This document shows, one piece after another, positions 1 through 64,000 of a DNA stretch of 64,000 nt. Source of the stretch: Echinicola arenosa (GTDB taxonomy: Bacteria > Bacteroidota > Bacteroidia > Cytophagales > Cyclobacteriaceae); contig NZ_JACYTQ010000001.1 in assembly GCF_014841125.1 (NCBI RefSeq), positions 1,178,001 to 1,242,000 of the forward strand, in the 5' to 3' direction. The position numbers and the translations under genes were made by a program. The notes beneath the pieces were generated by a model. That model was not told the DNA's origin and did no database searches. It saw nothing but the letters and a program-made list of their open reading frames with translations. Each line of letters opens with the position of its first letter. Positions within the stretch are counted from its first letter, which is position 1.

Positions 1-2
1 TA

Positions 3-1241
3 GAAATATTCCTTTTGGTTCTTTCACTTGGTGTGATCCTATTTGAAATATTCTTCATCTTCATTCCTTCAGCCAAAACCATCAAAAAGACTTTCCTCAA
101 GCTGCTTCAGTCAGAAAGGAAATCAAAAAAAATGACCCTAGAAATCAGCTCACTTTATAGCTCCTTAGAACAGGCTTATCAGGATCTTCTAGAAGTGGAT
201 GTTGCGGTTGAAGATTTTACGGTCTTTGCAAAAAGCAAACCCAATGGGGACTTTTACTATTTTTCAGACAAATTCTCCAAGCTTATGGAGTTTGAGGAAG
301 AAAGCCCTTACAACCTATTTGATTGGCTCCAAGAACAAGGCTATGACGCAAAATATCTCCAAAATATTCAAAAGATGATGTTTGAATGCAAAACTTGGAG
401 CGGAGAAATCAAAGTCACCAATGATGCTGGGGATTTTGTCTGGTTGAAGATGAATATCACTCCCACTATGGATGACAGTGGTGAAGTGGCCTCCTTAATG
501 ATCATCAGTACCGATCAAACTGAAAAGAAAGAAGCAGAAGCCATTTCACAGGAAATCAATAGAGAACGTATAGAGAAAAAAGTCAAAGAACAACAATTTA
601 GGTCTGCCCTGATCCTAGAGGGACAAGAAGAAGAAAGAAAGAGGATTAGCAGGGACATGCATGATGGAGTTGGGCAATTACTATCTGCCATGAAATTCAA
701 TTTAGAAGGAATTCATTCGGTAAGCTCTGACTTCGAAAAAGAAAAGCTAAAGACCTCCAAAGACCTCCTCAAAAATGTCATCAAGGAAGTTCGAAGGATT
801 TCTTTTAACCTAACTCCTTCTGCCCTTTCAGATTATGGCATTGTCCCAGTGTTGAACAAATTCTGCAGAGAAATTACCAAGCTTTCAGATCTGAAAGTAA
901 CCTTTGAAAACGAAACAGGCTTTCTCTCCAGACTAGAGGGGAAAATTGAAAACAACCTCTATAGAATCTGCCAAGAAGCCGTCAATAATGCCATTAAATA
1001 TGCCGAGGCGAGTGAAGTTAAAATTAAGCTTTCCCATAATTCGCGCTTCCTCAATTTAGAGATTGCAGATGATGGCAAGGGTTTTGACATCACCCAACTA
1101 GAAATGAAAGGTCATTTTTCAGCGTCTGGACATGGCTTGTTCAATATCAGAGAAAGAGCTAATTTCATCAATGGACAGTGCACCATTTCTTCTGAAAAGG
1201 GAAAAGGGACTACAATCAGTATTAATATTCCCTTGGATTAA
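3..1241 (+). CDS. Sensor histidine kinase, NarX-like, 5' end cut by window
   Basis: C-terminal part of a membrane sensor kinase. The frame is open to the window edge, so the N-terminus is missing; the visible part starts inside a hydrophobic segment (to about nt 80). A PAS-like region follows (about nt 190-520), then a short coiled coil. A HisKA_3 dimerisation box with DMHDG holds the likely phosphorylated His near nt 657. A HATPase_c domain shows NNAIKY, DDGKGFD and a GHGLFNIRER G2 box. This is the NarX/DegS type of kinase. It lies 19 nt before a NarL-type regulator, so the two should form a pair. The following molybdenum-cofactor genes make a nitrate or redox signal plausible, but the sensing domain is out of view and the signal is inference. 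Confidence 0.9.
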   Translation, partial: EIFLLVLSLGVILFEIFFIFIPSAKTIKKTFLKLLQSERKSKKMTLEISSLYSSLEQAYQDLLEVDVAVEDFTVFAKSKPNGDFYYFSDKFSKLMEFEEESPYNLFDWLQEQGYDAKYLQNIQKMMFECKTWSGEIKVTNDAGDFVWLKMNITPTMDDSGEVASLMIISTDQTEKKEAEAISQEINRERIEKKVKEQQFRSALILEGQEEERKRISRDMHDGVGQLLSAMKFNLEGIHSVSSDFEKEKLKTSKDLLKNVIKEVRRISFNLTPSALSDYGIVPVLNKFCREITKLSDLKVTFENETGFLSRLEGKIENNLYRICQEAVNNAIKYAEASEVKIKLSHNSRFLNLEIADDGKGFDITQLEMKGHFSASGHGLFNIRERANFINGQCTISSEKGKGTTISINIPLD

Positions 1242-1260
1242 GCAGTAAAACAAAGTAATC

Positions 1261-1941
1261 ATGGAAAAAATAAAAGTAGTATTAGCGGATGATCACATGG
1301 TAGTCAGAAGCGGTATCAAAAACCTGTTAGAAAATGAAGGCGAAATAGAAGTAGTCGGGGAAGCCTCCAATGGTGAGGAGGCCCTTGAACAAGTCACTTC
1401 TTCACAACCTGATCTTTTGATCATTGATATTAGAATGCCTGTCATGAATGGACTGGATGCCACTAAAAAGCTAAATGGACTTAAAACCAATACCAAAGCC
1501 TTGATACTTTCCATGCATGATGATGAGGACTACATCCTGCAATCTATCGAATGCGGCGCCGATGGGTACCTTTTGAAAGACACGAGTAAAGATGAGTTCA
1601 TGAAGGCCATCAAGACCATCCATGAGGGCGGAAAATATTTCAGTGGGGACATCAGCCAAGTATTGGTAAAAAGCTACCTTAATGTAAAAGATAGGAAAAT
1701 CTCCAAAAACGTCACCAGCACCAATACTTACGACATCACCAAAAGAGAAAAACAGATCCTTAAAATGATCTCAGAAGGCACAGGAAATAAAGAAATCGCG
1801 GAGCGATTAGGAAAAAGCATACGGACAATAGAAACCCATCGTTTCAACATCATGAAAAAGCTCAAGGTCAATAATGTGGTAGAACTCTTGAAAAAGCTGG
1901 AAGATGAACCTGGCCTAAAGCAGCATATTGAAAGCACATAA
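1261..1941 (+). CDS. NarL/LuxR-family response regulator
   Basis: 226-residue DNA-binding response regulator. The receiver domain has the acidic pair D10/D11, the phospho-acceptor D56 (in IIDIRMP) and the conserved Lys of LLKDTS. The C-terminal LuxR-type helix-turn-helix covers about residues 160-215 (TKREKQIL, NKEIAERLGKS, IETHR). It is translated just after the HisKA_3 kinase and is almost certainly its partner. The next gene downstream is moaD after about 200 nt, and a TACGTA pair lies in that gap. Control of the molybdenum-cofactor operon by this pair is an inference from position. Confidence 0.95.
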   Translation: MEKIKVVLADDHMVVRSGIKNLLENEGEIEVVGEASNGEEALEQVTSSQPDLLIIDIRMPVMNGLDATKKLNGLKTNTKALILSMHDDEDYILQSIECGADGYLLKDTSKDEFMKAIKTIHEGGKYFSGDISQVLVKSYLNVKDRKISKNVTSTNTYDITKREKQILKMISEGTGNKEIAERLGKSIRTIETHRFNIMKKLKVNNVVELLKKLEDEPGLKQHIEST

Positions 1942-2025
1942 TTCCCACTGATCAAAAGCTATTTTGTCTGTTCCTGCTTTATGCTTAAATTGATAAAGAC
2001 TTCTATTTGAATAAGGTAAAAAAAC

Positions 2026-2057
2026 TACGTATTTTTACGTAATTATAAATATATTTG
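2026..2057 (+). promoter_or_regulatory. Candidate moa promoter with TACGTA pair
   Basis: Two TACGTA hexamers (2026-2031 and 2036-2041) are separated by four T. Nine bases downstream of them is TATATTTG (2050-2057), which matches the Bacteroidota -7 box TAnnTTTG. The hexamers cover the place expected for the -33 region, so a regulator bound there could act directly on transcription. The NarL-type regulator encoded just upstream is an obvious but unproven candidate. Confidence 0.45.
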
Positions 2058-2143
2058 GTATCTTGCTTTTCATCTGCTAAGCACTTATTTAAAGACACTA
2101 AAGCAAGAGTATCCATTCAAAAAGAAGTTTAAAATTAGTCATC

Positions 2144-2383
2144 ATGAAGATACATGCATTTGGAGTGGCCAAGGAAATCACTGGAGCCGCAATGATCGAT
2201 TTCCCAGTCGATGAAACCTTTGTCAAAGTAAAAGATTTAAAGAATTTGCTTTATCGGCAATACCCAGATTTGATCAACTTACCATCTCTGGCCATTTCTG
2301 TCAATTTGTTTTATGCTAGTGAAGACACCTTGGTTAATAAACATGATGAGGTAGCTTTAATTCCACCAGTGAGTGGTGGATAA
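2144..2383 (+). CDS. moaD: Molybdopterin synthase sulfur carrier subunit MoaD
   Basis: 79-residue ubiquitin-fold protein ending in PPVSGG. The C-terminal Gly-Gly is the site that is adenylated by MoeB and turned into a thiocarboxylate, which supplies sulfur for the dithiolene of molybdopterin. Length and tail fit MoaD; ThiS is the main alternative but is usually shorter, and all neighbours are Moco genes. It opens the Moco operon and is followed after 86 nt by moaA. Its usual partner MoaE is not found in the window. Confidence 0.88.
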   Translation: MKIHAFGVAKEITGAAMIDFPVDETFVKVKDLKNLLYRQYPDLINLPSLAISVNLFYASEDTLVNKHDEVALIPPVSGG

Positions 2384-2469
2384 TTAAATTGAACTGAAAA
2401 AACTGTATCACTACCTAATTTGGGAAAACACTTTTTCAAAGTTTGTAAAATTAACCTAAACCAACGCCT

Positions 2470-3447
2470 ATGCTAATTGACAATCATGGAAGAAACATCA
2501 ATTACCTGAGACTATCTGTCACGGATAACTGTAACCTACGTTGTCAATATTGCATGCCGGAGGAAGGGGTAAACTTTGCCCATAAAAAAGATTTGCTGAC
2601 TTGGGAAGAGATGTACACCTTGGCCAAAGCCTTTGTGGAAATGGGCATCAACAAAATTAGGATTACCGGTGGAGAGCCTTTTGTACGCAAAGGTTTGATA
2701 GAATTTCTAGAAAAAATCAACCAACTTACGAACCTAGAAGAAATCTCCATCACCACCAATGCCACCTTAATAGGCCCTCATATAGCCCAACTCAAAAAAC
2801 TAGGGATCACTACCATCAATGTCAGCTTTGACAGCCTGGACAAAGCAAGATTCAACCACATCACCAGAAGGGACCAATTTGACGTTGTAATGGCCAATAT
2901 ATACCAAATGATGGAGGAGGGATTTGATGTCAAACTCAACTGCGTGGTAATGGATGGTAAAAACACGGATGACATTATTTCTTTTATCAAGTTTGTCCAA
3001 AAACACCCTATTAGCGTTCGTTTTCTGGAAGAAATGCCTTTCAATGGCCAGTCAAATGAGAAGCCCGTTTTAAAATGGGACTATATCTCCATTATAGAGC
3101 ACATTAAAAGTGAATTTGGTGATTTGGAAAGACTTCCAGCTCCCCCTACTTCTACTTCCCTCAATTATAAAGTAAAAAATGCCAAGGGATCATTTGGTGT
3201 CATTCCAAGCTATTCAAGGACTTTTTGTGGCACCTGCAACCGTGTGCGGGTATCCGCCAAAGGAGAAATGCAGACCTGCCTTTATGCCACGGAAACCATT
3301 GACCTCAAATCCCTGTTAAGGGAATATACCAATATCAGCGAATTGAAATTTAGTATCTACACCGCTTTACAAGCCCGTCACAAGGATGGCTTTGAAGCCG
3401 AAAAAGGATCCGTTACCAAAAAATCAATGACACTTATCGGAGGATGA
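2470..3447 (+). CDS. moaA: GTP 3',8-cyclase MoaA
   Basis: 325-residue radical SAM enzyme that, with MoaC, converts GTP to cyclic pyranopterin monophosphate, the first step of Moco synthesis. The N-terminal cluster motif CxxxCxxC is at C21, C25 and C28. The second [4Fe-4S] cluster, which binds substrate, is at C253, C256 and C270. The protein ends in the conserved Gly-Gly tail needed for catalysis. The GGEP SAM-binding motif (ITGGEP) is present. The stop overlaps the moaC start by 4 nt, so the two are probably translationally coupled. Confidence 0.97.
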   Translation: MLIDNHGRNINYLRLSVTDNCNLRCQYCMPEEGVNFAHKKDLLTWEEMYTLAKAFVEMGINKIRITGGEPFVRKGLIEFLEKINQLTNLEEISITTNATLIGPHIAQLKKLGITTINVSFDSLDKARFNHITRRDQFDVVMANIYQMMEEGFDVKLNCVVMDGKNTDDIISFIKFVQKHPISVRFLEEMPFNGQSNEKPVLKWDYISIIEHIKSEFGDLERLPAPPTSTSLNYKVKNAKGSFGVIPSYSRTFCGTCNRVRVSAKGEMQTCLYATETIDLKSLLREYTNISELKFSIYTALQARHKDGFEAEKGSVTKKSMTLIGG

Positions 3448-3926
3448 AAAACAGTAATTCCCAACTTTCCCATGTGGATCAAGATGGCAAGGCCAAAATG
3501 GTCGATGTATCGGAAAAAGCCATCACACAACGTACCGCTACAGCCCAATCCATCGTTAAATTTCCAGAAACAGTATTCAAAACATTGAGTGCAGATAACT
3601 TTCTTGGAAAAAAAGGCAGCATCATTCAGACAGCTATCATAGCTGGAACCATGGCAGCAAAAAAAACATCGGACTTAATTCCACTTTGTCATCCCCTTGC
3701 CCTCAGCAAGATACAAATTGACATCACTCCAGAAACTAACCAACTCAAAATCCTCTCCTCTGTAAAATGTGAAGGAAAAACAGGTGTAGAAATGGAAGCA
3801 TTGACTGCAGCTAGTGTGGCGGCTTTGACCATTTATGATATGTGCAAAGCTTTGTCGCATGATATTATTATTAGCGAAACCAAATTAATGGCCAAAGAAG
3901 GAGGAAAACATGTATTCAACAGATGA
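3444..3926 (+). CDS. moaC: Cyclic pyranopterin monophosphate synthase MoaC
   Basis: 160-residue MoaC. It rearranges the MoaA product into cPMP. Signature stretches are HVDQDGKAKMVDV near the N-terminus, KKTSDLIPLCHPL in the middle and GVEMEALTAASVAALTIYD near the C-terminus, including the conserved Lys, Asp and His positions of the family. The start overlaps moaA by 4 nt and the end overlaps mobA by 17 nt, so it lies in a compact operon. Length is normal for a stand-alone MoaC. Confidence 0.96.
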   Translation: MKNSNSQLSHVDQDGKAKMVDVSEKAITQRTATAQSIVKFPETVFKTLSADNFLGKKGSIIQTAIIAGTMAAKKTSDLIPLCHPLALSKIQIDITPETNQLKILSSVKCEGKTGVEMEALTAASVAALTIYDMCKALSHDIIISETKLMAKEGGKHVFNR

Positions 3927-4503
3927 TCTTTATGGATTGGTTCTAGCTGGTGGCAAAAGCAGCCGAATGGGACAGGACAAAGGCGAGCTCCAATATTACG
4001 CAACCAACCATCGTTCCTACCTCTACCATACACTGAGGGAACTTTGCCCCAAAACTTTTATAAGCTGCAGGGCTGATCAAAAAAACATCATTGATTCGGG
4101 GTTCAATTATATTTTGGATGAGGATCAGTACAAAGGTCCCTTAAACGGGATGCTCTCTGCTCACCATGCCTACCCGGATAAAGCATGGTTGGTAGTGGCT
4201 GTGGACCTGCCTCATATCCATGAAAACAACCTCAGAGCCTTGGTCAAACAGCGACAACCCCAAAAATCCGCCACAGTTTACGCTACCCATGAATCCAAAC
4301 TTCCTGAACCGCTGATTGGCATTTGGGAGCCTAGTGGGCTAATGGCAGCAGAAGCGTTTATGATTGAAACGCAAAAAAGTTGCCCCAGAAAATTCCTGAT
4401 GAATACGGAAGTCCATTTGATATATCCTGAAAATGACCTTGAACTGTTCAATGCCAACTTCCCTGAAGACTATGAGCTGGCCAAATCAAGAATAGATGAA
4501 TAA
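3910..4503 (+). CDS. mobA: Molybdenum cofactor guanylyltransferase MobA
   Basis: 197-residue nucleotidyltransferase. It has the N-terminal GTP-binding signature LVLAGGKSSRMGQDKG and a central VAVDLPH metal-binding motif. MobA transfers GMP to Mo-molybdopterin to make the MGD cofactor used by DMSO-reductase-family enzymes such as nitrate reductases. Its presence therefore suggests a bis-MGD enzyme elsewhere in the genome. It overlaps moaC by 17 nt and shares one base with the moeB start. Confidence 0.9.
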   Translation: MYSTDDLYGLVLAGGKSSRMGQDKGELQYYATNHRSYLYHTLRELCPKTFISCRADQKNIIDSGFNYILDEDQYKGPLNGMLSAHHAYPDKAWLVVAVDLPHIHENNLRALVKQRQPQKSATVYATHESKLPEPLIGIWEPSGLMAAEAFMIETQKSCPRKFLMNTEVHLIYPENDLELFNANFPEDYELAKSRIDE

Positions 4504-5606
4504 TGGCTGAGTCCCGCTATCAAAAACACATTAAACTTAAAGGCTTTGGCAAAGAAGGTCAAGATAGGCTGACCCAAGCCAAAGTTCTGATATTAGGCGC
4601 CGGTGGCTTGGGCACTCCAGCCGCCCAATACCTCAATGGAGTAGGTGTAGGCACCCTTGGCATCATGGACCTAGATGTGGTTGAAGAAAGCAATTTGCCC
4701 AGACAGACGCTTTATAGCCCTGACCAAATCGGTCTCTCTAAAACCGATAGCCTGATTCAGTGGCTCCACCAACAGAACCCTGCCACACAACTGATCAACC
4801 ATCAAGCCTTTCTCACACCTGAGAATGCTTTGGGTATTATTTCAAAGTATGACTTGGTCATTGATGCCACTGATAATTTTGGAACTCGCTATCTGGTCAA
4901 TGATGCCTGTGTCATTCTCGACAAACCTTTTGTTTACGGAGCGGTTCAAGATTTCGAAGGACAAGTCAGCGTAATGAATTGCCAAGATGGACCTACTTAC
5001 CGTTGCCTTTTTCCGGAATCAAACCAAAACCTTATGATTCCAAATTGTGATGAAAATGGTGTCTTGGGTGTACTCCCAGGGCTTATAGGTACCTATCAGG
5101 CGCTGGAGGCTATCAAAGTGATTACAGGAATAGGTGAACCTTTGGTCGGCAAGCTTCTGATCATTGACACTTTGGCACAGACTCACCTTAAAATTGGAGT
5201 GCCAGCAATTCCGCAAAATAAAAACATCAAAGCGCTAAAACCCAATTACCATCAACCCATGTGTGCATCAAACAACACGGTGAAACAGCTCGACCCTGAG
5301 GCTTTTTATCATCGCTTAAAGAAAAACTTACCTTATCAATTAGTTGATGTAAGAACAACAGAAGAATTCGAGCAGTACCATTTGGAACATGCCACACATA
5401 TCCCTTTACAGGAACTTCAAAACCGACACTTGGAGCTAGATCAAAACAAAGACCTCATTTTACTCTGCCAATCAGGAAAAAGAAGCCTGCAAGCTGCCAG
5501 CTTCCTGCATGAAACCTACCCAACAGCAAAAATATTCAATTTATCGGGAGGCATCAATGCCTTGGAAAGCAGTACTAAGGACGAAGCTTTAAGGGGGAAT
5601 TTGTAA
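4503..5606 (+). CDS. moeB: MoeB/ThiF-type adenylyltransferase fused to rhodanese
   Basis: 367-residue two-domain protein resembling MoeZ/MOCS3. Residues 1-240 are a ThiF/E1-like domain with the nucleotide-binding GAGGLGTPAA motif. Residues about 270-360 are a rhodanese domain with active-site C322 in LLCQSGKRS. It would adenylate the MoaD C-terminus, and the rhodanese domain would deliver sulfur. The conserved active-site Cys of the first domain is present (C182). The usual two CxxC zinc pairs are degenerate: the first reads TYRC (only C168) and the second has a lone C254. The start shares a base with the mobA stop. Confidence 0.9.
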   Translation: MAESRYQKHIKLKGFGKEGQDRLTQAKVLILGAGGLGTPAAQYLNGVGVGTLGIMDLDVVEESNLPRQTLYSPDQIGLSKTDSLIQWLHQQNPATQLINHQAFLTPENALGIISKYDLVIDATDNFGTRYLVNDACVILDKPFVYGAVQDFEGQVSVMNCQDGPTYRCLFPESNQNLMIPNCDENGVLGVLPGLIGTYQALEAIKVITGIGEPLVGKLLIIDTLAQTHLKIGVPAIPQNKNIKALKPNYHQPMCASNNTVKQLDPEAFYHRLKKNLPYQLVDVRTTEEFEQYHLEHATHIPLQELQNRHLELDQNKDLILLCQSGKRSLQAASFLHETYPTAKIFNLSGGINALESSTKDEALRGNL

Positions 5607-5712
5607 GGACAAATAATTCTTTCACCCTTTTTCGCTAGTCTCAGTGCAATCCACTTTTAAAGACTGAAATGGAATTTGACATTCACTTCAAAACAAATAC
5701 ATAGCATCCATT

Positions 5713-6900
5713 ATGATCAATATCCAGAAAGCCCTCGACCTTGTACTTAGCCAAAAACAGTTCTATGGAGCGGAAGAAGTTCCATTGACAGAGGCTGTGG
5801 GTAGATTTTTAGCAGAGGATATTTTTACCGACCGCGATGCACCACCTTTTGACAGGGTGATGATGGATGGCATTGCCATTCAGCTAAAAGACCTCAATGA
5901 TCCTTTAAGACCCAACTACCCTATCCAAGGCATTCAAGCAGCTGGGGCTCCACAAATGACCTTGAAAGCCCCAGACCATTGCCTGGAAGTGATGACGGGA
6001 GCCATCTTGCCCCAAGGTACTGACACCGTCATTCCTTATGAAGAAGTGGAAATCAAAGAAGGCACGGCTTATGTAAAAATTGAAAAAGCTATCAAACGGT
6101 TTGTACATGGACAAGGATCTGACTCCCCAAAAGGCACATTAGTGCTTCAGAAAGGAAAAAAAATCCATCCTGGAGATATTGGTATTTTAGCAACCGTAGG
6201 CAAAAGCAGGGTAGAAGTGGCTAAAGTTCCTACACTTGCCATAATTTCTACCGGAGACGAATTGATAGAAATCGATGAAAAACCTCTGGCCCACCAAATC
6301 AGAAAATCAAATGTTTATAACCTCTGGGCTTCCTTACTTCAAGAAGGGATCCATGCTGAGCGGCACCATATCATCGATGACCAAAAGGTACTGCAAACCC
6401 AACTAAAAATCCTGGTCCAAAAATTCGATGTACTGTTGCTTAGTGGGGGAGTATCCATGGGAAAATTTGATTACCTTCCTACAGTTTTTGAGAATTTGGG
6501 TGTTCAGAAATTATTTCACCGCGTGGCACAAAGACCGGGAAAACCCTTTTGGTTTGGGTATCACGAAGAATTCAATACCAAAATATTTGCCTATCCGGGC
6601 AATCCTGTATCCACCTATGTCAACCACCTCTTTTATTTCAAACAGTGGCTATATGCTTCCTTGGGAAATAGCTGGACTTTTGAAACCAAGGAACTCGGAG
6701 AAGAAATGCCCGGCTGTCCTAACTTAGCAAGGTTTATCTCAGTAAATCTTAACTCTGAAAATGGTAGGGTATTACCGCTAAACCACAATGGTTCGGGTGA
6801 TTTATTTAGTCTTGCCCAAACAGCTGGCTTTCTGCTTCTGCCCCAAAGAGAGGGAGTTTACAGGAAAGGGGAAAGGTTTTCGTTTATTACGATTCGGTAG
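5713..6900 (+). CDS. moeA: Molybdopterin molybdenumtransferase MoeA
   Basis: 395-residue MoeA, which inserts molybdate into adenylated molybdopterin. Visible motifs are PPFDRVMMDG near the N-terminus, STGDELIEI, the central SGGVSMGKFDYLP of the MoCF-binding fold, RPGKPFWFG and YPGNPVS. Length matches E. coli MoeA. It follows moeB after 106 nt and probably ends the Moco operon. No MogA/MoaB homologue is seen, so adenylation of molybdopterin must be done by a gene outside the window. Confidence 0.95.
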   Translation: MINIQKALDLVLSQKQFYGAEEVPLTEAVGRFLAEDIFTDRDAPPFDRVMMDGIAIQLKDLNDPLRPNYPIQGIQAAGAPQMTLKAPDHCLEVMTGAILPQGTDTVIPYEEVEIKEGTAYVKIEKAIKRFVHGQGSDSPKGTLVLQKGKKIHPGDIGILATVGKSRVEVAKVPTLAIISTGDELIEIDEKPLAHQIRKSNVYNLWASLLQEGIHAERHHIIDDQKVLQTQLKILVQKFDVLLLSGGVSMGKFDYLPTVFENLGVQKLFHRVAQRPGKPFWFGYHEEFNTKIFAYPGNPVSTYVNHLFYFKQWLYASLGNSWTFETKELGEEMPGCPNLARFISVNLNSENGRVLPLNHNGSGDLFSLAQTAGFLLLPQREGVYRKGERFSFITIR

Positions 6901-7263
6901 TATCATTGTTTCAGGTCTGAAGACTTATAACAAAACTTTCAGAGGTCACCAAGACCCGTCAGGTTCTTGCAGTTATCTGAAAAATCCCCTTTTCTTTTTA
7001 CACGATTTTTCTTGGTTAAAGTAGAAAGCTCAGGAGGCTTAAATACTTCCCAAATTAGTAGACCCCATAAAAAAGGTAAAATTAAGGTCACAATTATGTG
7101 AAATATTTTCTAAGACTTGTTCAAATACTTGGTCGCTATAATTCTTTTCAAAACTCATAAATTAAATATGAGATAAGTAATTTTTATCAAGGAATATAGC
7201 ATTGTCTTTATCATAGGCTCCTTTTCTTTTGGATCTGATTTTTACTAGCAGATTTGTCCAAAT
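6901..7263. other. Intergenic, 363 nt, no gene seen
   Basis: Lies between moeA (plus) and a convergent minus-strand lipoprotein gene. No convincing coding frame was found. Around 6940-6977 it carries GC-richer sequence with small inverted repeats (GGTC/GACC and AAGACC/GGTTCTT). This reminds me of dispersed intergenic palindromes common in Bacteroidota, but copy number cannot be judged from one window. Confidence 0.4.
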
Positions 7264-7869
7264 CTAATCTAAATATATTTCCTCTGGATAGTTTAGCGTT
7301 AAAAGTTGGACAGCCACTAAAAGAAATTCATCCTTGGATTGAAAATTAATTTTTTCAGGTTGCTTTAACACTAACATATTCATAGAAGGGGTATAATCTC
7401 CAGTATATTTAAAAGTCTCTCCATAAACATTGAGCTGGTTATGATTTTCGGTCAGTTTCAGAAGAAAGGAAGTAAATCTTCCTTTAGGGTTTATACACAG
7501 CCTACGCACATTTATCAGGCTATCTTCCCCTACTGACCTTTGTCCATCACAAAATATCCAAATGTCTTTAAAAAGTGACTTGTCAAAATTAGCTAAAAAT
7601 GACTGTCCTGATTTCTTGGATACTTTAAGATCTATTTCTTCATTAGCATTAAGCATTTTGAACTGATCAAAATATTGGTCAAAGCATTCCTCTGGTGTTT
7701 TAATACAGTTTCCCGAAATTTCGTTTTTAACAAACTGAGCCAGTTGGTCCAGTTCAGCTATTTCCTTATTGGAATAAAATTGAGCAATAAATTGGTCCTC
7801 ACGGTTGTTTTGCGCACAACCAAATAATAACATCAAAATTAGTCCTCCTATTACCCTATTCATATTCAC
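7264..7869 (-). CDS. Hypothetical lipoprotein
   Basis: 201 residues with a short signal peptide and a lipobox ending LLFGC (lipidated Cys about residue 18), so probably membrane-anchored on the periplasmic side. I recognise no family. The mature part is mixed and charged, with two further Cys in a NCIKTPEECFDQ segment and another two in the middle that could form disulfides. It is the first of several small minus-strand accessory genes and is convergent with moeA. No function is assigned. Confidence 0.7.
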   Translation of the reverse strand: MNMNRVIGGLILMLLFGCAQNNREDQFIAQFYSNKEIAELDQLAQFVKNEISGNCIKTPEECFDQYFDQFKMLNANEEIDLKVSKKSGQSFLANFDKSLFKDIWIFCDGQRSVGEDSLINVRRLCINPKGRFTSFLLKLTENHNQLNVYGETFKYTGDYTPSMNMLVLKQPEKINFQSKDEFLLVAVQLLTLNYPEEIYLD

Positions 7870-7915
7870 TTGTCTTTGCTAATGGTTCCTGTATAGCTTG
7901 TTAGACGTATTTAGA

Positions 7916-8554
7916 TTAGAACTTTACCGCATTGGTTGGCTTTTCAAAAGCCTTTTCTGAAACCTTATTTATCTTGATTTCAATTGCAGTCGAGATGAAT
8001 TTCATGTCTTTGTATTCCATAACTGACTTCAAATACATTGATTTTGTTTGTTCAAAGAGAGTATTGAAATGGCGATACTGATGCAACTCAAATGATGATG
8101 GATTAACAGGGAGTTGTTCAGAATAAAAGTAAGTCATCGAAAACCGACCAAAATCAAATTTTATTGATTTGCATTGATAACCACAAATTTCAACGAGTTC
8201 ATTAGATTTAATAATTTCGTCTGAATCACTTGAACAATTGAAGAATTAAATCTCTCCTGAAGTATAAAACATATAATAATTATTAGACATCTTGTTATAC
8301 AAAGTTCGAGTATATTCCTGGCCATGTGGAAATTCGTTTACAAAATTCCCTCTAGCATATGTCATTGTATTGATATTACCAAAAAGATTATAATAGTCCT
8401 GGTCTCTATCGGAAAGTCTCTTAGAGACAATTGAGTTTTCATAAGTTACTACCCCTTCAAAAAATTGCGTGGAACTACTTACAGGCTTGGAACTTCGGCA
8501 ACTATTCAAAATCACACCTAATATTAGAAATATGGATAAAATTTTCACTTTCAA
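7916..8554 (-). pseudogene. DUF4412/GLPGLI-like lipoprotein split by one in-frame stop
   Basis: One reading frame interrupted by a single TAA at 8246-8248. The first part (8249-8554, 102 codons) has a lipoprotein signal (LNSC) and begins the mature chain with FEGVVTYE, a typical opening of secreted DUF4412-like proteins. After the stop the same frame stays open for 36 codons before the next ATG (8137) and then 73 more codons to TAA at 7916. The downstream stretch contains EICGYQC, like the GYKCKK motif of that family. The full product would be about 211 residues. Read separately, the pieces look like two small hypothetical proteins. A disrupted gene is the simplest reading; sequencing error or readthrough is possible. 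Confidence 0.7.
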
Positions 8555-8684
8555 AATATTTAGTTTTAGCTCTGCCTCAAGAAGGTAATTACATCTAAAA
8601 ATTAGTCATTAGTATTTCAAATACTACAATTTTATTTAAATAAGTCTTCCGACTTTTACCAATAACAAATGACTGCAAAAACTT

Positions 8685-9611
8685 CTACTTCCCAGAAAAC
8701 CTATTAACAATAATCTGCTTTCCTGCATTTTTCTGGGTTCCCCAAAAAACCAAGTTTCCAGCTTTATCCACTTGCAGTCCAGCTGCGCCTGAGAAATCAA
8801 CACCATCTTTGCAATGAAATGATTTAGTGCTTAATTTTCTCATAATTGGATCAAAATTCTCCATCTTACTCACCAATATCAAATCCGCATAATCTACATT
8901 TCCCTTTTGGTAAAAACCAATGGCATATATCACCTCCTTGTCCTTAAGCAAGTTAATGGACTGATAGCTCGCCCAGTCCTCAGGAGCCTCAAAACTATAA
9001 ATTAGGGAAGGATCCTTTTCACCAAATTCCAACTCATAAAAATCCCAGTTCCGTGCATCCCAATTGCCAACAACCATCAAAAAGTCCTTGTCCATTGCCA
9101 ATAGGCCTGTAGCCCCTGCTGTTGGTCTCTTTTCTTCTCCATTCCTTGTGACCATGAAATTTGGCTTTGCTTTTATAAGGTCATCCTTTTGGAAATCATA
9201 CAAACAAACTTTAGCCGAAGTTCTGCTATGATTGTCCTCAATTCCCACGATCAGGTAACCCTTCGAGGCCTGTATGCCCCCGGCATGCCTGAATGGCTCA
9301 TCCATCAGGGGAATCACCTTTTCTGCCTTTTTGGAAGCCATATCCAACTGCACTATATAGGATTGGTGATGGGAGCTTCCTGAAACAAATAACTTTTCTT
9401 CACCATCAACTTCCACCAATTGCACCCCTTGCAAATGTCCTCCTGCTGTGGGCACCTGGACCTTACTTTCAAAAATGATAATTTCTGGTTCATGTCCTAG
9501 GGACTCAAAAGCTTTAGGTACATTATCCAACTCTTGGCAAATCGATAAATTTGGGATCGACAGTAAAAGGTAACTGATAAAAAATCCAATCAATAAAAAT
9601 CTTAAGTTCAT
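8685..9611 (-). CDS. Secreted beta-propeller-like hypothetical protein
   Basis: 308 residues with an N-terminal signal peptide (hydrophobic to about residue 25, then CQELDN). The rest reads as repeated short beta-strand blocks such as GGIQASKGYLIVGIED, TGLLAMDKDFLMVVG and AGLQVDKAGNLVFWG. These suggest a propeller fold of about six blades. No catalytic motif was recognised. It is minus-strand, separate from the genes on each side, and probably periplasmic or surface-exposed. Function unknown. Confidence 0.7.
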   Translation of the reverse strand: MNLRFLLIGFFISYLLLSIPNLSICQELDNVPKAFESLGHEPEIIIFESKVQVPTAGGHLQGVQLVEVDGEEKLFVSGSSHHQSYIVQLDMASKKAEKVIPLMDEPFRHAGGIQASKGYLIVGIEDNHSRTSAKVCLYDFQKDDLIKAKPNFMVTRNGEEKRPTAGATGLLAMDKDFLMVVGNWDARNWDFYELEFGEKDPSLIYSFEAPEDWASYQSINLLKDKEVIYAIGFYQKGNVDYADLILVSKMENFDPIMRKLSTKSFHCKDGVDFSGAAGLQVDKAGNLVFWGTQKNAGKQIIVNRFSGK

Positions 9612-9750
9612 CTTATTTTTAATTGGTGATAATTAAAACCATAAAGCAATTAATGCATAGCATTTGATCTGTAACTAAAAGAAACACGTTAAAAATGCTA
9701 GTTAGAAATTCACATTGGTATCGCGATAAAGCTACATACTTTATTTTCCC

Positions 9751-11046
9751 TTAAATAAAATCAACCAAGCCTTCCAGCTTCATCCCACGACTGCCCTTGA
9801 TCAGGATCAAATGCTCTTCCAGTTGGGAATCGGCCAGCCAGTTTCTGAGGCTAAATGGATCAGGAAAGTAAAGAGCCCTAGGGGCTTTGGACAGAGCATG
9901 CTGTACCAATTCGCCTGTAAAACAAATCTTTTCAATATCGTATTCGCTCACCCATTCCCCTAGCTTTTGGTGTTCCTCTGCAGCGCTTGCCCCCAATTCA
10001 TACATATCTCCCAAAATCACCATTTTATGAGGCTTTCCACTCATCTTGCCAAAAGTACGAATGGCTTGTTCCATACTACTGGGATTGGCATTATAAGCAT
10101 CCAAAACAATCAAATTACTTCTTTTCTCGATCAACTGTGAGCGCATATTGCCAGGAGTATATGTACACACCGCATCCACAGCATCACTTTCAGGAACATC
10201 AAAAAACTTCCCTACGGTTAAAGCCGTAGCAATATTTTCAAAATTATAACCTCCCAACATATGGGTCAGTTGTTCTTCTCCATTGGCTGTCTTGAACTTG
10301 ACAAAAGGATTGGCCTCCACAAACTCACAATGATAGCTATCTCCTTTGGCTGGATAAGTGACGGGGGCATCCATTCGCTTAATCATATTGCCCAAAACCG
10401 GATTTTGGCTATTAACAAAGATTTTACCTTGATGGCTGATCAAAAACTGGTACAGTTCAGTCTTAGCTCTTAATACTCCTTCAAATCCACCAAAACCTTC
10501 CAAATGGGCTCGGCCAATATTGGTTATCAGACCATGAGTTGGTTCTGCTATGGCACATAGCTCCGCAATGTCTCCAATCTTATTCGCTCCCATTTCCACA
10601 ATACCGATTTCCGTGGATTTATCCATGGCCAGCAAGGTCAATGGCACACCAATATGGTTATTCAGATTCCCCACCGTAGCGTAAGTTTTGTACTTCTTGC
10701 TGAGCACGGCATTGACCAATTCCTTGGTGGTAGTCTTGCCGTTGGATCCGGTGATGGCCAAAAAAGGAATATCCAACTGCTTTCGGTGATAATTGGCCAG
10801 TTGCTGAAGGGCTGTTAAAACATCCTTCACCAATATGTATCGCTCATCTCCTTTTACTAAATAAGCTTCCTCATCAATCACAACAGTGGCAGCACCGATT
10901 TCCAAGGCTTGTGCTGCAAAGCTATTGGCATTGAAGTTTGGGCCTTTTAGGGCAAAGAAGATATTTCCCTGACCAATTTTGCGCGTATCTGTGCTTACCC
11001 CAGTGGAATTTTGATAAACTGAATATAAGGATTCGATGGTGGACAT
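9751..11046 (-). CDS. murF: UDP-N-acetylmuramoyl-tripeptide--D-Ala-D-Ala ligase MurF
   Basis: 431-residue Mur ligase that adds D-Ala-D-Ala to the UDP-MurNAc-tripeptide in the cytoplasm, the last cytoplasmic step of peptidoglycan precursor synthesis. It shows the N-terminal MurF segment STDTRKI...FFALKG, the ATP-binding loop ITGSNGKTTTKE, a central NNHIGVPLTLL block and the C-terminal VLDAYNANPSSM and LGDMYELG motifs. Length is normal. It stands alone on the minus strand, away from a dcw cluster, which is not unusual for murF in Bacteroidota. Confidence 0.96.
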   Translation of the reverse strand: MSTIESLYSVYQNSTGVSTDTRKIGQGNIFFALKGPNFNANSFAAQALEIGAATVVIDEEAYLVKGDERYILVKDVLTALQQLANYHRKQLDIPFLAITGSNGKTTTKELVNAVLSKKYKTYATVGNLNNHIGVPLTLLAMDKSTEIGIVEMGANKIGDIAELCAIAEPTHGLITNIGRAHLEGFGGFEGVLRAKTELYQFLISHQGKIFVNSQNPVLGNMIKRMDAPVTYPAKGDSYHCEFVEANPFVKFKTANGEEQLTHMLGGYNFENIATALTVGKFFDVPESDAVDAVCTYTPGNMRSQLIEKRSNLIVLDAYNANPSSMEQAIRTFGKMSGKPHKMVILGDMYELGASAAEEHQKLGEWVSEYDIEKICFTGELVQHALSKAPRALYFPDPFSLRNWLADSQLEEHLILIKGSRGMKLEGLVDFI

Positions 11047-11150
11047 GATTAATTTAACTTTTACCCAAAATAAATGAATCCACTACATCTTTAAGCAAGA
11101 TTGTTCGTTTAATTTTAGATGAAAAATAAAGTTTCTTGATCTTTACGGAT

Positions 11151-13277
11151 ATGAAATACCTTTTCCCTTTCCTTTTAATTCTGCTTCACTTTTCCAGCTT
11201 TGCCCAAAAAGCCTATCAGTACCAAGAAAAAACCATAAGCCAAAATGAGCAAGTCCTTCCCATGCCTTTTGCTGGAGGCATCAATTCCGCCCAGGTGCAA
11301 TCCATGGATCTCAATGGAAATGGAGTGGAAGAGTTGGTCATTTGGGATATCAATTCGAGAAGCATTAAGGTCTTTGAACAGAATAGTGGTCAATATCATG
11401 AGCTTCCCTACATGCATCATTTTTTTCCTGCCGACGTCAGTGGTTTTCTGGTTTTAGCAGATTTTGATGGAGATGGCAAAAAAGACCTTTTTACTAGCAC
11501 CGCTTTTGGGATCAAAGCCTATAAAAACATGAGTGACAATGGAGACAGCACTCCCACTTGGGAAGTTGCTGAAACCTTTCTAAAGCTTGAAAACGGCACA
11601 AATTTCCAAGCCAACAATCTTGATGTCCCTGCCATCCAAGACATCGACGGTGACGGTGATTTGGATATAGTAACTTTTAATTTTGCCTCCGGGGATTATT
11701 TGGAGTTTTACAAAAACACCAGCGTAGAGCGGACTGGCACAGCCAATATTGATGGCTTTGCAAGCCCAGTAATTCGGTGGGGGAATTTTGAATTTTGTGG
11801 CTGTGGCACTTTCTCATTTGGACAAACCTGTGATGGTAATCCTATTTCCAGAAAGCTTCCCGAAAACGAAAACAATGCTATCCAACATTCAGGGGGACAT
11901 GCCATTCTGTTAAGGGACTTTAATGGTGATGGAGTCCTGGACATGGTGATGGGCCAGGATGAATGTAATACGCTTTACTATTTAGAAAACCAGGGTAGCA
12001 ATACGGCTCCCATTTTCAATGAGTTCACCACCAGTCTCCCTGGTTATGGGGCATTCCCTCAATTTCCGATCTTCCACGTTCCACAAATCTTGGACAATCA
12101 ATTACTCATTAGCTCCAACAGTTCAGAAACTTCCCTAACCGTTGGAATCGATTTTTCAAAAAGCTTGTATTTGAAAAATCCAACGTCTAACTCTTCTTTG
12201 GTGACTATTGCATTTCTGCAGGAGGACATGATAGACTTAGGTGAAAATTCTCGTCCATTTTTCAAAGGAAATGCTTCCTCAGGAACGCTTATCGTAACGG
12301 CCAACACAATTCAAGAAGGCAGTGCTGTTGGGCAGGCATTCCGTTATGTATGGAACGGGGAAAGTCTGGAATGGGCAGAAGCTGATTACCTCAACTTATC
12401 AAACTTGGGTTTGACAGAACTTCAGTACCTGGAGTATACTTCTTCTGAAAACGATAACTACCTGTTTGTTTCAGGTGTGGAAATTGTGGACTTTGTGCTA
12501 AGTCGATCACTCTTTTTTTCCAATACATTGGATGCGAACAATCTCCAACTGGTTTCCATTCCCAATGTCACACTACGAAGCAATGACCATTTTGAATTTT
12601 ACCAAAATGAAGGAGAGGACTATTTACTACTGGCCAGGCAAACCGGTGAACTACAGCGATACCTAGTTACCTTTGAGGACAACATGCCTCAATTTAAATT
12701 ATTGAACAATGACTACTTGGGCTTTACTGATAATCCCAGCAGCCGCAATTTGGTAGTCAAAACAGCCAATTCGAATGGCCAATTGGATCTCTATGCAATT
12801 GATCAAAGAGGAATTCTCTCCTATATCTCTGACTTTCCTGCATCCTCAGGCAACACTAATACAGACTTACTGGCTTTTCCTGATGGAAGGGTACAAAGCA
12901 CCAAGCTAGGCCGAAATACTTGGATAGCCACAGCTCCTGAGGCCTTTGGCAGCAAAGTCCACTTGGTCTTGGGCAACAGGGCAGGAGGACTTCAATACTT
13001 GGAAGAAATTACAAACGGAACCAATCCTCCCGTAGAAGGAGAACTACAGGTCAACGTTTACCCTAACCCAACTAATGGGCCATTGAAGGTCATTGCCAAT
13101 GAAGCTGGACAAGCCCGATTAATCAATTCCATGGGACAAATACTGGTCAATGAGTTCGATATAACTGCCAACACCATCCAAGAAATGGACCTACACAACC
13201 TAAGCCCGGGCCTCTATTTTGTGGATTTTGTCAGTGATTCAGGAAAGAGGATGACTAAAAAATTGATTGTACAATAA
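11151..13277 (+). CDS. FG-GAP/VCBS repeat protein with T9SS sorting domain
   Basis: About 708 residues. I chose ATG 11151, which gives a clean signal peptide (MKYLFPFLLILLHFSSFAQ), over a TTG five codons earlier. At least four calcium-binding-like DxDxDG blocks (DLNGNG, DFDGDGKKD, DIDGDGDLD, DFNGDGVLD) indicate FG-GAP/VCBS repeats of a propeller. The C-terminus, from VYPNPTNG to KKLIVQ, matches type A T9SS sorting domains, so the protein should be exported through the type IX system and attached or released at the surface. Substrate and role are unknown. Confidence 0.88.
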   Translation: MKYLFPFLLILLHFSSFAQKAYQYQEKTISQNEQVLPMPFAGGINSAQVQSMDLNGNGVEELVIWDINSRSIKVFEQNSGQYHELPYMHHFFPADVSGFLVLADFDGDGKKDLFTSTAFGIKAYKNMSDNGDSTPTWEVAETFLKLENGTNFQANNLDVPAIQDIDGDGDLDIVTFNFASGDYLEFYKNTSVERTGTANIDGFASPVIRWGNFEFCGCGTFSFGQTCDGNPISRKLPENENNAIQHSGGHAILLRDFNGDGVLDMVMGQDECNTLYYLENQGSNTAPIFNEFTTSLPGYGAFPQFPIFHVPQILDNQLLISSNSSETSLTVGIDFSKSLYLKNPTSNSSLVTIAFLQEDMIDLGENSRPFFKGNASSGTLIVTANTIQEGSAVGQAFRYVWNGESLEWAEADYLNLSNLGLTELQYLEYTSSENDNYLFVSGVEIVDFVLSRSLFFSNTLDANNLQLVSIPNVTLRSNDHFEFYQNEGEDYLLLARQTGELQRYLVTFEDNMPQFKLLNNDYLGFTDNPSSRNLVVKTANSNGQLDLYAIDQRGILSYISDFPASSGNTNTDLLAFPDGRVQSTKLGRNTWIATAPEAFGSKVHLVLGNRAGGLQYLEEITNGTNPPVEGELQVNVYPNPTNGPLKVIANEAGQARLINSMGQILVNEFDITANTIQEMDLHNLSPGLYFVDFVSDSGKRMTKKLIVQ

Positions 13278-13318
13278 GTTGTTTAACTATCCTTTACTTT
13301 CAAAAAAGTCAAACAACT
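13277..13318. terminator. Possible bidirectional hairpin
   Basis: Inverted arms AGTTGTTT (13277-13284) and AAACAACT (13311-13318) lie between convergent genes and overlap both stop codons. The loop is long (26 nt), so this is only a weak terminator candidate. Confidence 0.3.
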
Positions 13319-14108
13319 ACTTTACCTCAAACCGATCGGCATCTTTCCAAGCTGGGAATTTTTCCCTGTATTGCCTTAATTCCTCAGCGTCAAGATTCAC
13401 GTTCAAAATATCTTCCTTATCAGCTACAAAAGCCATGGTGCTTCCTTTGAAATCATACGCTGCGGAATGCCCGGAATAAGTGATACCATTCCCATCTTCT
13501 CCCACCCGGTTTACCCCAATGGTATAGCACAAGTTCTCAATGGCCCTCGCCTTCAACAAAGCATCCCAAGCACTTTCCCTAGCAGCAGGCCAAGACGCTA
13601 TATAAAAGGAAAGGTCATAGTCCATCTCACCATTTTGATTGGATTGATTTCTGGACCAAACTGGAAAACGAAGGTCGTAACAGACTTGGGGCAGAATCTT
13701 CCAGCCCTTCAGTTCAAAGACTTCATTTTTCAAGCCCATATTATAATGATGATCTTCTTGGGCCATTCTAAAAAGATGCCTTTTATCATAATGTCGGACG
13801 GTACCATCTGGACTTACCCATAGTAAGCGGTTAAAAAACTTCTTATCCTCTTTGATGATCACACTTCCTGTCACCACAGCCTTGCTTTGTTTGGCCATTT
13901 GCTTCATCCACTTGGTGGTGGTAAAGTTCATGGGCTCAGCCAACAGCTCTGCCTGCATAGAGAACCCGGTAGGAAACATTTCCGGAAGAATGATCAAATC
14001 TACTTTTCCCTGTAATGGCCATAGCTTTTCTTCCAACATGGCCAAATTTGCTTCTCGATCCTGCCAAAACAAATCGGTTTGCACCAAGGCAATCTTTAGG
14101 TTTTCCAT
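13317..14108 (-). CDS. Nitrilase-family amidohydrolase (omega-amidase-like)
   Basis: About 263 residues of the carbon-nitrogen hydrolase superfamily. The catalytic triad is visible as Glu in LPEMFPTGF, Lys in YDKRHLF and Cys in QVCYDLRFP. Overall layout matches YafV/omega-amidase proteins, which hydrolyse alpha-keto acid amides such as 2-oxoglutaramate as metabolite repair; that substrate is inference. The start is set at ATG 14108 (MENLKIALVQ), because the longer frame needs a TTG and adds six unconserved residues. It is the last gene of the minus-strand operon with def, ruvX and the hemerythrin protein. Confidence 0.9.
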   Translation of the reverse strand: MENLKIALVQTDLFWQDREANLAMLEEKLWPLQGKVDLIILPEMFPTGFSMQAELLAEPMNFTTTKWMKQMAKQSKAVVTGSVIIKEDKKFFNRLLWVSPDGTVRHYDKRHLFRMAQEDHHYNMGLKNEVFELKGWKILPQVCYDLRFPVWSRNQSNQNGEMDYDLSFYIASWPAARESAWDALLKARAIENLCYTIGVNRVGEDGNGITYSGHSAAYDFKGSTMAFVADKEDILNVNLDAEELRQYREKFPAWKDADRFEVK

Positions 14109-14180
14109 CAACTTTGATTTTAACAAAAAAGTTGATCAGGATCAGTCCCAATCAACTTTCAATATATCGTTTTACAAATT

Positions 14181-14735
14181 TTATTTAACAGGATAAACCA
14201 TCCTATAGTCAGTAGGTATTTTACCTTTGCTGACATCTATCAATTTACTCTTGACCATTCTCTTTTTCAAACCTTTCAGGTAATCCACAAAAAGTATCCC
14301 TTCCAAATGGTCATACTCATGTTGTATAACCCTCGCTGTCATCCCAGAAAACTCTTCTTCTTTCAGGTTCCAGTTTTCATCAAAATACTCGATGGTCAAT
14401 TTCTCTGGACGAATGACTTCTGCCCTTACATCAGGTATGCTCAAACAGCCTTCTTCGAAGCTATAGTCATCACCATACTCATCCAATATAATTGGATTAA
14501 TAAAAGCCCTTCTGATACCTTTCTCTTCACTGTCTTCATCCAGCATCAAGGTACTGTCAATCACAAAAAGCCTAATGCCTTTGTTGATTTGGGGGGCAGC
14601 AAGCCCCACTCCACTTGCATGATCCATGGTGTCATACATACCCGAGATCAAGCCATTAATATCTTCTCCTTCGTTGATTTCTTCTGCTTCTCTCTTCAAT
14701 ATCGGATTTCCGTATGCTACTATCGGATATATCAT
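14181..14735 (-). CDS. def: Peptide deformylase
   Basis: 184-residue metalloenzyme that removes the formyl group from nascent N-terminal Met. All three family motifs are present: GVGLAAPQI, EEGCLSIP (Cys metal ligand) and HEYDHLEG (HExxH with catalytic Glu). Length is typical. Its start overlaps the end of ruvX by 4 nt, so translational coupling is likely. The nitrilase gene follows after 72 nt. Confidence 0.97.
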   Translation of the reverse strand: MIYPIVAYGNPILKREAEEINEGEDINGLISGMYDTMDHASGVGLAAPQINKGIRLFVIDSTLMLDEDSEEKGIRRAFINPIILDEYGDDYSFEEGCLSIPDVRAEVIRPEKLTIEYFDENWNLKEEEFSGMTARVIQHEYDHLEGILFVDYLKGLKKRMVKSKLIDVSKGKIPTDYRMVYPVK

Positions 14736-15145
14736 ATTTGCTCTAAATAGGTTTGTAATATAATCGCCGCGCTGATCTTGTCCAGATTTCCGGCTTTTTC
14801 TTTTCTGTCTTTCTTTTTACTGCCCATGGTGATCATACTCTGCATGGCCAGCTTGGAAGTGAATCGCTCATCGACCAGCACCACTTTCTTGTCCGCATAT
14901 TGTGCGGCCAATTTTTCTTTTAACTTGATCGACGGTTGGGTCATATTGGTATCACTGCCGTCCATGGACTTAGGAAAGCCCACCACAATGGTTTCCACCT
15001 CTTCCTTGGAAAAATAATCCTTCAGGAATTTGTCCAAGTCGATTGTCCTGATGGTTTCTAGTGGATTGGCTGTAATCTTCAGTATGTCCGTAACGGCAAT
15101 TCCAGTTCTTTTTGTTCCCAAGTCAATGGCTAAAACCCTTCCCAT
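14732..15145 (-). CDS. ruvX: Holliday junction resolvase-like protein RuvX/YqgF
   Basis: 137-residue RNase-H-fold protein of the YqgF/RuvX family. The N-terminal GRVLAIDLGTKRTGIAVTD carries the catalytic Asp, VVGFPKSMDG follows, then VDERFTSKLA and the C-terminal KKDRKEKAGNLDKISAAIIL. Family members act in pre-16S rRNA maturation and have been proposed as junction resolvases. The start codon directly abuts the stop of the upstream hemerythrin-domain gene, and the end overlaps def by 4 nt. Confidence 0.95.
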   Translation of the reverse strand: MGRVLAIDLGTKRTGIAVTDILKITANPLETIRTIDLDKFLKDYFSKEEVETIVVGFPKSMDGSDTNMTQPSIKLKEKLAAQYADKKVVLVDERFTSKLAMQSMITMGSKKKDRKEKAGNLDKISAAIILQTYLEQI

Positions 15146-15904
15146 CTAATTCAATCTTATTTTGCTGATTATCTTCCTTTTCACCTCTTTCTCCAACTCA
15201 ACAGCTTTTGGAAACAAAAGTTCATTCTCAATGGTGGCATGAATGATCAGCTCCTTTTCAAAATTCTGCAATTCATGGTAAAGCACTTTGATCGCAGTAG
15301 GAGCAGCTTGGTCCAATAGGTAACCATTGGTAAGCCTGCGGATACCTTCCATTTCGTCATCATGTACCTCATGTTCTTCTGCCAAATCTGCAATGGGAGA
15401 ATGTCCTAAAACCTTTAAAGCTTCCTCCAATCTGTACCGGTCACCTTCAATCTCCTGCAGCGTCTTGATTCTGTTAAAAAGCGTATTCTCCTCTTCATGA
15501 ATGTGGTGGATAAAATCATCCACAAAAAGTGGAAACATCAACCTCATATCCCCCAAAAGGCTGGCATATTGATCGTTTGTGGAGATTCCTTCAATCATAT
15601 TGGAGAGAAAAGGCAACTCATGTCTCAAAAAGAAATGGTGCTTATTTTTGAGATACTCCACCAATACCTCAATGGGGTGTAGATATAGTTCCTCTTTGCT
15701 TGGCTCTTTTCTCCAAGCCCATACCTCCAGTTCATTGATCAGCTGCCGGGGATTGATTTTAAACGCCTTGCAAACTTCCTCCAAAGACTGCTGCTCATAT
15801 CGGTAAAAGCTGATTCCAAAATAATGCAGCACTCCCGCGAAAACATAGTTTTCCTTTACAAGTTCTCCAATTGAGCGTTTCTGTATGTTCGGAAAATTTG
15901 GCAT
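15146..15904 (-). CDS. Hemerythrin-domain RIC/ScdA-like protein, Cys motif missing
   Basis: 252 residues. The N-terminal 60 residues align by eye with the ScdA_N/DUF542 domain (VLHYFGISF then LEEVCKAF). The C-terminal two thirds are hemerythrin-like, with His/Glu-rich helices RHELPF, HHIHEEE, HEVHDDE and HATIENE that could bind a di-iron centre. The family repairs iron-sulfur clusters after nitric oxide or oxidative damage. The family's usual CCGG at the end of the first motif is replaced here by YRYE (about residues 35-38), so redox or cluster-related function may differ. First gene of the ruvX-def operon. Confidence 0.85.
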   Translation of the reverse strand: MPNFPNIQKRSIGELVKENYVFAGVLHYFGISFYRYEQQSLEEVCKAFKINPRQLINELEVWAWRKEPSKEELYLHPIEVLVEYLKNKHHFFLRHELPFLSNMIEGISTNDQYASLLGDMRLMFPLFVDDFIHHIHEEENTLFNRIKTLQEIEGDRYRLEEALKVLGHSPIADLAEEHEVHDDEMEGIRRLTNGYLLDQAAPTAIKVLYHELQNFEKELIIHATIENELLFPKAVELEKEVKRKIISKIRLN

Positions 15905-16010
15905 GTAAGCAAAAGTAAAATTTTTTCGGTTAAAATTTGAGCATATCAGTCACCGAAATTGATTTTATTACGTTTATAAAAACGAAATAGTGGAAAATCA
16001 TGTTAAATTG

Positions 16011-16018
16011 TATATTTG
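16011..16018 (+). promoter_or_regulatory. Candidate -7 box for ctpA
   Basis: TATATTTG matches the Bacteroidota -7 consensus TAnnTTTG and lies 59 nt before the GTG start of the protease gene. No clear -33 element was seen. Confidence 0.4.
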
Positions 16019-16069
16019 AAGATTAATATTGATCTTACTCTAATCTAGTAATCATAAAATGAGGACATC

Positions 16070-17746
16070 GTGAGCGAAGAAAGAAAGACTTTAGGTTCTG
16101 AAAAAGAACCAACCAAAAACACCAAAGCACAAATTAGACTTCCTATCATTCTGGCCTTGGCTATTTCTGCTGGCATTTGGATAGGGGCTACTTTTGCTGA
16201 ACCTAAAACTGACCACAATGATCTGAAAGCGGCTTTGTACAAGTTGCAGGAAATCATTACTTATATTGACAGAGACTATGTGGACACTGTCAACACCACC
16301 GAATTAGTAGAGCACGGCATTGAAAAAATGCTTGAGGAACTTGATCCTCACTCCAGCTATATTCCTGCCAAGGATGCAGAATTGGCCCAATCACAACTTG
16401 ATGGGGAGTTTGATGGTATTGGCGTGGAATTCGGAATTCTAAGGGACACCATCTATGTCGTGGCGCCTCTGACCGGAGGCCCTTCTGAAAAATTGGGCAT
16501 TCAGTCTGGTGACCAGATCATCAAGGTAGATGGTGAAACCGTGGCTGGAACCGGCGTAACCAATAGAGATGTCTTTGATCTTTTGAGAGGCCCTAAAGGA
16601 AGTGTGGTCAATGTGGCCATCAAAAGAAAACATCAAGCGGACCTCTTGGACTTTGCCATTACCCGAGATAAAATCCCACAATACAGCATCAATGCGTCTT
16701 ACATGATCAATGATGACACGGGATATATCAAGATCACTCGTTTTGCAGCAACTACTTATGACGAATTCAAACAGTCTTTGGAAGAGTTAAAAGCCGAAGG
16801 CATGAGCAAATTGGTACTTGACCTTCAAGGCAACCCAGGTGGTTACATGGGAGCTGCTATCAACATTGCTGACGAAATCCTAGCAGACAATGCTTTAATT
16901 GTTTCCCAAAAAGGGAAAGTCAATCGCTACAACCAAAAGGCTTATGCCATGAGGCCTGGTGTGTTTGAAGACGGATCAGTGGTTGTTTTGATCAATGAAG
17001 GCAGCGCTTCCGCATCAGAGATTGTTTCCGGAGCACTTCAGGATAATGACAGGGCTTTGATTGTAGGTAGAAGGTCGTTTGGTAAGGGATTGGTACAAAT
17101 GCCAATTGACCTTTCTGATGGTGCTGAACTGAGACTGACCATTGCAAGGTATTACACGCCATCAGGCAGATCTATCCAAAAGCCTTATGGCGACAATCCA
17201 GATGAGTACAGCATGGACTGGATCAACCGATTTGAGCATGGTGAATTCTTCAGTGCTGACAGTATCCATTTCAATGATTCCCTGAAGTACCAAACTACTA
17301 AAGGAAGAACCGTTTATGGTGGCGGAGGAATCATGCCAGATTATTTTGTCCCAATGGACACCACCATGACCAGTGCTTATGTCAACAGGCTGTTTGGAAC
17401 AGATACCCACAGGGAATTTATCTTGGACTACTTGGAAGATAATAAGAAGAAATTTGAAAATATGTCATTTGAAACCTATTACAATGACTTTGAGATTTCT
17501 GATAAAATGCTTCAAGAAGTCATTGCTATAGGAGAAAAAAATAATGTGAAATTTGATAAAAAAGCTTTTGAAAAATCAAAAGCCTATTTGAAGATTCTAC
17601 TCAAAGCCCATATGGGAAGAAATATTTATGATGACAATGCATTCTATAAGGTCATCAATGACATTAATGAAATTTATCTCCAGGGCATAAAACTATTTAA
17701 TGAAGCCGAAAAACTAGCTTTCAAACAAGAGACAGTGTCACAGTAA
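16070..17746 (+). CDS. C-terminal processing protease, S41 family
   Basis: 558 residues. One N-terminal membrane anchor (about residues 26-44) is followed by a PDZ domain (FDGIGVEFG to VDGE) and an S41 catalytic domain. The nucleophile Ser lies in NEGSASASEIVSGAL and the catalytic Lys in FGKGLVQ. Proteases of this type trim envelope proteins in the periplasm. The start is GTG at 16070. An ATG eleven bases earlier opens only a four-codon frame whose TGA overlaps this GTG. A strong hairpin terminator follows the stop. Confidence 0.95.
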   Translation: MSEERKTLGSEKEPTKNTKAQIRLPIILALAISAGIWIGATFAEPKTDHNDLKAALYKLQEIITYIDRDYVDTVNTTELVEHGIEKMLEELDPHSSYIPAKDAELAQSQLDGEFDGIGVEFGILRDTIYVVAPLTGGPSEKLGIQSGDQIIKVDGETVAGTGVTNRDVFDLLRGPKGSVVNVAIKRKHQADLLDFAITRDKIPQYSINASYMINDDTGYIKITRFAATTYDEFKQSLEELKAEGMSKLVLDLQGNPGGYMGAAINIADEILADNALIVSQKGKVNRYNQKAYAMRPGVFEDGSVVVLINEGSASASEIVSGALQDNDRALIVGRRSFGKGLVQMPIDLSDGAELRLTIARYYTPSGRSIQKPYGDNPDEYSMDWINRFEHGEFFSADSIHFNDSLKYQTTKGRTVYGGGGIMPDYFVPMDTTMTSAYVNRLFGTDTHREFILDYLEDNKKKFENMSFETYYNDFEISDKMLQEVIAIGEKNNVKFDKKAFEKSKAYLKILLKAHMGRNIYDDNAFYKVINDINEIYLQGIKLFNEAEKLAFKQETVSQ

Positions 17747-17749
17747 CAC

Positions 17750-17778
17750 AAAAAAGCGGGTGGTTACCCGCTTTTTTT
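17750..17778 (+). terminator. Intrinsic terminator after ctpA-type gene
   Basis: GCGGGT (17756-17761) pairs with ACCCGC (17766-17771) around a four-base loop. An A-run lies upstream and seven T downstream, so the stem can extend. It ends the protease transcript. Confidence 0.9.
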
Positions 17779-17829
17779 ATTTTTTATTTAAATTGCTTAC
17801 TTGAATCCATTACAACCTTATCAAGCACA

Positions 17830-18273
17830 ATGAAAAACCTGTTAGCCTTTCTCTCCATTTTATTATTAACAAGTATTAGCATGAGTGCCTTTAGTCAAAC
17901 CAAATTAAACCATATAGCTGTATATGTAGAAGACTTAAAAGCGAGCTCTGATTTTTATGGCAATTTCTTAGGCCTAACAGAAATAGAAGAACCTTTTAAA
18001 GATGGACTGCACACTTGGTACGACATAGGTGGCGGCCAACTTCACCTGATAGAACAACTTCCTTGGACAGCTCCTACTATCAACAAAATCAATCACCTTT
18101 GCTTTAGCATGGCCGACTTGGATGGCTTTATTGAAAAGTTAAGAGCCAATAATATTTCATTTGAGGATTGGCCAGGAGAAAAGGGCAAGGTCAACATCCG
18201 CCCTGATGGGGTTAAACAAATCTATATCCAAGACCCAAATGGTTATTGGATTGAAGTAAACGATGAACACTAA
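17830..18273 (+). CDS. Secreted VOC (glyoxalase-like) protein
   Basis: 147 residues with a clear N-terminal signal peptide (to about residue 22, MSAFSQ) and then one vicinal-oxygen-chelate unit. LNHIAVYVEDLKAS begins the first beta-alpha-beta module, and NHLCFSMADLDG starts the second. Metal-ligand-like His and Glu are present, ending with the YIQDPNGYWIEV motif typical of glyoxalase/fosfomycin-resistance folds. The exported location is less usual for the family. Substrate unknown. It stands alone between the ctpA-type gene and the arabinose block. Confidence 0.85.
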   Translation: MKNLLAFLSILLLTSISMSAFSQTKLNHIAVYVEDLKASSDFYGNFLGLTEIEEPFKDGLHTWYDIGGGQLHLIEQLPWTAPTINKINHLCFSMADLDGFIEKLRANNISFEDWPGEKGKVNIRPDGVKQIYIQDPNGYWIEVNDEH

Positions 18274-18467
18274 ACTTATACTGTTAACTTAGGCATAAGG
18301 TATGAACAGCAATATTTCAATTAATAAAAAACCCAAGCGTCTCCATTGATTTAGCGAGAAGAAGATTAACACTTAGTTTTAAAACTCCTATCCCATTAAT
18401 TAATGATTCACTTACTATTCAGTTCAGCTTTTTAGCTCATTAGAGACGATTTATTACTCCGACAACT

Positions 18468-19181
18468 ATGATCAAATATTCTAATCAAACCAGGACTCTA
18501 ACAGCCATTGACTGTATTATTTTTGGCTTTGATGGTTCAGATTACAAGCTACTTTTGATACAAAGGGGCTTTGCGCCAGAAAAGGAAAAATGGAGTCTTA
18601 TGGGAGGATTCCTTCAGCCTACAGAATCACTTGATGATGCTGCCAACAGAATTCTTAAACAGCTAACCGGCCTGGAAGATGTCTATATGGAGCAAATGCA
18701 TACTTTTAGCAGACCTGACCGCGATCCTGTAGAAAGAACCATTGCCGTAGCCTATGTTGCCTTGATTGATATCCATAAATATGAAAAACAGATCAGCGAT
18801 ACATTCCATGCTCACTGGTTCAGTATGAATGAATTGCCCCATCTTATTTTTGACCATGAAGAAATGGTTGAAATGGCAAAAACTAGGCTCAGGTACAAGG
18901 CCGCCCTTCACCCTATTTTGTTTGAGTTGCTGCCCAAGAAGTTTACCCTTCCCCACTTACAAGCTATGTATGAAAGCTTGTATGAAACCAAAATTGATAA
19001 GAGAAACTTTACTAGAAAAGTACTCTCTACCAATATGTTGATCAAAGAAAATGATAAAGATAAGACCAGCTCGAAAAAAGGTGCATTTTATTACAGCATC
19101 AATGAATCCACCTACAAGGATCAATTTCAAACCGTTTTGAATTTCATTCCCAGAAATGAAATTCCAGGAGTTAATGAGTAA
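18468..19181 (+). CDS. araR: Nudix-domain transcriptional regulator, AraR-like
   Basis: 237 residues: an N-terminal Nudix-fold domain (about 10-140) and a C-terminal winged helix (about 150-225), the NrtR/AraR layout. The Nudix box region (46-69) keeps the Gly, the first Glu and the Arg. The catalytic REUxEE positions read RILKQL, so hydrolysis is unlikely and the domain probably senses a ligand. In Bacteroides a protein of this type, AraR, is reported to respond to L-arabinose. The next genes (symporter, araA, GH43) support that role. A terminator and a palindrome follow. The gene symbol is inferred from context. Confidence 0.82.
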   Translation: MIKYSNQTRTLTAIDCIIFGFDGSDYKLLLIQRGFAPEKEKWSLMGGFLQPTESLDDAANRILKQLTGLEDVYMEQMHTFSRPDRDPVERTIAVAYVALIDIHKYEKQISDTFHAHWFSMNELPHLIFDHEEMVEMAKTRLRYKAALHPILFELLPKKFTLPHLQAMYESLYETKIDKRNFTRKVLSTNMLIKENDKDKTSSKKGAFYYSINESTYKDQFQTVLNFIPRNEIPGVNE

Positions 19182-19204
19182 TTTTTTGCTCATTATTTTT
19201 TTTT
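19173..19204 (+). terminator. Terminator after araR-like gene
   Basis: AATGAG (19173-19178) pairs with CTCATT (19189-19194), followed by an almost pure T-run. The gene's stop codon lies in the loop. It suggests the regulator is transcribed separately from the symporter-araA unit. Confidence 0.6.
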
Positions 19205-19211
19205 CTGATTT

Positions 19212-19236
19212 TTTAGGTGTAAATATGACACTTAAA
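19212..19236. promoter_or_regulatory. Palindrome, candidate AraR-type operator
   Basis: Imperfect 25-base dyad: left arm TTTAGGTGT, seven-base centre AAATATG, right arm ACACTTAAA. Eight of the nine arm pairs are Watson-Crick, with one G-T. It sits between the regulator's terminator and the symporter start (61 nt away), where an operator is expected. Binding by the adjacent Nudix-type regulator is inference. Confidence 0.45.
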
Positions 19237-19296
19237 TAAATTTTACATTGGAATTGCTCAGGCAATACGCTTAACATAAACCCTCAATATCATATC

Positions 19297-21171
19297 ATGA
19301 CTGCAGGTTTTTCTACTTTAGATTATGTTATCTTCATACTCTACGCCATAGCCATTGTTTCGGTAGGCTTATGGGTTTCCAGGTCAAAAAAAGGTTTGGA
19401 AAAAACAGCTCAGGAATACTTTCTGGCTGACAAATCACTCACGTGGTGGGCCGTGGGTGCCTCCCTTATCGCAGCCAACATTTCCGCTGAACATTTTATT
19501 GGAACTTCTGGGTCGGGCTTTGCCATTGGTCTTGGGATTTCAGCCTACGAATGGATTGCAGGTATTGCGCTCATCATCGTCGCCAAATACTTCCTTCCTA
19601 TCTTCCTTCAGCATGGCGTATACACCATGCCCCAGTTCCTGAGCGAAAGGTTCAATAAAGGTGTAAGTACAGCTTTTGCGGTCTTTTGGCTCCTAGTATA
19701 TGTATTCGTAAACCTGACTTCGGTAAGTTACTTAGGTGCATTGGCTTTGGACAAAATCATGGGAATCCCCTTGCAATATGGCATTATCGGTCTATTGATA
19801 TTCTCTGGCATTTATTCTATTTATGGAGGACTCGAAGCGGTAGCCTGGACCGATGTAGTGCAGGTAATCATCCTTGTTGCTGGTGGTTTGATCACTACAT
19901 TTCTGGCATTAGATGCTGTAGGTATGGGTGATGGTGTCATAGCGGGTATTGGTAACTTGTATCAAGATGCCAAGGACCACTTTGTCATGATTATGCCGCA
20001 GGGCAGAGTCATGGTACCAGATGGTGTCGGAGGAAGCCGAGATGCTTTCCAGGACCTTCCCGGACTTGCTGTTATTCTTGGCGGCATGTGGTTGACTAAC
20101 CTTGGTTATTGGGGTTTCAACCAATACATTATTCAAAAAGGACTTGCTGCCAAAAGTATTGAAGAAGCCAAAAAAGGTTTATTATTTGCAGGCTACCTAA
20201 AGCTCCTCATGCCGATCATAGTGGTTATCCCGGGCATTGCTGCTTATGTGTTGATCAATGATTACACCCCAGAGCAATTATCTGCCATCCTTAACATGCC
20301 TGTTGAGCACATTGGCACCATCCAAAAATCAGATGAAGCCTATCCTTGGCTTTTGAGAAATTTTATTCCAAATGGGATAAGAGGCTTGGCCTTTGCAGCC
20401 TTGGCTGCTGCGATTGTTTCTTCCTTGGCTTCCATGATCAACAGTACCTCCACCATCTTCACCATGGATATCTATAAGGTTTATTTCAAGCCAAAGGCCA
20501 ACAACCATGAGATGGTAAGGACGGGAAGAATTGTGGCTGTTGTGGCCCTACTTATCGCCATGATAGTCGCCCCACAACTGGCCTCCTTGGATCAGGTATT
20601 CCAATATATCCAGGAATACACCGGCTATATTTACCCAGGTGTGGTTGTGGTATTCGGCATGGGACTGCTTTGGAGACAGGCTACTGCCAATGCAGCTTTG
20701 TGGACAGCCATAGCGACCATACCTGCAGGTATAGTCTTTAAGGTCTTCTATCCTGAAATGCCATTCATATTAAGAATGGGGTATGTGTTCATCATCCTTT
20801 GCTTTATCGCTTCTTTGATCAGCTTCTCTGAGAAAAAGAGCTTTATCAACCCCGATCATAAAGCAGGAAAGCAAGCCGCCAAAACTGTGGCTTCAAGCTA
20901 CTTCTTCATTCTATTGGGCATTATTTGTGTGGCAATCGGATTTGGATTATTTAGTAGCTATGCTTACTTGGGAATTGAATCCATCTTCATGCTTGGCGTA
21001 TTATTCCTGATGCTTGGTATCATCCTTTATACCAATATCAAAATGGAAACTGCAGACCATAAATCATTTAATGTTGACCCTGCATTATTCGATACCACTA
21101 CATCTTTCAATCTTGGTGCAGCCGGCATAGTGCTTATCGTAGGGCTACTATACTACTTCTTCTGGATGTAA
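19297..21171 (+). CDS. Sodium/solute symporter, probable arabinose transporter
   Basis: 624-residue SSS-family membrane protein of the SGLT type, with about 14 hydrophobic segments. Typical family stretches include [57 protein letters not shown] and [22 protein letters not shown] with sodium-site-like Ser/Thr. A C-terminal extension of about 70 residues adds further membrane spans compared with its paralogue at 30744-32387. It is followed by araA after 34 nt, so L-arabinose is the most likely substrate. That assignment is inference from context. Confidence 0.88.
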
Positions 21172-21205
21172 AGACAACTTTGAGAAAGAACAATTAGAAA
21201 GAGAT

Positions 21206-22708
21206 ATGAAAAATTTAAAAGAAAATGAGGTTTGGTTTATCACGGGCAGTCAGCACCTTTACGGAGAAGAAACCCTTCGTCAAGTGGCCGAGCACGCCCA
21301 AATCATTGCTCAGGAACTCAACAATTCAACCCAAATAGCTGTCACCACTGTATTTAAACCTGTGGTAAAAACCACTGAAGAGATTTATGCTATTGTCCAA
21401 GAAGCCAACCAAGCCCATAATTGTATCGGATTGGTAACGTGGATGCACACTTTCTCTCCTGCAAAAATGTGGATCAATGGCTTGAAAATCCTTCAAAAGC
21501 CATTGCTTCACCTGCATACCCAATATAATCAGGATATTCCATGGAACTCCATTGATATGGACTTCATGAACCTGAACCAAAGTGCCCATGGTGATCGGGA
21601 ATTCGGTTTTATTACTGCCCGAATGAAAGTGAACAGAAAAGTAGTGGTAGGTCACTGGAAAGATGAAGTGGTTCATAAACAAATTGATGTATGGGCCAGA
21701 GCAGCCAGTGGCTGGCATGATTGGCAAGGAGCCAAATTCGCCCGTTTTGGAGACAATATGCGTTTTGTAGCCGTAACAGATGGTGATAAAGTAGAAGCAG
21801 AATTGAAGTTTGGTTTCGCTGTCAACACCTATGCAGTAGGTGATCTGGTTGAAAAGATTGATGCAGTTTCAGATGCACAGTTGAAAGCTTTAGTGGAAGA
21901 ATATGAAGCCAGTTACAACCTCACTGCTGACCTCAAGTCCGGTGGAGCCAAAAGACAATCACTTTTGGACGCTGCTAAAATTGAAGTTGGCATGAGAGCC
22001 TTTCTGGAAGAAGGTGGATTCAAGGGGTTCTCCAACACCTTTGAAGACCTTCATGGCATGAAGCAACTGCCTGGCATCGCCACACAGCGTTTGATGGCCG
22101 ATGGATATGGTTATGCCGGCGAAGGCGACTGGAAGACAGCAGCCCTAGTCAGGGCAATGAAAGTAATGGGAAGTGGACTGGAAGGTGGCAATGCCTTTAT
22201 GGAGGATTACACCTATCACTTTGACCCTAACAACAGCCTGGTTCTTGGGTCTCATATGCTAGAAGTAGATCCTACCTTGGCAGCTGGAAAGCCATCCTGC
22301 GAGGTACACCCTTTAGGTATCGGGGGTAAGGAAGACCCTGTCAGGTTGGTATTTAATGGTATAGATGGCGCTGGACTAAACGCCTCCATCGTAGACATGG
22401 GCAATCGATTCAGACTAATCGTGAATGATGTAGAAGGAGTGGCTCCTTTGAAAGACCTGCCTAAACTGCCCGTAGCACGGGTCATGTGGAAACCTATGCC
22501 AGACATGAAAACAGGTTGTGCGGCCTGGATCTTGGCAGGTGGTGCTCACCACACTTGCTTTAGCCAAAGCTTAACTTCAGAACATTTGAACGACTTTGCC
22601 ACGATGGCCGGTATCGAAAGTGTCAATATCGACAAGGATACTACTTTAAGAGAAATCCAAAACGAGTTAAAGTGGAGCGATGCCTACTATCACCTTAATG
22701 ACAAATAA
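21206..22708 (+). CDS. araA: L-arabinose isomerase
   Basis: 500-residue cytoplasmic isomerase converting L-arabinose to L-ribulose. The N-terminal [16 protein letters not shown] is the family hallmark. Metal-binding Glu/His positions occur in the [23 protein letters not shown] region (read here in pieces) and in [13 protein letters not shown]. Length equals E. coli AraA. It lies 34 nt behind the symporter and is probably co-transcribed with it. Neither a ribulokinase (araB) nor a ribulose-5-P epimerase (araD) follows, so later steps must be encoded elsewhere. Confidence 0.97.
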
Positions 22709-22904
22709 AAATATATGTATATCCGCAATTTTACCAGTAAAGATTAAAAGCGAGTAGAAACTAGCCTTTTGATTAACGTATTAACTGCTTCAGAGTTCAG
22801 GTCTACCTAGCTGCTAGACAGACTTTCGACCACTTGAGCAAAGGATGTATGATTACTGGCATCATAGCGAATAATCAGATAAAAATAATAAGTAACAATC
22901 TATA

Positions 22905-22939
22905 TTAGAAAAAGCGATGTTTGTGTAGCGTCGCTTTTT
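22905..22939. terminator. Terminator-like hairpin between araA and GH43
   Basis: A 13-bp stem, AGAAAAAGCGATG (22905-22917) with CGTCGCTTTTTCT (22927-22939), including one G-T pair. It has an A-run at the 5' side and a T-run at the 3' side, so it could stop transcription in both directions. It lies about 200 nt after araA. Confidence 0.75.
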
Positions 22940-22950
22940 CTCAAACATTT

Positions 22951-22964
22951 CTTGAAACCGATTT
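22951..22964. promoter_or_regulatory. LacI-type operator motif upstream of GH43 gene
   Basis: TGAAACCGATTTCA, with perfect 5-bp arms TGAAA/TTTCA. It closely resembles the core of the palindrome at 44166-44183 next to the lacI-family gene. It lies about 32 nt before a -7-like box and 73 nt before the GH43 start, suggesting that this regulator also controls the GH43 gene. Confidence 0.5.
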
Positions 22965-22995
22965 CATGAAAGTTTCAACACAAAATTATTTTTGT

Positions 22996-23003
22996 TATTT
23001 TTG
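22996..23003 (+). promoter_or_regulatory. Candidate -7 box for GH43 gene
   Basis: TATTTTTG matches TAnnTTTG and lies 41 nt before the ATG at 23037. This argues against a longer coding start at TTG 22992. Confidence 0.4.
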
Positions 23004-23036
23004 ACTAAAACAACACCTAAACCTAACCTAACCAAC

Positions 23037-24170
23037 ATGTTACAAATTAATCAAGCATTGAAATTAACCGTTTTGATCGGGAGTTCAGCTCTGCTCCTCA
23101 GTAGCTGCCAGTCCAATTCAAACCATGCTTCGGAACAAGAAAGCGTATCCACCATGGACAACTCCCAACAAGACAGCCTGAGCTTCCTATCCCAACCACT
23201 GGTCACCGATCATTACACGGCAGATCCATCTGCCCATGTTTTTGGGGACAAGCTTTACATCTACCCTTCCCATGATGTGGAAACTATCGTGGAGGAGGAT
23301 GATTCTGGTGCACATTTCAATATGATGGATTACCATGTTTATTCTATGGAATCTCCTTCATCAGAAATAATTGATCATGGAAAAGTATTGGACCTAAAAG
23401 ACATTCCTTGGGCCAAAAGACAATTATGGGCGCCCGATGCTGCTGAAAAGAACGGTAAATACTACCTCTACTTTCCAGCCAAAGACCAAGAGGATATCTT
23501 CAGACTGGGGGTAGCCACTGCTGATCAACCTACTGGCCCGTTTAAAGCCGAACCCGAGCCTATCGAAAACAGCTTTAGCATAGACCCGGCCGTGTTCAAA
23601 GACCAAGATGGCCAACACTATATTTATTGGGGAGGAATCTGGGGAGGACAGCTCCAAAAATGGAGAACTGGTAAGTACTTATCCACAGGCAACAGCCCCT
23701 ATGCAGATGAACCAGCAGATGATGAACCAGCCATAGCACCTCAAGTGGCCAAGCTCAGCGAAAACATGCTACAATTCGGAGAAGCTCCTCGAGCTATTGA
23801 AATCTTAGATCAGGAAGGTGAACCTATCAAAGCAGGAGATCATGATAGGAGGTTTTTTGAAGCGGCCTGGGTGCATCTACACAATGACACCTATTATTTT
23901 TCCTATTCTACAGGTGACACGCACAACATTGCATATGCGACAGGAGACAATCCTTATGGACCTTTCACCTATCAAGGTGTAATACTCAAACCTGTGATGG
24001 GTTGGACAAACCATCACTCCATTGTGGAAGTCGAAGGGGAATGGTACATTTTTTACCACGACACTCAACTGTCAGGAAAAACCCATTTGAGAAATATCAA
24101 AATGACCAAACTCACACATCGTCCAGATGGTAGCATTGAAACCATTACTCCGATGAAAAAATTAAAATAA
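23037..24170 (+). CDS. GH43-family glycosidase lipoprotein
   Basis: 377 residues from ATG 23037; a TTG 15 codons earlier is rejected because it would overlap the promoter. A lipoprotein signal ends LLLSSC (Cys24). The five-bladed GH43 propeller shows TADPSAHVF (general base Asp63), SIDPAVFKD (pKa-modulating Asp) and FFEAAWVHL (general acid Glu). GH43 enzymes act as beta-xylosidases or alpha-L-arabinofuranosidases. Its position after araA favours release of arabinose from arabinoxylan or arabinan, while a LacI-type site upstream ties it to the glucuronoxylan locus. Exact specificity cannot be read from sequence alone. Confidence 0.92.
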   Translation: MLQINQALKLTVLIGSSALLLSSCQSNSNHASEQESVSTMDNSQQDSLSFLSQPLVTDHYTADPSAHVFGDKLYIYPSHDVETIVEEDDSGAHFNMMDYHVYSMESPSSEIIDHGKVLDLKDIPWAKRQLWAPDAAEKNGKYYLYFPAKDQEDIFRLGVATADQPTGPFKAEPEPIENSFSIDPAVFKDQDGQHYIYWGGIWGGQLQKWRTGKYLSTGNSPYADEPADDEPAIAPQVAKLSENMLQFGEAPRAIEILDQEGEPIKAGDHDRRFFEAAWVHLHNDTYYFSYSTGDTHNIAYATGDNPYGPFTYQGVILKPVMGWTNHHSIVEVEGEWYIFYHDTQLSGKTHLRNIKMTKLTHRPDGSIETITPMKKLK

Positions 24171-24211
24171 GCTTCTCCAAGTCTACTATTTTATATTTTG
24201 ACTACAAAGGA

Positions 24212-24302
24212 AAAGAGGCTGTCTCCCATATTCCCGTCATTACTTGTCCCGATAATTATCAGGATCAAAATGACGGTTACCTTGTTATGAGACAGCCTCT
24301 TT
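24212..24302. terminator. Nested palindrome / bidirectional terminator
   Basis: Outer arms of 14 bp (24212-24225 and 24289-24302, AAAGAGGCTGTCTC and its complement) enclose a second 7-bp pair (CCGTCAT 24234-24240, ATGACGG 24270-24276). Inside that is a third small dyad with GATAATTATC at its core. It sits between the convergent GH43 and xylA genes with T/A-rich ends. It probably terminates both, and its elaborate shape suggests a dispersed repeat element. Confidence 0.75.
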
Positions 24303-24314
24303 CTTTTTGGTAAT

Positions 24315-25628
24315 TTAAATATACTGGTTCAGAATATTCTCATACATCTCCTGCTTACCACTCCTAGAAGCAGGTTCTCCAGTGGCTATTGCATGGGCTC
24401 TCAAGTCTTCCAAAGTCAGTTTCCCTGACTCAAACTCTTTGCCCTTACCAGAGTCAAAAGAAGCATAGCGATCCTTTCTCCATTTTTTATACTCAGAATG
24501 TTCCAAGATATCATGCGCAATTAGCAATGCCCTGGCAAAGGCGTCCATGCTTCCAATATGAGCATGAAAAAGATCATCAAGATCCGTGGAATTTCTTCTC
24601 AACTTGGCATCAAAATTAACACCCCCACCTTGCAAACCTCCAGCTTCCAAAATCACCAACAGCGACTCTGTCAATTCTTGAAGGTTTAAAGCAAACTGAT
24701 CTGTATCCCAACCATTTTGATAATCACCTCTATTGGCATCAATACTACCCAACAAGCCTGCATCAGCAGCCACTTGAAGTTCATGTTGAAAGGTATGCCC
24801 CGCCAAAGTAGCATGGTTCACTTCAATATTCAACTTAAAATCTTTCTCCAAGCCATAATGTCTCAAGAAACCCACAACGGTGGCTGAGTCATAATCATAC
24901 TGGTGTTTGGTAGGCTCCATAGGCTTGGGTTCGATCAAGAAATTCCCCTTAAACCCTTGTTTGCGCCCATAATCTCTGGCCATCGTCAGGAACTTTGCCA
25001 AGTGCTCTGTTTCACGTTTCATATCGGTATTGAGCAAGGACATATAGCCCTCTCGACCGCCCCAAAACACATAATTTTCACCACCTAGGGCGATGGTGGC
25101 ATCAATGGAGTTTTTCACCTGTGTAGCAGCCCAGGAAACCACATCAAAATCAGGATTGGTAGAAGCACCGTTCATATAGCGAGGATTGCTGAATACATTC
25201 GCTGTTCCCCAAAGCAGCTTGATACCGGTTTCTTTCTGCTTTTTCTTCGCATACTCCGTGATGGCCTTCATCCTGCTTTCATACTCTTCAATAGTGGCTC
25301 CTTCATCGATCAAATCCACATCATGGAAGCAATAATAGGGTGCGCCGATCTTGGTGATAAATTCAAAAGCCGCATCCATCTTGTCCTTTGCACGCTGAAG
25401 GGCATCTTCGGACTTGTCCCATTCGAATGTCTTGGTGCCTGGCCCAAAAGGATCATCACCCGTAGCATTGAAGGAGTGCCAATATGCAATGGCAAACTTA
25501 AAATGCTCTTTCATGGTCTTTCCGGCCACTACTTTCGTTTCATCATAAAACTTAAAGGCAAAAGGATTCTTGGAATCCCTTCCCTCAAACTTGATTTTCT
25601 CTATTCCAGGAAAATAGGTTTTTGACAT
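24315..25628 (-). CDS. xylA: Xylose isomerase
   Basis: 437-residue class II xylose isomerase (D-xylose to D-xylulose, cytoplasm). Catalytic and metal motifs are visible: YYCFHDVDL (catalytic His), [15 protein letters not shown] (metal Glu), [18 protein letters not shown] and GSIDANRGD. It is second in the minus-strand xylB-xylA unit, 98 nt after xylB, and ends at a shared bidirectional terminator with the GH43 gene. Confidence 0.98.
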
Positions 25629-25726
25629 GATATATTTGGTTATTGGTTATTTAGTTCTTGTTTTTGAGGTCCGCTGATCGCACAGATGAGCGCTGTTCTA
25701 TCTTACTATTTCTAACATCCCAAGCG

Positions 25727-27217
25727 CTACCGGACTTTCTTTAAATTCTCCTCCCATTGCCGGTAGACCTCCTTGTAGGTCTTGACCAGAATCGGATCAG
25801 GATCAAAAGAAGCCACTTTTTCCAATCCTACAAAAGCCTCCTTGGGTTGTTCATAAATCCCAGCCGCGATACCTGCGCCCCTTGCAGCACCTTGGGAACC
25901 ATCGGTATCATAAAACTCCAAGCTGACCTCATTCATATTGACAAAGGCCTCCCTGAACAACGGGCTTAAAAACATATTTGCCCGACCCGCTTTAACGGTT
26001 TTAAGCGTAAGCCCCATCTCTTTCATGATATTAAAACCAAAAGTCAAGGCACTTACGATGCCTTCTTGTCCCGCCCTGAGCAGATGACGCTGATCATGTT
26101 TCAGTAAATTTAGGCCACTCATATGTGCTCCTACGGTCTTGTTTTCCATAATCCGTTCTGCTCCATTGCCAAAAGGAATAAAACTCAGCCCCTCCGCTCC
26201 AATTGGAACTTCAGCAGCCAATGCATTCATACTTTCATAGGAAATCGCTTCACCACCCAAAAGCCTTTTGAGCCAACTGTTCAAAATGCCCGTTCCATTG
26301 ACGCACAAAAGCACTCCAAGGCGCGGATCATTTTTTTTGTGATTGACATGAAGGAATGTATTTACCCTGGATTGAGGATCAAAAACAGGCTGATCACTCA
26401 CCCCATAAACAGTTCCTGATGTACCAGCCGTGGTGGCCAGTTCCCCTTTTTCCAAGACATTGAGTGAAAAGGCATTATTAGGTTGATCTCCCGCTCGGTA
26501 AGTCACGGGAATTCCCGCTTCCAGACCGGTCAATTGGGAGCATTGTTTACTCACCCTCCCGGTTTCGGAGAAAGAAGGAACCGCTTCTGCCAAGAGTGTC
26601 TTATCAATCCCATAGTGATCCAACAGCTCTTGGCTCAATTTATTTTCTTTGAAGTCCCAGAAAACTCCTTCGGAAAGCCCTGATTCAGAGGTAAAAATCT
26701 CTCCAGTAAGTTTCATGGCGATAAAATCACCTGGAAGCATCACCTTGTGGATCTTCGCATAATGTTCAGGTTCATTTTCTTTGACCCACTTCAGCTTGGA
26801 AGCAGTAAAATTTCCGGGTGAATTCAATAGGTTACCCAAACAAAAGTCTTCCCCCAAAGTATCAAAAGCCACATTTCCAATCGATACGGCACGGCTATCG
26901 CACCAAATAATGGAAGGCCTGATGACTTCTTGGTTTTGATCTACTAATACCAAGCCATGCATTTGATAGGAAATACCTATTCCTTTGACCTCTCCATTCT
27001 TGACCTGACCTTTTGCCAGCACGGCCTGGGTGGTTTCAACCACATATTTCCACCACATTATGGGATCCTGCTCCGCCCAATCTTTGTGAGGTGAAGCAAT
27101 GGGCATTTCAATTTTAGGTTGGCCTTCGGAGGCGATCACTTTTCCGGAATCCGCATCCAACAAGGTCGTTTTCACAGATGAACTTCCGATATCATATCCG
27201 ATCAATAATTGTCGCAT
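25727..27217 (-). CDS. xylB: Xylulokinase, FGGY family
   Basis: 496-residue FGGY kinase that phosphorylates D-xylulose. The N-terminal phosphate-1 loop GYDIGSSSVKTTLLD, the substrate region SYQMHGLVLVD and IIWCDSRA, and the C-terminal ATP-site block TTAGTSGTVYGV are visible. The xylulokinase identity follows from pairing with xylA. It is divergent from an AraC-family regulator, with a 12-bp inverted repeat in the shared promoter region. Confidence 0.94.
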   Translation of the reverse strand: MRQLLIGYDIGSSSVKTTLLDADSGKVIASEGQPKIEMPIASPHKDWAEQDPIMWWKYVVETTQAVLAKGQVKNGEVKGIGISYQMHGLVLVDQNQEVIRPSIIWCDSRAVSIGNVAFDTLGEDFCLGNLLNSPGNFTASKLKWVKENEPEHYAKIHKVMLPGDFIAMKLTGEIFTSESGLSEGVFWDFKENKLSQELLDHYGIDKTLLAEAVPSFSETGRVSKQCSQLTGLEAGIPVTYRAGDQPNNAFSLNVLEKGELATTAGTSGTVYGVSDQPVFDPQSRVNTFLHVNHKKNDPRLGVLLCVNGTGILNSWLKRLLGGEAISYESMNALAAEVPIGAEGLSFIPFGNGAERIMENKTVGAHMSGLNLLKHDQRHLLRAGQEGIVSALTFGFNIMKEMGLTLKTVKAGRANMFLSPLFREAFVNMNEVSLEFYDTDGSQGAARGAGIAAGIYEQPKEAFVGLEKVASFDPDPILVKTYKEVYRQWEENLKKVR

Positions 27218-27333
27218 GAATTATTTTGGGTTGATTAACATTGTACCATTTTCAATGAGGTAATCCAAGAACCTCTTTGAACAAAGTTCGATGAAAAACA
27301 CAGCACCTTCTTACATTATTTGATTAAATTATA

Positions 27334-27367
27334 ATACTCTTTGATCAAATACATAATCAAAGAGTAT
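27334..27367. promoter_or_regulatory. 12-bp perfect inverted repeat in xylB/araC-type divergon
   Basis: Arms ATACTCTTTGAT (27334-27345) and ATCAAAGAGTAT (27356-27367) are separated by 10 bases. The dyad lies 116 nt before xylB and 41 nt before the regulator gene, suited to control of both. Each arm contains TACTCTTTG, one base longer than a -7 box, reading toward the gene it faces. It is a good operator candidate for the AraC-type regulator. Confidence 0.55.
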
Positions 27368-27408
27368 CATTACGTATCTTGTAAAAGTTTATTCAATCCC
27401 TTGCTCCT

Positions 27409-28248
27409 ATGAAACCCATTGTTCAAAAGCTACCTCGGCAAGACTTCAAGTCCTTCGTGTCTATCATGATGAGCACACCTACCTTTGAAACTCCCTGGCA
27501 TAGGCATGTCGAAAACGAAATCCTCTTGATAAAAGAAGGGTTTGGCACGGCTATCATTGGGGATTATGTCGGAGAATTTGCCAAAGGCGACCTATTCTAC
27601 ATTGGCTCAAATGTTCCGCACTGGTTCAGGAAGGCCTATGAGGATCTTTTCTGCAGGGTGGTGGTCATCCAGTTTGACCAAAGCATCTTTGGCAGCACTT
27701 TCTTGAAAATGCCTGAACTGACAGCTACCAACAAATTGATCAAACTGAAACAAGGCCTTGCAGTGAACTATGCACTACAGCCGACCATGGTCGACAAGAT
27801 CGAACAATTGGTTGACGCAGAAGGTTTTGAGCATATCGGCACCTTGCTGGATATCCTGCACCAAATCAGCACCCAAACCCAAAACACTTTGCTGACCCAT
27901 GAGCCCATTGACTCCTTTGATTCCAAGGGGATCATTGACGAGGTGCTGGAATATACCTTTGAGCGTTTTCAAGACAACATAAAACTGGAGGAAGTTGCCG
28001 CCATAGTCAAAATGAGCACATCCAATTTTAGGCGCTTCTTTAAGCTCAACACCAAAAAGTCCTATACAAAGTTTTTGAAAGAGATCAGGATAGCTCATGC
28101 CTGCAAACTCCTGCGGGATCCCAACCGCTTTGTTTCTCAGATTTTTCACGAATGTGGCTATAGAAACATCACCAATTTCAACCGACAATTTAAAGAAGTT
28201 AAGAGCATGACGCCTTCGGCTTATCGGAAGGAGATTTATAGAGAATAG
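27409..28248 (+). CDS. AraC-family regulator, probable xylose regulator
   Basis: 279 residues. The N-terminal cupin-like sensor domain (WHRHVENEILLI to GDLFYIGSNVPHWF) could bind a sugar. The C-terminal AraC/XylS double helix-turn-helix covers about residues 180-277 (LEEVAAIVKMSTSNFRRFF and FHECGYRNITNFNRQFK). It is divergent from xylB-xylA and close to a large dyad, so control of xylose use is likely. Sugar specificity is inference. Confidence 0.92.
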   Translation: MKPIVQKLPRQDFKSFVSIMMSTPTFETPWHRHVENEILLIKEGFGTAIIGDYVGEFAKGDLFYIGSNVPHWFRKAYEDLFCRVVVIQFDQSIFGSTFLKMPELTATNKLIKLKQGLAVNYALQPTMVDKIEQLVDAEGFEHIGTLLDILHQISTQTQNTLLTHEPIDSFDSKGIIDEVLEYTFERFQDNIKLEEVAAIVKMSTSNFRRFFKLNTKKSYTKFLKEIRIAHACKLLRDPNRFVSQIFHECGYRNITNFNRQFKEVKSMTPSAYRKEIYRE

Positions 28249-28286
28249 TGGTTAAAAGTGTATCAATCTTTATCATATACCACTAT
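28245..28286. terminator. Possible bidirectional hairpin
   Basis: Perfect 8-bp arms ATAGTGGT (28245-28252) and ACCACTAT (28279-28286) lie between the convergent AraC-type and SIR2-TPR genes. The loop is 26 nt and there is no long T-run, so support is weak. Confidence 0.35.
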
Positions 28287-28290
28287 ACTT

Positions 28291-30495
28291 TCAGTGTTTG
28301 TATTTATCAGTCAGTAAAATAAAATCTGCATCCTCAAGATATAGTTTCCAATCTTCATCATTCAAAACTAACTCAACTTCGATCTCATTATTCGATAGAC
28401 ATTTTTCTAAATATTTTAAAGCATTTTCTTTGTCTTGTTTTATAGCATATATACATGACAGGTTATAGCTACTTGCTCCTAATTCAATCGCCTTTTTGCT
28501 CTTATCAATTGCCTCTCTATACAAATCTTCAGACTCTTTTCCTGTTTTGGTCTCAGCCAAGTTACCCAAATAAGTTCCCCAGTTGTATAGGGCTTCTTGA
28601 TAATCTGGCTTTATTTTTAGGGCCTTAGCGAATTTCTCAAATGCTTGCCGATATATATCTTCAAATTCTTTTCCTAACTTGATTTCAGCTAATTGCCCTA
28701 AATAAGTCCCCCAATTATAAAAGACTTCGTATTTATCAGGTTTTATTTCTAGGGCCTTCTCGAATTTTATAAAGGATCGTCGATACAAACCTTCCGCTTC
28801 TTTTCCTGATTTCGTATTGGCTAAATCTCCTAAATAAGTCCCCCAGTTATAAAAGGCTTCATGAAAGTCGGGTTTTATTTCTAGGGCCTTCTCATATTTA
28901 TTAAACACCTGTCGATATAAAACTTCCGCTTCCTTTCCTGATTTGGTTTTCAATAATTTTCCTAACATATTTCCCCAGTTGTATAAGGTTTCGTATTTGT
29001 CAGGTTTTATTTCTAGGGCCTTCTCATATTTATCAAATACCTGTCGATATAAACATTCCGCTTCTTTTCCTGATTTTATTTCAGCTAGGCTACCTAATTT
29101 ATTTCCCCAATTGAATAATGCTTCGTGAAAGTCAGGTTGTATCTCTACGGCTTTCTCATATTTCTCAAACGCCTGTTGATACAAACCTTCTACATCTTTT
29201 CCTGATTTCATTTTTGCCAAATCACCTATCTTATTTCCCCAGTTGTACAAAGCTTCATGAAAATCATGTTTTATTTCTAGGGCTTTCTCATATTTCTTAA
29301 AAGCCTGATTATACATATCCTCTGATTCTTTTCCCAATTTTGTTTTTGCTAAGTCACCCAACTTATTCCCCCAGTTATTGTACAAACCAGACAGCAAACT
29401 GTTAATACCGTCATCCTCCAATTCAACTGTCTTTTCTTCAATCGACTTTACACGCTCTAAATCATAAGATTTAGAAATTAATAAATCAATAATCTCTTTC
29501 TTTAATTTGTCAACATCTAAATCATTTTGTTCAATTTGAATGGATTCTTTCATTTCAAACTGTTTGATTGATCTCTCAATATCTTTTTTAGCAATTTCTA
29601 GCCTTTCTTTTACTCCTTTGAAATGTTCCTCTTCGTTAATGTCATTTATTCCTTCAATCATCTCTCTTAATGAAGAAAATGGTTTATCTAAAATTTTTGG
29701 CTGACCGAGACCTAATGATTCATTTAATTTTAACATAAATGAATCTGAATCATACCCTTGAATATAATGTCCATTGATATTTAAGGAATTTAAAAAGTCT
29801 TTAACTTTCGTCTCTGGCTCATTTTCTTTATAACCAACCCAATACAACCCATTATCAAACCGGCCTAATTTTTTAATATGCTCAAAAACAGGATCAGAAC
29901 CACTATAACCAATTAATATCCATTGCCTTTTATTTTTAATGCTATCAAATATTCTGGGCAGAGTTGCTTTAACCTTCTTCATTTCATCATCGGTATTTAG
30001 TAACCAAAGCCCATGATGTTGCCCATGCAAATAAACTACGGACTGCTCTTTAAATGTAGTTGTGGTAAGGTCTTTAAGAATCGCCATGTCATATGTTGCC
30101 GGGAATTCATTAAACAATGAAAGTGCACGTAGCATTAGGTTATCGAAATTTACAGTAAGTATATAATCGACATATCCGTTTTTAAGTAATTGGGCTAAAT
30201 AGATATGAGTAACATTTACTTTCGCATTATCAATATAATTTTTCAATAATACATTTCTCTGATGAGGTTGAAGACAAGCTAAGAGCTTTGAATAGGTCCT
30301 TTCACTTTCTTTAAGTTTGTTTATAAATGGGTTATCAGAATATCTATCTAATATGTCTTTTACAATTTCTTTAGCTAATGGAATATTTCCAGATTTTGAT
30401 GCTCCTGCCCCAAGAAAAAAGATAGGTCGAGGCTCTTCTTGTTCTTTAGCATCCTTCATCAAATAAGCTAATTCCTCTATTGTTATAGTTTTCAT
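28291..30495 (-). CDS. SIR2-like domain plus seven TPR-like repeats
   Basis: 734 residues from ATG 30495, preferred because AGG lies just upstream; an ATG 15 codons earlier is possible. Residues about 20-265 form a SIR2-like domain: GAGAS 29-33, TVNFDN 114-119, YLHG with candidate catalytic His157, and GYSGSDP 196-202. A charged coiled-coil linker (about 285-365) leads to seven near-identical 44-residue TPR-type repeats (about 373-681, each starting YNWG) and a capping helix region. SIR2_2-type domains in bacteria are often NAD-depleting effectors of phage defence (ThsA, DSR, SIR2-HerA). That role is inference here. The gene is strikingly A/T-rich by eye and sits inside the xylose locus, which suggests transfer. 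No partner gene is adjacent. Confidence 0.85.
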   Translation of the reverse strand: MKTITIEELAYLMKDAKEQEEPRPIFFLGAGASKSGNIPLAKEIVKDILDRYSDNPFINKLKESERTYSKLLACLQPHQRNVLLKNYIDNAKVNVTHIYLAQLLKNGYVDYILTVNFDNLMLRALSLFNEFPATYDMAILKDLTTTTFKEQSVVYLHGQHHGLWLLNTDDEMKKVKATLPRIFDSIKNKRQWILIGYSGSDPVFEHIKKLGRFDNGLYWVGYKENEPETKVKDFLNSLNINGHYIQGYDSDSFMLKLNESLGLGQPKILDKPFSSLREMIEGINDINEEEHFKGVKERLEIAKKDIERSIKQFEMKESIQIEQNDLDVDKLKKEIIDLLISKSYDLERVKSIEEKTVELEDDGINSLLSGLYNNWGNKLGDLAKTKLGKESEDMYNQAFKKYEKALEIKHDFHEALYNWGNKIGDLAKMKSGKDVEGLYQQAFEKYEKAVEIQPDFHEALFNWGNKLGSLAEIKSGKEAECLYRQVFDKYEKALEIKPDKYETLYNWGNMLGKLLKTKSGKEAEVLYRQVFNKYEKALEIKPDFHEAFYNWGTYLGDLANTKSGKEAEGLYRRSFIKFEKALEIKPDKYEVFYNWGTYLGQLAEIKLGKEFEDIYRQAFEKFAKALKIKPDYQEALYNWGTYLGNLAETKTGKESEDLYREAIDKSKKAIELGASSYNLSCIYAIKQDKENALKYLEKCLSNNEIEVELVLNDEDWKLYLEDADFILLTDKYKH
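28455..29379 (-). repeat. Seven tandem 132-bp repeats inside SIR2-TPR gene
   Basis: The seven 44-residue units are also conserved as DNA with an exact 132-bp period. For example, near-identical CCCCAGTT(A/G)TA stretches occur at about 28709, 28841 and 28973. High similarity between copies suggests recent expansion and possible copy-number change. Confidence 0.85.
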
Positions 30496-30688
30496 ATTAC
30501 CTACTTGTCTTTTCTTTTGGAATGAAGCACAATATTTCATTTGTATCTATCTAAAAACACCTGCCCCAATCTTAAACACATGTATATCAACAAATTAATG
30601 AATCTTTAATTATTAAAAAACACCATAACAAAGTAGTTTTAAATAGAAACAATAGATTACCAGTCCTGCTCTGGAAGGCTAATAAACC

Positions 30689-30718
30689 AAAAAAGGGACA
30701 GCCCAATTGAGCTGCCCC
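30689..30718 (-). terminator. Terminator after symporter
   Basis: On the minus strand GGGGCAGC pairs with GCTGTCCC (plus coordinates 30711-30718 and 30695-30702) around an eight-base loop, followed by a T-run. It ends the symporter transcript and separates it from the SIR2-TPR gene. Confidence 0.8.
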
Positions 30719-30743
30719 TGAATATTATATATTTTTTTTGATC

Positions 30744-32387
30744 TTACCAGAATACGATATACAAGGCGGCCAAAATACCACAGATCAAAATGGCTCCAAT
30801 CTTAAACTTGGTACTTGTAGCAAAAAGCTCCTGATCGATGGCAATCGCTTTTTTACTGTCTTTTCCTTTTCCTTCCAACAAACTGATGATCACCATCAAC
30901 ACGGACAATACTAGGAAAACAACGCCCATACGATCGATAAACGGCAAGTTTGGCGTAATAAATTTGAAAGCCGCCGATAGTGGAATCGTCAATACAGCCG
31001 CAGTCAAGGCGGCATTGGAAGTGGTTTTCTTCCAGAAGAAACCAAAAATAAAAATAGCAAATACGCCCGGAGACACAAAGCCAGTATACTCCTGAATATA
31101 TTGGAAAGCTTGATCCAGCTGTCTCAACTGAGGCGCCACAATCGCGGCTACCACAAAGGCCACCACTGCAGTAATCCTACCTATGGTCACCTGCTTGGAT
31201 TCCGACACATTCTTATTGATAAACTCACGATAAATATCAATCGTAAAGATCGTAGAAGTACTATTCGCCATAGAAGCCAAAGAAGACACAATCGCTGCTG
31301 TCAAAGCAGCAAAAGCCAAGCCCTTCAATCCTGGAGGCAATAACTGCAACAAGGTAGGATAGGCCCTATCTGACTTAGGCAAGCCTGTAACCGTATCAGT
31401 CATGGATTCTATAAAAGAAGCATCTGCGCCTTGCTGGATGATCACATATGCTGCAATACCAGGGATCACGACGATCAAAGGCATCAAAAGTTTTAAGAAT
31501 CCAGCGAAAATCATTCCTTTTTGTGCTTCATTTAAGCTTTTTGCGGCTAGCGCCCGCTGCGTAATGTACTGATTACATCCCCAATAGTTCAGGTTGATGA
31601 TCCACATCCCCCCGATCAGCACACTAATGCCTGGCAAATCCAAATAGGCATCCCGAACACCACCGGTTCCGTCAGGAATCATCATTTCACCTTTCTCAAT
31701 AATCATCGAAAAGTGACCAGGGGCCGCTTGTCTCAGCTGGCCAAGTCCTGACCATACATCGCCATCTCCCACAATAGAAAGAGCCAAATAAGTGGTCGCC
31801 AATCCTCCAGCAACTAAGAACACGACTTGCACCACATCTGTCCAAGCCACTGCTTTCAGTCCACCATAAATGGAGTAAACCATCGCAAATAGCGCCAAAC
31901 CGAATATACCATATTGAAGAGGCACGCCCATGATCGTTTCCAAACTCAAGGCTCCTAAGTACAAAACAGAGGTAAGGTTGACAAATACATAAATCAGTAA
32001 CCAGAAGATGGCCATGACCGTCCTCACCCGTCCATCATACCTTCTATTCAGGAACTGGGGCATGGTATAAATGCCTTCTTTCAGGTAAATGGGAAGGAAA
32101 AATATCGCCACAACCAAAAGTGTAGCGGCAGCCATCCATTCATACGTGGATATCGCGAGCCCCAAGGCAAAACCTGAGCCGGACATCCCGATAAATTGCT
32201 CAGCAGAAATATTGGAAGCAATCAAAGAAGCTCCCACCGCCCACCATGGCAGTGCTTTGCTGGCAAGGAAATAATCTTTGGAATCTTTAACGTGGCCTTT
32301 CTTTTCACGGGATACGACGATCCCCATAGTGATAATCAAAAGACAGTACGCCACGAAGACAACAAGGTCTAAAGTGTTAAAGGTCAT
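30744..32387 (-). CDS. Sodium/solute symporter, probable xylose or uronate transporter
   Basis: 547-residue SSS-family transporter, clearly paralogous to the protein at 19297-21171 (shared [60 protein letters not shown]) but lacking its C-terminal extension. About 13-14 membrane spans are expected. It lies 160 nt downstream of the esterase gene of the glucuronoxylan locus and on the same strand, so it may belong to that operon. Its other neighbours are xylose genes beyond the SIR2 insertion. Xylose or glucuronate is the likely substrate. Confidence 0.87.
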   Translation of the reverse strand: MTFNTLDLVVFVAYCLLIITMGIVVSREKKGHVKDSKDYFLASKALPWWAVGASLIASNISAEQFIGMSGSGFALGLAISTYEWMAAATLLVVAIFFLPIYLKEGIYTMPQFLNRRYDGRVRTVMAIFWLLIYVFVNLTSVLYLGALSLETIMGVPLQYGIFGLALFAMVYSIYGGLKAVAWTDVVQVVFLVAGGLATTYLALSIVGDGDVWSGLGQLRQAAPGHFSMIIEKGEMMIPDGTGGVRDAYLDLPGISVLIGGMWIINLNYWGCNQYITQRALAAKSLNEAQKGMIFAGFLKLLMPLIVVIPGIAAYVIIQQGADASFIESMTDTVTGLPKSDRAYPTLLQLLPPGLKGLAFAALTAAIVSSLASMANSTSTIFTIDIYREFINKNVSESKQVTIGRITAVVAFVVAAIVAPQLRQLDQAFQYIQEYTGFVSPGVFAIFIFGFFWKKTTSNAALTAAVLTIPLSAAFKFITPNLPFIDRMGVVFLVLSVLMVIISLLEGKGKDSKKAIAIDQELFATSTKFKIGAILICGILAALYIVFW

Positions 32388-32547
32388 TTTTTCTAATCAG
32401 GTTTAATGGTTTTTATTGATTTCAAATTGGGCGATAAGATATTGTTTTTTTCGGAAAGTTTCCTCATTACTTCAAGAACTATAATTATAAATTATCCTCA
32501 TTTCATGACAAGAGCTTAGTGGATGAGACCCGATGATCCTTAAATAC

Positions 32548-34494
32548 TCATTCCAACGTCATTTCAAAAGGCGATGCAGGCAATCCTTGTTGGTTCATTA
32601 AATTTGCCTGGACAGGATTATTAGCCCAAGCGTATCGAATTTTCTGGGGATTATCTATTGCTTCACACTTCACCATTACTTTTTTCCCTACTATTTGTGC
32701 TTTTGTCCAAACAAACACCCCATCTTCTCCAGCCACCGCAAAACCGGCTAAAGAATTTCCATCACTGGTCAATAACCCTTCCCCTACTTCCGCGAAAGTC
32801 AGTTCCAAAAATGCCCCCTTTTTCTCCACCGATTGGATCATTGGTCCGGAAAAAACTCCCTCATCTTCCCCGTAAGCTACCTTTTTGGCCTGTAGCGCCA
32901 ATCTATTCCCTACGTTTTTTTTATCCAGTGGATGAATATCATTGGCTTCTCCTACATCAATGGTCACCGCCATTCCGGTATGGGGAATGGACAAGCTCTT
33001 TCTTTGCGCTTCTCTCAGTTTTGCCCAATTACTTTCTTGCGGCTGCTCACTGCTGGCCATAAAGTTGGGTAGCTGAACAAAAAGGAAAGGCAGGTCATCC
33101 CTCTTCCAAGCTGCTCTCCAACCCTGGATCAAAGCTTCCATCTGCGCAACATATAGATCAGGTCTACCCGTATTGGATTCCCCTTGATACCACAGGATTC
33201 CTTTCACTGGAAAATGATGTATTGGCGCTACCATGGCTTGATAGAGTCCTAGAGGATTCCACCTAATAAAAGTTTGACCTTGAAGTTCGGGCATTTCCGC
33301 TCCCAAGTGATATTCCCAATCCTCTTGTAACGGAATCACCTTTTCCCCCAACACAAGTTCATAAGGTTTATCGCGGACAAATCCACCCCGGTCACGCTCA
33401 TTGATCACCCTAACCATTATGACATTCTTGCCAGGTTTTAGAACACCTCTCGGTACTTCATACCTTCTGGGAGGATACCGATAAGTAGTATTTCCTACAA
33501 AATTCCCATTGATAAACACAGAGTCAGCGTCCACGATGGTACCGAGCAACAACTTGGCATTGGCCTCATTCTCTAAGCTTTCATCCAGCTCAAATGTTTT
33601 TCTAAACCAAAACACCCCATGCATCGGCTCTGGCCAAAAATCTAGTTGCTCCATTTTAGTCCAGCCAAGCGGCTCAAAATCAACCTGATTCCAATTGCCA
33701 GTCTGGCTTTGGTAAGCCTTATCTTTTTGGTTAAGTTCTTTATACCAGTTTGTCATTCGTTCCCGATCGTCCTTTTCAATCTTTTTGATCAAATCAGGAT
33801 TCTTAAAACGCATGGCCTCATCGTAATCCTCCGGAAACCGCTTCAATTCCGCTTCTCTGATCCAAGACTGAATAGGCGAACCACCTACACTTGCATTGAT
33901 CAAACCTATTGGGATATCATAATCCTCTTGGATTTTCTTGGCAAAGAAATAAGCCACGGCCGAAAACTGGTATATATTTGCCTTATTGGCTGATAACCAT
34001 TTCCCTCCCTTGACATCCTGCTGAGGCTCACTGAAATCATAGGCATCCGGCACATCAAAATAGCGAATCATAGGATTGTTCGCTTGCTGGATTTCTTCGG
34101 GAAACATCGGTTCCACTCGGCTCATGGTCTGTTCCATATTGGATTGGCCGGAACATAGCCAAACATCCCCCAGCCAAACCTCATTGAATTGAAAACTATT
34201 GTCAACTCCTTTGATCAACATCTTATAGGGCCCACCGGCTTCCATTCCATCAAAGACCACTTCCCAAAGTCCTTTTTCATTGGTTTTGGTTTGTTTTTCC
34301 TCCCCAAAGAACTTTACATCCACTTGCTCTCCGGGCATTCCCCATCCCCAAATCCGAATGGTTTCTCCCCACTGCAGCACCATCCCCTCACTGATCAAAT
34401 GGGGAAGTCGCACTTCCGCATGAAGCTGCGAAGCCTTTATCCATACAAAAATTAATAAGACTAAAGATTTCAAGAATTGTTTCGACAAATACAT
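32548..34494 (-). CDS. Sialate O-acetylesterase-type (SASA) carbohydrate esterase
   Basis: 648 residues with a signal peptide (cleavage near QLHAE). The SGNH-hydrolase motif SGQSNME and the later block WYQGESNT mark the SASA domain. A GH2-type jelly-roll segment (FWFRKTFELDES to VPRGVLKPGKN) is inserted between the two halves, as in many Bacteroidota members. In a glucuronoxylan locus it most likely removes acetyl groups from xylose residues rather than acting on sialic acid. It begins 3 nt after the GH115 gene and ends the tight operon core. Confidence 0.9.
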   Translation of the reverse strand: MYLSKQFLKSLVLLIFVWIKASQLHAEVRLPHLISEGMVLQWGETIRIWGWGMPGEQVDVKFFGEEKQTKTNEKGLWEVVFDGMEAGGPYKMLIKGVDNSFQFNEVWLGDVWLCSGQSNMEQTMSRVEPMFPEEIQQANNPMIRYFDVPDAYDFSEPQQDVKGGKWLSANKANIYQFSAVAYFFAKKIQEDYDIPIGLINASVGGSPIQSWIREAELKRFPEDYDEAMRFKNPDLIKKIEKDDRERMTNWYKELNQKDKAYQSQTGNWNQVDFEPLGWTKMEQLDFWPEPMHGVFWFRKTFELDESLENEANAKLLLGTIVDADSVFINGNFVGNTTYRYPPRRYEVPRGVLKPGKNVIMVRVINERDRGGFVRDKPYELVLGEKVIPLQEDWEYHLGAEMPELQGQTFIRWNPLGLYQAMVAPIHHFPVKGILWYQGESNTGRPDLYVAQMEALIQGWRAAWKRDDLPFLFVQLPNFMASSEQPQESNWAKLREAQRKSLSIPHTGMAVTIDVGEANDIHPLDKKNVGNRLALQAKKVAYGEDEGVFSGPMIQSVEKKGAFLELTFAEVGEGLLTSDGNSLAGFAVAGEDGVFVWTKAQIVGKKVMVKCEAIDNPQKIRYAWANNPVQANLMNQQGLPASPFEMTLE

Positions 34495-34497
34495 GGC

Positions 34498-37377
34498 TTA
34501 TGGGTTTGATTTTGAAAAATGCATAAAACTCTCTTCAGGACCCAGATAGCTTTCATTGAGCCCTCCAGTGTCAATTACTATCTTTTGGATCACCACGGCA
34601 GGATCAATCAGCCAAATTTTGACACTATGTTCGCCTGGCGCATCAATCACATGTTTACTGGTCTGGATATTGATGTTTTCACCCACCCATTTATTCCACA
34701 TATATCCATTTTCTCCATGGTGCAGATACAATATTTGGGGAGCTTCATCATCCACTGAAATCCCTAAGCGCAAGCCTTCTTCTGTATTTTTAAAATTCAG
34801 TGTGGGAGAAAGATAGGTATAAATATTTATCGGCCCTTTTGAAGTAAAATAAGCCTTATATTCTACATAATTACGGGGACGCTCCACTTTTTCAATTTTA
34901 TAGGAAACAGGGAAAGCGGTTAGCCCATCACCTGTTTTTCCTAAACCGGGAATTACCTGCCATTTAACTGGAGACACGACCTTTTGGTTGGTAAAATGCG
35001 GAGCTTCCATAGAGATATAACCTCCACTTTCTATAAATCCCGTAAAGTCATCTGGCACCTGGAACTTATGCACCGGTAATTTTATCGTCACCGATTCACT
35101 TGCTGATTGGAGTACTATTTCCCCTTCATGTTTTCCCAAGTCTAAACTTTCCCAATCTATGGAAACCTCAAGTTGTTCCTTTTCTTTGAATGTTCCATTT
35201 TCCTCACTGAGGGAAAGCCATGCTGGCTTTTTTACAATTTCATAAGATACTGCTGACTGCCCTCGATTAAAAAGGTTGATAAATGCATTATAAGTTTGAT
35301 AAGGGCTGATGGTTGGAAGCGCTAAACTTTTACTATCGGGATAAAAGGCAGCTATTCCAGAGGCCGTCACGCCCAAACTTCCCGTTTTTGGTATACTGAT
35401 GTTTTTTACAGTGGGCATTGCATTTTTTTCTGGTTGCTGCCAATAAGTGTAACCAATATGGGTTTGGTCCATCATATGGTTCCATTTACCATCCAACAGT
35501 TCATGATAGTCCATGGTCAACGCAGCATCCTTTTTAAAAAGGCTTTCCACTTCCTGTGCCATTTGATTGGTGAGTACATGGCCTTGCTCAGCATATAAAT
35601 GGTTTTTTGCCGTAGCCAAGTACATTTCATTCAAATTGGAACAAGCCAATACAGGAAACAACACCAGTTGAAAATAAGCCGCTTGATAAGATGGCTCCAA
35701 CTGATCATAGATTTGTTGGGCTCTATTTGCCAGGCCCTTATAGTCTTTGACCACCTGCTCAGCCTCTTGGTAATGTGTCAAACTATACGTATGCTGATCC
35801 AGCATTTCAGGTTTTCTCCTGCTATTAAATTGGGTGTATAGCTCTAAAATGTCAGCAATTTCATTTTCCAAACCAACACCAAACTGGTCACGGACCCACT
35901 GCACGGTATATTCAGGAAGCCTTTCAGCAGGCCATTCCTCTGGACGCCAAGCATAATCCAAGAAAAATGAAATGGGCAATTCCATCGGCTTGATATCTCC
36001 TACATTGACAACCCATATCCGATCCACACCATGCTCATAGGTTAAATGCATCTGCTCCCAGACCCTTGAAATCTGACTTGTATTTAGCCATTTGTAATTC
36101 CTAGGCCCACCGACGTAGTCAAAATGATAATACATACCATAACCCCCAGCATGCTGTTCCTTCCCTATTTCAGGCAATTTCCGGACATTTCCCCAATTAT
36201 CATCACACAATAACAACGTCACATCATCCGGCACACGCATGCCTTTGTCGTAGTATTCCTGCACCTCTTTATAAAGCGCCCATACTTGCGGTGTTGTCTC
36301 GATGGGCTTTTGAGTTACCTCCTGAATAATTTTCCTTTGGTCTTTAACGATTTTCTCCAAAAGGGCGATATTACTTTCCTCGCTCATCGGTTCATCACCA
36401 TCTCCACGCATTCCCAAAGTCACTATACTTTCATTTTCACCCATCCGCTTGATTCCCGTCCTCCAAAACTGTTGGAGTTCCTCAGCATTGGTCTTATAAT
36501 TCCAGTCCCCTTTACCGTATCGACTCCATTCTACATGGGCACGCATTAGGGGTTCGTGGTGTGAGGTACTGATCACCACTCCATATTGATCGGCCAACTC
36601 AGCATTCATAGGATCATCGTCATAAAGTGACCTTCCCCACATGGCCGGCCAGAGAAAATTACCCTTTAGCCGCAAAATCAATTCATAGACTTTTTTATAA
36701 AAATCGTGGTTAAAACCTCCAAATTTTTCTATTGCCCATCCAGCCAAAGCAGGCGCTTCATCATTGATAAAAATCCCTCTATATTTGACTGCTGGTGAAC
36801 CGAGACTATACCTTGTATGCTCCACAAAAAGCCTTGTTTTTTTCTTAATCGGAACATCTGCCCACCAGTACCATGGACTCACGCCGATCTGTTCAGACAT
36901 TTCATAAATTCCAAAAATTGTCCCCCGCTTATCACTGCCCGCAATGACCAAAGCTTGTTCTACCCCTACAAAAGGCTCCTCAATGGTTTCAACCACGAAG
37001 GTTTCCCACCTGCCTGCTATCCCCGACACCTTGAGCTTTCCAGAAGCCACCAACTGATCGATCAGTCCTCCTGTTCCAAAGGTTCCAATGATGACCATAT
37101 TTTGAGACTCAGGAATAGAGCTTGATCTAATTAAATCCGTCTCCTTTCCAGTAACGGCCTTGATATCTTTTTGAAAATTTTTGGCGGCAATCATTACCCC
37201 TTCATCAACAGCATCATCCACTATTAATGGAACTGCTATGTCATTAACAAGAGGGAAGCGTCCGTATCCGCCAGCTTCTGTGACAATATGCTTATCCTGC
37301 CGAGCCATCGTGTAGGAGTTCGACAAAAGGAAAATCAATACAAATAAAAAAACTTTAAGGCTTTTAAGTTTATTCAT
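34498..37377 (-). CDS. GH115 alpha-glucuronidase
   Basis: 959 residues with a signal peptide (TMARQDK cleavage region). Family GH115 features follow the N-terminal ITGKET-type domain: YRGIFINDEAPALAGWA, LKGNFLWPAMWG, VVISTSHHEPLMRAH, VTLLLCDDNWGNVRKLP and GGYGMYYHFDYVGGPRNYKW. A C-terminal beta-rich region ends the protein. GH115 enzymes remove (4-O-methyl)glucuronic acid from internal xylose of glucuronoxylan. It lies 4 nt after uxuA and 3 nt before the esterase gene, so it is part of one operon. Confidence 0.95.
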   Translation of the reverse strand: MNKLKSLKVFLFVLIFLLSNSYTMARQDKHIVTEAGGYGRFPLVNDIAVPLIVDDAVDEGVMIAAKNFQKDIKAVTGKETDLIRSSSIPESQNMVIIGTFGTGGLIDQLVASGKLKVSGIAGRWETFVVETIEEPFVGVEQALVIAGSDKRGTIFGIYEMSEQIGVSPWYWWADVPIKKKTRLFVEHTRYSLGSPAVKYRGIFINDEAPALAGWAIEKFGGFNHDFYKKVYELILRLKGNFLWPAMWGRSLYDDDPMNAELADQYGVVISTSHHEPLMRAHVEWSRYGKGDWNYKTNAEELQQFWRTGIKRMGENESIVTLGMRGDGDEPMSEESNIALLEKIVKDQRKIIQEVTQKPIETTPQVWALYKEVQEYYDKGMRVPDDVTLLLCDDNWGNVRKLPEIGKEQHAGGYGMYYHFDYVGGPRNYKWLNTSQISRVWEQMHLTYEHGVDRIWVVNVGDIKPMELPISFFLDYAWRPEEWPAERLPEYTVQWVRDQFGVGLENEIADILELYTQFNSRRKPEMLDQHTYSLTHYQEAEQVVKDYKGLANRAQQIYDQLEPSYQAAYFQLVLFPVLACSNLNEMYLATAKNHLYAEQGHVLTNQMAQEVESLFKKDAALTMDYHELLDGKWNHMMDQTHIGYTYWQQPEKNAMPTVKNISIPKTGSLGVTASGIAAFYPDSKSLALPTISPYQTYNAFINLFNRGQSAVSYEIVKKPAWLSLSEENGTFKEKEQLEVSIDWESLDLGKHEGEIVLQSASESVTIKLPVHKFQVPDDFTGFIESGGYISMEAPHFTNQKVVSPVKWQVIPGLGKTGDGLTAFPVSYKIEKVERPRNYVEYKAYFTSKGPINIYTYLSPTLNFKNTEEGLRLGISVDDEAPQILYLHHGENGYMWNKWVGENINIQTSKHVIDAPGEHSVKIWLIDPAVVIQKIVIDTGGLNESYLGPEESFMHFSKSNP

Positions 37378-37381
37378 AGTG

Positions 37382-38557
37382 CTAATATTCTTGAATCATT
37401 AAAGTTCTGGAAATCCCTAATTCCAAGCCCCTCAGCTCTGCAAGCCCCTTTAAACGTCCAATGGCAGAATATCCGGGATTGGTCACTTTATTAAGATCGT
37501 CTAGCATTTGGTGGCCATGATCAGGCCTGAATGGAATAGGCAATTCTCTCTTAGCATTCAACTCCACCAGCTTCCTCATAATGGCATACATATCCACATC
37601 CCCGTCCAAATGATCTGATTCATAAAAATTACCCAACCTATCTTTTTTTACGTTTCTGAGATGCGCAAAATATACGCGACCTCCCACAGCATCCAGAATT
37701 TTAGGCAGGTCATTATGACTTCCTGCTCCAAGCGAACCTGTACAAAAACAAAATCCATTAAACGGTTTATCAACCGCTCGAAGTATATACTCTAGGTCCT
37801 CCTTACTGGAAGCAATTCTTGGCAAGCCCAAAATAGCAAATGGAGGATCATCAGGGTGAATGGTCATTTGAATCCCTTCTTCCTCACATACTCCTGCTAT
37901 ACTGGATAAAAAATAGACCAAGTTTTCCTGTAGCCCTTGCTTCCCTATTCCTTTATAAATCTTTATACTTTCTTGTAGATTTCCCAAAGTAACTCCCCCC
38001 TCGGTCGGCACTCCCATTAAAATAACCTCGGTAAGCTCATCCAATTTTTCAGGGGCCATATTGGCATACCTTTCTTCTACTTGCTCTAGGATTTCTGTTT
38101 GGTAAAAAGCTGATGCACCAGACCTCTTTAAAACCTTTATATCAAAAACTGCCAAATCCACCCAGTCCAAATAAAGTGCTTTGGCGCCATTTTCAAGCGG
38201 CCAGGCCAATGCAGTTCTGGTCCAATCCAGAACGGGCATAAAATTATAACAGACAGTTTTTATTCCACAAGCTGAAAGATTCCTTAATGTTTTGCGGTAA
38301 TTTTCCAGATAAAATTCACAATGCTCATTGCGTGTTTTGATGGCTTCATGAACAGGTACACTTTCCACCACAGACCACTTTAAACCCGCTTCTTCAATTT
38401 GCCGTTTTCGTTCCAAGATCAGCGCTCTTGGCCACTCATCGCCATGGGGAATTTGATGTAAGGCAGAAACCACTCCTGCTGCACCTGCCTGTTTGATATC
38501 TTTAAGACTTACCGGGTCGTTGGGCCCGTACCATCGCCAAGTTTGAATTAATCCCAT
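37382..38557 (-). CDS. uxuA: Mannonate dehydratase UxuA
   Basis: 391-residue TIM-barrel enzyme that dehydrates D-mannonate to 2-keto-3-deoxygluconate in glucuronate catabolism. Characteristic stretches are TWRWYGPNDPVSL at the start, VESVPVHEAIK, MTIHPDDPPFAILGLPRI and FCFCTGSLGAGSHNDLP with metal-binding His and Cys, and FAHLRNVKK. Length is typical. It sits between susD and the GH115 gene, coupling side-chain release with cytoplasmic use of the uronate. Confidence 0.97.
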   Translation of the reverse strand: MGLIQTWRWYGPNDPVSLKDIKQAGAAGVVSALHQIPHGDEWPRALILERKRQIEEAGLKWSVVESVPVHEAIKTRNEHCEFYLENYRKTLRNLSACGIKTVCYNFMPVLDWTRTALAWPLENGAKALYLDWVDLAVFDIKVLKRSGASAFYQTEILEQVEERYANMAPEKLDELTEVILMGVPTEGGVTLGNLQESIKIYKGIGKQGLQENLVYFLSSIAGVCEEEGIQMTIHPDDPPFAILGLPRIASSKEDLEYILRAVDKPFNGFCFCTGSLGAGSHNDLPKILDAVGGRVYFAHLRNVKKDRLGNFYESDHLDGDVDMYAIMRKLVELNAKRELPIPFRPDHGHQMLDDLNKVTNPGYSAIGRLKGLAELRGLELGISRTLMIQEY

Positions 38558-38622
38558 ACTTTACTTTTAACTATTAATATATTTAAATCTATCTTTTAAA
38601 CATCCACTATCTAAGCACATAA

Positions 38623-38648
38623 CCCAAGCTGTATAAAATCAGCTTGGG
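38623..38648 (-). other. Intercistronic hairpin between susD and uxuA
   Basis: Perfect 9-bp stem CCCAAGCTG / CAGCTTGGG with an 8-base loop, in the 161-nt gap after susD. There is no T-run on the minus side, so it is more likely an mRNA-stabilising or attenuating hairpin than a full terminator. It may help keep SusCD levels above those of the downstream enzymes. Confidence 0.55.
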
Positions 38649-38718
38649 CCACGTACTGACCCACATGTACTAATGGGCCTTATCCTCATTTATTTATAAC
38701 CAAAACTACACGAACCAA

Positions 38719-40662
38719 TTAATATCCCGGATTTTGATAGTTACTCTTGTCTCCCTCCATTGAATCCATTTGACCTTGTGGAATGGGTCTTAAGTAATGA
38801 TGTGGTTCAATGGTACGATTGATGGTTTGGGGAGTATGATCGCCATAACCAGAACCCGCGATCCTATAGGTACCGGCCAGATCTCCCCATTTCTGTGTAC
38901 GGATCAAATCATACCAGCGGTATCCTTCTCCAAAATACTCTCTGGAGCGCTCCAGCAAAATATAATTGACATCAATCACATCAGGTGTGGCTGCTATCAT
39001 CTCAGCACTATGATCTTCCACTTTCTCTTGATTGCCTTTATTATCCCATCGCCATTTCCCGGCCCGCTCACGAATGACATTGATCAAATCTCTTGCACTT
39101 TGCGGACCAGTTGCTCCTTTCACTGCGGCTTCAGCAGCCACAAAATACAGCTCTGAAAACTTGGCAATATTGAATGGACGGGTACTGCCGGCATTAGGTT
39201 GTCCAAGCCCATCACCATTATCTGTTCGATAGGGTCCCAACTTCCAAAGTCCAGGATATACGATCCTACTGATACCATTTGGAGGAATCACAAAGTCAGC
39301 CCTACCCGGCAATATTCCCGCACCAATATTTGCGCCTAAGCTGGACGGTGTAGGATAAGACACAGGTTGTCCAGGTTCCTCATTAAGGAACGTTAGGACA
39401 GGATCACCCGGTGCGATTTCCATTAAATTGGCATTATATACAGGTCCACCAATTGATGGTGATTTATCGATATTGGCACGATAGACTGTGGTGAAAGTAC
39501 CATCAAAGCGGGAATCGTTCGACTTATCCGCAAAGGTATTGGTAACAGCCCCAATAGTCGGACACATCCTTGTCCATGGACGCCCCGTGGACTGAATGGC
39601 TGCACGTCTCACAGACTCGACATCATTTGTCCACTGCGAACTGGAAGAACTACTTCTTATTACGGTATAATTCCAAGTCATCATCCAGCCCGCAAAGTTA
39701 TCCGGAGCACCACCACTTCCGTAAGTCAGGCTTCCACCATTGTAAAACTCACTGGTCTCTGTATGATCAGCATACAAAAGCATTTCATTATTACGGTCAT
39801 TCTCGGCTACGTTTACATCATAGAATGTCTCTTGCAATGCAAAAGGTCCTGGATTTTCTATCCCTTCCAGTGCGATATCATATGCTTGCTGAAAATACCA
39901 TTGTGCATCATGCCCATCCGGATCCACACGCTGTGCTTCAGGATAAGTAGGAATGTTATTAGGATTTTCTAGCCACCATGCATAGGTAAGGTAGGCTTTT
40001 GCCAAATAAAGACGCGCCAAGGTTTTAGTAGCAGTTCCGGTAAGACGTCCCACCTCTGGAAGGTCATTCACTGCCATAATCAGGTCTGGAAAAATAGCCT
40101 TGGTATAGACCTCTGGCACGGTGTTTCGAACAGAAGTCCTTGCAGGGTTGGTGTTGAACTCCAATTCTCCTGCTCCCAAATCTAAAGGCACACCTCCAAA
40201 GGTCTGTACTAAAAGAAAGTAATCGAATGCCCTGAAAAACCTGGCTTCAGCGATGAGGCCTGTAGAAACACCAGCCTCCAATCCAAACTTAATAATACCA
40301 CTGGCTGTATTGATATTAGAAAAGGATGTTCCCCAAAGAACATCAGCACGGCTACTAGTGGCATCTATTACTCCTTGACCACTTAGATCCATTACCAAGA
40401 AGTTTTGATCGGCACTTTGTGCATAGGTCACTTCATCTGTACCTGTCTGGCAAGTATTATAATAATAAGCTTGGCCGTAAATATAGCGAAGGTGGGCATA
40501 CATGGAGGTTAATCCTCCCAGGACTCCCTCTTCAGTCTCGAAAAACCCTGGCTCGAAACTACTTCGAGGTTGTTCTTCCAATATGTCAGCACATGAAGTA
40601 AGGAGCAATGTAATAACCGCAAACCTCATCCATGCATATATATGTTTTTGTATCTTTTTCAT
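38719..40662 (-). CDS. SusD/RagB-family glycan-binding lipoprotein
   Basis: 647 residues with a lipoprotein signal ending LLTSC. Helix-rich SusD architecture is visible: the N-terminal FETEEGVLGGLTSMYAHLRYIYG, EARFFRAFDYFLLVQTFGGVPL (RA-F-Y motif), LARLYLAKAYL, and the C-terminal RSREYFGEGYRWYDLIRTQKWG with ending RPIPQGQMDS. It would cap the SusC barrel and bind xylan-derived oligosaccharides at the surface. It starts 7 nt after susC. Its length is above average for SusD, mostly from long loops. Confidence 0.95.
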   Translation of the reverse strand: MKKIQKHIYAWMRFAVITLLLTSCADILEEQPRSSFEPGFFETEEGVLGGLTSMYAHLRYIYGQAYYYNTCQTGTDEVTYAQSADQNFLVMDLSGQGVIDATSSRADVLWGTSFSNINTASGIIKFGLEAGVSTGLIAEARFFRAFDYFLLVQTFGGVPLDLGAGELEFNTNPARTSVRNTVPEVYTKAIFPDLIMAVNDLPEVGRLTGTATKTLARLYLAKAYLTYAWWLENPNNIPTYPEAQRVDPDGHDAQWYFQQAYDIALEGIENPGPFALQETFYDVNVAENDRNNEMLLYADHTETSEFYNGGSLTYGSGGAPDNFAGWMMTWNYTVIRSSSSSSQWTNDVESVRRAAIQSTGRPWTRMCPTIGAVTNTFADKSNDSRFDGTFTTVYRANIDKSPSIGGPVYNANLMEIAPGDPVLTFLNEEPGQPVSYPTPSSLGANIGAGILPGRADFVIPPNGISRIVYPGLWKLGPYRTDNGDGLGQPNAGSTRPFNIAKFSELYFVAAEAAVKGATGPQSARDLINVIRERAGKWRWDNKGNQEKVEDHSAEMIAATPDVIDVNYILLERSREYFGEGYRWYDLIRTQKWGDLAGTYRIAGSGYGDHTPQTINRTIEPHHYLRPIPQGQMDSMEGDKSNYQNPGY

Positions 40663-40669
40663 AGTTAAT

Positions 40670-43600
40670 TCAGAATGTCAAGTTTACACCTACTATAAAA
40701 TTGCGAGTGGATGGAGAGTTGGTACCTATGGTCAGCAAGCGATTGGGGTAAGTACCTGTTGTCGCTGCATTTTCATCACCATATGAGTTGGTCTCTGGAT
40801 CCATTCCTGTCTCCTTATTGAAAGGAGAAAACAGTACAAATGGATTCTGGACAGCACCATAGATTCTCAATCTACTGATTCCTGCTTTACTCATCCAATT
40901 GCTTCCTTGATCAAAATTATAACCAAGTGTCATGGTTCTGATTTTCAAGTATGAAGCATCGAAATAGCCCAAGGTATTGCCATACTTAGGATTGTCACCG
41001 CTGGCCAATCCTCCAGGAGCAGGGTATCTTGCGTCCGTATTTTCAGGGGTCCAGTAATCTACTTTTACATTATTTCTTCGGCCACTGAGCATATTGAGGT
41101 ATCCTGTAGACGAATGAAGGGTACTTATTAAAATTCCTCCACTCCTAAAAGCTCCCACCAAACTTAAATCAAAATTCCTATAGGCCACACGGGTATTGAA
41201 ACCTCCCATGAAATCAGGCTGTAAATCCAGAATTTGACGATCATCCGGCCCTATCGCCCTTACCGGCGTACCATCATCCGCGTATTCTCCGGTGTAGGCT
41301 ACCTTAATCATCCCGGGATTTCCTCCTGGCTCAAGAACATCCAAATAAGGATCGCTTTCCTGCCATAACCCTTGATATGTATAATCATAAATCACATTAA
41401 TAGGATGTCCAACAAACCACCAGTTTCCTTCATCCCTTTCTTGGCCAGATGCCAATGAAACCAGCTTATTACGGTTGGCATACAAGTTAAAACCCGCTTC
41501 CCAAGTCCAATCATTGTTTTCTATGATCACTCCGTTCAGCGAAATCTCAACTCCCTTGTTCTGGGTTTCTCCAATATTGGCAGTATAACTGCTCACACCC
41601 GAAGTACCAGGTAGGTTTACCCCTAAAAGAATATCCTTGGTATTGGTGATATAATATTCCACAGTACCGGATAAACGGTGATTGAGCAAACGAAAGTCCA
41701 CCCCAAAATTCAACGTTTCGGAATATTCCCACCCTAAATTAGGGTTGGGAAGAGAATTTACAAAGTATCCCGTGGCATAAGTATCATTGCCGAAATTATA
41801 TGGACGAGTGCCTAATCCACCCAGTGTAGCATAGGGCGCAATTGCCTGATTGGATGTTTGCCCGTAACCTACACGTAACTTTAGCATATTTACTAAAGGT
41901 ACATTATTCATAAAAGACTCATTTCCAATATTCCAACCCGCAGATACCGCTGGATAAGTATGCCATTTATGGCCTGAAGCCAAACGTGAAGATCCATCAG
42001 ACCTCAAGGTGGCAGAGATCATATACCGATCATCATAAGAATACATCACCCGTCCCATATAGGATCTTAACCCCCATAGCTCATATTGTTGATCAGCGGG
42101 ATTGATCTGGATTTCACCATCGGCATATCCCAAATTATAAAATTGAAACTGATCAGCTGGAATATCTCTGGCCCACATCCTAGAACGGTGGTATTTATTC
42201 TGCTCAGAGGAATATAATGCGGTTACATTGACACTGTGTTTTTCTGCAAAAATTTTGTCATAAGTCAACAAATTCTCCACAATCCAGTGGTAAGTATGGG
42301 TATTCCCTACTGCACCAGTAGAGGGTGTCTCGGGATTGGAACTATTGATTCCCCTCCCCGTATATTCACCTCGATTACTTTGGCGATAGTCTAGCCCAAG
42401 GTTTACCCGGTATCTTAACCCTTCAACCCCAGGTATCTTTAGCTCTGCATAAATGGCATTATAAGTTGCATATGCTCTGGTTTCATCCAGCCACTGACCA
42501 TCAATATTGTTTAATACTTCACGCGTAGATACCCAACTCTCATCCAATGGCATATTAACCGTCCTTCTCAAAGTACCATCATCCTCGTAGGGAGAAGCAA
42601 TGGGAGACATGCTCAAAGTATTATAAAGTCCCACCTGGGATCCCTGTGTAACATTATAGTTAGTGTTGGTGTTGAACCCTAACCTTAGGTATTGACCAAT
42701 TTCCTGGTCCACTGACGCCCTTAACGAAAACCGGTCATATTCTTGGGTGGGCACCACTCCTTCGTCATGATAATATCCTAAGCCAAAACTATAGGAGCTT
42801 TTTTCACCTCCACCGGTCACACTCACATCATGGCTAGACATTACGCCAGTTCTATAAAGCAAGTCTTGCCAGTCAGTATCAACATCATTGGACTCATCCG
42901 CACCATTAGTGTAGATGCCGGCCGCTTCCCGCATCGCGACAAATTCAGGCCCATTCATCATGGGATATTTTGAAAACACAGTTTTCGGACCATAAAAACC
43001 ACTGTAGCTTACTTTCGCCTCTTGGCCTTTTGCCCCCTTTTTGGTTCCTATCAAAATCACACCATTGGCACCACGGGAGCCATAAATAGCAGTAGCAGAA
43101 GCATCTTTCAATACATCTATACTTTCAATATCCTCTGGATTGATATCTCCTATGGATCCAGCAAAAGGAATCCCATTGAGTACAATAAGCGGGTCATTAC
43201 TGGCTGTTAGCGAACGGTTACCTCGAATACGTATTTGCATACTCGCTCCCGGCTTGGAAGATGTCTGAGAAATATTCACACCGGGCAACCGGCCCTGCAA
43301 AGCCTGGGTCACGTTGGCAGATGCTACCTCCCGCATTTCATCACCACCAATCGATGCCACTGAACCTGTTACAGCTTCTTGGCGCAATGTACCATAACCC
43401 ACAACTACCACTTCATCCAATGCGCCCATATCAGGCACCATGTTCACATCAATGGAAGTCTGATTTCCGACTTCTATTTCCTGAGGAGCATACCCTAAAA
43501 AAGAAAATACCAATGTGGCTCCCCTCTGTACGGAAATATTATATTCCCCGTCCAAACCGGTAACGACCCCATTGGCTGTCCCTTTCTCTTGTATTGCTGC

Positions 43601-43774
43601 TCCTGGTAACCCTACTCCATTCTCATCCAGTACCACGCCGGATACTGATACATTTTGAGCCATTGAAAGATGACCAACTAGCATAAACACTAATAAAATC
43701 ATCCATTTTAATAACTCATTGCCAGCGGTCCTATCATTCTCTGACCGAACACACTTGGTAAAGGTTGAATCCAT
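40670..43774 (-). CDS. SusC/RagA-family TonB-dependent transporter
   Basis: About 1034 residues from ATG 43774. A frame extension of 38 codons upstream (to 43888) looks non-coding and starts before a normal signal region, so it was rejected. A signal segment (ILLVFMLVGHLSMAQ), a carboxypeptidase-like domain (VSGVVLDENGVGLPGAAI), a TonB-box-like DEVVVVGYG, the plug (RIRGNRSLTASNDPLIVLNG) and an outer-membrane barrel follow. It is expected to import glucuronoxylan fragments with SusD. It heads the minus operon with susD, uxuA, GH115 and esterase. Confidence 0.95.
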   Translation of the reverse strand: MDSTFTKCVRSENDRTAGNELLKWMILLVFMLVGHLSMAQNVSVSGVVLDENGVGLPGAAIQEKGTANGVVTGLDGEYNISVQRGATLVFSFLGYAPQEIEVGNQTSIDVNMVPDMGALDEVVVVGYGTLRQEAVTGSVASIGGDEMREVASANVTQALQGRLPGVNISQTSSKPGASMQIRIRGNRSLTASNDPLIVLNGIPFAGSIGDINPEDIESIDVLKDASATAIYGSRGANGVILIGTKKGAKGQEAKVSYSGFYGPKTVFSKYPMMNGPEFVAMREAAGIYTNGADESNDVDTDWQDLLYRTGVMSSHDVSVTGGGEKSSYSFGLGYYHDEGVVPTQEYDRFSLRASVDQEIGQYLRLGFNTNTNYNVTQGSQVGLYNTLSMSPIASPYEDDGTLRRTVNMPLDESWVSTREVLNNIDGQWLDETRAYATYNAIYAELKIPGVEGLRYRVNLGLDYRQSNRGEYTGRGINSSNPETPSTGAVGNTHTYHWIVENLLTYDKIFAEKHSVNVTALYSSEQNKYHRSRMWARDIPADQFQFYNLGYADGEIQINPADQQYELWGLRSYMGRVMYSYDDRYMISATLRSDGSSRLASGHKWHTYPAVSAGWNIGNESFMNNVPLVNMLKLRVGYGQTSNQAIAPYATLGGLGTRPYNFGNDTYATGYFVNSLPNPNLGWEYSETLNFGVDFRLLNHRLSGTVEYYITNTKDILLGVNLPGTSGVSSYTANIGETQNKGVEISLNGVIIENNDWTWEAGFNLYANRNKLVSLASGQERDEGNWWFVGHPINVIYDYTYQGLWQESDPYLDVLEPGGNPGMIKVAYTGEYADDGTPVRAIGPDDRQILDLQPDFMGGFNTRVAYRNFDLSLVGAFRSGGILISTLHSSTGYLNMLSGRRNNVKVDYWTPENTDARYPAPGGLASGDNPKYGNTLGYFDASYLKIRTMTLGYNFDQGSNWMSKAGISRLRIYGAVQNPFVLFSPFNKETGMDPETNSYGDENAATTGTYPNRLLTIGTNSPSTRNFIVGVNLTF

Positions 43775-44367
43775 ACTTTTTTTTGTTTTGGGTTTAACTA
43801 ATTGCACATAAAAACTAAATACCTCCCCCTCTAACCGGAGGATCTTTCCTGAAAGGATTGATATTCTAAACCTCACAAAAAAAAACATAAATTACAACCG
43901 ATTGCAGAAATTTTTTCATACCTATTTTCCTATAAAAAATAAAATATTATCTTGTTACAGATTATAAAACCAGCTAAATCGATTAAACTAATCAATATTT
44001 TGAAAATTTTAATTAAATAATATTTTTTAAGAAACGAAACATCATCATTTCCGCAATAAAGCTTCAAACTATTGCATAAATTAAGTTTTGAGCAAAATTA
44101 AAAGGTATATTAAACCATACAAGTAAAAATAAAGGCTCTAAACTAGTCGTATAATTATTTTTTAATATGAAATCGATTTCATAAATCAATAATATAAATT
44201 ATATTCAACCAAATAATAAAAAACTATAAGCACCTGAGACATTAAACCCATTGATAAAAGAGCAACATAAAACCTATATTAAACGAAAATGTCGCTACAA
44301 TTTATAGAAAACCGCAAGTGATTATAGTATTTTGCGACTTACGCATAATTAGAAAGGACCCTGGAAA
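43775..44367. promoter_or_regulatory. Divergent regulatory region, susC / lacI-type
   Basis: 593 A/T-rich bases between the divergent arms of the glucuronoxylan locus. On the minus strand TAATTTTG (44093-44100) matches the -7 box, with TTG about 19 bases upstream (44120-44122), predicting a roughly 310-nt leader for susC. An 18-bp palindrome lies at 44166-44183. No small coding frame is convincing. Confidence 0.45.
44166..44183. promoter_or_regulatory. 18-bp perfect palindrome, LacI-family operator candidate
   Basis: TATGAAATCGATTTCATA is fully self-complementary, with a central CG as in operators of LacI-family proteins. It lies 185 nt before the lacI-type gene and upstream of the predicted susC promoter. 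A close relative of its core occurs at 22951-22964. Confidence 0.65.
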
Positions 44368-45402
44368 ATGAATAAGGAAATCACTATTTACGATATTGCC
44401 AAAGATTTAGGCGTTTCTCCCACTACGGTAAGTAGAGCCCTTAATGACCACCCTGCGGTAAATGTAAAAACAAAGCAAAAAATCTTTGATGCAGCCAAAC
44501 AAATGGGCTACCGGTCAAATGTTTTTGCCTCCAACTTAAGGAGTAAAAAAACCAACAACATTGGTATAATCGTTCCAAGGCTAAACAGCTCCTTCCAGTC
44601 TTCAGTTTTGGCAGGAATGGAAAAGGTGGCCAATGATGCAGGATTTAACCTTATCATAAGCCAATCTCTTGAATCTTCAGAAAAAGAAAAAGCAAACGCC
44701 AGAACCATGTTCAATAGCCGAGTAGACGGCTTATTGGTTTCTTTGGCTAGTAACACAGAAAACGTAGAGCATTTCAATGCTTTCCTAGATAAAGGCACAC
44801 CAGTATTGTTTTTCGACAGGGTAGCCAGCAATTCAGGGTGTACTGGGGTTGTAATCGACAACACTCAAGCCGCATACAATGCCACCAAACACTTGATCGA
44901 ACAAGGATGCAAAAACATCATACACGTTTTGGGAAACACTAAGATCAATGTATATGCTGATAGACTCAAGGGATATAAGTATGCATTAATGGACCATGAA
45001 ATTCCCTTTAATTCAAAAAACGTGATCTATTCAGACCTTAACGAGGAAGCAGGAGAGGATATTGCTAACAAAATAATAAACAAAAAAACTCTTCCAGATG
45101 GACTTTTTGTTTCAAACGATGCTTGTGCCGCAAGTTGTATCCAAACACTGAAGCAAGCAGGAATTAGAATACCCGAAGACATTGCCGTAGTAGGTTTTAA
45201 TAACGACATAATCTCAAGGCTTATCGAACCTAACCTAACCACTACTCATTACCCAGGCTATGAAATGGGAGAGGTAGCAATGAAAAACCTCATCAATCAC
45301 CTGGGAGACAACTCCAAAGGAGTATTACAAAATACAAATACTATTACATTAAGATCCGAACTGATTGTCAGATCCTCTTCATTGAGGCAAAAGACAACTT
45401 AA
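44368..45402 (+). CDS. LacI-family transcriptional regulator
   Basis: 344 residues. The N-terminal LacI helix-turn-helix (TIYDIAKDLGVSPTTVSRAL) with the following hinge helix is clear, then a periplasmic-binding-protein-like sensor domain (NNIGIIVPRL, SRVDGLLVSLAS, PVLFFDRV, GLFVSNDACA, DIAVVGFNND). It is divergent from the susCD-uxuA operon and heads GH67 and SDR genes. It probably responds to a glucuronate-pathway intermediate. The palindrome at 44166-44183 is its likely site. Effector identity is inference. Confidence 0.95.
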   Translation: MNKEITIYDIAKDLGVSPTTVSRALNDHPAVNVKTKQKIFDAAKQMGYRSNVFASNLRSKKTNNIGIIVPRLNSSFQSSVLAGMEKVANDAGFNLIISQSLESSEKEKANARTMFNSRVDGLLVSLASNTENVEHFNAFLDKGTPVLFFDRVASNSGCTGVVIDNTQAAYNATKHLIEQGCKNIIHVLGNTKINVYADRLKGYKYALMDHEIPFNSKNVIYSDLNEEAGEDIANKIINKKTLPDGLFVSNDACAASCIQTLKQAGIRIPEDIAVVGFNNDIISRLIEPNLTTTHYPGYEMGEVAMKNLINHLGDNSKGVLQNTNTITLRSELIVRSSSLRQKTT

Positions 45403-45443
45403 AGAAACACGTTCAATAACCCAAAATAAACATTTTAAATCTT

Positions 45444-47606
45444 ATGAAAAGACCTTCAATCATTCTTTTCGTCCTAGCCTTGCTATGTCTGTACAGTACT
45501 AATGTTCTTGCCAAAGACGGATACAAGCTATGGCTACAATATGAAAAAATTGAAAATAAAGAACTGGCTGAATCTTACCTGAACAGCATCCATCAAATCA
45601 CCATCCCAAACCATTCTGCAACGACCGATGTCATCAAAAATGAACTTTCCATCGCGCTCAAAGACATGCTCTCTACCTTCCCTGTATTCACTGAAGATGG
45701 TATTAAAAAAAATAATATTGTCATTGCCACGCCAGAATCCCTCCCTTGGCTCGATGAGTTTATTGGCCAAAATCAATTAGACGGCTTAGGACAAGAAGGC
45801 TTTATCATAAAGAGTATTCAATACAAAAATCAGCCAATTACATTAATCACCGGCAACGCTGATGCAGCTTTGCTTTATGGAACATTTGAATTTCTCAAAT
45901 TACTACAAACTCACCAGAGCATCGTTGATTTAAACATTGTTTCTGTCCCTAAAACAAAAATCAGGATCCTGAACCACTGGGACAACCTGGACAGAACTGT
46001 GGAAAGAGGCTATGCTGGATCCTCCATCTGGAACTGGCACCTCCTTCCAGACCATATCAACCAACAGTACATTGATTATGCACGAGCCAATGCTTCCATC
46101 GGAATCAACGGCACTGTCCTGACGAATGTAAACGCCAATGCATTGGTACTCACAGCGGCCTACATCGAAAAAGCTGCTGCTTTAGCAAAAGTATTTGAAC
46201 CATACGGCATCAAAGTTTACCTCACCGCTAGATTCAGTGCCCCTATGGAAATCGGCCAACTTAAAACATCAGACCCATTGGATGAAGAAGTCCAAAAATG
46301 GTGGAATGACAAGGCAACAGAAATCTATTCTTACATTCCAAATTTTGGAGGCTTTTTGGTTAAGGCAGACTCTGAAGGACAACCCGGTCCCCATAACTAC
46401 GGACGAACACAAGCCGAAGGAGCCAATTTATTGGCCAAAGCCCTGAAGCCACACGGCGGTATTGTAATGTGGAGAGCATTTGTTTATAGTGAAAACACAC
46501 CCGACGACAGGGCCAAACAAGCGTATAATGAATTCAAGCCTTTGGACGGGGAATTTGAAAGCAATGTATTGGTGCAAGTAAAAAATGGAGCCATAGATTT
46601 TCAACCAAGAGAACCTTTTCACCCTCTTTTTGGAGCGATGCCCAAAACCCCATTGATGATGGAGTTTCAAATCACCCAAGAATACCTTGGACAAGGCACT
46701 CACTTGGTCTACCTATCCAAACTATATGAAGAAGTATTAAACACGGACACTTATTGTAAAGGGCCAGGGTCTACTGTTGTGAAAATCATAGATGGCAGTT
46801 TAGAAAACCATCAATTAAGTGGCATGGCTGGAGTTTCCAATATTGGGTCAGATAGAAACTGGACCGGTAATCATTTTGGTCAAGCCAACTGGTATGCTTT
46901 TGGCAAGCTAGCATGGAATCCCTATGCCAGTTCAGAAAAAATCGCTGAAGATTGGATTGCAATGACTTTTAGCAATGACCCTAAATTCATAAGCACTACA
47001 TTAGATATAATGTCCAAATCCCGCGAAGCTGCAGTCAACTACATGACACCACTTGGACTGCACCATATCATGGGATGGAACCATCATTATGGCCCAGCCC
47101 CATGGATCACTGACAAGCACCGAGATGACTGGACCTCTACTTATTATCATCAAGCAGGATCCGACGGAATTGGGTTTGACCGGACCTCCTCAGGAAGTGA
47201 TGCCCTTAGCCAATACTCCCCTTATATCGAGAAACAATTTAGCAATCCCAAGACTTGTCCTGAAAAATACTTACTGTGGTTTCACCACCTCCCATGGGCA
47301 TACCGTATGGAGTCGGGAAAAACACTATGGGAAGAACTTGCTCTTCATTATCAGGCAGGAGTTGACCAAACGACTACAGCTATTAAAAAATGGAGTACAC
47401 TAGAAAAGTCAATTGACAATGAACGATACCAACATATATTATCCTTTATGAAAATTCAAGAGAAAGAAGCAAAATGGTGGAGAGATGCCTGTTTGCTATA
47501 TTTCCAACAATTTTCAAAACTTCCCTTACCTGATGCTGTCGAAAAACCGAATAAGACGCTGGAGGATTTCAAAAATTACAAGCCGCATTTTGCACCCGGC
47601 ATATAA
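45444..47606 (+). CDS. GH67 alpha-glucuronidase
   Basis: 720 residues with a signal peptide (to about residue 24, NVLAKDGY), so probably periplasmic. GH67 hallmarks are DGYKLWLQYEKI, RILNHWDNLDRTVERGYAG, FLVKADSEGQPGPHNYGRTQ (general-acid Glu region), QVKNGAIDFQPREPFHPLFG and the C-terminal WNHHYGPAPW and WFHHLPW. GH67 enzymes release 4-O-methylglucuronic acid from the terminal xylose of short xylo-oligosaccharides, complementing GH115. It lies 41 nt behind the LacI-type gene and 10 nt before the SDR gene. Confidence 0.96.
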   Translation: MKRPSIILFVLALLCLYSTNVLAKDGYKLWLQYEKIENKELAESYLNSIHQITIPNHSATTDVIKNELSIALKDMLSTFPVFTEDGIKKNNIVIATPESLPWLDEFIGQNQLDGLGQEGFIIKSIQYKNQPITLITGNADAALLYGTFEFLKLLQTHQSIVDLNIVSVPKTKIRILNHWDNLDRTVERGYAGSSIWNWHLLPDHINQQYIDYARANASIGINGTVLTNVNANALVLTAAYIEKAAALAKVFEPYGIKVYLTARFSAPMEIGQLKTSDPLDEEVQKWWNDKATEIYSYIPNFGGFLVKADSEGQPGPHNYGRTQAEGANLLAKALKPHGGIVMWRAFVYSENTPDDRAKQAYNEFKPLDGEFESNVLVQVKNGAIDFQPREPFHPLFGAMPKTPLMMEFQITQEYLGQGTHLVYLSKLYEEVLNTDTYCKGPGSTVVKIIDGSLENHQLSGMAGVSNIGSDRNWTGNHFGQANWYAFGKLAWNPYASSEKIAEDWIAMTFSNDPKFISTTLDIMSKSREAAVNYMTPLGLHHIMGWNHHYGPAPWITDKHRDDWTSTYYHQAGSDGIGFDRTSSGSDALSQYSPYIEKQFSNPKTCPEKYLLWFHHLPWAYRMESGKTLWEELALHYQAGVDQTTTAIKKWSTLEKSIDNERYQHILSFMKIQEKEAKWWRDACLLYFQQFSKLPLPDAVEKPNKTLEDFKNYKPHFAPGI

Positions 47607-47616
47607 GCACTAAGCA

Positions 47617-48375
47617 ATGAACAATATATCAAATACAAACAAACAAATAGCCGTGGTCACGGGAGGAGCTTCAGGACTAGGCTTGGCCACTGCCTGCAAG
47701 CTTTCTAAAAATGGAATCACTACCATTATTATTGGCAGAAACAAGACCAAACTTTTGGAAGCCCAAGAGCAGATTGGTCAAAACTGTTTCCATTACCAGT
47801 TTGACCTCAACAAGCTGGAGCAAATACCAGCATTAGTACAGACAATTGTAAAAGAACACGGGAGTATTGACATTCTTGTAAACAATGCCGGGATCAACAT
47901 GAAAAAACCTCTTATTGAAGTAACTGATGAAGAATTTCAAGAGATAATCACTACCAATGTAGTGGCTGTTTTTTCACTTAGCCGGGAAGTTGCCAAATTG
48001 ATGACAGAACAAAAGTCTGGCTCTATTATCAACATTAGCTCCATGGCTTCCCAGTATGGCATCCCCAAGGTAATTGCTTACACCGCATCCAAATCTGCCA
48101 TCGAAGGAATGACCAAGGCCATGGCAGTAGAATTATCTCCTTTGGGCATTAGGGTCAATTGTATTGCACCTGGCTTTATCGCTACAGACATGTCCGCCAA
48201 AGCACTCAACAATGACCCAGAACGTAAAAACAAGGTACTTTCCCGTACCCCAATGGGCAAGCTAGGGTCTCCAGAACACATAGCAGATGCGGTCTATTAT
48301 TTTGCATCACAAAACTCGAGCTACGTTACAGGAACAATTCTCCCGGTTGACGGAGGTAATTCAATTGGTTTCTGA
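47617..48375 (+). CDS. SDR-family oxidoreductase, probable mannonate/fructuronate reductase
   Basis: 252-residue short-chain dehydrogenase. The cofactor loop TGGASGLGLA, NNAG, the catalytic Ser in INISSMAS, and the YTASKSA active-site motif (Tyr/Lys) are present, with the C-terminal GTILPVDGG. Sequence style is like gluconate 5-dehydrogenase/KduD. Since uxuA is in the same locus and no classical uxuB is seen, it may reduce fructuronate to mannonate. This is inference. It is the last gene of the plus arm and ends at a strong terminator. Confidence 0.85.
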   Translation: MNNISNTNKQIAVVTGGASGLGLATACKLSKNGITTIIIGRNKTKLLEAQEQIGQNCFHYQFDLNKLEQIPALVQTIVKEHGSIDILVNNAGINMKKPLIEVTDEEFQEIITTNVVAVFSLSREVAKLMTEQKSGSIINISSMASQYGIPKVIAYTASKSAIEGMTKAMAVELSPLGIRVNCIAPGFIATDMSAKALNNDPERKNKVLSRTPMGKLGSPEHIADAVYYFASQNSSYVTGTILPVDGGNSIGF

Positions 48376-48387
48376 TTATGCTAAATG

Positions 48388-48425
48388 AAAAAAGTCCCCT
48401 TCATCGAAATGAAGGGGACTTTTTT
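48388..48425. terminator. Strong bidirectional terminator
   Basis: A perfect 17-bp stem (48388-48404 with 48409-48425) closed by the tetraloop CGAA, with A6 and T6 at the two ends. It lies between the convergent SDR and M28 genes and can serve both. Confidence 0.95.
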
Positions 48426-48441
48426 ATATCTCATTCAATCT

Positions 48442-49434
48442 TTAGTCTTGATTGATAAATTCCATTTCGTAATCTTCTCCTGCGATTTTTATGATGGTCC
48501 TGTAAACATATTCAGCTACCTTCCTTTCTCCAGGGAAATTAATAAACTCGATGGTATCTTCTGGCCTGTGATATTGAGGATGACCTCCAGTATGCATTCC
48601 GATCACCGAAATTCCTGCTCTATAAAAAGACACATGATCAGAACCTCCCACTTCTCCAGCGTGGACAACTGGATTTAAACCTAACTCACTTCCTAATTTT
48701 CTCATCAACTCTACACCATCAGGAAAGGTCCCTGCCCCTCCCATATAAACTTGCCCCTCTTGATTCAGACGACCCACCATATCCATATTGATCATGAGCT
48801 TGATGTTTTCCTTTTTTACTGGCAGGTTATCTACAAAATACTTTGATCCTAGCAGACCTTGTTCCTCTGCACCAAAAGCTACCAGAATCACGCTCCTACG
48901 AAGCATAAACCGATTGCCCACAAGCTTTTCAGCAATCTCCAATAATGCTGAAGTACCACTAGCATTGTCATCTGCTCCAGGATGAATTTCTTTAACACCA
49001 GGTTTTTTAGAAGAAGGTCCACCTAATCCTAAGTGATCATAATGCGCACCCAACACCACGTATTCATCTTTTAGATAAGGGTCGTTTCCTTCTATGTAGC
49101 CAACCACATTCCAAGTTTTAACTGGATTTCTTGGGCTTTCACCATTTGCTACCCTAAGTTCAGCCTTAAACTCCTGAAGATATTCCCCATCAAAAGGTTT
49201 TACCCCGACTTCCTCAAAACTGTTTTCTATGTATTTGACGACACGCTTGTTTCCTCTTGAGCCTGGATACCTCCCATTATTTTTTGGCGATGTTAAAAAA
49301 GCAACATGCTCTTCAAGCTCCTCTTCTGTGATTCTCACTTCTCTTACTTGGGCAAGAACTGTCGTTGTCGTACAGCTCAAAAAAACAATACCCAGAACTG
49401 CCTTCTTAAAACCTTTATTCAATATCTCTAACAT
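48442..49434 (-). CDS. M28-family zinc aminopeptidase, secreted
   Basis: 330 residues with a signal peptide (TTVLAQVR). Co-catalytic zinc site motifs are GAHYDHLG (His), GADDNASGTSALLE (bridging Asp), GAEEQGLLGS (catalytic Glu and zinc Glu), NMDMVGR (Asp) and SDHVSFYRAGISVIG (His). Family members are periplasmic aminopeptidases. It shows no clear link to the flanking glycan loci; a -7-like box lies 48-55 nt upstream of its start. Confidence 0.94.
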   Translation of the reverse strand: MLEILNKGFKKAVLGIVFLSCTTTTVLAQVREVRITEEELEEHVAFLTSPKNNGRYPGSRGNKRVVKYIENSFEEVGVKPFDGEYLQEFKAELRVANGESPRNPVKTWNVVGYIEGNDPYLKDEYVVLGAHYDHLGLGGPSSKKPGVKEIHPGADDNASGTSALLEIAEKLVGNRFMLRRSVILVAFGAEEQGLLGSKYFVDNLPVKKENIKLMINMDMVGRLNQEGQVYMGGAGTFPDGVELMRKLGSELGLNPVVHAGEVGGSDHVSFYRAGISVIGMHTGGHPQYHRPEDTIEFINFPGERKVAEYVYRTIIKIAGEDYEMEFINQD

Positions 49435-50128
49435 TTTAAACTAAATGGATTCAACCCAACTTTTGAAGGTAAAAACGTTGGCAAATGTAGAAAAGATATT
49501 TTTTTTAAACGGTTTCAATTGGAATTTTTTAACAAGTATTTCCTTCCAAATTGTTTAAAACCAAGAAAAAAAAGCAACTTTAACATTTACTTTCGAATAT
49601 AAATTATCAGCCATAAAACCCACTTAAACGCTTTTCAATAACTATACCAATAATTTCTATTTTTAAATATCAGAATATTTCTTTTTTGTAACCATGCAAA
49701 AAAAGCACTTTGCAAAATAAAATATCAAAAAAACTACTTTTTCCACTTAGAGTTTCTAAAAAATGGTTCCCCATAATACCATTCAAGCATTAACCATTGA
49801 AAATCAGATAATTATAATTATAAAAAAAAATTGTCCATAAACCTGTATGTTCCGTGAAATAATAATTCACTCTTGATACTAACGGCAAAACAATTATAAG
49901 CACTAATTTGCTTCCAAAAAGCAAAACACAAATGTAATCAAAATTATAAAACTACCTTTTTCAAATAATTTTTAGTTGTAAGATTATCTCTTCTAAATGC
50001 TTTATTAATAAAGAAAGAAAACATTCACTTATTTCAACTCAAACAAAATTAGCTTTTTGAAAAATCCATTTGGTGTAAGTTTATTTTATTATAATTATGC
50101 AGAATTTTCCTGAAAGAAAATTACCTAA
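49435..50128. other. Long A/T-rich intergenic region
   Basis: 694 nt between the divergent M28 and regulator genes. I see no convincing coding frame, RNA gene or strong terminator. It must hold both promoters; only the M28-side -7 box is suggestive. Long A and T runs dominate. Confidence 0.5.
49482..49489 (-). promoter_or_regulatory. Candidate -7 box for M28 peptidase gene
   Basis: On the minus strand this reads TACATTTG, matching TAnnTTTG, 48 nt before the start codon. No clear -33 partner at normal spacing. Confidence 0.35.
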
Positions 50129-53059
50129 ATGCCTATGCTTAAAATATTCCTTTTATCACTCTCTGTTCTCTGCGTCAATTTGTACTCAATGGGCCAACAA
50201 CAATTGGCTTCCCCAAAGATCATTAACTACAACAACCTTGAATATAAAGCAGGGTTACAAAATTGGTCAACTACTCAGGATGAAAGAGGGATACTATATT
50301 TCGGAAACAATGAAGGCTTACTTACATTTAATGGTAGGTACTGGAACCTACACCAATTACCCAATCAAACCATCATCCGGTCTGTAAAACTAGATTCAGA
50401 AAACAAGATTTTTGTTGGTGGACAAGATGATATAGGCTATTTCGCTCCTCAGTCTAATGGAGAGTTAAAATTTAACTCTCTAAAACACTTAATCCCTGAA
50501 GAAGACAGAAACTTTGCTGATATCTGGAATATAGTGATCCATAATGACGAGGTATTTTTTATGGAATTCACCAAAATCCTTCATTATAAAGGCAATAGAA
50601 TCAGGGTTTTCAAATCTGACACAGAATGGAAATTCCTGGAAAAATCAGGAGAAAGAATATATGCCCAAGAAGAGGGGCATGGGCTATTGATATTTGATGG
50701 AGAAGTCTGGAAGCCTGTAGTTGAAGATACTAATTTCACCCTTCCAGACTTAAATGGAGTAACTGAGTTGGGTGTAGACTCTACGCTTTTCTCCTCTACC
50801 GACCACGGACTTTACCTTCTACACAATAATGAATTCACAAGATACCAAACAGATTTTGATAATTTACTCACTAACCACCGCATCAATTGCATGGTGAGCA
50901 TCAATGATCAATGGATCGGGTTAGGCACCAAATCAGCTGGGTTATTGATCATGAACAAGCAAGGTAAACTCCTTCAGCAATACGCTTATAATGAAGGTAT
51001 GCAAACCAACAATATCAGAAGCATATTTATTGATCAAAACAAAGGACTCTGGGTAGGTTTGGATGATGGAATTGACTATATCGACATTAATGGAGCTATT
51101 AAGCAAATACATCCAGACCAAAACAAAAGGGTGACAGGATACGCGTCATCATTTTTCCATGACAAACTGTACATAGGCACTTCAGATGGGTTGTACCAGT
51201 TCAAATTCAATGAAAAAGAAGAAGATTTAAGTTTCAGTAAAGGCAAATTTTCTCCAGTGCGTTTTAGCACAGGACAAGTTTGGAACCTGCAGGAAGTGAA
51301 TAATCATTTGCTAATGGCCCATGAAGAAGGGGCTTTCTTCATTGAAAACGGAACATCCTATCAAATATACCCTACACCCGGCACTTGGATTTTCCAACCT
51401 TCGTCAAACATCATGCCCAGCAACAAGGTATATATAGGCACTTACACAGGATTATCCGAAATTGATTTTAAAGACGGAGCATTTCTCCATCAAAAACACA
51501 TGGAAGGCCTGTCTGAGTCCTTGAGATTTATGATAATGGACTATCAGCATCAAGTCATTTGGGGTTCACATCCCTATCGTGGAGTATTTAAAATAGACTT
51601 ATCCGATAATCAATCAAGAATAGAAAAAACTACGATTTTCAGTGCAAAAGATGGTCTTCCATCAGACCTCTATAATTACCTGTTTAGGATCAAAAACAGA
51701 ATTGTGGTCGCAACAGAAGATGGCATTTATGAATTCGATCAAGACACACACAAATTTAAAGCTTCTGATCTTGTAAATAGAGCATTGGAAGGAGTGAGCA
51801 TCCAGCATTTACAAGAAGACAAACAAGGCAACATTTGGTATGTATCCAACAAGACCGTAAGTGTAATAGATTTCAGCAAACCCAATGAAAAACACCCTTT
51901 TTCCATCATTCACTTACCCGAGCTATCCGGAAAGGTAGTAGGTGGACATGAATCGATCACACCTCTAGATGCCAACAATATTTTCATTGGCGCTAACAAA
52001 GGGTTCTTTCATATTAACTACGAAAAATACCGAAACAACATTACCCGACCCGATATTTTGATAGGTAAGGTCAGTCTGTTTGGAAAAAAGGATAGTGTCG
52101 TATTCGGAGGGCACACTCAACTTAAAGGAAAACCTACAGAAAAAGCATCTCCAATTATTTTCAGCAGTACCCAAAACTCACTTCATTTCGAATACTCAAG
52201 CACGCTTTTTGGTCAATTCAGCAACCTAGAATACAGTTATCTTTTGGAAGGTTTCGACAAGCAGTGGTCCACATGGAACAACAAAAGTGAAAAAGACTAT
52301 ACTAATTTGCCCGCTGGCGATTATACTTTCAAAGTAAAATCCAGAAACAACCTTGGTAATGAATCTACTATCAGCACCTATAGTTTCACAGTTCTTCCTG
52401 CTTGGTACAATACTGTTTGGAGCTATTGCTGTTATCTTCTGATCCTTACAGGAAGTATCTATCTTATTTTAAAGAGGCAAAAGAAAAAACACCTCAAAGA
52501 ACAAAAGCACCTAAAAAAATACCATCAGCTTGAAATTGACAGAAACGAAAAGGAAATCGTAAAACTAAGAAACGAAAAACTTCAAGCAGACATCAACCAT
52601 AAAAATCAAGAATTAGCCTCCACAACCATGCATCTTGTTCAACGTGGAAAAGTCCTAACCAAAATTAAAGAAGAACTTTTGTACTTAGGGAAAAACCACA
52701 GTTTAGAAAGTGAATCTGCAGACTTTAAGCGGCTTTTGAAGTTAATCAATGAAGTAGAAAGAAGCGATAGTGACTGGGATCGCTTTTCTCTGCACTTTGA
52801 CCATGTCCATTCTAACTTTCTGAGCATACTCAAAGAAAAATACCCTGACCTTACTCCAAATGAGCTTAAGCTTTGTGCATTTGTGAAAATGAATTTATCC
52901 TCCAAGGAAATCGCTCAATTATTGAGTATTTCTTTAAAAGCAGTTGAGGTGGGACGTTACAGACTGAGAAAAAAATTACAAATTACCCCAGAGACAAATC
53001 TCTTTGATTTCTTGATCCAATCCACAGCTGACCATGATCACAACGATTCATCCAACTAA
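50129..53059 (+). CDS. Membrane-spanning propeller/Y_Y_Y regulator with LuxR-type HTH
   Basis: 976 residues. A signal peptide is followed by a large periplasmic sensor of Reg_prop-type propeller repeats (examples: NNIRSIFIDQNKGLWVGLDDG, HLQEDKQGNIWYVSN). A Y_Y_Y domain follows (YSYLLEGFDKQWSTW, YTNLPAGDYTFKVKSRN), then one membrane helix (about 764-785), a coiled coil and a C-terminal LuxR-type HTH (about 907-951, LTPNELKLCAF, SSKEIAQLLSIS). No histidine-kinase or receiver domain is present, so it is a one-protein transmembrane regulator. It is followed by susC after 200 nt and probably senses a beta-glucan oligosaccharide; that ligand is inference. Confidence 0.92.
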   Translation: MPMLKIFLLSLSVLCVNLYSMGQQQLASPKIINYNNLEYKAGLQNWSTTQDERGILYFGNNEGLLTFNGRYWNLHQLPNQTIIRSVKLDSENKIFVGGQDDIGYFAPQSNGELKFNSLKHLIPEEDRNFADIWNIVIHNDEVFFMEFTKILHYKGNRIRVFKSDTEWKFLEKSGERIYAQEEGHGLLIFDGEVWKPVVEDTNFTLPDLNGVTELGVDSTLFSSTDHGLYLLHNNEFTRYQTDFDNLLTNHRINCMVSINDQWIGLGTKSAGLLIMNKQGKLLQQYAYNEGMQTNNIRSIFIDQNKGLWVGLDDGIDYIDINGAIKQIHPDQNKRVTGYASSFFHDKLYIGTSDGLYQFKFNEKEEDLSFSKGKFSPVRFSTGQVWNLQEVNNHLLMAHEEGAFFIENGTSYQIYPTPGTWIFQPSSNIMPSNKVYIGTYTGLSEIDFKDGAFLHQKHMEGLSESLRFMIMDYQHQVIWGSHPYRGVFKIDLSDNQSRIEKTTIFSAKDGLPSDLYNYLFRIKNRIVVATEDGIYEFDQDTHKFKASDLVNRALEGVSIQHLQEDKQGNIWYVSNKTVSVIDFSKPNEKHPFSIIHLPELSGKVVGGHESITPLDANNIFIGANKGFFHINYEKYRNNITRPDILIGKVSLFGKKDSVVFGGHTQLKGKPTEKASPIIFSSTQNSLHFEYSSTLFGQFSNLEYSYLLEGFDKQWSTWNNKSEKDYTNLPAGDYTFKVKSRNNLGNESTISTYSFTVLPAWYNTVWSYCCYLLILTGSIYLILKRQKKKHLKEQKHLKKYHQLEIDRNEKEIVKLRNEKLQADINHKNQELASTTMHLVQRGKVLTKIKEELLYLGKNHSLESESADFKRLLKLINEVERSDSDWDRFSLHFDHVHSNFLSILKEKYPDLTPNELKLCAFVKMNLSSKEIAQLLSISLKAVEVGRYRLRKKLQITPETNLFDFLIQSTADHDHNDSSN

Positions 53060-53095
53060 TCAACAAGAAAGCTAAGCAAAAATTCCGTAATGCAT

Positions 53096-53167
53096 ATGTA
53101 GTATCCATGTAGTGCCCAAAAAAAGCAAAAAACGGTCATTTTTATCATTTTGTAGGGTTAATGTAGT
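53096..53167 (+). promoter_or_regulatory. Two pairs of 11-bp-spaced GTAG repeats before susC
   Basis: ATGTAGT occurs at 53096-53102 and 53107-53113. TTGTAGG at 53150-53156 is followed by ATGTAGT at 53161-53167. Both pairs have an exact 11-base period, one helical turn. They lie between the regulator gene and the susC promoter and are plausible binding sites for its HTH. Confidence 0.5.
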
Positions 53168-53201
53168 GGCATTATATTTCATTTCTGACATGGTATAGGA
53201 T

Positions 53202-53209
53202 TAACTTTG
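53202..53209 (+). promoter_or_regulatory. Candidate -7 box for second susC
   Basis: TAACTTTG matches TAnnTTTG, 57 nt before the susC start and 35 nt after the last GTAG repeat. No good -33 sequence at normal spacing, which fits an activator-dependent promoter. Confidence 0.45.
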
Positions 53210-53258
53210 ATTAAAGTTTAATACCAATAAATCAATAAATAACCTAACCCAAAATTCT

Positions 53259-56200
53259 ATGGAAAGAAGAGCTACTTTTGCATTCTTCATTTCCTGTCTT
53301 CTCCTCTTGCCCGTGCTAACCCAAGCGCAAGACCGTGAGATCACAGGTAAAGTAATTTTAAAAAATGACGGCGAGCCTCTCCCAGGCGTAGCTGTAATGA
53401 TCGAAGGTTCTGGCACAGGAACCATTACTGATGTTGAAGGCCTATTCAACATAAAAGCCTCCCAAGGCGATGTACTTGTCTTTAGCCTTTTAGGTATGGA
53501 AACCCAAAAAGCAACCATCACCAATCAATCCAATCTGGAAATAAGTATGGAGGAAAACCTAAGCTCTTTGGAGGAAGTGGTTGTCGTTGGGTATGGTGTA
53601 CAGAAAAAGAGTGTCGTCACAGGTGCCATATCAAGTGTTAAAGGAGAAGATCTGGAAAGCATGCCTATTAACCGAGTGGAGCAAGCTTTGCAAGGACGAA
53701 CATCTGGGCTTACTGTAGCAGCAAGCTCTGGTCAGCCGGGCTCAGGAGCAACTGTCCGTGTCAGAGGCCTCACTACATTTGGCAATAACGACCCACTATG
53801 GGTAGTGGATGGTGTCGTAGTAGACAATGGCGGCATTGGCTACCTAAACCAATCGGACATTGAATCTATAGAGGTGCTAAAAGATGCCGCATCCCAAGCC
53901 ATCTATGGTGCCAGGGCAGCAGCGGGTGTAATCTTGGTTACTACCAAAAAAGGGGAAGCTGGGAAAATGCGCGTAAATTACAATGGTTATTACGGCACAT
54001 CCGCTCCAGCAAAAAAACTTGACCTACTTAATGCCAGTCAATATGCCATGATCAGGAATGAGGCAGCCGTAAACGCTGGAAATGCTGCTCCTTTTCCTAA
54101 TCCGGAAAGCTATGGAAAAGGCACCGATTGGCAAGACCTCATTTTCAATAATAATGCAATGAGGCAAAATCATGAGTTAAGCATTAGCGGCGGAAGTGAC
54201 GTCTCTACATTCTATGCTTCCTTCGGCTATTTGGAACAAGAAGGGATTGTTGCTTCAGATATTTCCAGATACAAAAGGACCAACATCCGCTTAAACTCCG
54301 AACATAAGCTAGCCAAGTGGCTTAAAGTTGGTCAAAACTTAGGATATGCTCATGATAAATCCATCGGCCTGGGCAATACAAACAGTGAGTTTGGAGGACC
54401 ATTAAGCTCTGCCATTAACCTTGACCCGATTACAAAAGCAGTAATTACTGACCCTAATATTGCCAATCAACCTCCTTACAGCACAAATCCAGTTGTAAGA
54501 GACGCTATGGGCAATCCATATGGGATCAGCACTATAGTTGCCCAAGAAATGACCAATCCCCTAGCCTACATGCAAACCAGGCTTGGCAATTACGGCTGGT
54601 CAGACAACATCGTGGGTAATGTATACGCAGAAGCAGAACCAATTGAAGGGTTAAAACTGAGATCAACATTGGGTGCTAAACTCTCTTTTTGGGGAAGCGA
54701 ATCTTTTACGCCTATTTTCTATTTGAACGCTACCAATGTCTCCAATCAGACCAAGTTTAGCAGAGGCCAAAACAGACGCTTTGACTGGAATTTAGAAAAC
54801 ACCATATCCTATTCCAAAACCATCGACAACCATAACTTTACAGTATTACTAGGTCAGGGGGCATATTTGGACAATAGAGGAAGATCACTTGATGTGACAT
54901 TCTTCAATGTCCCGGCCAGCAACTTTGATGACGCCTCATTGAACTTCAAAGTCCCTAATGACCAGAGAACTGCCGATGGGTCCGAAGGAGCAGGACATGC
55001 TGTAAGCTCATTGTTTGCCCGAGCCAATTATAACTATGCTGAGAAATACCTTTTAGAGGCACTGGTAAGAAGAGATGGTTCCTCGCGCTTTGGAACCAAT
55101 AACCGCTATGGGGTTTTCCCATCATTTTCTGCGGGCTGGGTAGCCAGCCAAGAAGACTTCTGGCCTACTAATGCTGTACTAAACTTCTTGAAAGTTAGAG
55201 GTGGCTATGGCGTTGTGGGAAATGACAACATTGGAGACTTTGCCTTCCTTTCCACCATTGGAAGCGGTAGAAACTATACCATTGGCAATACAGGAAGCTA
55301 CTCCATCGGCTACAGCCCTAACGCACCCTCTAACCCAGACCTAAAATGGGAAGAAACCAGTCAAGCAAATATCGGATTTGAAGCCACCCTATTTGAAGAC
55401 TTTAACATCACATTTGACTGGTACAAAAAAGTAACCAATGGCATCCTTCAAAATCCCAGAATACCGGGTTATGTCGGAGCGATTTCCAATCCCGCGGCCA
55501 ACATCGCCGATATGGAAAATAGAGGGGTTGAACTTGAAATTGGATATAGAAAGCAGTTGAGAGCCTTAAACCTATCACTAAGTGGCAATGTTTCTTACCT
55601 AGAAAACGAGGTAACCAATTTAGGAGAAGAAATTTCCTACCTTTCCGGGGGACAGAGTTTTCAAGCAAGCTCCTATCCCATCACCCGCACAGCTGTCGGA
55701 CAGTCCATGAATTCATTTTTCGGGTTTGAAACAATGGGGATCTTCCAAACAATAGAAGAGGTAGAAAACTACACCAATAGCGAGGGCAATATGATCCAAC
55801 CCAATGCCCAGCCAGGAGATTTTATCTGGGCGGATTTGAATGATGATGGGCAAATAACAGAGGAAGACAGGACCTTCATTGGAAACCCAACACCTTCATG
55901 GTCCTATGGCTTTACGGCAAATCTCGAATGGAAAAACTTTGACATGGTTGTCTTTGGACAAGGAGTTGCTGGAAACAAAATTTTCCAAGGTCTTAGGAGA
56001 CTGGATATAGGCAATGCCAACTGGCAAACCGAGGCTTTAGACCGATGGACAGGACCTGGCACTTCGAACGATCACCCAAAAATCGTCGAAGGTGACCCTA
56101 ATAAGAACTTCAATAATCCTTCAGACTTCTACCTAGAAGATGGTTCTTATTTTAGAATCAAAACCCTCCAGTTTGGATATTCTTTCCCTAAGAGTATCAT

Positions 56201-56372
56201 TGAAAAAGCCGGCATGACCAGAGCCCGGGTTTATGTAATGAGCGAGAATCTTTTGACCGTCACCAAGTATACAGGCTATGATCCTGAAATAGGCGGAGGT
56301 GTCATGAGTATCGACCGAGGTATCTATCCTCAAGCCCGTTCATTTATGGTCGGTATACAAGTTGGATTTTAA
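53259..56372 (+). CDS. SusC/RagA-family TonB-dependent transporter
   Basis: 1037 residues. Signal peptide (LPVLTQAQ), carboxypeptidase-like domain (ITGKVILKNDGEPLPGVAVMI), TonB-box-like EEVVVVGYG, plug (RVRGLTTFGNNDPLWVVDG and IEVLKDAASQAIYGARAAAGVILV) and a barrel ending in FMVGIQVGF with a terminal Phe. Length is typical. It starts a unit with susD, GH5, GH16 and a PL9-like gene, so the imported substrate is probably a beta-glucan oligosaccharide. Confidence 0.96.
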   Translation: MERRATFAFFISCLLLLPVLTQAQDREITGKVILKNDGEPLPGVAVMIEGSGTGTITDVEGLFNIKASQGDVLVFSLLGMETQKATITNQSNLEISMEENLSSLEEVVVVGYGVQKKSVVTGAISSVKGEDLESMPINRVEQALQGRTSGLTVAASSGQPGSGATVRVRGLTTFGNNDPLWVVDGVVVDNGGIGYLNQSDIESIEVLKDAASQAIYGARAAAGVILVTTKKGEAGKMRVNYNGYYGTSAPAKKLDLLNASQYAMIRNEAAVNAGNAAPFPNPESYGKGTDWQDLIFNNNAMRQNHELSISGGSDVSTFYASFGYLEQEGIVASDISRYKRTNIRLNSEHKLAKWLKVGQNLGYAHDKSIGLGNTNSEFGGPLSSAINLDPITKAVITDPNIANQPPYSTNPVVRDAMGNPYGISTIVAQEMTNPLAYMQTRLGNYGWSDNIVGNVYAEAEPIEGLKLRSTLGAKLSFWGSESFTPIFYLNATNVSNQTKFSRGQNRRFDWNLENTISYSKTIDNHNFTVLLGQGAYLDNRGRSLDVTFFNVPASNFDDASLNFKVPNDQRTADGSEGAGHAVSSLFARANYNYAEKYLLEALVRRDGSSRFGTNNRYGVFPSFSAGWVASQEDFWPTNAVLNFLKVRGGYGVVGNDNIGDFAFLSTIGSGRNYTIGNTGSYSIGYSPNAPSNPDLKWEETSQANIGFEATLFEDFNITFDWYKKVTNGILQNPRIPGYVGAISNPAANIADMENRGVELEIGYRKQLRALNLSLSGNVSYLENEVTNLGEEISYLSGGQSFQASSYPITRTAVGQSMNSFFGFETMGIFQTIEEVENYTNSEGNMIQPNAQPGDFIWADLNDDGQITEEDRTFIGNPTPSWSYGFTANLEWKNFDMVVFGQGVAGNKIFQGLRRLDIGNANWQTEALDRWTGPGTSNDHPKIVEGDPNKNFNNPSDFYLEDGSYFRIKTLQFGYSFPKSIIEKAGMTRARVYVMSENLLTVTKYTGYDPEIGGGVMSIDRGIYPQARSFMVGIQVGF

Positions 56373-56390
56373 CGACAAACGCAATCAATT

Positions 56391-57914
56391 ATGAAAACAC
56401 ATAAAATCAATATACTAGCCTCAGCATTGGCCCTGCTGACCTTAGGATCCTGTTCCGATTCATTCTTAGAAATCAAGCCTAAAGGCACCAACCTGGAAGC
56501 CAATTATTACCAAAACCAACAAGAAGCTTACAATGGCCTGGTAGCAGTCTATGACGTTGTTGGATGGCAAAGCAATGGTTTTGTAACCAAACAAAATGCT
56601 TTAAACGCAGCTTCTGACGATCACTATGCTGGTGGAGGTGGCCCCACTGACATCACCGCCCTACAGGTGTGGTCCAACTACACTTTGGATCCATCTACCG
56701 GACCTCAAGGAGATTTATGGAGTAAAGGCTTTTCAGGTGTATTTCGCGCTAACGTACTTTTGCAAAAACTACCTGAAGTCCCCATGGACGAAGGGTTGAA
56801 AGCCAGGTATGCTGCAGAAACCAAGTTTCTCAGGGCTTATTTCTACTTCGATTTAGTAAGGTTTTTTGAAAATATCCCTTTATTAACTGAACCTGTTTCG
56901 ACCTCTGAAATGTACGATATACTTCAGGCAGATCCAGCAGAAGTTTTTCAGCAGATCGAAACCGATCTAAAGGAATCTATCGATGGGCTGCCTGCTACTG
57001 TTGATTTAGCCACGGAAGCCGGAAGAGCCACCGTTGGAATGGCCAAAGCCCTGTTGGGAAAAGTATATTTACATCAGGAAAAATTCACCCAGGCAGCACA
57101 AGAATTTGCGGACGTCAATGGTACTCCAGGCGAGACCAGTCAATACGGATACAAACTGTTAGACAATTTTGGAGACTTGTGGGTGATCGACAATAAATTC
57201 AACAGCGAATCTATTTTTGAAATCAGTTTCACTAGCCAATCCAATGGAGACTGGGGCTGTGTATCATGTACTGAAGGGAATGTCCTTAATATCATGGTAG
57301 GTCCTAGAGGATATAATGCGATTAGTGAAGATGCACCAGACTATGTTTCTGGTTGGAGTTTCTTACCCTTCACTGAAGACTTCTTTGAAGCGATCCATGG
57401 GGATCCTCGATATCGGTACACATTAGCCAACCTTGACAGCTTAGAGAAAGCTGGTGCAGTGACTTATGAAAAGGGTTTTATGAACACGGGCTATTTCCTT
57501 GAAAAATACGCTGGAAGACAATCTGAAAGATCTACTGGTGGGGGTGTCATGGAATTGAATTTTAGGCAAAACATTTATGAAATCAGGTTGGCTGACACCT
57601 ATTTAATGGAAGCAGAATCACTGATTCGGGGCGGTGGAGACCAAGGACGTGCCCAGCAACTGTTGGACGCGGTCAGGGCAAGAGTAGGGCTAGATCCGGT
57701 CCCTGTAAACCTCGAAAACATTATGGAAGAAAGGCGTTTGGAATTGGCAGGAGAAGGCCATAGATGGTTTGACTTAGTAAGAACAGGCCTAGCTGCCCAA
57801 GCATTAGCAGACCGAGGTTTTGTAGCTGGTAAGCATGAAATACTTCCTATCCCACTTCTGGAACTGGACAACACTTTGATTGAACAAAACCAGGAATACG
57901 GAGGCACAAAATAA
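56391..57914 (+). CDS. SusD/RagB-family glycan-binding lipoprotein
   Basis: 507 residues with a lipoprotein signal ending LTLGSC. SusD markers: QQEAYNGLVAVYDV, ETKFLRAYFYFDLVRFFENIPLL, ALLGKVYLHQ, and the C-terminal MEERRLELAGEGHRWFDLVRTG and HEILPIPLLELD. It starts 18 nt after susC and should form the lid of that transporter. A hairpin follows the stop. Confidence 0.96.
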   Translation: MKTHKINILASALALLTLGSCSDSFLEIKPKGTNLEANYYQNQQEAYNGLVAVYDVVGWQSNGFVTKQNALNAASDDHYAGGGGPTDITALQVWSNYTLDPSTGPQGDLWSKGFSGVFRANVLLQKLPEVPMDEGLKARYAAETKFLRAYFYFDLVRFFENIPLLTEPVSTSEMYDILQADPAEVFQQIETDLKESIDGLPATVDLATEAGRATVGMAKALLGKVYLHQEKFTQAAQEFADVNGTPGETSQYGYKLLDNFGDLWVIDNKFNSESIFEISFTSQSNGDWGCVSCTEGNVLNIMVGPRGYNAISEDAPDYVSGWSFLPFTEDFFEAIHGDPRYRYTLANLDSLEKAGAVTYEKGFMNTGYFLEKYAGRQSERSTGGGVMELNFRQNIYEIRLADTYLMEAESLIRGGGDQGRAQQLLDAVRARVGLDPVPVNLENIMEERRLELAGEGHRWFDLVRTGLAAQALADRGFVAGKHEILPIPLLELDNTLIEQNQEYGGTK

Positions 57915-57923
57915 CCCTAGCCC

Positions 57924-57960
57924 AAAGCCCTCTGGTTAGCTAAACTGATTAGGGGGCTTT
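57924..57960 (+). terminator. Hairpin after susD, possible partial terminator
   Basis: AAAGCCCTCT (57924-57933) pairs with AGGGGGCTTT (57951-57960), one G-T pair, 17-base loop. There is no strong T-run after it, so it may reduce rather than stop transcription into the GH5 gene. Confidence 0.5.
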
Positions 57961-57975
57961 CAAATTCCTTTTAAC

Positions 57976-59337
57976 ATGACAAAACTATCAAACCTATTAT
58001 ATTTATTTCTCATCACCCTCCTTTTAAACCTAAATTCGAGTTGTTCCACAAAAAACTCCTCCTACGATGAAAGTCACAAATCAGTCTCATCTTCACTAAC
58101 CAGATTAGCCGCAGATGGACCAAAAGTAGTCAATGCAAGTGGGGAGGAAGTTATTTTAAGAGCCGTTGGACTTGGAGGATGGCTCCTTCAGGAAGGCTAT
58201 ATGCTTAACCCCAATGGAAGTGATATCGGAACTCAGTGGCAAATGAAAAAGGCCTATTATGATGAAGGACTCACTTTTGAGGAAGTAGCTTCTTTCTATC
58301 AAAATTGGCGGGACAATTTCATTACTCAAGCCGACATTAATGACATTGCCTCTATGGATTTTAATGCCGTAAGATTACCCATGCATTATGAGTTGTTCCT
58401 TACCAGTGAGCAAAGGCGCCTGAGAAATCAGGTAATTCAATCACCAGAAAAGATCGATGAATATATCTCGGGCTTATCTAAGTGGATGGATCAAGGCGAC
58501 CTCTTCAGAACTCCTGATGAACTTGAAGGGATTCAGGTCATTGATCGGTTATTGGATTGGTGTGGAGAAAAAAACATGTATGTCATTCTAGACCTCCATG
58601 CTGCACCAGGCGGACAAGGTACCGATAGCAATATTGCGGATATTTTGGTCAAAAATGACTTATGGAATCGAAAAGATGATAAAGGAAGATTGATCTACCA
58701 AGATGTCACACTAAAACTGTGGGAAATGCTGGCTAGACGATATATTAATGATGACCGAATAGCCTTTTACGACCTGATCAATGAGCCTAATAACGTCCCA
58801 TCAAACCAACCAATCCATAATCTCTTTGAGCGCTTGATCAATAAGATCAGAAGTTTGGGTGATACCCATTTGATAATGATAGAAGGAAATGGATGGGGAA
58901 ATAACTATGACCATATGATCCCTACTGTATTCTCACAAAACCAAAACCTAATCTATAATGCCCATCGATATTGGATTCCCGTTGATGAGGACACGATTCT
59001 TGACCCTAACCCTAATCAGATCAATAGAATTGTCAACTTAATCGCATTCAGAGAGAAATGGAATGTCCCTGTTTGGGTAGGAGAAACTGGCGAAAATAAC
59101 CAACAATGGCTCAAGCAAAATATAGAAAAATTAGAGCAAGCCAATATCGGCTGGTGCCATTGGACCTACAAAAGGTTTGATGTGTCAGAAAACGCAGCCC
59201 TTAGGCGTATAAATGGCCAATACCCCACTGAAGGAAAATCCGTAACACAGGAAGTTCTCAAAAACATACATTTTGAACATACCATACCGAACACCACCAC
59301 TATCCAATCGGTAGCTCCAAGTGAAATCAATTTGTAA
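57976..59337 (+). CDS. GH5-family endoglucanase/exo-glucanase lipoprotein
   Basis: 453 residues. A lipoprotein signal (NSSC, Cys23) is followed by a TIM-barrel GH5 domain: LRAVGLGGWLLQEGYM, FNAVRLPMHYE, YVILDLHAAPGGQG, acid/base Glu270 in LINEPNN and nucleophile Glu370 in WVGETGENN. The layout resembles beta-1,3- or beta-1,6-glucan-active members, which fits the neighbouring GH16. Exact specificity is not certain. It starts 61 nt after susD and ends 12 nt before the GH16 gene. Confidence 0.92.
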   Translation: MTKLSNLLYLFLITLLLNLNSSCSTKNSSYDESHKSVSSSLTRLAADGPKVVNASGEEVILRAVGLGGWLLQEGYMLNPNGSDIGTQWQMKKAYYDEGLTFEEVASFYQNWRDNFITQADINDIASMDFNAVRLPMHYELFLTSEQRRLRNQVIQSPEKIDEYISGLSKWMDQGDLFRTPDELEGIQVIDRLLDWCGEKNMYVILDLHAAPGGQGTDSNIADILVKNDLWNRKDDKGRLIYQDVTLKLWEMLARRYINDDRIAFYDLINEPNNVPSNQPIHNLFERLINKIRSLGDTHLIMIEGNGWGNNYDHMIPTVFSQNQNLIYNAHRYWIPVDEDTILDPNPNQINRIVNLIAFREKWNVPVWVGETGENNQQWLKQNIEKLEQANIGWCHWTYKRFDVSENAALRRINGQYPTEGKSVTQEVLKNIHFEHTIPNTTTIQSVAPSEINL

Positions 59338-59349
59338 ACTATACTATTT

Positions 59350-60216
59350 ATGAAACCTCAATTATCAGCCTTTAAGACACTAGTTTACTTATTCATCGGT
59401 TTACTCCCCCTGTCCTGCGCAGGCCAATCTGAACCAGTCAATCCCAATATCCCTCCCCCCATCCCTATTAAAGACTTAGGCTGGGAATTTGAAGATCATG
59501 CCATCTGGAAAGATGAATTTGACTATACCGGATTACCAGATCCCCAAAAATGGGGCTACGACTTAGGAGGAGATGGATGGGGAAATAATGAACTTCAGTT
59601 TTACACTAACAATCTGTCCAATGCAGAAGTAAAAGATGGAGTCCTTACCATTACAGCCAGAAAAGAGGAAAGGGAAGGTAACCGGTTCACATCAGCCAGA
59701 TTAGTAAGCAAAAACAAAGGAGACTTTTTATATGGTCGGTTTGAAGTAAAAGCAAGGCTTCCTGTAGGCAAAGGAACATGGCCCGCCATATGGATGCTTC
59801 CTACTGATTGGGAATACGGAGGATGGCCGGAATCTGGCGAAATCGACATCATGGAACATGTCGGCTATGACCAAGACCGCGTACATATTACAGTTCACAC
59901 GGAATCTTACAACCATAAAAAGGGAACCCAAGTAGGCAAAAACAAATTGGTCAACCATGCCAGCCAAGCCTTTCATCTTTACAGAGTGGATTGGACTCCT
60001 TATGCTATCAGAGGTTATATCGATGATAAATTACTCTTTACCTTTACAAATGAAGGGAGCGGCTATGCTTCCTGGCCGTTTGACAAGAAGTTCCACCTTT
60101 TGCTTAATTTGGCTATTGGAGGAGATTGGGGAGGTACAGAAGGAATCGACGAAACGATATTCCCTGCCACCTTTAAAATAGATTATGTCCGGGTTTATAA
60201 AATGATAGAGAAATAG
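59350..60216 (+). CDS. GH16-family beta-glucanase lipoprotein (laminarinase-like)
   Basis: 288 residues. Lipobox LPLSC (Cys23), then a beta-jelly-roll GH16 domain with the catalytic motif EIDIMEH (nucleophile Glu164, Asp166, acid/base Glu169). DEFDYTGLPDPQKW and WPAIWMLP are typical of bacterial laminarinases acting on beta-1,3-glucans. It is expected to sit on the cell surface and make oligosaccharides for SusCD. Only 12 nt separate it from the GH5 gene, and a good terminator follows. Confidence 0.95.
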   Translation: MKPQLSAFKTLVYLFIGLLPLSCAGQSEPVNPNIPPPIPIKDLGWEFEDHAIWKDEFDYTGLPDPQKWGYDLGGDGWGNNELQFYTNNLSNAEVKDGVLTITARKEEREGNRFTSARLVSKNKGDFLYGRFEVKARLPVGKGTWPAIWMLPTDWEYGGWPESGEIDIMEHVGYDQDRVHITVHTESYNHKKGTQVGKNKLVNHASQAFHLYRVDWTPYAIRGYIDDKLLFTFTNEGSGYASWPFDKKFHLLLNLAIGGDWGGTEGIDETIFPATFKIDYVRVYKMIEK

Positions 60217-60241
60217 ATTTTCACTTCAAAAAGTTGAACCG

Positions 60242-60276
60242 ACCTTGCTATTTATGAAAATAGCAGGGTTTCTTTT
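60242..60276 (+). terminator. Intrinsic terminator after GH16 gene
   Basis: 12-bp stem, ACCTTGCTATTT (60242-60253) with AAATAGCAGGGT (60258-60269), one G-T pair and loop ATGA, followed by a T-rich run. Confidence 0.85.
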
Positions 60277-60326
60277 TACCCTACACTCCCATACATACTT
60301 CAAATCAGTATTGATTACATTTAGAC

Positions 60327-61646
60327 ATGAAGTCATTACTAACCCTCTCCCTTATCCTTCTCACCTATTGCCTTCCTGCAAAAAATTATTTTGTAGCAGT
60401 TAATGGAAGCGACACCAATCAAGGCAGCCTTGAGGCGCCTTTTGCAAGTCTCCAGCACGTACAGGAGCTAGTGACTCCTGGTGACTCTGTATTTATCAGG
60501 GGAGGCACCTACAAAATAACTGAGAATCAAATCATGAAATTTAGCTCAAATGGACTTTGGGCTTACGTATTTGAAATGGACAAAAGTGGGGTAAGTTCAT
60601 CTCAAAAGACTTATTACGGCGGTTATCGATCAGAGCGGCCAGTGTTTGATTTATCTGCCGTGCGCCCAAAAGACAAGCGAGTCATTGTATTCCATGTATC
60701 TGGGTCAAACCTTCACTTTAAAAATTTCGAGATCATAGGTACTCAAGTGACTATCACAGGACATACTCAATCAGAATGTTTCCGCAATGAAGGCGGCAAC
60801 TACAATACTTACGAACACTTAGCAATGCATGATGGCATGGCTATTGGCTTTTATCTCACCAAAGGGTCACACAATATGATTTTGAATTGTGATGCATACA
60901 ATAATTATGATCCCATCTCAGATGGTGGAAAGGGTGGAAATGTAGATGGGTTTGGAGGCCACCCTACCACTGAATCCAGTGTGGGGAATATATTTAAAGC
61001 TTGCCGTGCATGGTATAACAGTGACGACGGCTTTGATCTAATCAATTCTAAAGCAGCAATAACCATAGAAGACTGCTGGTCCTTTTACAACGGCTACCAG
61101 CCCAATACCCTACTTGCTGCTGGAGATGGTAGTGGCTTTAAGTCTGGAGGATATGGAATGTCTTCCACACCAAGAAATCCAAAAGTCATTCCGAAGCATA
61201 TCGTAGTCAATTGTTTGGCTTATTATAATCGAAACCAAGGTTTCTATGCCAACCATCACCTTGGAGGCATAAGCTGGATCAACAACACTGGATATCAAAA
61301 CCCATCAAATTTCAACATGCTCAACAGAAAATCAGCCAAAGAAATAAAGGATGTCCCCGGTTATGGCCATATTATTAGAAACAATGTATCCTATGATCCT
61401 AGAGCATCAAAGCACATTACCCATGTTGATTTGGAAAAGTGTGAACTATCAAACAATTCTTTTTCGCCAAAAGAAACTCCCCTATCAGATTCAGACTTTG
61501 TAGGGCTTGACGCATCAGAATTAGCCTTACCAAGGAAAGAAGATGGGAGTTTACCTAAAATTGACTTTCTTCGACCTAAAGAAGGAAGCGCTATATATAG
61601 TTCAGAAATGGGATACACCTTTAAACGAAACGACAAGCAATTCTGA
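60327..61646 (+). CDS. Secreted right-handed beta-helix protein, PL9 pectate-lyase-like
   Basis: 439 residues with a signal peptide (to about residue 18). A DUF1565-like start (YFVAVNGSDTNQGSLEAPFASL) is followed by parallel beta-helix repeats. The stretches GNVDGFGGHP and YNSDDGFDLINSK resemble the calcium-binding Asp cluster of PL9 lyases, and TIEDCWSFYNG matches the following family block. Pectate lyase activity is plausible but not proven. The gene comes after a terminator, so it may not belong to the beta-glucan operon. Confidence 0.85.
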   Translation: MKSLLTLSLILLTYCLPAKNYFVAVNGSDTNQGSLEAPFASLQHVQELVTPGDSVFIRGGTYKITENQIMKFSSNGLWAYVFEMDKSGVSSSQKTYYGGYRSERPVFDLSAVRPKDKRVIVFHVSGSNLHFKNFEIIGTQVTITGHTQSECFRNEGGNYNTYEHLAMHDGMAIGFYLTKGSHNMILNCDAYNNYDPISDGGKGGNVDGFGGHPTTESSVGNIFKACRAWYNSDDGFDLINSKAAITIEDCWSFYNGYQPNTLLAAGDGSGFKSGGYGMSSTPRNPKVIPKHIVVNCLAYYNRNQGFYANHHLGGISWINNTGYQNPSNFNMLNRKSAKEIKDVPGYGHIIRNNVSYDPRASKHITHVDLEKCELSNNSFSPKETPLSDSDFVGLDASELALPRKEDGSLPKIDFLRPKEGSAIYSSEMGYTFKRNDKQF

Positions 61647-61837
61647 TCAACTTTTTAAATCATCAAAGATTCTATCTTGGCAAGAATTAAGATAGTGAAG
61701 AGAGGAATAGTTTGGACCGATTATCGGGATATACAGCATGAACATGGATTTGAACCCTCAACTTTTCAGTTTGATTCAATCTTGCTTGATCCCTTGATCC
61801 CCTTTTTCGTATAGAAATCAGAACGCATTCTAAACAC

Positions 61838-61866
61838 AAAAGCCCGACTTCAAAGTCAGGCTTTTT
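61838..61866 (-). terminator. Terminator of the tRNA cluster
   Basis: AAAAGCC-C-GACTT pairs with AAGTC-A-GGCTTTT across a two-base loop with one mismatch. It lies directly 3' of the last tRNA-Lys on the minus strand. Confidence 0.75.
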
Positions 61867-61867
61867 G

Positions 61868-61940
61868 TGATCCCGCTGGGGCTCGAACCCAGGACCCATA
61901 CATTAAAAGTGTATTGCTCTACCAGCTGAGCTACGGAATC
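61868..61940 (-). tRNA. tRNA-Lys (TTT), copy 1
   Basis: 73-nt cloverleaf on the minus strand. The acceptor GATTCCG pairs with CGGGATC (one T-G), with A73. Anticodon loop CTTTTAA gives anticodon TTT, and the T loop is TTCGAGC. No encoded CCA. Identical to the copy at 62328-62400. Confidence 0.95.
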
Positions 61941-62016
61941 ATTTTTTTCTCCTAAAGGTAGTTCGTTGACCTACCATCCCAATGACTATGGGGATACGGA
62001 ATCTTTGATAAAGAAG

Positions 62017-62038
62017 AAGCGGAAACTGCTTTCCGCTT
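62017..62038. terminator. Hairpin 3' of tRNA-Arg
   Basis: Perfect 9-bp stem AAGCGGAAA / TTTCCGCTT with loop CTGC, two bases from the tRNA-Arg 3' end. It may be a partial terminator or a processing signal. Confidence 0.55.
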
Positions 62039-62040
62039 TG

Positions 62041-62114
62041 TGATCCTGAAAGGACTCGAACCTTTAACCTACTGCTTAGAAGGCAGTTGCTCTATCCAGT
62101 TGAGCTACAGGACC
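62041..62114 (-). tRNA. tRNA-Arg (TCT)
   Basis: 74-nt cloverleaf on the minus strand. Acceptor GGTCCTG/CAGGATC with A73; anticodon stem ACTGC/GCAGT with loop CTTCTAA (anticodon TCT); T loop TTCGAGT. No encoded CCA. Confidence 0.95.
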
Positions 62115-62146
62115 GTTTACTTATATCTCAAAGTAACACTGGATTG

Positions 62147-62221
62147 TCGGGGTGGCAGGATTCGAACCTGCGACCTCCTGCTCCCAAAGCAGGCGCGATG
62201 ACCGGGCTACGCTACACCCCG
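62147..62221 (-). tRNA. tRNA-Pro (TGG)
   Basis: 75-nt cloverleaf on the minus strand. Acceptor CGGGGTG/CACCCCG with A73; anticodon stem CCTGC/GCAGG with loop TTTGGGA (anticodon TGG); T loop TTCGAAT. No encoded CCA. Confidence 0.95.
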
Positions 62222-62327
62222 TTAACTTTCCCCTATACTTTAATAAGGAATTTTATTTTGAGAATTCAAATTTAACAACTTAATTATTATATAATCAAGA
62301 TATTATCAAATTTAAATTTCAAACTTG

Positions 62328-62400
62328 TGATCCCGCTGGGGCTCGAACCCAGGACCCATACATTAAAAGTGTATTGCTCTACCAGCTGAGCTACGGAATC
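62328..62400 (-). tRNA. tRNA-Lys (TTT), copy 2
   Basis: 73-nt cloverleaf identical to the tRNA-Lys at 61868-61940. It is the first gene of the minus-strand tRNA cluster, and the flanking sequences differ from those of the other copy. Confidence 0.95.
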
Positions 62401-62543
62401 ATTTTATTTTCTCAGAAAGGCAATTTCTTGCTTTACCATTCCAATATATTTCAAACCCAATGAGATCATAAAACCTCTATTAATTGGACCGGAAAGTACT
62501 TTTAACTTCCATTTTTTTGTCAATTTCGACTTGCATTTTGTTA

Positions 62544-62551
62544 TATCTTTG
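62544..62551 (+). promoter_or_regulatory. Candidate -7 box
   Basis: TATCTTTG matches TAnnTTTG, 46 nt before the ATG at 62590. The -33 side is T-rich without a clean element at normal spacing. Confidence 0.4.
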
Positions 62552-62589
62552 TCGTAATTGGACTGCAAATTTAAGAGACCAATTTGAAA

Positions 62590-63315
62590 ATGCCAAACAT
62601 CAGCCGAAAGTTTATTGTAAAATTTTTAATATTTTTCACTTTTATACTGCAAAGCATTAATTGTCAAGCAGATAACAAAAGTTTGATTTTAGCAGATTCT
62701 TTGTTTAATGCCAAAAGCTACAAAGAAGCCTACAACATCTACTCAGACATTCTTCAAACTGAAGAATCATACTCTCCTGCCATGCTTCTAAAGATGGCCT
62801 ACATCACAGAAGGAATGGGACAATACAATGATGCTACCCTTTACCTATCCAAATACTATGACCACAACCCAAGCCCCAAAGTAATCAGCAAAATCAAATC
62901 CCTAACAGATCAGCGTGACCTGAAGGGCTATGAGGTTTCTGATCGAGCACAGTTTTTCAAACTACTCACAGACTATCAACAAGAAATCACATCTTTCTTT
63001 GCCCTATTGCTCGTTGTATCTCTAATCTTCACCATTGTAAGAAACAGGGCCAACAAACCAAAATACTTTATCCCGAGCATGATCTTGTTGCTTTGTACAT
63101 TTCTTAGCAATAACATGCTGAAAAGTCCTCAAACTGGGATCATTAAAGACAGTCCCACTATCATCATGGGCGAACCTACAGCCGCTGGTAAATTCATCAA
63201 AAAAGTAAACCCCGGACACAGGGTCACCATAAAATCCACAGAGGACATTTGGTACCAAATAGAATGGGAAGGAAAGGAAGCTTATGTGAAAAAAGAAAAT
63301 ATTTCTAAACTATAA
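62590..63315 (+). CDS. TPR/SH3-type membrane protein, BatE-like layout
   Basis: 241 residues from ATG 62590; a TTG two codons earlier is less likely. A signal peptide or first membrane helix (to about residue 27) is followed by TPR-like helices (SLFNAKSYKEAYNIYSDIL, MAYITEGMGQYNDATLYL). Two membrane helices come next (ITSFFALLLVVSLIFTIV and FIPSMILLLCTFLSNN). The C-terminal SH3b-like domain (PTAAGKFIKKVNPGHRV to AYVKKENI) is probably extracytoplasmic. This resembles BatE-type proteins, but no other Bat genes are nearby. Function not assigned. Convergent with the LON-domain gene, five bases apart. Confidence 0.8.
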   Translation: MPNISRKFIVKFLIFFTFILQSINCQADNKSLILADSLFNAKSYKEAYNIYSDILQTEESYSPAMLLKMAYITEGMGQYNDATLYLSKYYDHNPSPKVISKIKSLTDQRDLKGYEVSDRAQFFKLLTDYQQEITSFFALLLVVSLIFTIVRNRANKPKYFIPSMILLLCTFLSNNMLKSPQTGIIKDSPTIIMGEPTAAGKFIKKVNPGHRVTIKSTEDIWYQIEWEGKEAYVKKENISKL

Positions 63316-63320
63316 TAATA

Positions 63321-63947
63321 TCAAAAATCGAGAGGATCAAGTGACTTGAAATGCCCGTTCATCTTGATCCTTTCCCTGACTTTTTCCAGCTCCCTGGCAA
63401 TGGGAAGCATTTTTTTTAGATGATTGGTTAAAAAAATCAGCCTCTCAGCTTCTCGTTGCATATGAATTAAGGCATACTCCTCTTCAAGTTTAAGCCCTAG
63501 CTTATGCGCAAAAGTAAAAGAATTCACATTTTCAAGCCCTTCTGAAGCATCAATCCCCATCAACCTGAGCATTTCCCTCAAATAAAATACAAACTCCTTG
63601 AAAACTCCCCCAGAAACCCTATTGTCCTCTTCTAAAAGTTCTACTTCACCTCCAGCATACAACTTACTACCTAAGGGATTTTGAAAAGTATTGATTTTAA
63701 ACACACCAAGACCCTCCGTCTTGATATCCAACCTTCCATCCTCATATTCTTTGAAAACCTCCACCAACCTCACCATGGTGCCGTGTGACATCAATCGATC
63801 TGTAAAGACACATATGCCAAATTGCAATTCACCTACGATACAATCCCTAATCAACTGCTTATAGCGGGGCTCAAAAATATGGAGGTTTAAACGTTCCCCA
63901 GGAAAGGCAACTAGTTTTAAAGGGAATAATGGGATGGCCAAACTCAT
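63321..63947 (-). CDS. LON peptidase substrate-binding-domain protein
   Basis: 208 residues matching the N-terminal (substrate-binding) domain of Lon, without ATPase or protease parts. The opening LAIPLFPLKLVAFPGERLNLHIFEPRY is the family hallmark, followed by VRLVEVFKEYEDGRLDIKTEGLGVFKI. Stand-alone proteins of this type are common in bacteria and their role is poorly known. Start at ATG 63947; the remaining 53 nt of the window hold no gene. Confidence 0.9.
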   Translation of the reverse strand: MSLAIPLFPLKLVAFPGERLNLHIFEPRYKQLIRDCIVGELQFGICVFTDRLMSHGTMVRLVEVFKEYEDGRLDIKTEGLGVFKINTFQNPLGSKLYAGGEVELLEEDNRVSGGVFKEFVFYLREMLRLMGIDASEGLENVNSFTFAHKLGLKLEEEYALIHMQREAERLIFLTNHLKKMLPIARELEKVRERIKMNGHFKSLDPLDF

Positions 63948-64000
63948 AATGGTGATTTATTAAATCCAACACTCATGTCACTCTATTTCTATGAACGAAT

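Follow-up and report, generated by a model that had tools for sequence, protein, structure and literature searches.

A lipoprotein-like gene of Echinicola arenosa interrupted by one in-frame stop codon: a probable young pseudogene downstream of moeA

In the analysed window, i.e. the whole stretch of 64,000 nucleotides of the Echinicola arenosa genome, the minus-strand frame 7916–8554 is probably a young nonsense, loss-of-function pseudogene, a reading to which we assign a probability of about 0.83. A mutation would have turned codon 103 into TAA, and translation would now end after 102 residues and leave half of the sheet of the protein, a fragment that is expected not to fold, while a product started from the ATG at 8137 would be devoid of the signal peptide and the first strands. 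Function would thereby have been lost, probably under weak selection on the stretch in this lineage, as suggested by the variable gene content among sister genomes and by a second broken gene next to it.

The interrupted frame

Translation of 7916–8554 on the minus strand, a strand that the earlier note had not given, yielded 212 codons followed by a final TAA at 7916, with a single internal stop, i.e. the TAA of codon 103 (8248–8246). This agrees with the claim of exactly one in-frame stop with the same frame on both sides, and the 36 open codons with a GYQC motif described between the stop and the next ATG were likewise recovered, codons 104–139 being open up to the ATG at 8137 and GYQC occupying positions 125–128. 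All 109 codons past the TAA are open, an outcome with a probability of 0.0017 in first-order simulated sequences of equal composition, and 6–13 stops occur in each of the five remaining frames of this stretch; given the family match described below, the openness of these codons lies far beyond chance.

The frame begins with TTG at 8554, and no in-frame ATG was found between this codon and the preceding upstream stop, so that the TTG could reflect either weak initiation or a further lesion. Behind a hydrophobic stretch in the N-terminal fragment stands a lipobox-like LNSC (a motif recognized by eye), and the intact protein, of approximately 212 residues, would have been exported and probably lipid-anchored. 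The features of the locus are collected in Table 1.

Table 1. Features of the interrupted gene and its surroundings (positions within the window)
Feature	Position	Strand	Basis or remark
Broken lipoprotein-like gene, read-through frame, TTG start	7916..8554	-	Translation, relatives, profile scores on both halves
In-frame TAA, codon 103	8246..8248	-	Loop modelled with low confidence, joining strands 5 and 6 of the fold
N-terminal fragment, 102 aa, hydrophobic start and LNSC, 5 of 10 strands	8249..8554	-	Profile 48.2 bits, model
Part past the stop (109 codons) with 5 of 10 strands; no signal peptide seen	7916..8245	-	Profile 86.2 bits, model
Segment with the broken gene, unmatched in DNA at the corresponding site of G007	7883..8683		DNA comparison
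Intact 201-aa lipoprotein-like gene, no Pfam family	7264..7869	-	91 % identical in sister genome G007
Small gene for a hydrophobic protein, the second to be broken, stops TGA and TAG	6945..7214	-	Intact, 91 aa, in G007

Homology across the stop codon

Judged by sequence comparison, the frame from 8554 to 7916 is one gene and not two. Counting its own genome each time, the read-through protein matched 8 of 59 genomes of a first set, 47 of 390 genomes of the same family and 20 of 395 genomes across the phylum, with the best match (E 6.7e-20, residues 25–207) in genome G051; a first scan of genome contigs with this protein had found no relative, and its own genome gave one match at E up to 0.001. 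From the first-set and same-family searches 34 relatives were extracted, their starts being chosen by a script, and 33 of these run without an internal stop, while the remaining one, L014 of genome G154, carries a TAA of its own further along than that of E. arenosa. At least 50 residues lie on each side of the stop column in 32 of the 34, and 49 of 53 named loci show neither stop nor frameshift within the match. The intact homologue of about 211 residues that had been proposed as a check was thus found, at about 200–220 residues, the closest relative found being an intact protein of 200 aa in genome G525 (33 % identical over 207 positions).

Both halves belong to the same family. A profile from an alignment made with the window protein, whose row was removed before scoring, gave 48.2 bits on residues 1–102 and 86.2 bits on residues 104–212. 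In the 12-row alignment A1 the invariant columns are F32, G34, Y38 and Y86 before the stop and C128, L175, A190 and F203 after it, and the 34-row alignment A3 likewise has invariant columns on both sides. Relatives that continue through the stop and a profile matching both halves therefore support the earlier reading of a single, putative lipoprotein gene broken by a stop. Identities in the search tables were 33 % or less and the gene was absent from all 10 other genomes of the genus searched, so the data allowed no comparison of the states before and after the mutation and no dN/dS for this gene.

Predicted fold

The window protein had no match in Pfam at E up to 10 and fell below every cut-off among all Pfam and NCBIfam families tried. 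DUF4412 (PF14371) was matched weakly by three of the 12 members of A1 (best E 0.0065) and not by the window protein itself, and a PDB sequence search with A1 returned a single weak match (E 0.092). Our literature search found nothing on DUF4412 and little on the GLPGLI family. A model of the read-through protein built from 34 sequences (m1ee5f7c7cc30; pLDDT 83.3, pTM 0.78) has 10 strands, five on each side of residue 103, and resembles VioE, MucB/RseB, LolA and the first part of PNGase F-II. In a LolA-like fold an antiparallel sheet curves into a half-barrel and is accompanied by helices, and the model predicts this fold for the read-through protein, an assignment of fold and not of a function such as that of LolA, the carrier of lipoproteins to the outer membrane; the half-barrel may hold a hydrophobic ligand.

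Neighbouring genes and the variable site

The broken gene, the 201-aa gene and the small gene lie in that order on the same strand, in a small accessory stretch between moeA and a gene of 308 aa. The stretch is AT-rich, with a G+C content of 0.318 at 6901–8684 vs 0.408 for the window, and two of its three small genes are broken, the frame at 6945–7214 aligning without gaps to the 91-aa protein of G007 with 77 of 90 residues identical. At the site flanked by moeA and the 308-aa gene, G007 harbours four genes (231, 225, 201 and 91 aa) and G001 one 90-aa ORF, ORFs of at least 70 aa being absent in G009, while in G008, G003 and G010 moeA alone was matched. In three sister genomes (L051, L052 and L053) this spot is thus either empty or taken up by differing small genes of exported or membrane type.

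When the window was compared with G007, dS was 0.12 for the 201-aa gene and 0.18 for the 91-aa gene, vs 0.45–0.47 for the 308-aa gene and moeA. Two genes close by, at 3910 and 4503, show a dS of 0.21–0.22, however, so that exchange of the stretch between species is a possible reading of these distances. The 91-aa gene has a dN/dS of 0.33 against G007 with its stops left out, which may mean either that it decayed recently or that a shortened product is under selection. No clear mobile-element ends were found around the stretch, where we detected one direct pair of 22 nt (77 %) and four imperfect inverted pairs of 14–24 nt. Promoter-like sites numbered three, vs 7.5 expected, and terminator-like sites two, both on the plus strand, vs 0.9 expected.

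Of the 46 G007 ORFs of at least 80 aa, 38 had a counterpart of more than 60 % identity in the window, while eight were without a usable match; stops were seen in three of the 38, i.e. the 91-aa gene and two ORFs overlapping tRNA genes, and no other real gene was broken among these 38, which cover part of the window. In the reverse comparison, 35 of 44 window ORFs matched G007 (nine without a usable match), and three of the 35 show a stop in G007, each close to one of the protein's two ends. Four tRNA genes (Lys, Arg, Pro and Lys), overlapped by spurious ORFs, were located at 61867–62400 on the minus strand.

Internal stops in other family members

Several other members carry one internal stop and are otherwise open, i.e. 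a TAA in L014/L067 (G154), L061 (G538), L065 (G219) and L091 and a TAG in L128 (G1014), all at differing positions. An internal stop was found in one of 49 other rows of the same-family search (G154) and in one of 20 other rows of the phylum-wide search (G1014). A search of 132 rows had stops in 10: these were internal in the window's own row, G538 and G219, marked the protein end in G479, G201, G525 and G488, and lay before the start in G539. In G299, too, the protein (L026) ends in TAG at the flagged stop, and G424 has a late stop in a partial match, possibly due to a frameshift. Among 53 named loci four were flagged, L091 with one TAA, L117 and L118 with a frameshift and L122 with several stops, while L121 ends early.

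As a control we used the GLPGLI family, for which 80 places exceeded the cut-off and stops, though not frameshifts, were counted. None of the 80 had an internal stop, the sole flagged row (G137) having stops before its start. The excess over this control was not significant for 2 of 131 rows (P=0.53), a set with many weak or partial matches from which G424 was left out (3 of 131 with it, P=0.29), nor for 4 of 200 rows from the three overlapping searches (P=0.58). The named loci gave a significant excess, 4 of 53 (P=0.02) or 5 of 53 with L121 (P=0.009), in a set that was drawn differently, counts frameshifts and contains many metagenome assemblies. Frameshifts, multiple stops and differing positions fit an often-lost gene better than recoding.

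Alternative explanations

The earlier note had left a nonsense mutation, a sequencing error and stop readthrough all possible; they can now be ranked. An error of sequencing or assembly, which would leave the gene intact in the living strain, is compatible with a draft assembly of 20 contigs and with the family pattern kept by the rest of the gene in both halves. We nevertheless consider it unlikely: the absence of any other broken real gene among the 38 comparable ORFs suggests that stop-making errors are uncommon in the window, and the adjacent gene would need two further errors. Consensus errors that put an in-frame stop into one given gene are, moreover, rarer than pseudogenes. Of the three causes a real mutation is therefore favoured, since the neighbour is broken while no other comparable real gene is.

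Programmed readthrough or recoding of the stop would draw on the single internal stops of the other members, on their absence from the GLPGLI control and on the significant excess among the named loci, in so far as that set is comparable. Yet neither a conserved stop site nor a stimulating RNA structure was found: this column is free of stops in all 34 relatives, other members having theirs elsewhere, and the 115 nt of RNA from just before the stop fold no better than shuffled sequences (z 0.24). The frameshifted or multiply stopped members and the lack of a significant excess in the genome searches point the same way, as do the neighbour's TGA and TAG, with which two genes hold three different stop codons, and we regard readthrough as extremely improbable. 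The recurring single internal stops might also be taken to mean that the stop of this LolA-like family is read through or that the gene is switched off and on, to which we give just as little credence. A split into two functional small genes, a 102-aa lipoprotein and a 73-aa protein from the ATG at 8137, would use frames that are indeed both open, but homologues ending at this stop or starting at the ATG site, named beforehand as contrary evidence, were absent (none among the 34 extracted and none among the 33 aligned relatives). Moreover, the 36 intervening codons still match the family profile, albeit weakly (11.2 bits), and each part would be half of one fold, which makes such a pair very doubtful.

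Comparison with known systems

For annotation, reading the locus as a nonsense pseudogene would replace two short hypothetical proteins by one pseudogene and turn the small neighbour into a second one. The locus illustrates on a small scale the turnover and decay of accessory exported genes at a single spot downstream of moeA within the genus.

With the GLPGLI family (TIGR01200) of Bacteroidota the protein shares a similar length and export, and six of the 12 members of A1, the window protein among them, match it weakly (best E 0.0013); in contrast, the window protein itself reaches 11.1 bits (E 0.25) vs a curated cut-off of 50 bits. Likeness to the LolA/LolB/RseB-like fold is seen in the VIA-align comparison of the model with Porphyromonas gingivalis LolA (8cgm; Z 10.7, rmsd 4.0, 142 aligned), with LolA rows at Z 8.1–10.8, VioE at 11.2 and MucB at 11.0, while identities of 4–18 % in the rows shown and a Foldseek TM-score by query of 0.46 at best set it apart. 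From ordinary nonsense pseudogenes of accessory genes no difference was found, and the locus shares with them a single stop, a frame that is otherwise kept and a neighbour that is also broken; ordinary decay of dispensable accessory genes is the likely cause.
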